DNA of 38,845 nt, taken from Pseudobdellovibrionaceae bacterium. Lineage in GTDB: Bacteria > Bdellovibrionota > Bdellovibrionia > Bdellovibrionales > Bdellovibrionaceae. Below the pieces are notes generated by a model that saw only the letters and a list, made by a program, of their open reading frames with translations, made no database searches and was not told the DNA's origin. Each line of letters begins with the position of its first letter. Position 1 is the first letter of the stretch. The position numbers were made by a program, and so were the translations under genes. The stretch covers positions 1-38,845 of the forward strand of contig JAHBUU010000007.1 in the NCBI GenBank assembly GCA_019637895.1, given 5' to 3'. Shown here one piece after another: positions 1-38,845 of the stretch.

Positions 1-26
1 GGAGCTCTTTGGGGTTGGTGATTCTG

Positions 27-69
27 AAAAGAAAAAGCCCGCGTTCGGGGTTGCCGAAGGCGGGCTTTT
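27..69 (-). terminator. Rho-independent terminator
   Basis: An inverted repeat with GCCCGC (37-42) and GCGGGC (60-65) arms has further pairing inside the loop. Read on the minus strand it is followed by a T-rich run. It lies 26 bases after the stop of the minus-strand gene at 95-655 and would end that transcript. The arms are flanked by A4 and T4, so it may also work in the other direction. Confidence 0.8.
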
Positions 70-94
70 GGGATGATCGAGAATGGGCCGCTCT

Positions 95-655
95 TTAGTG
101 GCGGCGGAGGTTGCAGAAGCTGCTGTTGCTTGGTGCGCCTTTGAAGTCCCACAGGGACAGGAGGTACATTTCAGAACCGTCGGCGTTTGTGCGCATCCAG
201 TAGTGGAGGTTTGCGGATTCCGAGGCGATGAGGACATGGCCTTGGGTGGTTTCTTCGCGAACCGGATGTGGAGTTGTGGATCTGGAGCGGATCTGTTTGA
301 ACATCTCTTCGCCAGTCATGCCCTCATAAGGATCGCTTTTGGCGAAAAAGTGGAAAACGCCGTTGAAGTGCATGGCATCGTCCTCGTTGCGCCACAGGAT
401 GAAACCGCCGTGGTGCTCTTGATTCGGATTGATGGATCTCATCATGTAATAGCAGCTTCCGGAATAAGAGGCTGTCGGACCGGCCAGCAATGGATTGAAT
501 TCGGTTCCTGAAGAGAACGAATTCTGGATCTCTTGCATCTTTGGAGTGCAGCCGCCGCCGGAGCACAGGTTCACTTCGTTCGGAAGGAAATCAGCGAAAG
601 CGTTTCCTGCCATCAACATCGAGACAAACAAAATGCCGGACCAAGTGGATCTCAT
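95..655 (-). CDS. Exported protein of unknown family, 186 aa
   Basis: The N-terminus is a clear Sec signal peptide (MRST..., hydrophobic core to about residue 18, cleavage likely after NAFA at 21). The mature part of about 165 residues has no transmembrane segment. It contains four cysteines (in CSGGGC, SGSC and the C-terminal FCNL), which could form disulfides in the periplasm or outside the cell. The start is supported by GAGGAGG seven bases upstream of ATG on the minus strand. It is a single-gene unit with its own terminator downstream and a promoter candidate about 45 bases upstream. I do not recognise the family. The many aromatic residues (YWM, FHFF, LWRN) suggest a compact beta-rich fold, but that is only an impression. 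Confidence 0.75.
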   Translation of the reverse strand: MRSTWSGILFVSMLMAGNAFADFLPNEVNLCSGGGCTPKMQEIQNSFSSGTEFNPLLAGPTASYSGSCYYMMRSINPNQEHHGGFILWRNEDDAMHFNGVFHFFAKSDPYEGMTGEEMFKQIRSRSTTPHPVREETTQGHVLIASESANLHYWMRTNADGSEMYLLSLWDFKGAPSNSSFCNLRRH

Positions 656-696
656 GAAACCTCCTCAGGTTCTACCGACTCAAGCGAGCCTCCAAA

Positions 697-725
697 ATCC
701 TAGGACGGCCATTCCTGTGACGGAA
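697..725 (-). promoter_or_regulatory. Sigma-70-like promoter for the exported protein gene at 95-655
   Basis: On the minus strand TTCCGT (725-720) and TAGGAT (702-697) are separated by exactly 17 bases. They lie about 45 bases upstream of the ATG at 655. The -35 is a moderate match and the -10 a fair one. Nothing else in the 116-base gap looks like a promoter. Confidence 0.4.
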
Positions 726-771
726 GAACTTTCGAGGACTACGTTGCAAACCGTCAGGATTCGACGGCGGC

Positions 772-1380
772 TCAGAAGCGATAGAACAAGGACAGACCAG
801 GGCTCATATAATCCAAGAGCGCAGGCTGCCAGCCGTTGTTAAATAGAACCTGCAGCCCCTGATCCAAAATCGAGAGATGGAAACGCAACCAAATCGATTG
901 CTCGTTCGGAAGCTGCCGCCCCACCGAGATCGCATAACGAACCAGGTAGCGCCTCAGGGTCGCATCGTAATAGGCCTCATCATCGTACTTGCCCGAGCTC
1001 TTGAAGAAAAATTCTTTGTGATCAGTGGCGGTTGCCCCAAAGCCGATGGTCATCGGTTGAAGCAGCCAAGCCTCGGACTGCAGAGTCCAAGGAGTGTATC
1101 CGTACTCAATGCTGTATTGTCGAACCTCACCGACCAAATCGTCAGGCGTCCACCCTAAAGTGAAACCAACCTCGTGCTTCTGATTGAACGTATGCGAAAG
1201 ACCAACCTGATACCGCCCCAGATAAGCAGCGGTTCCCAGGCTCACCCCGAGATCCGCCTGTGCCGGTAAAGTCGCCAGCAGGCTAAAAGCCAGAGCCGGG
1301 ACCCACGCTAACTTCTTGGCAACGAGATCCTTCGCAGAAAGACAAACTGTCTTTCGCAGGATCCAGCTCAAGAATCGCAT
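772..1380 (-). CDS. Small outer-membrane beta-barrel-like protein, 202 aa
   Basis: The start chosen is the ATG at 1380 because AAGGAGG lies just upstream; an in-frame ATG at 1449 lies inside the neighbouring gene and has no such site. The N-terminal 42 residues form a long signal peptide (charged KLVAKK-like region, then a hydrophobic core ending LPAQA). The mature protein alternates polar and aromatic residues, with many Gly, Tyr and Trp, and ends in ...LSLFYRF, a terminal Phe as in proteins assembled by the Bam machinery. About 160 mature residues fits an 8-strand barrel. The gene overlaps the 3' end of the upstream metallophosphoesterase gene by 98 bases in another frame, so the two are probably co-transcribed and translationally linked. 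The barrel assignment is inferred from composition and the C-terminus only. Confidence 0.7.
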   Translation of the reverse strand: MRFLSWILRKTVCLSAKDLVAKKLAWVPALAFSLLATLPAQADLGVSLGTAAYLGRYQVGLSHTFNQKHEVGFTLGWTPDDLVGEVRQYSIEYGYTPWTLQSEAWLLQPMTIGFGATATDHKEFFFKSSGKYDDEAYYDATLRRYLVRYAISVGRQLPNEQSIWLRFHLSILDQGLQVLFNNGWQPALLDYMSPGLSLFYRF

Positions 1381-2146
1381 ATTGGCCTCCTTCAGAACGA
1401 GGGATCGTGGCAAGGCGGATCGAACCCAAATTTCGTTGTGTCCCAGCATGCAGATGCCCGTTCAAAGCAAAACGCAGATCGGGCGCGGCAAGCATCATCG
1501 CTTCGAAGTCGGCGGACTCCGCATCGGTGAAATGGGTTTTATTGTCATAGTTGACGTGCTGAAACAGATAGGTCGGCTCGGTGGCGCTGGCTAGCTCCTG
1601 AGCGGCCCATTGCGGATCAAAGCCTTCGACCTTTTGGAACTCGAGCGAATTCGAGTTGTAGAGCACGATCTTGCGACCGGCATAACTGAAGCTGGTATTG
1701 AACTCGCCGAAAATTTTGCGGTACATGGGAATTCCCGCTCCGATGGCATCATGGTTTCCGATCAAGACGACATAAGGATGACGAAGCTGCCCCATCGTCC
1801 GCACAAAGGCATCGAACTCCACATTCAAACCGATGTTTGTGAAATCACCGAGATGAATCACGAAATCCAGATTCTGGGTGTTTAACCGATCAATCGCTTC
1901 TTCGAGACCTTTGTAGTTCTGATGGGAGTCCGCTAACAGGCCGATCCGAATCAGCCCCGTTTTTCCAGCTCCCTGAGCCACCAGCTCTTGAATGGTTTCA
2001 TGATTGTGGTTCTCCACGGAGGTCTTGGTCTGGCTTCCAAAAGGCGTATCCACTCCACAACCACTAAGGAGGAAGAAGAGTGCTGCCAGCACCCAGATTG
2101 TGATCATTCGGCCGAACTTCATCATTCCCTTTTTATCCAATCCCAT
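1283..2146 (-). CDS. Metallophosphoesterase (calcineurin-like) lipoprotein
   Basis: All core motifs of the calcineurin-like phosphoesterase fold are visible in order: LADSH (Asp, His), LGDFT, IGNHD and LNGHLH, which together bind two metal ions and catalyse phosphoester cleavage. The N-terminus has a hydrophobic stretch ending in the lipobox LSGC, so the mature protein is probably lipid-anchored in the envelope. The substrate cannot be told from sequence. The start is uncertain: ATGs at 2146, 2125, 2122 and 2107 all precede the signal sequence and none has a strong ribosome site. The last 98 bases overlap the start of the barrel protein gene. The gene is divergent from a MarR regulator across a 96-base gap with a long palindrome, so regulation by that MarR protein is likely. 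Confidence 0.85.
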   Translation of the reverse strand: MGLDKKGMMKFGRMITIWVLAALFFLLSGCGVDTPFGSQTKTSVENHNHETIQELVAQGAGKTGLIRIGLLADSHQNYKGLEEAIDRLNTQNLDFVIHLGDFTNIGLNVEFDAFVRTMGQLRHPYVVLIGNHDAIGAGIPMYRKIFGEFNTSFSYAGRKIVLYNSNSLEFQKVEGFDPQWAAQELASATEPTYLFQHVNYDNKTHFTDAESADFEAMMLAAPDLRFALNGHLHAGTQRNLGSIRLATIPRSEGGQYAILELDPAKDSLSFCEGSRCQEVSVGPGSGF

Positions 2147-2159
2147 GATTCAACGTATA

Positions 2160-2188
2160 ACATATCATTTGCATTGCAAACAATATGT
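2160..2188. promoter_or_regulatory. Palindromic operator candidate between MarR and metallophosphoesterase genes
   Basis: The sequence ACATAT-CA-TTTGCA-T-TGCAAA-CA-ATATGT is a 29-bp dyad in which 12 of 14 arm positions pair. It overlaps a possible rightward -35 (TTGCAT, 2169-2174) with -10 TAAAAT at 2193-2198 (18-base spacer). On the other strand it overlaps a possible -35 (TTGTTT) with TATACG. A MarR dimer bound here could block both promoters. The palindrome is seen directly; the binding protein is inferred from the neighbouring gene. Confidence 0.65.
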
Positions 2189-2242
2189 GGTGTAAAATAT
2201 CTTGAAATGAGACGGTCTTTCAGCCAGGGTAAGGGGGACGCG

Positions 2243-2698
2243 ATGAAAAAAGAGCAAGAACACCGCATTCATTCCTGTATGAAACCCTTCTTAGGGTATT
2301 GCCTTTATAAGGCCGCACAACTGCTAAAGGGCAAACTGGAAGATTCCATCAAAGAGCACGGTATGGTGGTCCAACAGATTGGAATCCTGCACATTCTCGG
2401 CGCCACCGGACCCATGAGCCAAAGCGTGATCGCCGAGGCCATGGAAACCGACAATGCCTCGATGGTGCGTTTCGTGGACGGTCTGGAAAAAAAGAAATAC
2501 GTCGTCCGCTCAAATGACCCCAACGATCGCCGCATCCGCCTGGTCACCATCACGCCTCAGGGCCGCAAAGCTCTGGAGCAAGTGCGCGAAGTCGGCCGCG
2601 AAGTCGAAGAAAAGTTCATTCAGAATCTCACTGCCGAAGAAAAAAAGGCGCTGAAAACCATCGTACCGAAACTGATCACTTCGGCCAGCGGCTCTTAA
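2243..2698 (+). CDS. MarR-family transcriptional regulator, 151 aa
   Basis: Length and pattern fit the MarR/SlyA family: helical N-terminus, a winged helix-turn-helix at about residues 50-110 (MSQSVIAEAM, then MVRFVDGLEKKKYVVRS), the wing motif DPNDRRIRLVTITPQG, and a C-terminal dimerisation helix. The start at 2243 is supported by AAGGGGGAC six bases upstream; an in-frame extension back to 1988 would run through the promoter and the divergent gene. The gene probably represses itself and the divergent metallophosphoesterase through the palindrome at 2160-2188. Its stop overlaps the stop of the convergent transporter gene by four bases. The ligand is unknown. Confidence 0.92.
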   Translation: MKKEQEHRIHSCMKPFLGYCLYKAAQLLKGKLEDSIKEHGMVVQQIGILHILGATGPMSQSVIAEAMETDNASMVRFVDGLEKKKYVVRSNDPNDRRIRLVTITPQGRKALEQVREVGREVEEKFIQNLTAEEKKALKTIVPKLITSASGS

Positions 2699-3129
2699 GA
2701 CAGGCTCACCATCACGGCACCCGCCAGCGCGACCAGCACACCCGCCACTCGCAGAGTCGAGATCACAGCCGTGCCCGACATGAAATCCCACAGCAACCCG
2801 AAAAGAATCTGGGAAGCCACCAGGATCACGAACGTCTTGGAAGCACCCAGGGCGTGGACCGCATAAGGAACACCCATCACGAACAACATCCCGAAACATC
2901 CCGGTAACAGATACCACCAATGCCACTCATCGATCTTGGCGACACCCTTTCCCTGAAAAACGAAAACCAGGGCGACCACCAAGGCCAGGGCAAACAGAAA
3001 GCCGACCGTGTTGTTCAGCATCCCGGCCACCGGCCAACCGTATTTAATCCCGATGGATCGATTCATCACCGACTGAACGACCGTTAATCCACCGAGCACG
3101 AAAGGAACCAAAAAAAAGATGATTTTCAT
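2695..3129 (-). CDS. YdcZ/DUF606-type DMT-superfamily membrane protein, 144 aa
   Basis: The protein is almost entirely hydrophobic, with about five transmembrane helices in 144 residues. It has the small size and opening pattern (GGLTVVQSVMNRSIG..., later ASQILFGLLWD) of the YdcZ/DUF606 branch of the drug/metabolite transporter superfamily. Family members are thought to work as dimers in the inner membrane; their substrates are mostly unknown. The gene is convergent with the MarR gene (4-base stop-to-stop overlap) and divergent from the ZIP transporter. There is no sign of a paired second small subunit nearby. Confidence 0.8.
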   Translation of the reverse strand: MKIIFFLVPFVLGGLTVVQSVMNRSIGIKYGWPVAGMLNNTVGFLFALALVVALVFVFQGKGVAKIDEWHWWYLLPGCFGMLFVMGVPYAVHALGASKTFVILVASQILFGLLWDFMSGTAVISTLRVAGVLVALAGAVMVSLS

Positions 3130-3209
3130 TTTCTCATCTTATGTTCGTTGGATGCCCCTGTCATGCCTTCTTCATTGACCTTTCCCGTAACCAGAGCGAG
3201 CTTTCGGGA

Positions 3210-3968
3210 ATGCAGATTTCGATGGAATCCATTTTATTGGGCACGATCGGAGGCCTTTCCTCTGGGGGCGCGACCTGCCTGGGGACCTTGCTTTTTCTGA
3301 TTCCAACCTGGCGTGGGAAAAAAATCGATCACTTGATTTCCATCGAGTTCGCTCTCGGAATGATGCTGGCGGCTTCGGTCTTTTCCCTGCTCCTGCCCTC
3401 GCTCAGCGAAACATGGACCGGCACCGACCTTGGGCACTTCGCCGGCGCCTTGGTGTCCATCCTCCTTGGTGTTCTGTTCATCTCCCACCTCGGCAAGATC
3501 CTCTCTGACTTCACATCGTTCAAAGGCGATAGCCAGCGGCCGGTGCTCTTCATCGTGGCCATGATGCTTCACAATCTGCCCGAGGGGGTCGCTCCGGGCG
3601 CCGCCTTGGCAGGGATGAGCCTCGATCAATCTTTGCCCATTATCGGCGCCATTGCCCTGCAAAACTTGCCCGAGGGTTTCACCACGGCTCTCGCCTTTCG
3701 CGCCCTCGGCGCATCGACCGGAGTGGCCGCGCTCGGCAGCTTCGCTTCGGGCGGAGTCGAACTGATCGGCGGTGTGATCGGTGGTTCCTTGGTCGGAATG
3801 GTGGACGGCGTCCTCCCCTATCTGCTGGGATTCGCCGGAGGAGCCATGATCACAGTGTCCATCCGCGAAACCTGGGAACAGCTTTCGATCCCACAGAATC
3901 GCAAGCGGGCGTTCGTTCAACTGCTCGCCGGTGCCTTTCTGATCCTTCTCTTCAGCGCTTTCACCTGA
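3210..3968 (+). CDS. ZIP-family divalent metal transporter
   Basis: Eight hydrophobic segments and the two diagnostic ZIP metal-site motifs are present: HNLPEGVAPG in the fourth helix and LQNLPEGFTTAL in the fifth. These residues form the binuclear metal site of inner-membrane zinc, iron or manganese importers, but specificity cannot be read. The second motif has Gln in place of the usual His. About 250 residues matches the bacterial ZupT/GufA-like branch. The start is uncertain between ATG 3210, ATG 3222 and an in-frame codon at 3141; 3210 gives a normal hydrophobic N-terminus. The gene stands alone between divergent and co-directional neighbours. Confidence 0.88.
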   Translation: MQISMESILLGTIGGLSSGGATCLGTLLFLIPTWRGKKIDHLISIEFALGMMLAASVFSLLLPSLSETWTGTDLGHFAGALVSILLGVLFISHLGKILSDFTSFKGDSQRPVLFIVAMMLHNLPEGVAPGAALAGMSLDQSLPIIGAIALQNLPEGFTTALAFRALGASTGVAALGSFASGGVELIGGVIGGSLVGMVDGVLPYLLGFAGGAMITVSIRETWEQLSIPQNRKRAFVQLLAGAFLILLFSAFT

Positions 3969-4052
3969 TCAAACTTTGAACAGGCCTGGGTCTTTTTCAG
4001 AGAGCAAAGGCCTCGCTTCGCTGTCGATTTCACCCATGATAAAACCGGGTCC

Positions 4053-4973
4053 ATGAATCTGCTGACTTCCTTCTTACTCCTCTCACTGCCTGCGATGAGC
4101 GCCATTTGGGGTACAAACGACGTCAAGCCTGTCCTCCAAGGAACGGCCGCTCAAAAAAAGGCGGCGGAATCAGTCGCCCAGCTCGTGCCGAAAACTCTGA
4201 TCACCACCAATGCCGACGGCACTCGAAATATCGAAACACAAACGCTGGCAGAAAACTGGTATCTGTGCCCGCAAGAGCCCTGGGCGAAAATGCAAAGCGT
4301 GTTCGTCAGTTGCACGGGCTTTCTGATCGCACCCGATCGCATGATGACGGCCGGTCATTGCATGGTGAATTTTGGACGGGCCACAAACGAGCGCACTTCA
4401 TTTTGTTCGGACTTCGTCTGGGTTTTCGGCCTGCAGGAAAATGCCGCTGGCCAAGTTCAAACAAAAAATATTCCCTCAGATCGTTTCGCCGACTGTGAAA
4501 CCGTCATCGAAGCCGTGCACGACTCGGAACCGACAGCCGATGGCAAAGTGATCTTTCGCAGCGATTACGCACTGACAACCCTGAAGACACCCTCTTCACG
4601 GACTCCCTTGAAGCTGTCTCCGGTCGAGCCTCGCCTGAACAAAGGCGCTCCTGTTTTTATGATCGGCCATCCCCTCGGAGCTCCGCTCAAAATCTCCAAA
4701 GGCAAAGTCATCTCCACCGCCGAAACATTTTGGTCGACCAGTTTGGATTCTTTCCGTGGAAATTCGGGCTCGCCGGTTTTCAACTCGGCCATGGAGGTCA
4801 TCGGCATCCTCGTCCGAGGCTATCCCGATGGTTTGAACGAAAACACCGGCCTGACCTGCAACCGGATCAATCGCTGCTCCGAAGACGGCTCCAAATGCGA
4901 CTCAATCGATCCCCTTTTCGTTCCAGGCGAACACGTGCAAAAGCTGCCAAGACAGCTCCTCGAAAAGCGCTAA
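4053..4973 (+). CDS. Secreted trypsin-like serine protease, 306 aa
   Basis: A short signal peptide (MNLLTSFLLLSLPAMSA) precedes an S1-type peptidase domain. The triad is visible: His102 in TAGHC, Asp171 in the DYAL motif and Ser238 in GNSGSPV. Several cysteines (72, 87, 103, 118, 148 and the C-terminal CNRINRC) could form disulfides, consistent with export. The layout resembles the V8/glutamyl-endopeptidase-like branch of two-barrel serine proteases with a His-Pro-Leu loop (IGHPLG) before the serine. It is probably released to the periplasm or medium to degrade protein. The gene is monocistronic; the 80-base gap upstream shows no clear ribosome site, so the ATG is chosen because it opens the signal peptide. 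Confidence 0.9.
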   Translation: MNLLTSFLLLSLPAMSAIWGTNDVKPVLQGTAAQKKAAESVAQLVPKTLITTNADGTRNIETQTLAENWYLCPQEPWAKMQSVFVSCTGFLIAPDRMMTAGHCMVNFGRATNERTSFCSDFVWVFGLQENAAGQVQTKNIPSDRFADCETVIEAVHDSEPTADGKVIFRSDYALTTLKTPSSRTPLKLSPVEPRLNKGAPVFMIGHPLGAPLKISKGKVISTAETFWSTSLDSFRGNSGSPVFNSAMEVIGILVRGYPDGLNENTGLTCNRINRCSEDGSKCDSIDPLFVPGEHVQKLPRQLLEKR

Positions 4974-5038
4974 CACATCGCATAACGAAGACCTTCATCT
5001 AGCCACTGTCCCCTGTTTAGGGGTACCTCCAGACGGTC

Positions 5039-6292
5039 ATGCTTGGCTTTGAAATCGGCCGTTTGGGCCTCAAGGAATCAATCGATCGGATCGAGGTCCT
5101 CAAGGACGTCTCGGTCTTTCCGCTGGATGAAACCGGCGACGTGATCCATGAGGACTCATCCACCCACGAGGCGGCCCGGGAAATCCGCCTTTTGCTTCAG
5201 CGCGTGCTGGAGCTGAATCCTCACGATTTTCTGCAAAAGATGCGCGAACTGTTTTTCCATCTGTTTTCAGTGGACCATTCCCATTACCGAGATCTGCTGT
5301 TGCAAGCCGCGCGCAAGGAACCCGAAGCCACTCGTGACTTCTGCCTGAGCTTTCTGTTTTCCGACGATGTGATTTTCATCGACGATCAAAAGAACCTCTC
5401 GGACCTGTATGACGTTTTGTCATTCATCGGCATCGAAAAGATTCCCGCCGAATCCTTGCGCCAAGTGCGGGATCTGCTGTCCGAGCCCTTCTTTCGCCGT
5501 CCTTCACTGCATGCGCGAACAATCCGTTTTCTGGCGCCCGTCTTCGTCGCCGAAGACATTCTCGAGATTCGCACTTTGTACGAAATGGACCTCGTCCCAC
5601 GGGATCTTTTGCCGTGGTCCGAAGTTCAGTTCATCTTTGCCAAGCTTTCGCTGCCAGAGTCCTGGCTTGAAGAGCCCATCGTTCGCCCGGGACAGCATCT
5701 GGACCGCGTTCGCCCCGAAGACCTCGAGGACATTCGCTGGGCCGTGGGTCTCGAAGGCACCCCTCTGCAGATCATCTTCAGATACCTCGGTTGTCTCGTG
5801 GCGGCGGGACCGGACGCGACCGAACTCTTTTATCAAATGAGTGAAAAGCTGCCCGAGACCGCTTTTCACCGTCGGCTTTTCGAGACCACGGGGCAAAGAC
5901 TCGCCTTTGAGCGAGCCTTGCTGCTCTTGCGCGAGGACATCCTGAGGGATGTTCATCGCAGCCGCGAGTGGATCCTGGGAACCTCGGAAGAGATTTTCAA
6001 CCCGGCGGGTCTGCCAACACCGCTGACCCCTTGGCCCGCACGCCTGCGTTTTCTGCCGACCCTGTGGACCGAGTTCGCGAACCCCATCGACCAGAGCGAC
6101 TTTGGCCAGGAGGCGCAACCCGAGATCCAACAGCTGGACCTCATCGCTGAGCGCGTGGCTCGCCTGATGGGAAAACATCCTCTCCCTTCGGCGGACGACG
6201 TCATCGAAGCCGAAAACGCTTTCAAAGAGTTCCTCGTGCAATGGGACAAGCTCATCGCAAAGCTCTGCCCTCGCCTGGACATCCTGCCCTAA
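5039..6292 (+). CDS. Uncharacterised alpha-helical cytoplasmic protein, 417 aa
   Basis: I do not recognise this family. The protein has no signal peptide or membrane segment, is rich in Leu, Glu and Arg, and reads as mostly amphipathic helices. The opening RLGLKESIDRIEVLKD and the middle blocks (LLLQRVLELNPHDFLQKM, IRFLAPVFVAEDILEIRTLYEMD) resemble helical-repeat or scaffold proteins, but no named repeat can be assigned. Codon use and third-position GC match the neighbouring genes, and the frame is open for over 1.2 kb, so it is very likely a real gene. No ribosome site precedes ATG 5039. A small hairpin, CCCCTGTTTAGGGG, lies about 20 bases upstream. Confidence 0.75.
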   Translation: MLGFEIGRLGLKESIDRIEVLKDVSVFPLDETGDVIHEDSSTHEAAREIRLLLQRVLELNPHDFLQKMRELFFHLFSVDHSHYRDLLLQAARKEPEATRDFCLSFLFSDDVIFIDDQKNLSDLYDVLSFIGIEKIPAESLRQVRDLLSEPFFRRPSLHARTIRFLAPVFVAEDILEIRTLYEMDLVPRDLLPWSEVQFIFAKLSLPESWLEEPIVRPGQHLDRVRPEDLEDIRWAVGLEGTPLQIIFRYLGCLVAAGPDATELFYQMSEKLPETAFHRRLFETTGQRLAFERALLLLREDILRDVHRSREWILGTSEEIFNPAGLPTPLTPWPARLRFLPTLWTEFANPIDQSDFGQEAQPEIQQLDLIAERVARLMGKHPLPSADDVIEAENAFKEFLVQWDKLIAKLCPRLDILP

Positions 6293-6302
6293 GCCCGACC
6301 CC

Positions 6303-6341
6303 AAAAAACAAAAAACCCCTCGGGCACGAAGCCCGAAGGGT
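6303..6341 (-). terminator. Minus-strand Rho-independent terminator with no obvious gene upstream of it
   Basis: Arms CTCGGGC and GCCCGAAG (6319-6325 and 6331-6338, extended by CCC/GGG with one mismatch) are followed on the minus strand by a run of T broken once. On the plus strand the hairpin is preceded by A-runs and lacks a T-tract, so it does not look like the terminator of the 417-residue protein gene. The gap 6293-6685 has no convincing coding sequence on either strand, so this may mark the end of a small minus-strand transcript. Confidence 0.6.
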
Positions 6342-6685
6342 GCTGGACGGTCCCGGGACGGGTCGGTCGCGCCCAGACAAGAAAGTCATCTGTTCCTTAC
6401 TCCCCTATTTTAGAGGGATTCCCTGTGAATGGAATTTTTCTTTCCGAGAGCGAACCAGCCGGGGAATGTTGCGGGGACTGTCTAACTTTTGGTGGAGTTT
6501 CTCTGTCATGAGTTGAGACGGAGCCATGGCAATCTCGACCTCCGCCGAGGCCGCCATGGCTCTCGAAGCCGCGCCCATCGTGAAAAAAAAGGAATGGACC
6601 GAAGGCGGGCTCGACAGAAATATGGTCGGGTCTAGTGCCTTTTTCGAAATCCCTCCTCTACGATGAAATTGAGGGGGGACTACGA

Positions 6686-8371
6686 ATGCCTCGTCTAATC
6701 GTATTGCAATCATTGCTCGTGACCTTTTTCTTGGTCACATTCACATCCTGCTCACCGGTGAAGTTTTCTTCTGGTGATCAATCGGTTTCAGTGACACCGA
6801 CAGGACCAACCAGCCAGACGATCCAGTGCTCGCCGCGGATGAATGGGACTCTGACGTCCATCACTCTCGCACCGGGCGCGACGAATCCGACGGTCACCGC
6901 AAACTGTACGCCGAATACAGTGACCTACGACTGGACGGTCACTCGCAACGGCTCGCTGGTCAATGTGAGTGGGCTTTCGGGTGGATCCTCCACTCCTGAC
7001 TTTTCCGCACTGAGTGACGGGACCTATCTGGTCTCGCTGACGGCAACCTCTCCGGGTTGGACGGCTTACCAGCAGGGCACACCGATGGAAGTCATCGTCC
7101 AGACTCCGTCGGCTGTGAACGATGTCAGTTGTCAGCCTCGCCTGAACGGAGGCCAAACGGCCGTCACCGCCAACAGCAACTATCCGACGGTGCAGGTCCT
7201 TGCGAACTGCGTTCCTTCGGGCTCTTCGGTGACTTGGACGGTCAAACGAGGCGGCACAACCGTAACGATCCCCGGTCTGACCGGTCCTTCTTCGACGCCA
7301 AACTTCTACACTCAAGGTTCCGGCACTTACGAAATCACGATGACCGCGACCTACCCTGGATACAATTCCTTCACCCTGCCAAGCCCTCTGGTGGTGACGG
7401 TGACTCCTCCGACGGGAACTCCGGTATCCTCGTCGCATACGATCTCGGTCAGCAATAACAAACTCGATATCCTCCTGATCATCGACGACTCGAAATCGAT
7501 GTTGACGGATAACCAACGCCTGGCCGCCCGACTCACGGGCTTCGTGAATGACCTTTCGGCTCAGGGTTTCGACTGGCAGATGTGTGCAACTCTGACTCGC
7601 GCTCAGCAGATCCACACAGACTCCCCTTGGTACTGGGGAGCTTCGTACAAGTGGGTCGGCAATCCAAACGCGGTTCCATGGATCCTAAAGTCCGGAACAG
7701 CAAATACGGTCGATATCTTCACGAACACCATCAACAAGATCGGCGCTGGCTGGGCTGGAACCGATGACGAACGAGCCATCAAGGCCGCTTACTGGCATTT
7801 GTGGAACGGTGAGCCCGGTGTCACGGGAACTTCCGGTTGTTACCGTGAGGATGCCGGACTCGCAGTTCTGATCCTCTCGGACGAAGACGAGCGCAGCATC
7901 GGTGGTGACCTCAGCCAGGTCTATTACGAATCTGAAAAGAACAAGCCGATGGAAACGGACGATCTGCCACAGACCTACGTCAACTACGTGAAGTCGGTCT
8001 TTGGAAATGCAAAACGCTTCAGCGTGAACAGCATCATCGTTCGCCCCGGAGACACCGCCTGCTTGGCCTCTCAGGATGCAGAAGGATCGAAAGCTCACTA
8101 CGGCGTCCACTACGCCCAGCTCTCGAACCTGACTCAGGGTTATGCCGGAAGCATCTGCGATACGGACTACTCGACGAACTTGAACTACTTCAAGGATTCG
8201 ATCATCCGAAGCCAGGCTTCGATTCCTCTGCAGTGCACTCCAAGCGGAGCCGTGACTGCGGTGGCGAACCCGAACTTCGCGCACTCGTCGAGCGTTCAAG
8301 GGAACTTGCTGGTCTTCAACCCGCAGATCCCGGCTGGCACAACAGTTAACCTTCAGTACACTTGCCCGTAA
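6686..8371 (+). CDS. Lipoprotein with two Ig/PKD-like repeats and a von Willebrand A domain, 561 aa
   Basis: The start at 6686 has GAGGGGGG upstream; an earlier in-frame ATG at 6635 is not supported. A hydrophobic N-terminus ends in a lipobox-like TFTSC. Residues about 40-130 and 140-235 are two copies of one beta-rich module (each begins with CxPRxNG and contains an alternating T/V-W-T-V core and a GTY strand). After a short linker comes a VWA-type domain that opens LDILLIIDDSKSM, with the DxSxS metal-dependent adhesion motif. An acidic ILSDEDERS segment follows. The protein is probably displayed on the outer membrane and could bind protein partners or a surface. It lies 17 bases upstream of a small membrane protein gene, likely the same transcript. 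Confidence 0.82.
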   Translation: MPRLIVLQSLLVTFFLVTFTSCSPVKFSSGDQSVSVTPTGPTSQTIQCSPRMNGTLTSITLAPGATNPTVTANCTPNTVTYDWTVTRNGSLVNVSGLSGGSSTPDFSALSDGTYLVSLTATSPGWTAYQQGTPMEVIVQTPSAVNDVSCQPRLNGGQTAVTANSNYPTVQVLANCVPSGSSVTWTVKRGGTTVTIPGLTGPSSTPNFYTQGSGTYEITMTATYPGYNSFTLPSPLVVTVTPPTGTPVSSSHTISVSNNKLDILLIIDDSKSMLTDNQRLAARLTGFVNDLSAQGFDWQMCATLTRAQQIHTDSPWYWGASYKWVGNPNAVPWILKSGTANTVDIFTNTINKIGAGWAGTDDERAIKAAYWHLWNGEPGVTGTSGCYREDAGLAVLILSDEDERSIGGDLSQVYYESEKNKPMETDDLPQTYVNYVKSVFGNAKRFSVNSIIVRPGDTACLASQDAEGSKAHYGVHYAQLSNLTQGYAGSICDTDYSTNLNYFKDSIIRSQASIPLQCTPSGAVTAVANPNFAHSSSVQGNLLVFNPQIPAGTTVNLQYTCP

Positions 8372-8388
8372 GAGAAAGAGAGCAGACG

Positions 8389-8754
8389 ATGAAAAAACTC
8401 ATTCCCGGATTCTTGTGTTTGGTGGTTCTCGCGGCGGGCGGAACTCTTCTCTACAGCCGGCTGCAACCGAGCCTCGAGAGCAAAGAGCCTGTTTTCCGCA
8501 CGGTTCAAGCCGTTCCTGAAGAAGAGGCCGCTTTGCAATTCCCTCCTTCTGGAGCGGGCGAGGGCGATTTCGCGATCGTCAACCGCGACCGTCTGGAGAA
8601 ACTAGCGGGTCAGCCCTACGATGGCCCTTCTTATGCGATCAGCGTCGTCGAGATGAATCAGATGGTCGCCGAAGCAAAGCTCAACCACGCTTCGGGCAAC
8701 CGTCTTCCAGCCAACGCGACTCCTGAACCCGTCCAGAAAAAGAAACGCAAATAG
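8389..8754 (+). CDS. Small single-pass or exported protein of unknown family, 121 aa
   Basis: An N-terminal Lys-Lys and a hydrophobic stretch (residues 5-23, LIPGFLCLVVLAAGGTLLY) form a membrane anchor or uncleaved signal. The rest is soluble, Pro/Glu-rich in its first third, with a conserved-looking block NRDRLEKLAG...YAISVVEMNQMV and a basic KKKRK tail. The ATG at 8389 follows AGAGAGCAG and is preferred to 8362, which overlaps the upstream gene. The gene directly follows the VWA lipoprotein and precedes a strong terminator, so the two form a two-gene unit. A role with the VWA protein is inferred from position only. Confidence 0.7.
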   Translation: MKKLIPGFLCLVVLAAGGTLLYSRLQPSLESKEPVFRTVQAVPEEEAALQFPPSGAGEGDFAIVNRDRLEKLAGQPYDGPSYAISVVEMNQMVAEAKLNHASGNRLPANATPEPVQKKKRK

Positions 8755-8802
8755 AGGACACTCTCCCCTTTTGCTCTGCGGTGCAAAACCACCGCGGATT
8801 TC

Positions 8803-8833
8803 AAAGCCCCTGCAAAGGGGCTTTTTCTTTTTC
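8803..8833 (+). terminator. Rho-independent terminator after the VWA lipoprotein operon
   Basis: AAAGCCCC (8803-8810) and GGGGCTTT (8817-8824) form a perfect eight-pair stem with a six-base loop, followed by T-rich sequence. It ends the two-gene unit 6686-8754 and separates it from the glycosyltransferase gene. Confidence 0.85.
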
Positions 8834-8863
8834 CGCAACCCAAGGTCATGGTACCTTGCGAGG

Positions 8864-9964
8864 ATGAAGACGTTTTTGCAAGTTTGCCTGTCCCGCTCTT
8901 GGGGTGGGCTCGAGATGGTCGCAGGAGAGACGGCTCGGTCGATGAAATCGAAGGGCCATGCCTCGTTTGTCGTTTGTCCTCAAGGGTCTCCTCTGGCTGA
9001 CTACTGCGCAAAACAGGGAATCCCGATGCTGCATATGGAGCTGAAGAAACGGCCAGCCCCATTTTTGTCGATGAAACTTCGTCGTTTCATCGAAGACCAA
9101 GGCGTCACCGATGTCGTCATTCATCAACTCAAAGACCTTTGGATCGTGACACCCGCCCTGTGGAAACTCTCTGGGGTCAGGGCCATTGGCTTTTCGCACA
9201 CCTTCCTCGATTACAAAAAAAAGGATTTCTTCCATCGGGTGCTTTACCGTCGTTTGAATATTCTGATCGCCTTGACTCAACGGCACCTCGAAAATTTATT
9301 GATTCATCTGCCGGTCGAAAAGTCCCAGATGCAGATCATTCCGAATTCCGTCGATGCCGAGCAATTCCACCCTTCAAAAAAAACACCGGGCGTTCGCGAA
9401 CAGTTCCATGTTCGAGATTCCGAGGTTCTGATTGGAGTGATTGGCCGCCTCGATCCTCAAAAAGGGCAAATTGAAACCGTCGAAGCCGCCCACCTTCTGA
9501 AACAACGAGGACTCGGCTTCAAATTGATCTTTGTCGGCGAAGAGACCAAAAACTCGCCCGGCCTCGGTGCAAAACTGAAGGCCCGCATCCAAGAGCTTGG
9601 CTTGCAGGACGAGGTCTTTATGACGGGCTTCCTCGAAAATCCCGATCGCGTCACGGCCAGCCTCGATATCTTCGTCATGCCTTCTTATGCAGAAACCTTC
9701 GGGAAGGTACTGCTCGAAGCGATGTCCTCTGAAGTGGCCGTGGTCGCAACAGATGCCGGAGGCGTCCCCGATATTCTGGCGCAAAACCACGAAGGCCTTC
9801 TGGTTACACCCAAGGATCCCATCGTTTTGGCCGATGCTTTAGAGACTCTGATCAGGCAGGCAGAAAAAAGAGCCGAGTTCGCGCGCAACGCCCGCAAGCG
9901 CATCTTAAAAGACTTTTCCACGGATGTCGTGAACCGGCAGTTGGATCAGCTTTTCGGAGTCTGA
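8864..9964 (+). CDS. Family-4 glycosyltransferase (GT-B fold), 366 aa
   Basis: The protein begins with an N-terminal Rossmann half (MKTFLQVCLSRSWGGLEMV..., typical GG-x-E acceptor-domain motif). It continues into a donor half with GRLDPQKGQIETVEAA and the conserved E-x7-E segment ETFGKVLLEAM followed by TDAGGVPDIL. These are the marks of retaining GT4 enzymes that transfer sugars from nucleotide donors to lipopolysaccharide, capsule or other glycans in the cytoplasm. ATG 8864 is chosen because an in-frame extension to 8771 runs through the preceding terminator. The acceptor and sugar cannot be predicted, and no other sugar genes are adjacent. The 3' end overlaps the convergent gene by 19 bases. 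Confidence 0.9.
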   Translation: MKTFLQVCLSRSWGGLEMVAGETARSMKSKGHASFVVCPQGSPLADYCAKQGIPMLHMELKKRPAPFLSMKLRRFIEDQGVTDVVIHQLKDLWIVTPALWKLSGVRAIGFSHTFLDYKKKDFFHRVLYRRLNILIALTQRHLENLLIHLPVEKSQMQIIPNSVDAEQFHPSKKTPGVREQFHVRDSEVLIGVIGRLDPQKGQIETVEAAHLLKQRGLGFKLIFVGEETKNSPGLGAKLKARIQELGLQDEVFMTGFLENPDRVTASLDIFVMPSYAETFGKVLLEAMSSEVAVVATDAGGVPDILAQNHEGLLVTPKDPIVLADALETLIRQAEKRAEFARNARKRILKDFSTDVVNRQLDQLFGV

Positions 9965-10449
9965 AGGTTCGCCGCTTTTTCCTGAAGCGCGATCATTCGC
10001 ACATAATCGACGAATTCGGGATCCTCGCCTTTCAGCAATTCCTCCAGGTTCGTCGAGAAATCCTCGCGCCGACACCATTGACGGATGTAATCCTCCCAAG
10101 ACGACCACAGCCGCTGGGTCTGAGGCTTCATGTTTGGCTCGTAGACCAAGATGAAGGCTCGTTCGAACAGCGAGATCAGAATTTCGAAAACGATTTTTTT
10201 CCGCTCGTGCTGCTCGGGGTTCAGGTGATTGTTGATCGACGATTCCGACATCAGCCGGAGGTCGGCGTTTTCCAGCAACAGCTTTGAAAACTCGGCGTAC
10301 TCGTCCGACAGACGTTGATAGATTTCCTCTTCTTCGTTTTGCCGCTCCCGACGCTGCTCGAGAATGAAGACGCCGATCGCCAAAGGCAGACCGACCACGG
10401 TCACCATATAGCTGGCCAGCTCCCAGCTTTCCAAAGAACCGAACTCCAT
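9946..10449 (-). CDS. One-TM protein with cytoplasmic helical domain, 167 aa
   Basis: Residues about 12-30 (ASYMVTVVGLPLAIGVFIL) form one membrane segment, followed by EQRRERQNEEEE, a charged helix, and a helical C-terminal domain with FEILISLFERAFILVYEPN and WSSWEDYIRQWCRRE blocks. This pattern is common in small uncharacterised bacterial proteins with an N-terminal anchor. The start has AGGAT about eight bases upstream. It begins 11 bases after the histidine kinase gene stop, so it is the second gene of that operon and may work with the kinase. No family is named with confidence. Confidence 0.78.
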   Translation of the reverse strand: MEFGSLESWELASYMVTVVGLPLAIGVFILEQRRERQNEEEEIYQRLSDEYAEFSKLLLENADLRLMSESSINNHLNPEQHERKKIVFEILISLFERAFILVYEPNMKPQTQRLWSSWEDYIRQWCRREDFSTNLEELLKGEDPEFVDYVRMIALQEKAANLQTPKS

Positions 10450-10460
10450 CGGAATTTATC

Positions 10461-12638
10461 CTATCTTGTGGCCGTGGACGCAGGCGCCTCGGCCTTGAGT
10501 TTCGCATAGACCGCTTCCAACGAGCGGTCGAACTCAGCCATCAGATCGGGCCATTCGTCCGAACTTCCACTGAGACCTTTAAGCTCCATCTTTTTGCAGA
10601 TGGAGGCAAGGTCATTGAGACCCAATTGGGCGGCCGAGGACTTCATCGTATGGGCGAGTTTGCCCACAGACTTGTCGTCTTTCTTTTCAATGGCTTGACG
10701 GAGGTCTTTTTCACGATCAGGAGTGATACGCAGGAAAATGGCGACCAAGTCTTGGTACAGCTCCTCGTCCAGATCGTTTGGACGAACCGGAGTTCCTCCT
10801 TTGGCCGTCGCCGCAAGCACTGGCGCAACGGATGCTTCCGACTTTTTAGAGCCCGATTTCATATCGCCCATACCAAGATAGCTCCTCACTGTCTTTTCCA
10901 ACTGCTGCAAATCAACAGGCTTGGTCAAGTAATCGTTCATTCCCACTGACAGACAACGTTCTCGTTCGCCTTTGATCGCACTGGCGGTCAGAGCGATGAT
11001 CGGCGCGGCCTCCGCCTTCTGACCAGCTTCCCCACGACGAATCCGTCGCGTGGCTTCGAACCCGTCCATCTCTGGCAAATGGGCGTCCATTAGAATCAAA
11101 TCAAAAGGATTCGCTCGCAGCTTCTCTAAGGCCACGACTCCGTTGACCGCCGCATCCACCTCGAAACCACGACGCTTCAGGAAGGTCACCACCAGATGCT
11201 GATTCACCTCGTTGTCCTCAACGAGCAGAACACGGGCTCCTCCACCTTCACCGGAAAACGTCAATGCGCCCAGGGGCTGAGGAGGAGTCACCGGACTCAC
11301 CGTGGCCTTGACGGCCTCGAGGCGTCCCGGTCGACAAGGAACGGTAAACCAAAACCGACTGCCCAGTCCCACACGGCTCTCGACTCCGAGCTTCCCGCCC
11401 ATGGCCTCGACCAAGTGGCGACAGATCGCAAGCCCCAAGCCACTGCCACCGTAATGACGAGAGGTCGATGAGTCCGCCTGCTCGAACGGATGGAAAATCC
11501 GGTGCATGGAATCGGTCGGGATGCCGATGCCGGTGTCTTTGACTTCAAATCTCAGGGCCGGACCGGGCTCGACCCGCCAGCGCAGGCGCACCTCGCCCTC
11601 TTTCGTGAACTTGAGCGCGTTCGACACCAAATTCTGCAACACTTGACGGACTTTGACCGGGTCTCCACAAACCGGAACGACCACCTTGGGCCCATCGACA
11701 ATCAACGAAATTCCTTTGCGATCAGCGACCGGACTGAAGGCCTTTTCCAAATCCAGCACCAGATCGTGCGCATCGAAGTCCGTATTTTCCAGCTCGATCT
11801 TGCCCGATTCAATTTTGGAAAGATCCAGAATGTCGTTCACGATAGACAACAAGGTCCGTCCGCTCGCCTCGAGAGACTCCACCAATTCCTGTTGTTCTTT
11901 GTCGATCTTGGTTTCACGCAAAAGACGGGTCAGACCCAAAACACCGTTCAGCGGCGTTCGGATCTCGTGACTCATATTCGCCAGGAACGAGGATTTCATT
12001 CGAGAAGCCCGCTCGGCCTCGTTCCGTGCGACGATGATGTCGCGGTCGAAGCGACGCAAACGTTCGATATAAAAGACCACCAGGACAGACGCCGAGATCA
12101 ACAGGATCACGGCCAACATGATGGCGGCCACGTCGAAACGCAGAATCTCGGTCTGAGAATCCAATCGGGTATCGAGCTTGGCCTGCAAACGTTCGCGCTC
12201 GTTCAACTCGAACGAATAAAGGGCCTCGCGCAGGGCCTTGTTCACCTGCATCAGTTCGGCCCCATTTAGCATCGACCGAGCCCTGGAGTCGTGATTACGC
12301 AGCAGATGCTGTCGGGCCTGTTTCAAAATCTCGAGTTTGCGATTCGCATAGGCCTTCAGAGAAGGAACCTTGGTCAGCTCGGTGCCCGCCTGTTTGAGTT
12401 CGACGTCGAGATTGACCCCTCCCACACTGAGACGGTGTTCAATTTCGAAAAGCCGATTGGCATCGACCCTCAGCTTAAATAATTGTTCTTCAGAAACGCG
12501 ATAACCTTCCCAAAGATCAATGAAGCGTTGATCCGTCTGATAAGAAAGAACTGTCACCACGGTAAAAAGAGCGACGGAAGCAAGGGCGGAAAGTCCGGCG
12601 ATCCGAATACCATGGCGGAGCAGGAAAGGTGCTTTCAT
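10461..12638 (-). CDS. Hybrid sensor histidine kinase with HisKA, HATPase, REC and HPt domains, 725 aa
   Basis: Two membrane helices (about 12-34 and 170-190) flank a helical extracytoplasmic sensor of about 135 residues. A HisKA domain follows with phosphorylated His224 in SHEIRTPLNG. Next is a HATPase with N-box (QNLVSNALKF), G1 (DTGIGIP) and G2 (GGSGLGLAI), a receiver with Asp518 in MDAHLPEMDG, and a C-terminal HPt domain with His663 in AHTMKSSAAQLG. This is the BarA/ArcB-type order for a multistep phosphorelay that ends on a separate response regulator. The start at 12638 is supported by GAGG eight bases upstream. Two regulator genes lie divergently across 135 bases and are natural partners. 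The signal is unknown. Confidence 0.95.
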   Translation of the reverse strand: MKAPFLLRHGIRIAGLSALASVALFTVVTVLSYQTDQRFIDLWEGYRVSEEQLFKLRVDANRLFEIEHRLSVGGVNLDVELKQAGTELTKVPSLKAYANRKLEILKQARQHLLRNHDSRARSMLNGAELMQVNKALREALYSFELNERERLQAKLDTRLDSQTEILRFDVAAIMLAVILLISASVLVVFYIERLRRFDRDIIVARNEAERASRMKSSFLANMSHEIRTPLNGVLGLTRLLRETKIDKEQQELVESLEASGRTLLSIVNDILDLSKIESGKIELENTDFDAHDLVLDLEKAFSPVADRKGISLIVDGPKVVVPVCGDPVKVRQVLQNLVSNALKFTKEGEVRLRWRVEPGPALRFEVKDTGIGIPTDSMHRIFHPFEQADSSTSRHYGGSGLGLAICRHLVEAMGGKLGVESRVGLGSRFWFTVPCRPGRLEAVKATVSPVTPPQPLGALTFSGEGGGARVLLVEDNEVNQHLVVTFLKRRGFEVDAAVNGVVALEKLRANPFDLILMDAHLPEMDGFEATRRIRRGEAGQKAEAAPIIALTASAIKGERERCLSVGMNDYLTKPVDLQQLEKTVRSYLGMGDMKSGSKKSEASVAPVLAATAKGGTPVRPNDLDEELYQDLVAIFLRITPDREKDLRQAIEKKDDKSVGKLAHTMKSSAAQLGLNDLASICKKMELKGLSGSSDEWPDLMAEFDRSLEAVYAKLKAEAPASTATR

Positions 12639-12699
12639 CGATGCCGCCTCATGATGATTCAAAGTTAACACGGCGACCCGAAAAGGCTTTAGAAGAATT

Positions 12700-12716
12700 C
12701 TTCAACGATCCTTCAA
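12700..12716 (+). repeat. Tandem CTTCAA direct repeat, 11-bp period, in the kinase/regulator intergenic region
   Basis: CTTCAA at 12700-12705 recurs at 12711-12716. OmpR-type regulators bind direct repeats of roughly this spacing, and an OmpR-type gene is the second gene downstream. The site sits in the only gap between the divergent kinase and regulator transcripts. Binding is inferred; six-base repeats can arise by chance. Confidence 0.35.
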
Positions 12717-12773
12717 GTCACGGTCACTTGGACTTTGGACAATTCATTGTCACAACAACAGGAGGTTGAATTT

Positions 12774-13241
12774 ATGGAGAACATGGAAATGAATTCCGAC
12801 TTCCTCGACTACCAAGATTTTCATTTTCGGCAGAGGGCGAAAGACTCGCACCCAGCGCCGAAAATCATGATCGTCGAGGACGACGAGGTGGCGCTCGAGG
12901 CCCTTTGCCGCCAGATTCGCCGCTATGACCCCGCCATCGAGGTCATTCCGGCTCAATCAATGAGCGAGGCCCAGCAGTTGATGAAGCAAACTCCACCGGA
13001 TTTGCTCATTACCGATTACTATCTGGATAGCGACAGCACCGCCGTCGATCTCCTGCGGCTCGCGGAGAAAAGCAAGAAGCCCGTTTCGGACGTCCTTGTG
13101 ATTTCCACAGGCGCGCCCCTCCCCGCTCTCTTCGCGGCTGAACGCGAAGGGCTGCGCATCAAATTTGTGAAAAAGCCGGTGGACCGGTTTCTTCTTTATC
13201 GTTTTCTTCAATTCGATCTCGACCGAGGGTACTACCTATGA
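12774..13241 (+). CDS. Stand-alone receiver-domain response regulator, 155 aa
   Basis: After about 28 non-conserved residues the protein is a single CheY-like receiver: acidic pair in IVEDDEV, phosphoacceptor Asp81 in LLITDYYL, a Ser/Thr in VISTG and the conserved Lys in KFVKKPV. There is no output domain, so it could act as a phosphate shuttle or sink, or signal by protein contact. ATG 12774 is chosen because AGGAGG lies eight bases upstream. Its stop overlaps an alternative ATG of the next regulator gene by four bases, so the two are co-expressed. It is divergent from the hybrid kinase. Confidence 0.92.
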   Translation: MENMEMNSDFLDYQDFHFRQRAKDSHPAPKIMIVEDDEVALEALCRQIRRYDPAIEVIPAQSMSEAQQLMKQTPPDLLITDYYLDSDSTAVDLLRLAEKSKKPVSDVLVISTGAPLPALFAAEREGLRIKFVKKPVDRFLLYRFLQFDLDRGYYL

Positions 13242-13291
13242 CAATATCGATCGCTCAAATGGCTCCCCAAGACGCAGTGGTTGGAGGTTTC

Positions 13292-13984
13292 ATGACCGCC
13301 CGGATTCTCCTTGTTGATGACGCCCCGGAAATCCAGTTTCTCGTGCGTCGCACATTGGATAACCGATTTCTGGTCGAAAGCGCTGGCACCCTCGAGGAAG
13401 CCCGCAAAGCCTTGGCCAAAGGACTCTTCGACCTCGTCTTGCTAGACGTGGTTCTGCCGGACGGAAACGGCTTCGAGTTTTTCGAAGAAATGCGCCCGTC
13501 CCTGGGTGAAACTCCCGTTCTTTTCCTGACGGGCCTCGATGACATGGACAATAAGGTCAACGCCCTCCGACGGGGTGCCGACGACTATCTGGTGAAACCG
13601 GTCGATCCTCGTGAGCTGCAAGCCCGCGTGGAAGTCCGCCTGTCTCGACGCAGCAAGTCTCCGGAGCTCAGCTTCGGTGAGCTTAAGGTCAATCTGGATC
13701 GCTATGAGGTGAGCCTCCGACAAAACGGCGCGGAAAAGCCCGTTGATCTGACGCCACATGAACTCAAGATCCTGATTCGTCTCGTTCAGAACCGTGGTCG
13801 CGTGCTCTCACGCAATCAGCTGATCGATGAGGCTTGGGGTGCGGGCGTTCACGTCGAAGAACGGACCGTGGACAAACACGTTTCGTCCTTGCGTAAAAAA
13901 ATCGGTGACGCTGCCGGATACGTCAAAACAGTTCCTGGGTTCGGGTATATGTTCTCGATCGAGAAAGACGAAGACGCGAACTAG
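13292..13984 (+). CDS. OmpR/PhoB-family response regulator, 230 aa
   Basis: A receiver domain (residues 3-115, acidic DD at 9-10, phosphoacceptor Asp52 in LLDVVLPDG, Lys102 in YLVKPVD) is joined to a winged helix (about 125-228) with LTPHELKILIRLVQNRGRV, the recognition helix VDKHVSSLRKKIG, and the wing VPGFGYMF. This is the standard OmpR layout: phosphorylation drives dimerisation and binding to direct repeats. GGAGG precedes ATG 13292, which gives the normal family length; ATG 13238 overlaps the upstream stop and would add 18 residues. It is probably the terminal output of the hybrid kinase phosphorelay. Confidence 0.93.
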   Translation: MTARILLVDDAPEIQFLVRRTLDNRFLVESAGTLEEARKALAKGLFDLVLLDVVLPDGNGFEFFEEMRPSLGETPVLFLTGLDDMDNKVNALRRGADDYLVKPVDPRELQARVEVRLSRRSKSPELSFGELKVNLDRYEVSLRQNGAEKPVDLTPHELKILIRLVQNRGRVLSRNQLIDEAWGAGVHVEERTVDKHVSSLRKKIGDAAGYVKTVPGFGYMFSIEKDEDAN

Positions 13985-14015
13985 TCGCTGCAGTAAATAG
14001 CTAATATGTATCAAT

Positions 14016-14049
14016 AAAAGGAGCGGGGAGACCCGCTCCTTTTATTTTT
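14016..14049 (+). terminator. Rho-independent terminator after the response regulator operon
   Basis: AAAAGGAGCGGG and CCCGCTCCTTTT form a perfect 12-pair hairpin with a GAGA tetraloop, followed by T-rich sequence. It ends the 12774-13984 unit and insulates the MarR gene downstream. Confidence 0.93.
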
Positions 14050-14138
14050 GGCCCCCCCCATGAATAGGGGGACCAGTATTCGACGAAAGCTCATTTCTTG
14101 AATTGCGTACGACCACTGATCCTGCATATAAAAACAGC

Positions 14139-14657
14139 ATGGCCACATTTCTTTTCAAGATTCTTCCCGGTAAACAAGAACTCCTGAACACGCTCAGCAC
14201 GAGCTATCCAGAGGCCGACCCCCTGAGCCTCTACACTCACATGTGGCTGCGCCTGCTGGGCACGACCCTTGAGGACTCTGTCGAGACTTTTTTGCGTCGC
14301 CTCGATATGTCCAGCGGTCGTTTTCTGCTTTTGATGTTCTTGGAGCTTCGTTCCCAGGGAATGAAGCCGTCGGAAATCGCGGCCAACCTGAGCGTCACAC
14401 AAGCCACGGTGACCGGACTGATCGATGGGCTTGAGCAAACAGGCTTCGTCCAACGCCGAGAGCACGAAAAAGATCGTCGCGCCTGTGTCGTCACCCTGAC
14501 CGACAAGGGCCAGACCTTCATCCGGGAGAACCGCCCGCAGTTCACGAAAAAACTGTCCGAGATCTACTCGCCCCTGGCGACCGAAGAACGACAGCAGCTC
14601 ATCACCCTGCTGGAAAAGCTTTTCCAGAGTTTGAAGCCCGCTCCGATCTCATCCTGA
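14139..14657 (+). CDS. MarR-family transcriptional regulator, 172 aa
   Basis: The central winged helix (about residues 60-135) shows the family pattern: LLLMFLELRSQGMKPSEIAANLSVTQATVTGLIDGLEQTGFVQRR, in which the recognition helix is QATVTGLIDGLEQ, followed by a wing with KDRRACVVTLTDKG. The helical N-terminus and C-terminus would form the dimer. The start is unclear: no ribosome site precedes ATG 14139 or an in-frame TTG at 14103. No palindrome as strong as the one at 2160-2188 was seen in the short upstream gap, so a self-regulatory site is not assigned. Confidence 0.88.
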   Translation: MATFLFKILPGKQELLNTLSTSYPEADPLSLYTHMWLRLLGTTLEDSVETFLRRLDMSSGRFLLLMFLELRSQGMKPSEIAANLSVTQATVTGLIDGLEQTGFVQRREHEKDRRACVVTLTDKGQTFIRENRPQFTKKLSEIYSPLATEERQQLITLLEKLFQSLKPAPISS

Positions 14658-14751
14658 GACGACCTCGACCTTCGTCCGTCGGAACCTCCATTAAGAGCCC
14701 CTCTTTTTTTGCCGAAGAGACTCTTACGGAATCCAAACGAAAGGACGTCGA

Positions 14752-15048
14752 ATGAGTCAGTACGATATTCCGAGTCTTTACCAGTTTCTTGTTCAAACTC
14801 CGGAACAGGGTCTCCGCAAGATGCTTGTGGACAACAAGCCTTTCTCGGAATCGCATTTCAGTCTGTTGATGAAGGTCGTGAAGAATAGCAACGAAACCAG
14901 TTTCGGTGAGCACTTCGACAAGAACGACTTTCCAAAAGTGAAATTCGGCCCTGCCGAACAAAAGCTGAAAGAAAAATTCTGGGCCGATTGCGTGACCTGC
15001 CTGAACAGCCGCGGTCTCTTGAGCCCCGCCCAAAAAGCCGCCGCTTAA
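14752..15048 (+). CDS. Small protein of unknown family, 98 aa
   Basis: A short soluble protein with an AAGGACG ribosome site seven bases before ATG. It contains MKVVKNSNETSFGEHF, a CVTC pair near the C-terminus that might bind metal or be redox-active, and an Ala-rich end. It lies 6 bases upstream of the RlmM-like gene, whose start is a GTG, so the two are probably translated from one message. I do not recognise a family. Confidence 0.7.
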   Translation: MSQYDIPSLYQFLVQTPEQGLRKMLVDNKPFSESHFSLLMKVVKNSNETSFGEHFDKNDFPKVKFGPAEQKLKEKFWADCVTCLNSRGLLSPAQKAAA

Positions 15049-15054
15049 GAGTCG

Positions 15055-15981
15055 GTGGAAAAAACGAATCAAACGCTTCTTTATGCCTTCGAGGGATTCG
15101 AAAAGGATCTCTCGGAGGAATTGTCCCTTGGGAAAGCTCGAATCCTCGAGCAACAAGGGCGTCTCTTCGTTGTTGAAAATCTGCTCGCTCGTCCCGTGTG
15201 GGCTCAGGCCTGCGGATACAACGCCGTTCGTGCCACCCCGAAATCCATCACGGAATCCGTGAAAGTCCTGCGCGACCTTGGTGGGAAATGGGCCTGCGCT
15301 TCGCAAACCCGACATCGCCGATCACAACTGATTCAAGAACAAGCTTATCGTCCGCGCCCTCCCCAAGAGATCGAGTTCCTGGGCGAGGTGCCAACCGCGC
15401 GCTGGGGTCTGTGGGCTTTGCTGGACGATCAAACACTGATCGCATCGGCTGAAACCGATTCCATTTTTCCTTTGGGCGAAGTGAGGATCAAAGAAAGCGA
15501 AGCTCCACCATCGCGAGCATACATGAAACTGTGGGAACTCTTCACTCTTCATGGAATTAAGCCGCCACCGAAAAGCCGAACCATCGACCTTGGCAGCTCG
15601 CCGGGAGGATGGACCTGGGTCCTTGCAGAAATGGGATGTCAGGTCCTTGCCGTCGACAAGGCGCCGCTCGCTCCCCATGTCGCCAAGAATCCTTTGGTGA
15701 AGTCGTTAAAAAAAGATGCCTTTAAGCTGGTACCAACCGAGACCGGACCGATCGATTGGTTGTTCTCGGATCTGATCTGCTATCCGCCGAAGCTCTTTGA
15801 TTTGGTCGGCGTCTGGCGCGAGGCCGGGGTCAAAAATTTCGTCTGTACGTTGAAATTCCAAGGGCGCAGCGACTTTGAAAGCATGGCCCGTTTCCTGGAA
15901 ATTCCCGGCTCCTGGATCGTCCACCTGTGCGCCAACCGGCACGAGGTCACCTGGGTCTGCCTCGAAAAAGGCAAAAATTAA
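15055..15981 (+). CDS. rlmM: RlmM-like 23S rRNA 2'-O-methyltransferase, 308 aa
   Basis: The C-terminal half is an FtsJ/RrmJ-type methyltransferase: SAM-binding motif TIDLGSSPGGWTWVL, then VDKAPL, the catalytic-region motif DWLFSDLICYPPK, and the late strand VCTLKF and WVCLEKG. Up to about residue 150 is a THUMP-like or RNA-recognition half, as in RlmM (COG2933), which methylates a cytidine in the peptidyl-transferase loop of 23S rRNA. Length is near the family's about 350 residues. The start is a GTG at 15055, six bases after the preceding stop. The site modified here is inferred from the family, not shown. Confidence 0.8.
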   Translation: MEKTNQTLLYAFEGFEKDLSEELSLGKARILEQQGRLFVVENLLARPVWAQACGYNAVRATPKSITESVKVLRDLGGKWACASQTRHRRSQLIQEQAYRPRPPQEIEFLGEVPTARWGLWALLDDQTLIASAETDSIFPLGEVRIKESEAPPSRAYMKLWELFTLHGIKPPPKSRTIDLGSSPGGWTWVLAEMGCQVLAVDKAPLAPHVAKNPLVKSLKKDAFKLVPTETGPIDWLFSDLICYPPKLFDLVGVWREAGVKNFVCTLKFQGRSDFESMARFLEIPGSWIVHLCANRHEVTWVCLEKGKN

Positions 15982-16050
15982 GTCATTCCAAGGCCTTAAA
16001 AAACCTTGAAAAGTCATATGAGAAATGACATCTTGTGGCTCGTTTCAGCC

Positions 16051-16135
16051 GCGCGGGTGGTGGAATTGGTAGACACGCTGGTCTCAGAAGCCAGTGAGTA
16101 ACATCGTGGGGGTTCAAGTCCCCCCTCGCGCACCA
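16051..16135 (+). tRNA. tRNA-Leu (anticodon CAG)
   Basis: An 85-base tRNA with encoded CCA (16133-16135). The acceptor stem GCGCGGG pairs with CTCGCGC (one wobble). The D region TGGTGGAATTGGTAGACAC is typical, and the anticodon stem CTGGT/GCCAG holds loop CTCAGAA with anticodon CAG. There is a long variable arm, as in class II tRNAs, and the T arm GGGGGTTCAAGTCCCCC. It reads CUG codons. Its 3' end is the insertion site for the recombinase island that starts at 16137. Confidence 0.97.
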
Positions 16136-17796
16136 ATCGTAACAGTGGTCGAACCGCCACGGGTTGCGAGGGATAGATTTCGAGGTTCACAATCACTAAA
16201 TTTTGAGTTTTTGGGGTTTCCGGTACTGGAATCAGTTCCGGTCGCCTTGTATTGGGTTGGAGGCAGGGTGGGCGCTTTTAAGCCCACTCTGATCTTGGTT
16301 GGATGGATTTCGGCGAACTCGATGAGATTCGAGTAAAGAGGCCGACGGTTTTCCGTTGGCGTTTCCTCAAGCCGAGAAATCGTGGATCTCAGTTTTTCAA
16401 TCAACCCCATTTTATCAATGGCCTGACCTTTAAGGCTTGTCGATTTCGACAAAAGATCCTTTCGCAAATTTTCAAACTCAACGACCTTTTTATTTAACTC
16501 CTGAATTTGGCTGTAGAAGCCATCCGCAGGAACTTCCGGTGGTAGTTCTGAAACCCTTGTCACCAAATTCTGCGAACGTCTTTTCTTCTGCTCAATTTCA
16601 CTTTCAATCGTTTTGATCCTTCCCTCTAGGGCCGGGATTTCCGAATGATTTGATGTCGCATAGACCTCAAGCCACCTTTCGATAAGATCCGGCGTTTGCA
16701 GAAGATCCTTAATACTTTTAATCAAAATGTCTTCCATACGTTCGGCTCTTACGGTTTCCACACGGCATCGTTTGTGTTGGCTTACACCATCGCTATGGAG
16801 CTGTCTTGGATGGGCATAGTAGTGATGCTTTCGGTTTTTACCGTGAGCGGACTTTCCACCTAGCTTTTTACCGCACTCGCCGCAGACAAGTCGCTCCGTC
16901 AGCGGATAGGGATACTTTTTCCACTCATCGGGCTTGTGCTTATTTTTATTGGCAGCCAATTTCTTTTGAACCTTCTCAAATAATTTTTTGTCTACAATGG
17001 CGCTCCAGCTCGCTGGGACGACTTCGACCTCATTCTTCGACTTATTGATCTCTCTTAGTCCAATGTAAGCGCGATTCGTCAGAATCCGAAAAAGACTTGG
17101 TACAGTGAAATGACCACCACCTTTTTCGATCCCATGCTTGTTGGTGTAGCGTTTGGAAAACACACCTCGACGAGACATCTCACGGCACGTTTCGCGGACT
17201 GACCCTACTTCCAAGAAGGTTTTAAAAATTTCTGTGACTGTCTTCGCTTCAGTTTCATTCGGCAGTAGTTCGCCAGGACTTTTTGGATTGCGATCAAATC
17301 CTAGCGGTATGCTTCCGCCATTCCAAAGACCACGTTTTGCACGAGCTGCCCAGTTTGCAGAAATGCGTTCCGCAGTTTGCTTGCGTTCGTACTGCGCGAA
17401 GTTCATCAAGTTAAAGACCATCATTTCGCCCGCCGCAGTCGTCGTGTCGAACTGCTCGCGAAGGGTGATGAATCCCGTGTCGTGCTTTTTAAATAAATCC
17501 CATACTTCGCAGAAGTCTTTCAAAGACCTGGAAAGTCGTGACAGCTCGGTTGATAAAATCAAGTTGATGCGCCCAAGTTTTATGTCCGTCAGTAACCGCT
17601 GGAACTCCGGTCGGTTCATATCCTTTGCGGACTTATCATCGCAGTAAAAGTCCACGATAACGCCCCAACTGGAGTCTCTACGATTTTGTCCGTCCACGTA
17701 TTCAATGAGTCGTTGGCGCTGACTGACCAAGGAGCCGTCCTGGATACGAGCTTGTTCTTCCGTACTAACGCGAAGATAAATACCGATTCGTTTCAT
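16114..17796 (-). CDS. Large serine recombinase (site-specific integrase), 560 aa
   Basis: An N-terminal resolvase domain has the nucleophile Ser11 in YLRVSTEEQ and the ...LSRSLKDF and LMNFAQYERKQTAERI segments. A recombinase domain, a zinc-ribbon-like CGECGKKLGG...HHYYAH...HKRC, and a coiled-coil (about 405-505) follow. This is the plan of integrases that insert phages or islands at fixed sites. The stop (TGA, 16116-16114) lies inside tRNA-Leu: the last residues (about IGARGGT) are read from the tRNA 3' end. The C-terminal codons would differ in the excised circle. The gene begins one base before the stop of a 64-residue protein (TAATG overlap), so they form an operon. Confidence 0.93.
   Translation of the reverse strand: MKRIGIYLRVSTEEQARIQDGSLVSQRQRLIEYVDGQNRRDSSWGVIVDFYCDDKSAKDMNRPEFQRLLTDIKLGRINLILSTELSRLSRSLKDFCEVWDLFKKHDTGFITLREQFDTTTAAGEMMVFNLMNFAQYERKQTAERISANWAARAKRGLWNGGSIPLGFDRNPKSPGELLPNETEAKTVTEIFKTFLEVGSVRETCREMSRRGVFSKRYTNKHGIEKGGGHFTVPSLFRILTNRAYIGLREINKSKNEVEVVPASWSAIVDKKLFEKVQKKLAANKNKHKPDEWKKYPYPLTERLVCGECGKKLGGKSAHGKNRKHHYYAHPRQLHSDGVSQHKRCRVETVRAERMEDILIKSIKDLLQTPDLIERWLEVYATSNHSEIPALEGRIKTIESEIEQKKRRSQNLVTRVSELPPEVPADGFYSQIQELNKKVVEFENLRKDLLSKSTSLKGQAIDKMGLIEKLRSTISRLEETPTENRRPLYSNLIEFAEIHPTKIRVGLKAPTLPPTQYKATGTDSSTGNPKNSKFSDCEPRNLSLATRGGSTTVTIGARGGT
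16125..16136 (+). repeat. Left attachment core (attL) in the tRNA-Leu 3' end
   Basis: CTCGCGCACCAA covers the tRNA acceptor strand, CCA end and one further base. The same 12 bases occur at 23074-23085, 6949 bases away, in the same orientation. This spacing brackets the recombinase and its cargo, as expected for cores made by integration into a tRNA. The core's exact edge is uncertain because flanking bases differ. Confidence 0.7.
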
Positions 17797-17990
17797 TAGC
17801 TGGCCTCCTTGTAAACCAAGTCAGTCTCTTCCTTAGAGAGAATTTGGTCAATTTCTAGCAACGTGCGCACCACCGCACAGGTCACTTGGTCCGCATCATT
17901 TTCACTGGTGGCAATATATTCGATTTCTACAATCTCAAATGGTTCATCAAATCGACTCGCAGCCTTTTTCTTTGGCAGCTTCGACTTCAT
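17796..17990 (-). CDS. Small acidic protein in the recombinase operon, 64 aa
   Basis: Starts with a basic MKSKLPKKKAASRF stretch and continues acidic (EIVEIEYIATSENDADQ). The last part is helical (VRTLLEIDQILSKEETDLVYKEAS). The stop TAA overlaps the recombinase ATG by one base and AAGGGATC lies upstream, so it is a true leading gene of the recombinase operon. The size and position fit a recombination directionality factor or small recombinase partner, but no family is recognised. Confidence 0.75.
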   Translation of the reverse strand: MKSKLPKKKAASRFDEPFEIVEIEYIATSENDADQVTCAVVRTLLEIDQILSKEETDLVYKEAS

Positions 17991-18146
17991 AAGATCCCTT
18001 ACTTTTTATTCTAAACGATCCTTTTTCATCTCAAGAAAACGAGCATCAATTCTTCTACAAATACCTTTCCTAAGTCCTAGCCCCTCCTATTTCCTCACAT
18101 ACAAAATCACTTCCACCACTGAACCCGCCTCGTCCATTGTCTTTTT

Positions 18147-18208
18147 GACCAGGCAGGAGACCCCTTCCACTAACAACTCGTTGTGTGGGAGGGGTCTCCT
18201 GCCGACCA
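18147..18208. repeat. 52-bp palindrome flanked by GACCA direct repeats (MITE-like)
   Basis: GGCAGGAGACCCCT (18152-18165) is matched by AGGGGTCTCCTGCC (18190-18203), with more pairing inward to a CTCG loop. Directly outside both arms is GACCA (18147-18151 and 18204-18208), a 5-bp direct repeat as left by a transposition target duplication. It has no coding capacity and could be a miniature non-autonomous element. It also has the form of a very strong hairpin in RNA or single-stranded DNA. Confidence 0.6.
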
Positions 18209-18290
18209 AGGCAAAAAAGCTTTGGATGAGGCGGCTGTAAATCGCTGAACTTACTTTTAAAAAACTGTCTTCTCAGGTGTTCGTTCTTTC

Positions 18291-18336
18291 ATAGTGAGCC
18301 CGCACATTTTGTCTGCAAGATGTGCGGGCTCATTAT
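18291..18336. repeat. 46-bp near-perfect palindrome
   Basis: The core GAGCCCGCACAT (18296-18307) and ATGTGCGGGCTC (18320-18331) form a perfect 12-pair stem. It extends outward by A/T pairs with one wobble and inward to a TCTG loop. Neither strand has a following T-tract, so it is not a plain terminator. The roughly 420-base stretch 18003-18423 shows no gene; it holds this palindrome and the one at 18152-18203. Confidence 0.65.
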
Positions 18337-18492
18337 GCGGCATTTGCCTTTTCTGGCTCTGGAATCGATAGCAGTTCATTCAGCGTTGAGGTTTTACTTC
18401 CAGCCATGTGGATGTTCGCCATCTGACGTGACCCCTTCCAATTAATCCACCCCAATCATACTATTTGGGGTGAAAAAGAAAGGGTACGAGCT

Positions 18493-18774
18493 ATGGCCAA
18501 AGGGAAGAAGCACACACCGGAGTCAATCGTGAAGATCCTCCGAGACATCGAAATCGAACAGGGACGAGGCGCCAGCCAGGAAGAGGCTTGCAAGAAATCC
18601 AGCATCACTTTGCAGACCTTCTACCGCTGGCGGAAAGAGTTCGGAGGCCTTCAGATCGACCAGGCAAGACGACTGAAAGAGCTTGAGAATGAGAATCTCA
18701 AGCTCAAGAAGCTGGTCGCAGACCTTGCTCTTGATAACTCCATTTTGAAAGAAGTGAACAAGGGAAACTTCTAA
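18493..18774 (+). CDS. IS3-family transposase OrfA, 93 aa
   Basis: The protein opens with a basic helix-turn-helix region (KILRDIEIEQGRGASQEEACKK...ITLQTFYRWRKEFGG) that binds the element ends. It continues as a leucine-heptad coiled coil (RLKELENENLKLKKLVADLALDNSILKEV) used for dimerisation. AAAGGG lies about eight bases before ATG. Near its end the reading frame holds the heptamer G GGA AAC (18762-18768), a canonical -1 slippery site only a few bases before the TAA. Slippage there would join it to OrfB. Codons are as expected for an IS. Confidence 0.92.
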   Translation: MAKGKKHTPESIVKILRDIEIEQGRGASQEEACKKSSITLQTFYRWRKEFGGLQIDQARRLKELENENLKLKKLVADLALDNSILKEVNKGNF

Positions 18775-19634
18775 GCCCGTCGAGAAAGCGCGAAGCGGTC
18801 GAGTTTGCGATCGAAAGATTCGGGATCTCGGAACGACGGGCGTGCGGACTCTTAAGTCAGAATCGCAGAACTCAGCGTTACACGGTTCAATTCTCACCAG
18901 AAGAGGATCGTTTAACAAGAGACATCATTGAGCTTGCAAGCACTCATGGTCGCTATGGCTACCGTAGGATCACGGCTCTTCTGAGGGATGCGGGCTGGCG
19001 AGTGAACCGTAAGCGCGTCCAAAGGATCTGGAGACTGCATGGTTTAAGGGTCCCGGGTAAGCAGAAGAAAAGAGCCAGGCTTTGGGATCAAGAACACTCC
19101 TGCATCCGACTTCGCCCGGAAAGAAAGAACCATGTCTGGTCCTATGACTTCGTGATGGATCGAACCAGAAACGGAAGGCCTTTTCGGATGTTCAACGTTA
19201 TCGATGAGTTCACAAGAGAAAGTCTAGCGATCAGAGTGGGACGAAGGCTTCGATCAGAAGATGTGATCGACACTCTCGGAAAACTCTTTGTCGAGCGCGG
19301 AGTTCCGGAGCACGTAAGATCGGACAATGGATCTGAGTTTATCGCAAGTGCGGTGAGGACTTGGTTTAAGAAGCTCAAAGTTCAGCCACTTTTTATTACT
19401 CCGGGGTCTCCATGGGAAAATGGCTATATCGAATCGTTCAATGGAAAGCTCAGAGATGAGCTTCTCAATGGAGAGATATTCAACACACTGAAGGAGGCAG
19501 AGATCATGATCGAGAGATGGCGAAGGCACTACAACACAAAAAGACCGCACAGCTCGCTTGGATACAGACCACCGGCTCCGGAAACTTTTGCACCTACTTC
19601 AAAGCATCTTGAGGTCCGACTAGTCGCAGTGTAA
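18768..19634 (+). CDS. IS3-family transposase OrfB (DDE integrase domain), made by -1 frameshift
   Basis: The frame lies -1 relative to OrfA and opens right at the slippery heptamer, giving LLSPSRKREAVEF, the usual start of OrfB. It lacks a good independent start codon near its beginning; the first GTG in frame is at 19002. The DDE core is visible: Asp in VWSYDF, Asp in HVRSDNGSEF, and Glu in NGYIESFNGKLRDE, followed by a normal C-terminus. Read as OrfAB, the full transposase is about 380 residues. All catalytic residues remain, so the element may be active. Confidence 0.88.
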   Translation, partial: LLSPSRKREAVEFAIERFGISERRACGLLSQNRRTQRYTVQFSPEEDRLTRDIIELASTHGRYGYRRITALLRDAGWRVNRKRVQRIWRLHGLRVPGKQKKRARLWDQEHSCIRLRPERKNHVWSYDFVMDRTRNGRPFRMFNVIDEFTRESLAIRVGRRLRSEDVIDTLGKLFVERGVPEHVRSDNGSEFIASAVRTWFKKLKVQPLFITPGSPWENGYIESFNGKLRDELLNGEIFNTLKEAEIMIERWRRHYNTKRPHSSLGYRPPAPETFAPTSKHLEVRLVAV

Positions 19635-19877
19635 CTGGGATAACAATTGGGGTCTTGTCAGATCAGCTTCAAAACTCAAATTATTTGGACCTAAGGGAAG
19701 CGTCGCCACTTTTTTTAAGGGCCAGCTCCAGGTATCAAGATTGTTTTTAGTCTGAAGCGTATCGCTTTCAAAATCAGAAAGCCTGCGCTTTTACGCAGGC
19801 CTCATGGGCAGTTCACTAGTCCCATACGTAGCGGGGAAAATGAAGCCGTCGTTCTGAAATTCTAAGTATTTTAATGC

Positions 19878-20654
19878 TTAACCCGCTCCAGGAGCAGCCC
19901 TTTCGGATTCAGGGCGCGAGAGCGTCTCTCCGAATAGATCGAGCACCGCTTGCCATGCACGCGCTGCATGTTTGGGATGATAGCCAACGCCGGGCACAGT
20001 GGCGATGGCATGAGCGACATCCCCATCATCGGTTGCTTGACGCGCCCAAAAAGCATGCTTGGCTCCTCCGTAAATATTCACGCGCCAATCGATTCCGGAA
20101 TCCTGGAGTGCTCGACCAAACTTTAGAACTTGGTCGGGGGTGCAAATGGGGTCTTCGGAGCCAGTGCATAGCAGGAGAGTGCTTGCCACATTAGTCCAGT
20201 CCTTGGCTTTCACTGCTGGTAAGCCGGGATGAACGACGGCAATGGACTTAAATGGAACGCCGGTTCTGGCAAGTTCGAGCACGATGCGTCCACCAGCACC
20301 GTAACCAAGAGCAGCAAGTCGGCGGGGGTCGGCACCTGGTATCGCAAGAAGGTGGTCAAGCGCGGCACGGCCGATCGTTTGCATTCGCCTGTCATCGGCC
20401 ATCAGCGGCATGATTCGGGCAAGCATTTCGCTCGGTCTACCGAAGTACGACTGGCCACCGTGATAATCCATCGCCAACGCTATGTACCCGCGTGCCGCCA
20501 GCTCGTCAGCGCGACTCCGTTGATAGTCGTCGAGGCCAATCCCGTCGTGTCCAATCAGGACTGCTGGCCATGCTCCCTGATCTTTCGGGTGCGCAAGATG
20601 CGCGACCATCTTCAAGCCATCAACATCATAGGTCAGCTCACGCTTGATAATCAT
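19878..20654 (-). CDS. Dienelactone-hydrolase-family protein lacking the nucleophilic Cys
   Basis: An alpha/beta-hydrolase fold of the DLH type: VLIGHDGIGL, then ADELAARGYIALAMDYH, the nucleophile elbow LGYGAGGRIVLEL, the acid region CTGSEDPICT, and YGGAKHAFW with the catalytic His. In active DLH enzymes the elbow is GxCxGG; here the Cys position is Gly (codon GGT, one base from TGT). ATG 20654 is chosen because GAGGTG lies upstream; a longer in-frame start at 20690 reaches into the divergent gene's promoter. It is divergent from a TetR regulator, which probably controls it. With the Cys lost the enzyme may be inactive or use other chemistry. Confidence 0.85.
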   Translation of the reverse strand: MIIKRELTYDVDGLKMVAHLAHPKDQGAWPAVLIGHDGIGLDDYQRSRADELAARGYIALAMDYHGGQSYFGRPSEMLARIMPLMADDRRMQTIGRAALDHLLAIPGADPRRLAALGYGAGGRIVLELARTGVPFKSIAVVHPGLPAVKAKDWTNVASTLLLCTGSEDPICTPDQVLKFGRALQDSGIDWRVNIYGGAKHAFWARQATDDGDVAHAIATVPGVGYHPKHAARAWQAVLDLFGETLSRPESERAAPGAG

Positions 20655-20673
20655 ATTCACCTCACATCTTGAT

Positions 20674-20698
20674 GATAAGTGAATCTTCATTTACTATC
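20674..20698. promoter_or_regulatory. TetR operator candidate between the hydrolase and TetR genes
   Basis: GATAAGTGAAT (20674-20684) and ATTTACTATC (20689-20698) form an imperfect dyad around CTTC, with one unpaired base. It lies immediately upstream of the TetR start and about 20 bases from the divergent hydrolase start. TetR proteins usually bind such dyads in the shared promoter region. The dyad is seen; binding is inferred. Confidence 0.45.
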
Positions 20699-20705
20699 TA
20701 GAAGT

Positions 20706-21311
20706 ATGGGGAGGCCGAAAAAAATTAGTGATTCTCAAATCTTGTCAATGGCTTTCGAGGTCATTTCTCTTGAGGGTTTTGAGTCATTTACCTTGGAGCA
20801 GGCGGGAAAGGCAACGGGGCTTTCGCCCGCAGCACTCGTTAAGCGATTCAAAACGAAAAAGCGTTTGGCTTTTTTAGCAAGAAATCAAAAATGGGACGAA
20901 AATATAGCGAAAATGAACGCCAGCGAGATTGCGCAGCTCAAAGGTCTCAATGGGATTTTCGAATTCCTTCGGCTGATCGCAAAGAGCGTGGATTCAAAGA
21001 GGCTGGGTGAACACGCCCGATGGCTTGGAACCGAGGCGGACGATTCGAAAGCTAAGAAAAAAGTTGCGGCCTACTTTGCTGAAACTCGCAATATTTTCTC
21101 CCGTCTAATTCAAGAGGCGGTCTCAAACCAAGAAATCAAGATTATTGGTACCCCAGAAAATTTGGCCATTACACTTGAGGCTTTGGTACAAGGCTCGATC
21201 TTTCAATTTGCTTTTTTAAATGAGCAAAACATCGGACGGCATCTGGCGAATCGTTTCCAGTCTGTGCTTGGACCATTGACGCTTACTGCGCAAGATAATG
21301 GCGCTTTATAG
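20706..21311 (+). CDS. TetR/AcrR-family transcriptional regulator, 201 aa
   Basis: The N-terminal 60 residues fit the TetR helix-turn-helix: ILSMAFEVISLEGFESFTLEQAGKATGLSPAALVKRFKTKKRLAF, with the recognition helix in SPAALVKRF. The rest is the helical ligand-binding and dimerisation domain. ATG 20706 is preferred over an in-frame GTG at 20679 that lies in the operator. The gene is divergent from the hydrolase-like gene, the usual layout for a TetR repressor and its target. No ligand can be named. The DNA is more AT-rich than the surrounding chromosome, as expected of an acquired segment. Confidence 0.9.
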   Translation: MGRPKKISDSQILSMAFEVISLEGFESFTLEQAGKATGLSPAALVKRFKTKKRLAFLARNQKWDENIAKMNASEIAQLKGLNGIFEFLRLIAKSVDSKRLGEHARWLGTEADDSKAKKKVAAYFAETRNIFSRLIQEAVSNQEIKIIGTPENLAITLEALVQGSIFQFAFLNEQNIGRHLANRFQSVLGPLTLTAQDNGAL

Positions 21312-21547
21312 GCAAATCCCCATGAAGCCAGCGAGCCCAATTTTAAACCTGGCTTGTGGATCTCCGAGTTCAGAATGAGCCGAAAGGCACGCTTAAGTGA
21401 CTTTTAGCGGCTTTGGGGAGTGTTTGTTCGGTAGCGCCTGGCCAGGCTTCTTGGGGATTTGTTTTCAGCTAGTTACGCTATAAACCACTAGCCAAGTTTA
21501 CAAAGCGCAAATTCTTTGCGATGTCCTCTAAAATTTTTGGAAGGGAT

Positions 21548-22072
21548 ATGAAATCAGCAATTCGTTTAGCTTTTGGATTATTTAGTCTGTTTCAGTGTGG
21601 AGAAGCTATGGCATTAACGGCGCTGCCAGATCCGCAGATTATTTCGAGACCCGCTGTTCAATATATCGGCATCGAGATCAGTCATGTACCTGGCGATGAA
21701 AAACCCGCTCAATTGTGGGCGAATTTTTCAAAACGAGAACATGAGATAAAAAATGTGTCCGGTCCCGCCGTGGGAATTTCTGGTGACTTTGAGAATGTGA
21801 CTGCCAAATATGCGGCTGCCCGCCAAGTTTCTGAAACATCATTTGTCCCTGAGGGCATGACCGTGATTCAAACGGAGGCAGGGCAATATGCGGACTTTAA
21901 GATTAAGGGGCCAATCTCACAGCTGTTCAAAGCCTTAGACTACATTTACGGAGTTTGGATTCCAAGGAATGGCTACAAAACAAATGGTGCGGGGATCGAA
22001 GTCTATCCTGAAAATACAGACGTCGATTCGCCGGATTTCGAACTTCATTTGTTAGTGCCTTTAAAACGCTAA
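21548..22072 (+). CDS. Exported GyrI-like small-molecule-binding protein, 174 aa
   Basis: A signal-like N-terminus (MKSAIRLAFGLFSLF..., likely cleavage near AMA at residue 22) precedes a domain of the AraC-effector/GyrI-like type: QYIGIEISH, then LWANFSKREHEIKN, VGISGDF, and near the end IYGVWIPRNGYK, GIEVYPENT and ELHLLVPL. GyrI-like domains normally bind drugs in the cytoplasm; an export signal on one is unusual. ATG 21548 is preferred because GGAAGGGAT lies directly upstream. It is followed 14 bases later by the DUF899 gene and is probably co-transcribed. The 236-base gap upstream shows no clear signal. Confidence 0.75.
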   Translation: MKSAIRLAFGLFSLFQCGEAMALTALPDPQIISRPAVQYIGIEISHVPGDEKPAQLWANFSKREHEIKNVSGPAVGISGDFENVTAKYAAARQVSETSFVPEGMTVIQTEAGQYADFKIKGPISQLFKALDYIYGVWIPRNGYKTNGAGIEVYPENTDVDSPDFELHLLVPLKR

Positions 22073-22086
22073 GGTTAAGAGTTTTA

Positions 22087-22767
22087 ATGAGTCAAAAAAT
22101 CGTATCGCAGGAAGAATGGAATAAAGCACTACTTGAGTTCTCCAAGAGGGAACTTGAGTTCAATGCTGCGAAGAAGAGGCATGCTGAGGAGCGCCGAAAA
22201 CTTCCCTGGGTTAAGGTCGAAAAAGAATATGTTTTTGACGGCGAAAACGGAAGGGAATCGCTTTCTGATCTTTTTCAAGGCCGTAGTCAGCTCATAATGC
22301 AGCATTTTATGTTCACTCCAGAATGGAAGGAGGGCTGTTCTGGCTGCTCAGTCCAAGCCGAAGGCGTTGATGGAGCCCGCTATCACTTTGAGCCTAAGGA
22401 TATTTCATTCGTCGCTGTTTCTCGCGCCTCCATCGAAAAAATCTCGAGTTTTAAGGAGCGCATGGGGTGGAAATTTAAGTGGGTCTCGTCCGGCCGTAGT
22501 GATTTTAATTTCGATTTTCACGTTTCATTCACGAAAGAGCAGTTGGCAAAAGGCAAAGTGTTCTATGACTTCGAAATGCGCGACGTCGACATGGAAGATA
22601 TGCCGGGACTCAGCGTTTTCTATAAAAATGAAAAGGGTGAAATCTTCCGAACCTATTACGGGGGTGATGATTCACTGCTTGGGGTGTGTAATTACTTGGA
22701 CCTGACCCCAATTGGAAGGAATGAGAAGTCCTATTTTGATTGGATTAAACATCACGACAAATATTAA
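22087..22767 (+). CDS. DUF899 thioredoxin-like-fold protein, 226 aa
   Basis: The sequence follows the DUF899 pattern closely: LPWVKVEKEYVFDGENG, DLFQGRSQLIMQHFMF, the GCSGCS motif (a CxxC at the thioredoxin active-site position), FVAVSRA, RMGWKFKWVSS, FDFHVSFT, MPGLSVFYKNEKG, and YLDLTPIGRNE. Family members have a thioredoxin-like fold and are presumed to be redox proteins of unknown substrate. The length is typical. It overlaps no neighbour and is the second gene of a pair with the exported GyrI-like protein. The context suggests a stress or detoxification role, which is inference. Confidence 0.9.
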   Translation: MSQKIVSQEEWNKALLEFSKRELEFNAAKKRHAEERRKLPWVKVEKEYVFDGENGRESLSDLFQGRSQLIMQHFMFTPEWKEGCSGCSVQAEGVDGARYHFEPKDISFVAVSRASIEKISSFKERMGWKFKWVSSGRSDFNFDFHVSFTKEQLAKGKVFYDFEMRDVDMEDMPGLSVFYKNEKGEIFRTYYGGDDSLLGVCNYLDLTPIGRNEKSYFDWIKHHDKY

Positions 22768-22876
22768 GTAAGCGCACCTAAAATCCCTCGTTTTTAGCTT
22801 GTCGACTGTCCATGATATTGTGTCTTAAAGTAATCTTGAAGCTATTATGAACCGCTACCGAATTCTGGTGGCAGTT

Positions 22877-23134
22877 TCAATTTCGTCGAGCGGCTTTCTG
22901 GCGGGCAAAGGCCTCACTGCTTCCAATTGTTTCAGCGACCCTTACCCAGGACAGTAGATCCCGGTATAGACCCCGCAATTCAACTCCAGAAAGGATTTTA
23001 GCCTCTGGATAGCACTTGTGCTCAAATATAAACAGCGCAAACGGACAGTCAAGGTGTTCGTCTACTTGTTCGGCTCGCGCACCAAATAAGTTTGGTTCTT
23101 CGGGTTCTTCTCTCTCAGTGGTGGGTTTCAGGTA
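22877..23134 (-). pseudogene. Open frame without start codon spanning the right attachment core
   Basis: On the minus strand 85 codons run open from the base after a TAG to TGA at 22877. The product has protein-like composition (FALFIFEHKCYPEAKIL, GVELRGLYRDLLSWVRV) but no ATG, GTG or TTG near its beginning. It may be the broken C-terminal part of a gene cut by integration; the EHK motif recalls Rpn/PD-(D/E)XK transposases, but this is weak. The frame crosses the core at 23074-23085, so its first residues come from outside the island. In the gap 22768-23235 nothing else coding is supported. Confidence 0.35.
23074..23085 (+). repeat. Right attachment core (attR or inner core of a tandem array)
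   Basis: CTCGCGCACCAA is identical to the tRNA-Leu 3' end and CCA at 16125-16136, with no rest of a tRNA around it. It lies inside a decayed recombinase 3' end homologous to the intact recombinase gene at 16114-17796. Confidence 0.65.
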
Positions 23135-23216
23135 CTAAAGTCAGTTCCGGTTGCCTTGTATTGGATTTCGGCCAGAGTGAGCTTGCTCAATTTCGATATC
23201 TCGAAGGATCTGAAAA
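23086..23216 (-). pseudogene. Decayed 3' end of a second serine recombinase
   Basis: Bases 23123-23181 match 16214-16272, inside the intact recombinase gene, at about 80 percent with one small gap. The minus-strand reading gives QYKATGTDFST before a stop, against QYKATGTDSST in the intact protein. Beyond the stop, NPKNQTYLVREPNK resembles NPKNSKFSDCEPRN. Only the tail of the gene remains and its orientation matches the intact copy, so an older related element was probably integrated here and then lost. It directly follows the right core. Confidence 0.6.
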
Positions 23217-23235
23217 GAGGGCTTCAGATCGGTTT

Positions 23236-23643
23236 TTATTCACAGCTCAGGGAGCCGGTCTCGACCAGTGTTACGCACTCGTGATCCGCACAGGAGTCCG
23301 AGCTTTGTCCGACGATCGCTTTGCAGTTTTGCGATTCACACTGATAGGGATCTCTTTGCACCAGGGCTTTGCAATCCTTTGACATGCACCATTGCGGATT
23401 CATGGCCGTCACGGCTTTGCAATCCCAGGTATCGCAAGTCGCGGCATTATCGAAAACCAAAGCCTTGCAGTCTCCGGATTGACAATCCAGCCACTGACTT
23501 TGCTCGATCCCTCCGCAGTCTTTAAGGGTCAAAGTCGTTTTCATCGTACCCGTCTTCGTCAGCAGGTAGGCGGCGCGATCGATGTAGGTCGCTTGGGCAT
23601 AAACTCCCACGTATAGAATAAGTACCGTGAAAATAAACTTCAT
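23236..23643 (-). CDS. Exported Cys-rich protein with five 16-residue repeats, 135 aa
   Basis: A signal peptide (MKFIFTVLILYVGVYAQA) is followed by a short linker and then a strict 16-residue repeat: CQSGDCKALV..., CDTWDCKAVT..., CMSKDCKALV..., CESQNCKAIV..., CADHECVTLV.... Each unit has the pattern C-x3-[D/N/E]-C-[K/V]-[A/T]-[L/V/I]-[V/T], giving two cysteines per unit. The protein ends CE, as if a sixth unit had been cut. Export and the paired cysteines suggest a disulfide ladder or metal-binding rod. GGAGGGGATTC before ATG supports the start. No family is known to me. It lies at the edge of the island remnants. Confidence 0.8.
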   Translation of the reverse strand: MKFIFTVLILYVGVYAQATYIDRAAYLLTKTGTMKTTLTLKDCGGIEQSQWLDCQSGDCKALVFDNAATCDTWDCKAVTAMNPQWCMSKDCKALVQRDPYQCESQNCKAIVGQSSDSCADHECVTLVETGSLSCE

Positions 23644-23842
23644 GAATCCCCTCCCCCAGAAATCATCATAAGTTTTTTATTCCCGCAGTCAAAAAACCTT
23701 TTCACTCGGACGTCTTCACGGACCTTTCACCGGCTCTTCATCCAGCCTCTTTCCTAAAGTGCCATAATCGGCCCCGAGTGAAGAGAATTCGGCATTCAAC
23801 CGGGGCCTGATCGCCCCAAAACACCATGCAAAGGAGTCAGCT

Positions 23843-24541
23843 ATGGCAGACGAAAGAAGGAACTACGGTTCAGGATACGGAAGGACGACATCCAGGTCGG
23901 ATGAGGATCAAAATCGACGCGGGCGCTTTTCTTCGCGCAGCGAATACACGGGTGATGAATATCGCTCGGACGAGCTTCGCTTCGAATCCGACGACGAGCG
24001 CGGCGCAGACCGCAGCTATGGCCAACAAGGTGAATACCGCTCCCGGGCGTCCCACTTGGACGATCAATTCCGTCCATCTTCTCAAAGCGACCGCTGGCAA
24101 AGACGCATGCCCCGAGGTGATCTGTCGAGCGGCTCCACCACCGGTTTTTATGGAACGGAAAGAGACACCTACTATGGCACGAGAGCCAGCGATACTCGGG
24201 TCAGCCACATCGGCAAAGGCCCCAAAGGCTGGAAACGTTCCGACGAAAAAATCCGCGAAGAGGTCTGTGAGCGTCTCGAACGTGACTCTCATATCGATGC
24301 CAGCGACATCGAGGTCTCGGTCAAAGAGGGTATCGTCACTCTTTCCGGAAAAGTCGAAGACCGCCCGACAAAACGTCATGCCGAAGACATCGTCGAATCC
24401 CTAACCGGCGTGAAGGACGTTCGCAACGACCTGACGGTCGATCAAAGTTTCTTCACCCAAGCCAAAGAGATGATCATGGGAAAATCGGACACCGATAAAT
24501 CCATGACTTCGAAAACAGGCGGAAAAACCGTTCCTCATTGA
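23843..24541 (+). CDS. BON-domain protein with long disordered N-terminus, 232 aa
   Basis: The first 130 residues are low-complexity, rich in Arg, Ser, Gly, Asp and Tyr, with no signal peptide. Residues about 137-205 are a BON domain: SDEKIREEVCERLERDSHIDASDIEVSVKEG, IVTLSGKVEDRPTKRHAEDIVESLTGVKDVRNDL. BON domains bind phospholipid surfaces or glycans and occur in osmotic-stress proteins such as OsmY. AAGGAGTCAGCT directly precedes ATG. The unstructured head without an export signal suggests a cytoplasmic or membrane-peripheral stress protein. It is monocistronic, with a hairpin at 24555-24582 after its stop. Confidence 0.88.
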   Translation: MADERRNYGSGYGRTTSRSDEDQNRRGRFSSRSEYTGDEYRSDELRFESDDERGADRSYGQQGEYRSRASHLDDQFRPSSQSDRWQRRMPRGDLSSGSTTGFYGTERDTYYGTRASDTRVSHIGKGPKGWKRSDEKIREEVCERLERDSHIDASDIEVSVKEGIVTLSGKVEDRPTKRHAEDIVESLTGVKDVRNDLTVDQSFFTQAKEMIMGKSDTDKSMTSKTGGKTVPH

Positions 24542-24554
24542 AAAATGTTTTCAG

Positions 24555-24582
24555 GCGGTAGACCGAAAAATCGGCCTGCCGC
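24555..24582 (+). terminator. Hairpin after the BON gene, possible terminator
   Basis: GCGGTAGACCGA pairs with TCGGCCTGCCGC around an AAAA loop with one mismatch and one wobble. It starts 14 bases after the stop. There is no clean T-tract, only CTCTTCTC, so termination efficiency is doubtful. Confidence 0.45.
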
Positions 24583-24785
24583 TCTTCTCGGTTATCAATG
24601 CAAAAGTCCTCCCTACAATCCGGGAATCAAGACGACCCCAGCCTTGTGAAAAGATCGCCACATCGCGTTCCGACCGGTGGATCCCGAGGAATGAAGGCCC
24701 ACTCAAAAATGAAAAAGGAAGTGACAAGGGTCCGCCTTCGTCTCGATGATGAAAGGACCACTTCACTTCTTCCCTGGGGGGACTT

Positions 24786-25115
24786 ATGAACAAAATTTTC
24801 TTTTTGGGTTCTTTGCTTCTGGCTTCTGTCGCTTCCGCTTACACCGACGGAACCTACACTTGTGCGACGAATTCTCCGGGTCTTCCACGCGTGGTGAAAA
24901 TCGAAACGATTCAGGTCAAAGAAGGCCTAAGCCTCCCTTACATGGAAATCACCCGCTCTTTCCGTAAAAATCCGAGCGATCCCAATTCCGAGATCGAAAC
25001 CACCGAGCTGAAAGGTTTTGCCGCTCACTCCAAAGCCGGAACTCGCGAGATGCTGGTCCTGGCGGCCATGCGCGTGGACTTCGAAGGCGGACAGATTCAG
25101 AACTGCAAACAGTAG
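24786..25115 (+). CDS. Small exported protein of unknown family, 109 aa
   Basis: Signal peptide MNKIFFLGSLLLASVASA, then about 90 residues with one Cys near the mature start (YTCAT) and one at the end (NCKQ), suggesting a single disulfide joining the termini. GGGGGGACTT lies just before ATG. The mature part reads as alternating strands (KIETIQV, YMEITRSF, EIETTELKGFAAH, MLVLAAMRVDFEGGQI). It is bounded by a terminator shared with the convergent gene. No named family is recognised. Confidence 0.75.
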   Translation: MNKIFFLGSLLLASVASAYTDGTYTCATNSPGLPRVVKIETIQVKEGLSLPYMEITRSFRKNPSDPNSEIETTELKGFAAHSKAGTREMLVLAAMRVDFEGGQIQNCKQ

Positions 25116-25122
25116 TCACACC

Positions 25123-25153
25123 AAAAGGGGTTCCGACCGGAGCCCCTTTTTTT
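25123..25153. terminator. Bidirectional terminator between convergent genes
   Basis: AAAAGGGG (25123-25130) and CCCCTTTT (25143-25150) form a stem with further CCG/CGG pairing inside. There is T7 on the plus strand and T4 after it on the minus strand. It serves the small exported protein gene (plus) and the gene at 25152-25682 (minus), whose stop overlaps its last bases. Confidence 0.85.
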
Positions 25154-25682
25154 AGCGTTTCAGATCACAGTCTTCTTTGCTGTACTCCATGGGAATTGTG
25201 AATCCCTCGTTCCCAACATTGAACGAGAGCATGGCGCGATAGGACTCATACGTGATCAAAGTCATCTCGACTTTCTTCTTTCTCAGATAGAACCCGAGAT
25301 CCTTGACATCGAGATCTCCGATCCGAACGTCACCCGGGCGGAAACAAGACCACTCGCCATTTTTCAGCGAGCATTTCCCTTTGTCGAAAGAAAGGACGAA
25401 TCGAGCGCCCATTTTGCCGAAGAGCTCGGCCTTTCTGGCCAGGAATTTCAGATCATAGGCCGTGATCAAGCCCTCATGGATCGGCATGAATTGCGATCCC
25501 TCGTGATTCACCATGTGCAACTTGAAACCGCCCTCTTCCGTATCGAAAAGCGCGTAGGTGGTCGTCAGATGCCTGGTGGCACACACAAACCTCAAATCGT
25601 CCTGCGAAGAGGCAAAGGCCCCAGCGAAGGATCCGTGAAAACTCAGAGCGAAAAAAAGCACGCTGAAAAGATGGTATTTCAT
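25152..25682 (-). CDS. Exported protein of unknown family, 176 aa
   Basis: N-terminal signal peptide (MKYHLFSVLFFALSFHGSFAGAFA, cleavage near residue 24). The mature part has four cysteines (CATR, KCSLKNGEWSCF and EDC near the C-terminus) and mostly strand-like segments, for example VRIGDLDVKDLGFYL and VEMTLITYESYRAML. It has no membrane segment beyond the signal. The gene is 32 bases downstream of the metallopeptidase gene on the same strand, so the two may share a transcript. No family is recognised and no function is assigned. Confidence 0.72.
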   Translation of the reverse strand: MKYHLFSVLFFALSFHGSFAGAFASSQDDLRFVCATRHLTTTYALFDTEEGGFKLHMVNHEGSQFMPIHEGLITAYDLKFLARKAELFGKMGARFVLSFDKGKCSLKNGEWSCFRPGDVRIGDLDVKDLGFYLRKKKVEMTLITYESYRAMLSFNVGNEGFTIPMEYSKEDCDLKR

Positions 25683-25714
25683 CTCTTCAGCGTGCTTGGA
25701 AAATCAGCAGAAGG

Positions 25715-27754
25715 CTAGTGGCAGCGCAATGAAGACTTCTTGGTGGGGAAACGGTCCACCACCTTTTGGCACTGCGAGGTCATTTCATTCTTATCGATCG
25801 CGGTCATGATCACTCTCAGCAAGCCGGATGAGTGAGTATCGTTTTTCGCCGGAACGATGCCTTGACTGCTCGCATAGTAATCCCCGAGGTCAGCAACCAG
25901 GGAACAAGCCATGTTCTTCGGCTGGAAGGCAAGAGTCCCCGCCGCCTCCATTTCGGAAATCACCAAAGAGGCGAAATGATCCGCCCAATCCTCTTCGGAC
26001 CAGGTCGTGTCCTGGAACCCGAGCAAATTGACCGCGTAACTCATATTCGGATTGCGATTCGCGACACAATTCAGGGAATCAGAGAAAGCATCCCCCGAAA
26101 AGGCCGCCAAACGCTGCGACCGGAGAACACGGGACACCACATGGCCGATTTCATGAGCGACCACGCCGCTCCCGACCGTCGGATAGTTCAATGTGAACCA
26201 ACTCACCGAAATATTTCCCAGTGACGTCATCGAGAAGTCGCTCAGAGTTCCCACAGGCAGAGCCTCGCAGGCCTTTTTCATCTCTGACTCTTCAAACGTC
26301 AGATTGATCCCGTCCAGCGTGCTCCCCAGGCCCGAAAGCAAGCTGAACATCAGCAGAACATCTCGCCCTTCGTGATCATCCCAGTTGATGGCACGGAAGG
26401 CCTGGGCGGATCGACGCTGCTCGGCCAAGACGGCCTCCAGTTTTTCCAGCTTGTCGTTGTAGGATTCAGGCATTTTGAACTGAATCTGATCGATTCTCTC
26501 TTCGGCGGCCTGTTGCAACACGGGATCCGAATTGAAACGACGAGCGACTTTTTTCGAAGCTTCTTTGATCTGCTGAACCATGATTTTCCCACGACGCAAA
26601 CGCAGATCGGAAGCCCCCATATCAAGACTTGCCGTCAGCTTGTTGCTACAGACATTTGCAATCTGAAGAGCCACCCGATCCAAGTCGATGGACTGCGCAG
26701 TGATCAAGGACTTTTCGATGGTCGAATTTTCGATCATCTTTTTTCGCAGGGCTTCGAAATCGACAGGAAACTTCATCAGAGCCTGATAGTTTTGCCCGCC
26801 GTCGAAAATGACACTCATCATTCCGATCGTCATCGTGGCCTCGAGATAGGCTTGTGAATCACTTGCGGAAAGATCCTGTCCCTGGGCGGCTCTGTCCAAA
26901 GAATCAGTGGACAGCGACTGCATCATCAGCTGCACCATCACCGAACTGAAACTGGTCCGGATGCGCTCAACTTCCGCTAAAAGAAGTCGGGCATCCCGGG
27001 TCAGCGCCTCTTTGGCGGGCTGATTGCCATAAAGCATTTTCAAGCGGGCCGCCAAAGGGTTTCCACCCATACCCAGAAAATTCATCTGAACCATCGGCAA
27101 ATAAAATTCTTTGATCGCGAGGCGAACAGCATCGCGCTTTTCCGCAGGAAGCGTCTGCAAGTAGGCTTCAACCTGAACCGTGTTTTCGACAATCCCGCTT
27201 TGGTCGGTGGACATCGTGACAAAACCAGACATTTTTTCCGACGCCTCGAGAACCGCCGCCATGAAACCAACAAAGGCCCGCATTGGAATGCGTTCATTCA
27301 CGGGCCGTCCCTTTTCCAGCTCTGCTTTTTGTGCTCGCAAGAGCTGGAGGGCGATCTCCTGCTGCGATTTAAGGCTTTGCTTGAGTCTGCCGTCGAAGCG
27401 CTCGGTCCACGCCTTCTGAGCCGACAAAGACGGCTTCATGGTGCGCTCCAGGTACACATCCATGCCCGATTGATTCACCCGCGCCGGACCGCAGATACTG
27501 ACCAAACACTGCTCGGCCTCGGCCGCCGCCACCATCGAGGGGTCTAAACCCGTAGAAACATCAACGGGTCGACTGGGAGCCGGGCTCGGCATTCCCAGCA
27601 TTTTTCGGATGTCCTTCAGAGCCTCTTTCAAAGCCCGTTCAGATTTGATCTTCGGGTGATAGGAATGGCCTTTTCCATGACTTTGAGCATGGGACGCAAG
27701 CCCCGTTGAAAGGATCGACAAGGCCAGAGAGAGCTGAACGGACCGCTTGAACAT
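25715..27754 (-). CDS. Exported HExxH zinc metallopeptidase-like protein, 679 aa
   Basis: A signal peptide (MFKRSVQLSLALSILSTGLASHA) is followed by a long helical region of about 500 residues rich in Leu, Ala and Arg. Near the C-terminus comes VVAHEIGHVVSRVL with zinc ligands His534 and His538 and catalytic Glu535. About 50 residues later EDWAD supplies a likely third ligand (Glu588 in ExxAD), the gluzincin arrangement. It probably acts in the periplasm or outside the cell. ATG 27754 is chosen because AAGGAGCC lies upstream. That ribosome site is within a perfect hairpin (27758-27776), so translation may be regulated. The substrate is unknown. Confidence 0.82.
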   Translation of the reverse strand: MFKRSVQLSLALSILSTGLASHAQSHGKGHSYHPKIKSERALKEALKDIRKMLGMPSPAPSRPVDVSTGLDPSMVAAAEAEQCLVSICGPARVNQSGMDVYLERTMKPSLSAQKAWTERFDGRLKQSLKSQQEIALQLLRAQKAELEKGRPVNERIPMRAFVGFMAAVLEASEKMSGFVTMSTDQSGIVENTVQVEAYLQTLPAEKRDAVRLAIKEFYLPMVQMNFLGMGGNPLAARLKMLYGNQPAKEALTRDARLLLAEVERIRTSFSSVMVQLMMQSLSTDSLDRAAQGQDLSASDSQAYLEATMTIGMMSVIFDGGQNYQALMKFPVDFEALRKKMIENSTIEKSLITAQSIDLDRVALQIANVCSNKLTASLDMGASDLRLRRGKIMVQQIKEASKKVARRFNSDPVLQQAAEERIDQIQFKMPESYNDKLEKLEAVLAEQRRSAQAFRAINWDDHEGRDVLLMFSLLSGLGSTLDGINLTFEESEMKKACEALPVGTLSDFSMTSLGNISVSWFTLNYPTVGSGVVAHEIGHVVSRVLRSQRLAAFSGDAFSDSLNCVANRNPNMSYAVNLLGFQDTTWSEEDWADHFASLVISEMEAAGTLAFQPKNMACSLVADLGDYYASSQGIVPAKNDTHSSGLLRVIMTAIDKNEMTSQCQKVVDRFPTKKSSLRCH

Positions 27755-27757
27755 AGG

Positions 27758-27776
27758 GGCTCCTTTGTCAGGAGCC
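27758..27776 (-). promoter_or_regulatory. Hairpin masking the ribosome site of the metallopeptidase gene
   Basis: GGCTCCT and AGGAGCC form a perfect seven-pair stem with a five-base loop. On the minus-strand message the second arm carries the AAGGAGCC Shine-Dalgarno of the ATG at 27754. Folding would hide the ribosome site. Confidence 0.6.
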
Positions 27777-27873
27777 AAAGAGATTCAAGAGAAGTGCCAG
27801 GCTAAAGGCAAAAGGAACGGAGGGGCCACCTCAAACTGACTCAAGAATGGTCAGTGCGCCCCTTCAGGGCACT

Positions 27874-28416
27874 CTATTTGCTTTGGGAAGAAATGCTCAG
27901 GTCTTTGACCCCGGTTGCAACCAGACGCAGAGTCTCTTTGTCTTTGGTGATCGCATCGATTTCGCTTTGTGGCTTCTTGGCGTCTTCGGCCAAGTGTTTT
28001 TGTTCAGCGACGGATTCACGGTGAACAACGAACTCACCTTGAATCGCCACTTCCCGTCCGATCAACTCCACAGGAACGAAGAAGCCGTAATTTTTGAAGG
28101 TCACCCGCATCGGCTCTTTGGCACCTTGAACTTTCATCCAACAGCCCTTCTTGGGACAGACCTCCAAAACCTTTGCAGTCACGATGACGGGACCCGCCGC
28201 TGTCTTCTTTTTCGAAGATGACAGGACTTTGCCCAAAGGCTTTGCCTGATTCACATCGAAAGCAGCCGCTCCATATTCGCCCGTTGGGTTGAGCGGTGGC
28301 GGACTGACCGTCTGAGCCTGAGGCTTTTGCGGAGGCAAGGTATGAGGCGAGGTTGACGAGCAACCGATGAAAGCGACAAAAACCGGAAGAAGCGCGATGA
28401 CTCGAATCGTTTTCAT
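27874..28416 (-). CDS. DUF4920 lipoprotein, 180 aa
   Basis: A lipobox (FIGC, about residue 19) follows a hydrophobic N-terminus; then comes a Pro/Gln-rich linker (PPQKPQAQTVSPPPLNP). The DUF4920-type domain is recognised by VLEVCPKKGCWMKV, a CxxxxC pair, and TFKNYGFFVP. This is a small periplasmic domain of unknown function, sometimes near copper or redox genes. The C-terminal part is helical and charged. ATG 28416 has GAGGGAG upstream; an in-frame ATG at 28509 lies in the upstream gap. The gene stands alone. Confidence 0.85.
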   Translation of the reverse strand: MKTIRVIALLPVFVAFIGCSSTSPHTLPPQKPQAQTVSPPPLNPTGEYGAAAFDVNQAKPLGKVLSSSKKKTAAGPVIVTAKVLEVCPKKGCWMKVQGAKEPMRVTFKNYGFFVPVELIGREVAIQGEFVVHRESVAEQKHLAEDAKKPQSEIDAITKDKETLRLVATGVKDLSISSQSK

Positions 28417-28624
28417 GAAGAATCTCCCTCTCAAAAGAGGCCCCCTTCGTCTCAAATTTCGGTCAGTGGTGTCAAGGAGGGAGGCCCGTCGCAAGCCACC
28501 TGAAAACACGCACTGCAGCGCCTTTTCCTGGACTCAGGTCGGTGATTTCTCTTGAGGAAATGACTGCACTTTCGACAAAACACCAGAAATTTGAGTCGGG
28601 CTTTTCCGTTCCGAAGAGCCTCTT

Positions 28625-30100
28625 ATGAAAATCAACAAAGCCCTTATCGCCATCGTCGCCCTTCCCTTGTTTGTCGGAGCTTGCTCGAAGTCGAATTTTA
28701 AAATCACCGAGCAACTGACCAAGGACGTCGAAAACGGAGTCGCCTGCACGAACTTCCACGAAAAGATCAATGCCACCCTCACGCAGGCCCTTCTTGACGA
28801 AGAACAGTTGCCCTCGTCCGAGGACCTCAGAAGATCCCTGGTGGAAAAGCTGCCCGCTTCTTCGGGAAAGCTGATCGATCAAGTGATGCAGACCTATACC
28901 GTCTTGACCGAAGAGACCAAAACCTCTTTAGGTGCGAGTTCCAATCAGGAGATGATCTCGGCCCTGATGGGTCTTGAGATCGGTGACCAGACGACTCCGG
29001 AAAAGAAGGCCCTCAAGGTTCGTTTGCAAAACGTGCTGTCTTCAGTACGGGCCGAAGCCAAGCAGGCGGGACTCGATTGCGTTCCACCAACACCAGAAGA
29101 AAACGAACAAGCTCCGGTTTCAGAAGAGCCCGAAACCTTGCCGAAAGAAAACCCCGCTGCCGCAAAGATGAGCCCGCCCGTCGAAGGCGCCGTGCGCGTT
29201 CTGGCAACGGCCTATCAAAGCTGCCAAGCGGCCCGTGTCCCTGCGATGAGCACATCCACAGAGAGCATTCATGCCAAAGGGATCAAGATCACCGGCACCC
29301 ACTCGAATGGTGTCGGCCTGAAACGCGAAGTCGGCGACCTCCCTCTTCTGCAGAAAACCCACTACTACGTCCGAGAAGGAACCGAAAAGGGATCCACTTG
29401 CTTCGACGTCCCTAAAAACCCATTGATCTATGACTACGGCGGAAAGCCTTATGCAACGACCAGCGAAACCTCGGCACTGAATCTGTTCAAGAATGCCGGA
29501 ACCGGCACCAGTGTCCTTGGAATCGATTGTTCGGGATATATTTTCAGCGCCTTGGCTGTCAGCGGACTTCGCCTGTCCCCGGGCAAAAAGTTGAAGGCTT
29601 TCCAAGTGAATGGCGTGAACGCGCGAATGTATATGGATCCCGCGAACAATGGACTCTCTTGCCTGGCACCGGTCGCATCCAAGCGTGGCAGCAGCCTCGC
29701 TGACGGCGACATCCTGGCCAGCACCGGTCATATCGTGATGATCGACCGCGTGGGAGCAGACCCCTTCGGCCTGTCCCGCATGCGCTCTGCCTCGGATTGC
29801 CGGGCTGACAATATTTCCTATCAGAACTTCGATTTCGATATCCTGCACTCGGCTCCGATCAAAAACGGCATCGGCATCAATCGCTCGCGAGCCTCCTACT
29901 ACCTGGGGGAAACCTCGGGCATGAGAAGCGCAATGATCGAATACGCGGTCGCCGCCTGCAAAGCAGAGTTCGGCCAGGCCTCCACGGTGAAGCCCTCCAG
30001 CGCCCGTCTGGTTCGTCATAAGATGACGGCCGACTGCAAAGACAAGCAAGTGCCCCTGGAACGCGAGTCCTGCGTTCGCACCTGCCTGGCTTCTCTCTGA
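28625..30100 (+). CDS. NlpC/P60-like lipoprotein, 491 aa
   Basis: A lipobox (VGAC, residue 20) anchors the protein, followed by about 130 helical residues and an acidic Pro/Glu linker (about 150-185). The C-terminal half is a papain-like peptidase domain: Cys302 in GIDCSGYIFSAL and His369 in STGHIVMID, matching the NlpC/P60 catalytic pattern. Such enzymes cut peptide links in peptidoglycan, usually between D-Glu and diaminopimelate. Two flanking cysteine-containing regions (FDVPKN and CKAEFG...RESCVRTC) may form disulfides. Its position suggests a cell-wall hydrolase of the outer-membrane inner leaflet. No neighbour is obviously linked. Confidence 0.82.
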   Translation: MKINKALIAIVALPLFVGACSKSNFKITEQLTKDVENGVACTNFHEKINATLTQALLDEEQLPSSEDLRRSLVEKLPASSGKLIDQVMQTYTVLTEETKTSLGASSNQEMISALMGLEIGDQTTPEKKALKVRLQNVLSSVRAEAKQAGLDCVPPTPEENEQAPVSEEPETLPKENPAAAKMSPPVEGAVRVLATAYQSCQAARVPAMSTSTESIHAKGIKITGTHSNGVGLKREVGDLPLLQKTHYYVREGTEKGSTCFDVPKNPLIYDYGGKPYATTSETSALNLFKNAGTGTSVLGIDCSGYIFSALAVSGLRLSPGKKLKAFQVNGVNARMYMDPANNGLSCLAPVASKRGSSLADGDILASTGHIVMIDRVGADPFGLSRMRSASDCRADNISYQNFDFDILHSAPIKNGIGINRSRASYYLGETSGMRSAMIEYAVAACKAEFGQASTVKPSSARLVRHKMTADCKDKQVPLERESCVRTCLASL

Positions 30101-30135
30101 AAATGATCGAAAATCCTCTCTCATTTTGAGACAGG

Positions 30136-30160
30136 CACACCCCCGTTTCCGGGGGATGTG
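30136..30160. promoter_or_regulatory. GC-rich hairpin between the NlpC/P60 gene and the next gene
   Basis: CACACCCCCG pairs with CGGGGGATGTG around TTTC with one bulged A. It starts 36 bases after the stop and ends 15 bases before the next ATG. Without a T-tract it is a weak terminator, and it may rather affect translation of the small gene at 30176. Confidence 0.4.
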
Positions 30161-30175
30161 CTACACTGATTTCGT

Positions 30176-30430
30176 ATGGGAGCTAATAAAAAACCCGACT
30201 TTCGGTCCTATCCGGCGTCGACCGGGTTCATCCGCGCCAATCCTGAGCGCGTGGTCCGGGAGCCTTTGCGATCAAAAGCCATCAATGCTTATCGGAAACA
30301 GGTTTCTTTTGGCGCCCACCTTTCAAATAAGTCCTCGGAAGCCCCGGCTCACTCGGTTCTTCAGGACATCACCAGCCCCGAAGACGTGAATCTTGAAGAC
30401 CTTCTTGATTCCGATCGCGAAGCCGCATGA
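30176..30430 (+). CDS. Small hydrophilic protein of unknown family, 84 aa
   Basis: A soluble protein with a basic first half (VREPLRSKAINAYRKQVSFG) and an acidic C-terminus (EDVNLEDLLDSDREAA). There is no signal peptide and no Shine-Dalgarno; a strong hairpin ends 15 bases upstream. The stop lies 10 bases before the PilZ gene, suggesting co-transcription. I recognise no family. Confidence 0.55.
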   Translation: MGANKKPDFRSYPASTGFIRANPERVVREPLRSKAINAYRKQVSFGAHLSNKSSEAPAHSVLQDITSPEDVNLEDLLDSDREAA

Positions 30431-30440
30431 CACTAAAAGT

Positions 30441-31145
30441 ATGAACATGGATCCTCAGGATATCTTCACCAAGGTCAGCCCCGATGAATCGGAAAAGCTC
30501 CTCGCGGATCTCACCGCGAACCAGGCTTCGATCAGCCTGAAGCTGCAATCCCTGGATGACCTTCTGTCATTTCAGATTCAAGGCCGTGAAAATGGATGGA
30601 ATCTGATCTGTCGTCTAACGGACCAGGCCTCTCTGCCCGCGGGCACGACCCAAGAGGCCATCGTCTCGACGCAAATCGGTGCCGAGAAATACTATATGAC
30701 GGGACACCTGGCCCGCCGAAGTGACGGTCTCTATTCCTTGCGGCTCGAACAAAAAATCTTTCAGCTGCAAAGACGTCAGCATTTCCGTTTGAGGATTCCC
30801 GACTCCTATCAAGCGAAGTACGAGCTCTCGCAACTGAACGGCGCACCCTGCAAGCTCAAGGTCATCGTCCATGACATCAGTGCCGGGGGCTGCCGCTTGT
30901 TTTTGCCCCATCACCGACCCGAGCTGAAATCAGGGGACAAGATCCAAGGTCAGTTCGTCATGGGCGGGAAAACACCTCTTCCGGCCATCGGAGAAGTCCG
31001 TCACGTCAAAATCGAAGACCTGCATGGAGACGAGTATCAATTCATCGGAGTGCAATTCATCGACATGACACCGGCTCTCGAGAGTCGTCTCATCGCCTTA
31101 GTCATGGAACTCCACCGGCAATTCTTCACGCGAAAAGACGGATAA
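30441..31145 (+). CDS. PilZ-domain c-di-GMP-binding protein, 234 aa
   Basis: Residues about 108-230 form a PilZ domain: R112-x3-R116 in RRQHFRLRIP and D145-x-S147-x2-G150 in HDISAGGCRL, the two loops that bind cyclic di-GMP. An N-terminal beta-rich domain of about 100 residues resembles the YcgR-type N-terminal module. YcgR-like proteins act on flagella or pili as c-di-GMP levels rise; here no flagellar gene is adjacent. ATG 30441 is preferred over an in-frame 30393 that overlaps the upstream gene. The gene ends two bases into a long perfect palindrome shared with the convergent lipoprotein gene. Confidence 0.88.
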   Translation: MNMDPQDIFTKVSPDESEKLLADLTANQASISLKLQSLDDLLSFQIQGRENGWNLICRLTDQASLPAGTTQEAIVSTQIGAEKYYMTGHLARRSDGLYSLRLEQKIFQLQRRQHFRLRIPDSYQAKYELSQLNGAPCKLKVIVHDISAGGCRLFLPHHRPELKSGDKIQGQFVMGGKTPLPAIGEVRHVKIEDLHGDEYQFIGVQFIDMTPALESRLIALVMELHRQFFTRKDG

Positions 31146-31200
31146 GGTGCCAGGTCCTATTTACGGAAGCGGTGCTTCCGTAAATAGGACCTGGCACCTT
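31144..31200. repeat. Perfect palindrome with 27-bp arms between convergent stop codons
   Basis: AAGGTGCCAGGTCC... (31144-31170) is matched exactly by its complement at 31174-31200, with only GGT between the arms. The unit fills the whole gap between the PilZ stop (31143-31145) and the lipoprotein stop (31201-31203). It is too long and perfect for an ordinary terminator, though it would act as one. It resembles a repetitive extragenic palindrome (REP). Confidence 0.85.
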
Positions 31201-31923
31201 TCACTGCCCGGCTTCAAGGGGCTGGGCGGGGGTTTGGTCCATCTTTTTGAATTCATCGATGGCCTTTTTAGATTGTTCGCGACGGGCCGCCTCGTCCGTT
31301 TTGCGTTTGGCTTCACGCAGTTTCTTTTCCTCGTCGAAGCGGCGGCTGTAGTTACGGTGCTCCTGATTAAATTCGGAAGACACCTGACGAGCGTAATCTT
31401 CGAAATTTTTCCGACGGTCACGGATATCCGCTTCGAAGGCGTCACGCTTTTCACGTTGTCCGGCATAAAAGTCTTTTCTTTTTTGCTCGAGATCGCCGTA
31501 CAGATTCTTTCGTTCATCCGCGGACAGTTTTTTACCTTTGAGTTCCTCACGACGCGCGGTTTGCTCACGCTGGAACACCTCCCGGTCGGAGCGCTCCCGA
31601 CGGACAAATTCAGTGCGGCGTTGTTCGAGATCCTTGTTCAGGGAGGTTCGTTTTTTCGTCAGCGTGCGGTTGAAGCTTTCACGGACCTGGGCGGGAGGAG
31701 TTTCGGAACCGGCCATCATCTGCTGCAAAAAAGCGATCTCGTCGTTTTCCTGTCGTTTGTCGGCCGGAACTTGCTCGCGAATTTTATCGAAGGCTTCGCG
31801 GTCGGCGCTCAGGCGGTACTGCTCGTCCACCAACGGAGCATTCACGCGGCTTTCCTCGACTGGACTGGACGAACATCCGAACAGGATCAAGGGAATCAGA
31901 ACGAGAGAGAAAAATCGAAGCAT
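31201..31923 (-). CDS. Charged coiled-coil lipoprotein, 240 aa
   Basis: The lipobox LFGC (residue 17) follows a hydrophobic signal. The rest is one of the most charged sequences in the window: long helical stretches full of Arg, Lys and Glu (for example KKRTSLNKDLEQRRTEFVRR, EREVFQREQ-like heptads) predict an extended coiled coil. AAGGAGG eight bases upstream fixes ATG 31923. Such lipoproteins can bridge the outer membrane and peptidoglycan. The stop abuts the 31144-31200 palindrome. No homologue is identified by eye. Confidence 0.78.
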   Translation of the reverse strand: MLRFFSLVLIPLILFGCSSSPVEESRVNAPLVDEQYRLSADREAFDKIREQVPADKRQENDEIAFLQQMMAGSETPPAQVRESFNRTLTKKRTSLNKDLEQRRTEFVRRERSDREVFQREQTARREELKGKKLSADERKNLYGDLEQKRKDFYAGQREKRDAFEADIRDRRKNFEDYARQVSSEFNQEHRNYSRRFDEEKKLREAKRKTDEAARREQSKKAIDEFKKMDQTPAQPLEAGQ

Positions 31924-31994
31924 CGTGCAGCCTCCTTGGCCACTTTCAGAATAATTGGACTCCCCGGAAAACACAATCCAGCCGATGGGAGGGC

Positions 31995-32648
31995 ATGATC
32001 TACGGAAGGATTCGCCCGCCTCGGATCGAGCCAAGGGCGACATTCAACACATTCCCCTTAAGGGATCGAGCCTTCGCCTACAGGATTCTGGCGGGACTCG
32101 GCGTCGGCCTGCTGGGCTGTTTTCTGCTTTTCTTGGTCCCAGCCGTTTTCTTCATTGAACAGAACTATGAGATCTTTACCGCCCTTGCCTACGATGTGAA
32201 ACCAGGTCTGGTCGAGCACCTCGAGCGGGAAATCATCTGGCTGCGCTTCTTCTTGGGAACCGCCGCTTTTGCGACGGCCGCAGTCGGTGTTCTGTTTGTC
32301 CGTCGGATCGTGCGCCACTTGCTGAAACCTCTCGAAGACATCGAAGATCATCTGCGAGCCCTCAGCCAGGGCCAGTGGCACCATCCAATGCCGGGTGCGC
32401 CCTCGTCCGAGACCTATCGAACCTTTTTCATTTCCTATGACAACTTCCAACGCTCTCTGAAACTGCAGGCCGAAAACGAGCTGCGCTTATTGCAAAAGAT
32501 TTCGGTGGATCCCAATCAGCGGGACGCCCAGATGGCCTGGCAGGCCCTGCTCGCCATGCAGAAAAGCAAACTGGGTTTGACGGAAGAACAGCTTACCGAG
32601 AGTGCCGCAGAGTCTTCTGCAGTCGTGCCTTTTCGTCGCGTGTCTTGA
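31995..32648 (+). CDS. Two-TM HAMP-like membrane protein, 217 aa
   Basis: A basic N-terminal tail is followed by TM helices at about 31-53 (LAGLGVGLLGCFLLFLVPA...) and 82-103 (LRFFLGTAAFATAAVGVLFV), with about 28 periplasmic residues between. Next is a HAMP-like helical hairpin: RHLLKPLEDIEDHLRAL through about residue 160. The C-terminus is a helix without a kinase or chemoreceptor signalling module. GGGAGGGC lies just before ATG. The last 56 bases overlap the 3' end of the convergent smpB gene. Confidence 0.75.
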   Translation: MIYGRIRPPRIEPRATFNTFPLRDRAFAYRILAGLGVGLLGCFLLFLVPAVFFIEQNYEIFTALAYDVKPGLVEHLEREIIWLRFFLGTAAFATAAVGVLFVRRIVRHLLKPLEDIEDHLRALSQGQWHHPMPGAPSSETYRTFFISYDNFQRSLKLQAENELRLLQKISVDPNQRDAQMAWQALLAMQKSKLGLTEEQLTESAAESSAVVPFRRVS

Positions 32649-33045
32649 TCGCCTGACGCTTGTCGTGGGTCTTTTTCCCCTTCACAAGAGCAAGCTCCAC
32701 TTTCGCGCGGCCTTTTTTGAAATACACCTTCAAGGGAACGCAGGTCAGTCCCCGCTCACGGAGTGCTCCGTAAATCTCGTCCAGCTCGTGCCGGTTCATG
32801 AGCAGCTTGCGATGACGTTCTGGCTCGTGATTGTTGTAGCTGCTCGATTTGTATTCCGAGATATGGGCATTTTGCAGATAGGCCTCGTTCCCACGGAACG
32901 AGACATAGGAGTCCTTGAGCTGCAGGTTTTTATCCCGCAGGGATTTGACTTCGCTCCCGGTGAGCTGAAGACCGGCCTCGTAGGTTTCGATGATCTCGTA
33001 ATCGAAACGGGCTTTTCTATTTTCCTGAACGATCCAAATGCTCAT
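32593..33045 (-). CDS. smpB: SsrA-binding protein SmpB, 150 aa
   Basis: Sequence matches SmpB over its full length: RKARFDYEIIETYEAGLQLTGSEVKSLRDKN, GNEAYLQNAHISEYK, HEPERHRKLL, VYFKKGRAKVELALVKGKK, and a basic C-terminal tail (KTHDKRQAIKTRDEKARLQK). SmpB carries tmRNA to stalled ribosomes for trans-translation. It starts inside the 3' end of rsmA (29-base overlap) and closes the pal-tsaD-rsmA series. A tmRNA gene was not found in the window. Confidence 0.97.
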   Translation of the reverse strand: MSIWIVQENRKARFDYEIIETYEAGLQLTGSEVKSLRDKNLQLKDSYVSFRGNEAYLQNAHISEYKSSSYNNHEPERHRKLLMNRHELDEIYGALRERGLTCVPLKVYFKKGRAKVELALVKGKKTHDKRQAIKTRDEKARLQKTLRHSR

Positions 33046-33844
33046 ATAGTTCCCGGAATTGGGCCGGACTCAGTTCCTCGGCCCGTGCAGTCTCTTTGAG
33101 CCCAAAGGCATCCAACTTGGCAAGGAGATTCTCGAGAGGAATCTTTCGCGAACCCATCCAACCGCTCAGGTTCGATTTCAACAGCTTTCGGCGCTGGGCA
33201 AAGCAGGCTTTGACGAAGGCCAGGAACTGTTTTTTCTGTTTCAGAACGTCCGCCAGAGGCCGGAACCCCAGCACTCGGCTGGCCACTCTGGGCGGCGGAT
33301 CGAAGTCCCGAGGACCCGCATCCGACACGGTTCGAACCGACCAGAAATTTTGCGCGATCACCGAAAGCATTCCATAAGCCTCGGTGGACGGAAGGGCGCG
33401 GATTCTTTGCGCCACTTCCTTTTGAAACATCAGCACCATTCCCGACAAGGTCCTGTCGTCAAGACTGCGATCAATCACCAGAGACGAGGAAATCTGATAA
33501 GGCAGATTGCTCACGAGCACCGTCGAGTTCCCTTGAATGAGTTCGACCCAGTTCACCCGGAGCGCATCTTCTTCAATCACTTCGAGATTTTTTCCACGCC
33601 AGTATTCAGCCATGGTGCGATCGAGTTCGATCACCTTCATCGGCAGATTCATTTCACGAAGACCGTCGGTCAAAGCCCCTGGGCCCGGTCCGATCTCAAT
33701 CAAAAACTCCGGCTGCAAAGAACGAGCTTCCTCGTGGATGCGTTCGATGACCGTATCGCTGATCAGAAAGTTCTGACCAAGCGAGCGTTTCGCCGCATGC
33801 CCTGTTTCGCGAAGAACGATTTCGAGCCGCTCTCTTGCTGTCAT
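33017..33844 (-). CDS. rsmA: 16S rRNA dimethyladenosine transferase RsmA (KsgA), 275 aa
   Basis: The opening AKRSLGQNFLISDTVIERI, SAM motif IEIGPGPGALTDGL (about 50-62) and catalytic NLPYQISSSL (about 113) identify RsmA/KsgA, which dimethylates two adjacent adenosines near the 3' end of 16S rRNA. The C-terminal helical domain (RRKLLKSNLSGW...) is complete. The ATG overlaps the tsaD stop by four bases (ATGA), and the 3' end overlaps smpB by 29 bases, so translation is coupled along this operon. Confidence 0.97.
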   Translation of the reverse strand: MTARERLEIVLRETGHAAKRSLGQNFLISDTVIERIHEEARSLQPEFLIEIGPGPGALTDGLREMNLPMKVIELDRTMAEYWRGKNLEVIEEDALRVNWVELIQGNSTVLVSNLPYQISSSLVIDRSLDDRTLSGMVLMFQKEVAQRIRALPSTEAYGMLSVIAQNFWSVRTVSDAGPRDFDPPPRVASRVLGFRPLADVLKQKKQFLAFVKACFAQRRKLLKSNLSGWMGSRKIPLENLLAKLDAFGLKETARAEELSPAQFRELYEHLDRSGK

Positions 33845-34890
33845 CGGTTTTCCCCTCGGAAATCACCCGGCAAGCTGTGCGGTGATGGCCCTAAAGACAA
33901 ATCATGACGCTCGCCCCGATTCAAACGCAGGACTCCGGCATAACCGATCATCGCCGCATTGTCCGTGCAGTACCTGAGCGGAGGAACCACCAACTGGATC
34001 CCATTCTTGTCCGCCCACTCCTGACCACGCTCACGAAGCCGTGAGTTAGCACTGACACCTCCGGTGAGAATCGCCCGGCGCAGACCGGTGAAACGCACGG
34101 CCCGGTCCAGCTTGGCGATCAGCACATCAACGATGGCCTCTTGAAAGGACGCACAAAGATCCGAAATTTTCGCTGTGGTTTCCTCGGGACCCAGTTGATC
34201 GATCAGCCGTTGCGCCGACGACTTCAAACCCGAAAAACTCATGTCGTAGGTGTCTTCCTTCATCAGGCTTCGAGGAAAATCGAAGGCTTTCCGATCACCG
34301 GCTTTCGATAACTGATCAACCTTCACTCCACCCGGAAAGCCAAGGCCCGCCATTTTTGCAAACTTGTCGAAGGCTTCACCAGCAGCATCGTCCTTGGTGG
34401 CACCGAGGACTTCGTAATCCCCCAAGCCCTCGATGCGATACAGACTGGTGTGTCCTCCGCTGATGGCCAGGCCCACATACGGAGTTTGAAAATCCGCAGG
34501 AGGTGCAAAGCCCTCATCGCGCAGGAAGGGTGCGAGCAAATGTCCCTCGAGATGATTGACGCCCAGAAACGGAAGCTTCTTGGCCTGAGCCAGGCTTTTT
34601 CCCGTAACGAGTCCGACGATCAAAGAGCCGACAAGGCCCGGTCGATTGGTCGAAACGACTCCACCGATTTCATTCCAACTTTTGCCTGATTTCGCGAGAA
34701 CCTTGTCCACCAAGGGCAACAAAGCAACCGAGTGATTCCGCGAAGCGATCTCGGGAACGATCCCACCGAAAGGCTCGTGAGCCAGATCCTGGCTCGCGCT
34801 TGACATGGCGATCACGCGACCATCGTGTTCGACGATGGCGACGGACGTATCGTCACAACTCGTCTCGATCGCGAGAACTCGTTCGATCAC
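33841..34890 (-). CDS. tsaD: tRNA threonylcarbamoyladenosine synthase subunit TsaD, 349 aa
   Basis: An ASKHA-type ATPase with AIETSCDDTSVA at the start, metal ligands His113 and His117 in HLEGH, ISGGHTSLYR, GEAFDKFAKMAGLGFPGG and LTGGVSANSRLR near the end. TsaD with TsaB and TsaE attaches the threonylcarbamoyl group to A37 of tRNAs reading ANN codons. Length is normal for the family. It overlaps both cpoB-like and rsmA neighbours by four bases. Confidence 0.97.
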   Translation of the reverse strand: MIERVLAIETSCDDTSVAIVEHDGRVIAMSSASQDLAHEPFGGIVPEIASRNHSVALLPLVDKVLAKSGKSWNEIGGVVSTNRPGLVGSLIVGLVTGKSLAQAKKLPFLGVNHLEGHLLAPFLRDEGFAPPADFQTPYVGLAISGGHTSLYRIEGLGDYEVLGATKDDAAGEAFDKFAKMAGLGFPGGVKVDQLSKAGDRKAFDFPRSLMKEDTYDMSFSGLKSSAQRLIDQLGPEETTAKISDLCASFQEAIVDVLIAKLDRAVRFTGLRRAILTGGVSANSRLRERGQEWADKNGIQLVVPPLRYCTDNAAMIGYAGVLRLNRGERHDLSLGPSPHSLPGDFRGENR

Positions 34891-35588
34891 TTCAGGCTCT
34901 TCAGTCGTGTCCGGGCTTTCTTGGCTTCGTTGCTTTTGGGATGATTCGCAATGACCTCGTCAAAGAAGGATTTCGCTTCATCCTTCATTTTGAGTTCCTG
35001 AAAGGACACGCCCATCAGATAGGTCGCTTCCGCCACGTTTTTCCCTTTGGGATTCGTATCGCGGTATTTTTGGAAAGCGAGGACAGCCCGCTTCCATTCT
35101 TTTTTGTCGAAATGATCTTTTGCGACCGAGAAGGAATTCTTGGTCGCCGCCGAAGCCGAAGCGGATGCTGCCGCTGCCGACTGTCCCACCTTGAGGGCCG
35201 CGACTTCAGCTTTCAGTGCGAAAACTTCGGCCGTGAGGGACTGATTATGAGCATCCATTTTGGAGATCGTCTCTTGCAAGAGAGCGAGCTTTCGTTCGGT
35301 GCCCTGATTCTGCTCGGACAGGGATTGACGGGTTCGTTCGATCTCGGTGCCACCAGAGGACATGCGATTCTCAACAACCTCCACGCGGCCGCGCAGATCA
35401 CGGATCTGTTCGTTCACATCGGTAAATCGATTGGAACTGTCCGAGGTCTCGCGCTGCAGAGTCGAAACCTGCTGCTGGAGGACCTGTCGCTGTTCAGAAT
35501 CCTTTGCCGTCGAACGGGTCTTCAGACAACCCGTTGCCAGGAACAAAACGGGCGCGAGGGCCCACACCATCGAAGACACTGACTTCAT
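34887..35588 (-). CDS. cpoB: CpoB/YbgF-like Tol-Pal-associated lipoprotein, 233 aa
   Basis: A signal with lipobox ATGC (about residue 21) is followed by a long coiled coil (about 30-130: QRQVLQQQVSTLQRETSD, EQIRDLRGRVEVVENRM, ETISKMDAHNQSL) and a C-terminal TPR array (FSVAKDHFDKKEWKRAVLAFQKY, EATYLMGVSFQELKMKDEAKSFF). Coiled coil then TPR is the plan of CpoB (YbgF), which couples peptidoglycan synthesis to Tol-Pal at division. Unlike Escherichia coli CpoB it has a lipobox. It lies two genes after pal, supporting the name. Confidence 0.82.
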   Translation of the reverse strand: MKSVSSMVWALAPVLFLATGCLKTRSTAKDSEQRQVLQQQVSTLQRETSDSSNRFTDVNEQIRDLRGRVEVVENRMSSGGTEIERTRQSLSEQNQGTERKLALLQETISKMDAHNQSLTAEVFALKAEVAALKVGQSAAAASASASAATKNSFSVAKDHFDKKEWKRAVLAFQKYRDTNPKGKNVAEATYLMGVSFQELKMKDEAKSFFDEVIANHPKSNEAKKARTRLKSLK

Positions 35589-35896
35589 AGAATATCTCCC
35601 GTTTTCTGACGGATCAGCCGAGCAGAGTTTTCGGCTTTTTCAGCCGCCATCCGAGCCCGGACGAACTCGCGCTGAGCCCCTGCCCAATCTCGATCATTGT
35701 ACAGGATTCGGGCTTTTCGGTAAGCCTCTTCCGCTTGATGCCAATAACCGGGCGAATGTCGAGCTGCTTGAACAGAACGGGCCGCATCGATGGCGGCCCG
35801 AGCGAGAGCGTATTCCTCTACCGGAGCCGGCGCCGTCTGGCAGCCGGCAAAGGCGAGGACAAGAGCGACGAGAAGAATCCTCGGAAGTGCTCTCAT
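35585..35896 (-). CDS. Small DUF4398-like lipoprotein, 103 aa
   Basis: Lipobox FAGC at residue 19, then a helical domain beginning EYALARAAIDAARSVQAARHSPGYWHQAEEAYRKAR and RMAAEKAENSARLI, the pattern of DUF4398, a short periplasmic helical domain often found with OmpA-like proteins. It lies between pal (12-base gap) and cpoB (4-base overlap), so it is a third lipoprotein of the Tol-Pal set, probably in the outer membrane facing the periplasm. Confidence 0.8.
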   Translation of the reverse strand: MRALPRILLVALVLAFAGCQTAPAPVEEYALARAAIDAARSVQAARHSPGYWHQAEEAYRKARILYNDRDWAGAQREFVRARMAAEKAENSARLIRQKTGDIL

Positions 35897-35908
35897 CCTT
35901 CAAAATCC

Positions 35909-36433
35909 TTACTGAACAGGAACAAAGTTAGCACGGCGGTTCTGAGCGTAAGCCGACTCGGAGTCACCGGACGAAACTGGTTTTTCTTTGCCGTAGCTGA
36001 TGACGCTCAAACGATCCGCGCTCACACCTTGGCTGACCAAGAAGGATTTCACGGCGTTCGCACGACGCTCGCCCAAAGCAATGTTGTACTCGATGGAACC
36101 GCGAGCATCGCAGTGACCTTCGATTTGAACACGCACGTTGGAGTTGTTTTTCATCCACTGAGCGTTGCCGCGCAGTTTTTCACGAGCGGAATTGTCGAGG
36201 CTCGACTTGTCGTAACCGAAGTTGATGGTCACGAGACCTTCGATCCGGCCGGAATCGGAACCTTGAGCGTCGAAGCTCAAAGCTGTGGAATCAACACCAC
36301 CGTCCATTCCAGCACCCATAGCGGAAGAGTCGACGTCGGTCTGAGTTTGTTTTGCTTTACAGCCAGAAACCACGGCAACCGCCGTGACAGCGACCAAAGT
36401 CATCACCAAAGAACGCAAAGATGCACGAATCAT
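35909..36433 (-). CDS. pal: Peptidoglycan-associated lipoprotein Pal, 174 aa
   Basis: Lipobox VSGC at about residue 25, a Gly/Asp-rich linker of about 35 residues, then the OmpA/Pal peptidoglycan-binding domain: NFGYDKSSLDNSAREKLRGNAQWM, VQIEGHCDARGSIEYN, GERRANAVKSFLVSQGV, SYGKEKP and an Asn-Arg-Arg near the end (AQNRRANFVP). Pal anchors the outer membrane to peptidoglycan and works with TolA and TolB. AAGGAGGAAC before ATG 36433 fixes the start; a longer in-frame start at 36541 would run through the promoter. It heads the operon that continues to smpB. Confidence 0.96.
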   Translation of the reverse strand: MIRASLRSLVMTLVAVTAVAVVSGCKAKQTQTDVDSSAMGAGMDGGVDSTALSFDAQGSDSGRIEGLVTINFGYDKSSLDNSAREKLRGNAQWMKNNSNVRVQIEGHCDARGSIEYNIALGERRANAVKSFLVSQGVSADRLSVISYGKEKPVSSGDSESAYAQNRRANFVPVQ

Positions 36434-36477
36434 GAAGTTCCTCCTTCGATAGAACCTAAAAAATGAACAACAACAAG

Positions 36478-36505
36478 AGCGTAGTGCAGAGCAGCCGGAT
36501 GTCAA
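36478..36505 (-). promoter_or_regulatory. Promoter of the pal operon
   Basis: On the minus strand TTGACA (36505-36500) is followed after 16 bases by TACGCT (36483-36478), about 45 bases before the pal start. The -35 is a perfect consensus; the -10 is a moderate match. This is the best promoter for the pal-to-smpB series. Confidence 0.6.
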
Positions 36506-36543
36506 ACCCCATTGATGTTGCGATGCTTTCCTAGGCATCATTG

Positions 36544-38845
36544 ATGTCTATGAAAATCATCCTCTCAGTGCTCGTTTTTTTTGCACTCTCTCCCTTTGCT
36601 TGGTCGGCCGAGTTTCCGGCTCACTGGAAATTTAAAACGCTTCACACTCCCCACTTCGACATCATCGTTAATGCCGAGCAGCAAGACATGGGGCAATTCT
36701 ACGCCAAGAAACTCGAGAAGGCCTATGCCCTGGTCACCCCCCTCTTCACCGATGTTCCCGAGAGAGTGACCATCGTTCTTGCCGACAAAACTGACCTGAC
36801 CAACGGTTACGCCACACGGATGCCTTATCCCCACATGTTCTTCTTTCCGGTCCAGCCCGGGCCTCAAGAAAGCATCGGTGAAACCGGGGATTGGGCCCTT
36901 GAACTTGCCATTCACGAACTGACCCACATCCTGACCTTCGAGGCGGTTTCCGGAGTCATGGAGCCCCTGCAGTCGATCTTTGGTTCGATCCTTTCGCCAA
37001 ACCTCCTCCTGCCAGGTTGGTGGAAAGAGGGGGTCGCCGTCCAAACAGAAACCCAGCTTTCACACGGCGGTCGCCTGCGCTCGGCCTATCAAGACGGCGT
37101 TCTGCGCTCACTCTTCACCGAAGGGAAAGTCTCGAGATTCGACATCGCCACGATCAACGAACGGGTTCCTTTTTGGACCGAAGGCATGAGTGCCTATCTT
37201 TTCGGTTCGGTCTTTTGGAGCGAAGCCGTTGCTGAAAAAGGGTCGGACGTGATCGACCAGCTCCATCAGTCCCATGGTGGACGGGTGCCTTATGCCATCG
37301 GCGCACCAGCCATGAAATACCTGGGAAGCGGCTATCAGGATTTCTATAAAAAAGCGATTCAGGCCACCGAAACCCGCGTGCAAAAACAAATGGAAACCCT
37401 GCAGGCAGCACCCCTGACTCCAGGTGAATCTTTGCGGATCAAAACCCATTACACCCAAGGCGGACGCATCAGTCCCAACGGTGATCACCTGGCCTTGATT
37501 TCAATCGACGAAACCGACCGCCGGGCCATTCGCATCTTTCGCCGGGCCCCTGGACGCGAGGACTTCGTCGATCCGATCGAGGACCTGCGTTTCGTGAACC
37601 GCCGCGAACAAGACGTGCTGCCGGCCGCGCCGGATGCCCCGCCGTCGGGCTCGATTTCCCGAGTCAGTTGGTTTCCCGATGGCTCTCGACTGGTGTTCGA
37701 CAAGGTCGACTGGGTCAGCCGATACGAGTCCTATTCCGATCTGTGGATCTTCGATATCGAGAAAGAAAAAAGCGAACAACTGACTCGCGGACTCCGAGCC
37801 CGCGAACCTTTCGCCGCCAAAGACGGCAAAACCCTGTACTACATCCAACTCGAAGGCTCGCGCTCGGCCTTGGCTAAATATGATCTTGAAACGAAAACTT
37901 CGACCGTTCTCTGGAAAGGTCGCTGGCAGGATCGTTTGTCGTTTCCCGTCGAACTCGAAGACGGCAGCGTCGTGTTCTCGGTCCGAGGAGAGGACGGTTG
38001 GGAAGGCCTTCGCCGTCTGCGAACCGGAGAGACCTCTCCTGAAATCATTCTCGACGATTACAAGGACGCCCGCTTTCCTGAACTCTCGAAGGACGGCCTG
38101 GTTTTCACCTCTTCCCAAAACGGTGTGCACAATCTTTATCTGTCCTCAGCCGACTTCTTGGCGGCTCGTCCACTGACCCATGTCGTGGGCTCGGCATTTT
38201 CATCTGGCACGGACCCGAAGACCGGTGACGTCTATGCGACGCTGATGACGGGTGAAGGTCTGCAGGTCCGCAAGATCGCAAAAACCGATTCTCAAAATCT
38301 GCCGCAAGTTCTGCCCGCGATTTCGCCCCTGTTTGGAGATCGTTATCCGAAATCGGATCGCGCCGCCGCCGACCCCGAAGTCCCGGTCGAAATTTCAGAT
38401 TATGCTCCGGGCAGCTATCTGTTGCCACGCTACTGGATTCCATTCGTCAGTCTTTCGGCCGTGAACAACTCTCTGGTGATCGAAGCCAGCACCGCCGGCT
38501 TCGATCCTCTGAAAAAGCATATTTATTCTTTGAGTGCCGGTTGGGATTCGGGCGTTCAAGAGGCCTCTTACATGGCCAGCTATCAGAACAACGTTCTGCC
38601 ACATTCGCTGAATTTCGCCAGCTATCGGACGGCGTCTTATCTGGTGTCCATTCAGGATCCTTTGTTCAACGAAGGCGGCTCGATTTCAATCACTCCGGAT
38701 GTTTTCAAGATCAGCCGCTACTTCAACATGAATCTCGGGATGAACTACCGCAAGACCTCCTACGGCACGGCGAATGCCGAGCGCATCGGCCCAAGCCTTC
38801 TTGCTCAGTATGCAGACTTCGGAAAATCGGGAACTCAGATCTCGC
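36544..38845 (+). CDS. Exported HExxH peptidase with TolB-like propeller (truncated by window end)
   Basis: The reading frame stays open to the end of the window (767 codons). A signal peptide (MKIILSVLVFFALSPFAWSA) precedes a gluzincin-like peptidase domain with His124-Glu125-x2-His128 in IHELTHIL and a likely third ligand Glu162 in WWKEGVAV. From about residue 300 follow TolB/WD-like propeller blades (ISPNGDHLALI, FPDGSRLVFDK, AKDGKTLYYIQ). The last visible part (about 620 on) has alternating Tyr/Ser strands, such as SLSAGWDSGVQEASYMASYQ, that look like a beta-barrel start. It may be an outer-membrane protease or assembly protein. ATG 36550 is an alternative start. The C-terminus is not in view. 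Confidence 0.8.
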   Translation, partial: MSMKIILSVLVFFALSPFAWSAEFPAHWKFKTLHTPHFDIIVNAEQQDMGQFYAKKLEKAYALVTPLFTDVPERVTIVLADKTDLTNGYATRMPYPHMFFFPVQPGPQESIGETGDWALELAIHELTHILTFEAVSGVMEPLQSIFGSILSPNLLLPGWWKEGVAVQTETQLSHGGRLRSAYQDGVLRSLFTEGKVSRFDIATINERVPFWTEGMSAYLFGSVFWSEAVAEKGSDVIDQLHQSHGGRVPYAIGAPAMKYLGSGYQDFYKKAIQATETRVQKQMETLQAAPLTPGESLRIKTHYTQGGRISPNGDHLALISIDETDRRAIRIFRRAPGREDFVDPIEDLRFVNRREQDVLPAAPDAPPSGSISRVSWFPDGSRLVFDKVDWVSRYESYSDLWIFDIEKEKSEQLTRGLRAREPFAAKDGKTLYYIQLEGSRSALAKYDLETKTSTVLWKGRWQDRLSFPVELEDGSVVFSVRGEDGWEGLRRLRTGETSPEIILDDYKDARFPELSKDGLVFTSSQNGVHNLYLSSADFLAARPLTHVVGSAFSSGTDPKTGDVYATLMTGEGLQVRKIAKTDSQNLPQVLPAISPLFGDRYPKSDRAAADPEVPVEISDYAPGSYLLPRYWIPFVSLSAVNNSLVIEASTAGFDPLKKHIYSLSAGWDSGVQEASYMASYQNNVLPHSLNFASYRTASYLVSIQDPLFNEGGSISITPDVFKISRYFNMNLGMNYRKTSYGTANAERIGPSLLAQYADFGKSGTQIS

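Follow-up and report, generated by a model that had tools for sequence, protein, structure and literature searches.

A Bdellovibrionota family of exported two-cysteine repeat proteins with a 16-residue unit and a predicted solenoid fold

A small gene of a Pseudobdellovibrionaceae bacterium, lying near the debris of a mobile element, encodes a protein in which cysteines recur with great regularity. Is this gene a fragment trimmed by the element or an intact member of a family, and what kind of protein could such a repeat build? We have analyzed the whole stretch of DNA that contains it (38,845 nucleotides of contig JAHBUU010000007.1, referred to here as the window). The ORF, at 23236..23643 on the minus strand, encodes 135 aa, with 12 Cys in the mature part, and is preceded by a good Shine-Dalgarno sequence (GGGGGAGGGG). 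Its product begins with MKFIFTVLILYVGVYAQA, a signal-peptide-like N-terminus that agrees with the original prediction of an exported protein. The features of the locus are the following:

23236..23643, minus strand: gene for the 135-aa exported Cys-repeat protein, both ends complete (ORF; a 57% identical homologue of equal length and end)
23587..23643, minus strand: putative signal peptide, about residues 1-19, MKFIFTVLILYVGVYAQAT, with cleavage near AQA (sequence reading)
23518..23586, minus strand: N-terminal cap region, residues 20-42 (YIDRAAYLL...TGT...LKD), conserved with the homologue in genome G056 (alignments)
23239..23520, minus strand: six 16-residue units, the final Cys one residue before the C-terminus (sequence, spacing tests and model)
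23665..23692, minus strand: sigma-70-like promoter match TTGACT-16-TATGAT, upstream of the gene (consensus match only)
23207..23230, plus strand: terminator-like hairpin just past the stop codon, with its T-run on the plus strand (hairpin scan; three found against 2.4 expected in shuffles, not significant)
23122..23178, minus strand: recombinase C-terminal remnant TLAEIQYKATGTDFST*NP, 19 residues with an internal stop, outside the gene (42-45 bp at 87-88% identity to 16214-16258)

The Cys residues are found at positions 43, 54, 59, 70, 75, 86, 91, 102, 107, 118, 123 and 134, with spacings of 11 and 5 that alternate and end in 11, and all 12 occupy only two phases of a period of 16. Not one of 200,000 random placements matched this pattern (the best put nine of the 12 in two phases), which bears out the strict 16-residue, two-Cys repeat proposed previously. 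The number of units needs correction, from five to six, once the degenerate first unit C43/C54 (DCGGIEQSQWLDC), which is nevertheless in register, is included. The Cys pairs of the units are then 43-54, 59-70, 75-86, 91-102, 107-118 and 123-134, all of the form Cys(i, i+11). As read from the sequence, the unit is best written as [DNE]-C-[KRV]-[AG]-hydrophobics-...-C, with a linker of three residues after it; the sixth and last copy is ECVTLVETGSLSC, followed by a single Glu. When the repeat is phased so that it opens at [DNE]C and closes at the following Cys, the terminal CE that had been taken for the start of a further unit closes unit six instead.

The suspicion that a mobile element had deleted the 3' end of the gene, together with further units, came from the recombinase debris and from the position of the last Cys, only one residue from the end of the protein. 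The closest relative in a search of 100 genomes (the window's own and its relatives), that of G056, which belongs to the same family and to a different genus (g6), has 135 aa and 57% identity along its length. The C-termini of both proteins align at the identical column (...LSCE* in the window, ...LVCR* in G056), and homologues stopping at the same point were precisely what the original prediction had named as evidence against trimming. Another relative, in G013, terminates ...ARYCH*, and in 17 of the 17 relatives compared, with 5-9 units, the unit-closing Cys is followed by 1-7 residues before the protein ends. The remnant itself is real, but it lies outside the gene: about 57 bp separate its end at 23178 from the stop codon, and the terminator-like hairpin falls within this gap. 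Taken together, the homologue ends, the distance of the debris and the hairpin in between argue that the terminal CE, with the Cys that closes unit six, is where the protein naturally ends; truncation, ruled out by the homologue ends, keeps a negligible probability. The differences from the G056 homologue fall 41/29/76 on codon positions 1/2/3 over 115 codons (dS is saturated), a pattern that indicates purifying selection on a real gene.

In the same 100 genomes, nine scored, including the window's own. The search for the repeat across Bdellovibrionota that the original prediction had proposed found profile matches in 20 of 369 genomes, the 20 belonging to 10 genera. The repeat gene is missing from G001, the one further genome of the window's genus, and from most genomes of g6, a genus that includes a Bdellovibrio sp. 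MAG and provided two matches. A scan of GTDB contigs retrieved nothing with the window protein as a single query; with a three-row repeat alignment it retrieved three loci, in a Bdellovibrio sp. MAG, a Bdellovibrionaceae UBA2466 MAG and an Oligoflexales MAG (an order of Bdellovibrionota), the scan reaching close matches only, which bears on the range outside the phylum. No relative appeared among the viral contigs, phages or plasmids searched. The range of the family is patchy and, as found so far, confined to Bdellovibrionota.

The window protein and its relatives share a signal peptide or lipobox, at least five units of C-x10-C with a short linker and a closing Cys at the end. Across 17 proteins, 102 of 106 modules have an internal spacing of 11, whereas the linkers vary (mostly 5, also 4, 6, 7 and 11), and the Cys count of the array is always even (10, 12, 14 or 16 in 17/17). 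The conserved positions other than Cys are a D/N before the first Cys and a K/R and an A after it. The number of units goes from 5, as in a relative of 112 aa, to 9, and the gene of the relative with nine (Bdellovibrio sp. MAG_58, G230; L036:1504-2124, minus strand) contains a tandem DNA array of 48 bp, with matches of 74-81%. Both observations suggest that the arrays have changed size in recent evolution.

That the protein belongs to no known family, as had been claimed, held up: searches of Pfam, NCBIfam and PHROG gave it no significant match, and PDB sequences gave none either as a single query or as a profile. No Pfam or NCBIfam family was hit by two or more of 19 members. YdjO (PF14169) was rejected, as it appeared in one of the 19, with a best stretch of 20 residues of a highly repetitive protein, short of a family-wide whole-domain match; NF041682 (NCBIfam), also seen in a single member, was set aside. 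Our search of the literature found no description of the 16-residue two-Cys repeat.

AlphaFold gave a pLDDT of 89.1 and a pTM of 0.81 for the window protein (9-row alignment), and 90.5 and 0.79 for a seven-unit relative from G271 (19 rows), with pLDDT values of 92-98 over the repeats in both. In the coil common to the two models, a helix of 8 residues starts immediately ahead of [DN]C; two residues of turn, a helical turn of three residues and a linker of three follow, and the pattern then repeats. In the window protein the helix of the N-terminal cap is modeled up to residue 30, and the pLDDT over the predicted signal peptide is low (61-68), as expected where the signal is cleaved. The lower-ranked of the five AlphaFold models were poorer (the worst 38 and 47), so that the solenoid is to be taken as a good prediction and not as a fact. 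Foldseek searches of PDB with the two models gave no match (best E values of 6.3 and 2.6, cut-off E <= 0.001), and the window model found none among viral models either. We consider it possible, at a little below an even chance, that the 16-residue unit is an undescribed repeat, a minimal alpha/3-10 disulfide-stapled solenoid with no solved counterpart, to which Bdellovibrionota would give a binding role, either in the envelope or extracellularly.

The variation within the family bears on how the Cys may be paired. The even counts, the closing C-terminal Cys and the constant module with variable linkers argue for one bond per unit, from i to i+11. On the other hand, the G230 protein has one unit junction in which both Cys are replaced (A....V), with the loss of exactly one C-x4-C pair, which fits i,i+5 bonds between units better than i,i+11 bonds within them. 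As for the machinery, the window's genome encodes a VKOR + Thioredoxin_4 fusion (412-aa ORF, G000:C11:1772-2887), and equivalent fusions are found in G056, G230, G013 and G029, all of them carriers of the family; DsbB was seen in only one of these five genomes. Most likely, the Cys are oxidized in the periplasm to form one disulfide per unit.

The reading that we favor, with somewhat better than even confidence, is that the gene is an intact member of an exported Bdellovibrionota family whose product would be a solenoid with one disulfide per unit, a rod that would serve for binding or as a scaffold, whether in the envelope or after secretion. A short N-terminal cap, preceded by a signal peptide or lipobox, leads into 5-9 copies of the 16-residue two-Cys unit. 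In each copy the predicted helix spans 8 residues, around [DN]C[KR]A[LIV][LIV]xx; a turn, frequently N/D-P, and a helical turn of three residues come next, and C-x-[ST]-x forms the linker. Stacked on one another, the copies may build a short one-layer solenoid. The VKOR and thioredoxin-like pathway would oxidize the Cys in the periplasm, one disulfide per unit, and the C-terminal Cys would close the array. The product is likely to be a stable, protease-resistant rod, either free in the periplasm or outside the cell or, in a related genus, anchored as a lipoprotein, with variable surface positions that could bind a partner. If this is true, few known helical solenoids would have a smaller unit, and so short and regular a repeat, with its conserved Cys pair, would lend itself naturally to use as a design scaffold. 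The sequences define an unnamed and easily recognized exported family of Bdellovibrionota, and their small size (110-160 residues) makes disulfides and fold directly testable.

Redox, metal and prey-directed functions are less likely. Genomic context provides little help overall, since the neighboring genes are not conserved across the family and a BON neighbor gene gave no useful synteny on search. The main contextual hint concerns a thiol/redox buffer, in which the Cys array would cycle between thiol and disulfide and so take up envelope oxidants or mixed disulfides. The very high Cys content would suit this function, and in one genus (G282, G286, G287) the repeat gene comes directly after a gene for a peroxidase of the Redoxin/AhpC-TSA family, at some 9-15 bp from the stop codon of the latter (L055:7499-8341, plus strand; L053:1705-2559, minus; L037:187-1046, minus). 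This link is, however, confined to that genus, and although a DUF899 thioredoxin-like gene is found about 470 bp from the window gene, element debris lies in between. The strict 16-residue architecture, the conserved positions other than Cys and the confidently predicted solenoid point rather to structural Cys, and we regard a redox buffer as unlikely. A still weaker candidate is a metal-binding envelope protein (metallothionein-like or zinc-structured) holding a metal per unit through two Cys and an acidic residue. Each unit does have two regularly spaced Cys, the first usually after Asp or Asn, and one member gave scattered matches to zinc-protein models, mostly below the cut-off. The repeats, though, contain no CxxC or CxC pairs and almost no His, no Pfam or NCBIfam family recurs in the members, and exported Cys would normally be oxidized in a cell with a VKOR and thioredoxin-like system.

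The third candidate, to which we attribute about the same low probability as to the redox buffer, is a secreted factor directed at prey or competitors, a disulfide rod that binds or inhibits something in another cell. Export, a range so far restricted to the phylum of Bdellovibrio, the patchy distribution and the changing number of repeats are all compatible with it. Against it, most genomes of g6, the genus of a Bdellovibrio sp. MAG, do without the gene, no toxin or secretion neighborhood was recognized, and the protein is probably tethered as a lipoprotein in genus g5, as lipobox-type relatives are present in all six g5 genomes. In the g5 genome read in detail, the repeat gene has an ABC-transporter pair on one side and a prepilin-peptidase-like gene on the other, with similar ORF sizes and order in two further g5 genomes. 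The binding or scaffold rod remains our preferred reading.

Among described systems, the closest in kind are the Hcp/Sel1-like repeats (PF08238). HcpB and HcpC are exported helical-repeat solenoid proteins with repeats locked by disulfides; their units, usually of 36-38 residues, have two helices each, and the disulfide links every repeat, at its end, with the beginning of the following one (PMC3851747). The likeness lies in an exported bacterial helical solenoid locked by disulfides, the fold being predicted and the disulfides putative in our case. The window protein differs in its period of 16, with one 8-residue helix and a helical turn, and neither it nor any of the 19 members matched PF08238. 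Membership in Sel1/Hcp fails on both unit length and profile match; even so, the Cys-16 protein may well act much as they do, through a helical solenoid held together by disulfides.

Two other repeat proteins resemble it in some aspect. CagY of the Helicobacter pylori cag type IV secretion system is a very large protein with much longer modules, and no sequence or fold match between it and the Cys-16 protein was found. It shares tandem arrays of alpha-helical modules in an exported protein (PMC2581425). Bacterial ice nucleation proteins have sixteen-residue tandem repeats forming a solenoid (PMC9418140), which is the same repeat length in bacteria; theirs is a beta-solenoid with outward Thr/Tyr arrays, in contrast to the predicted helical, Cys-based Cys-16 protein.

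The window also carries recognizable mobile elements. A 560-aa large serine recombinase, read from its translation, is encoded at 16114-17796 (minus strand), and 42-45 bp from its 3' region are found again at 23123-23167, which suggests a second, decayed element of the same kind there. Judged from translations, there is also an IS3-type transposase pair at 18493-19634 (plus strand), a short helix-turn-helix ORF and an integrase-core ORF.
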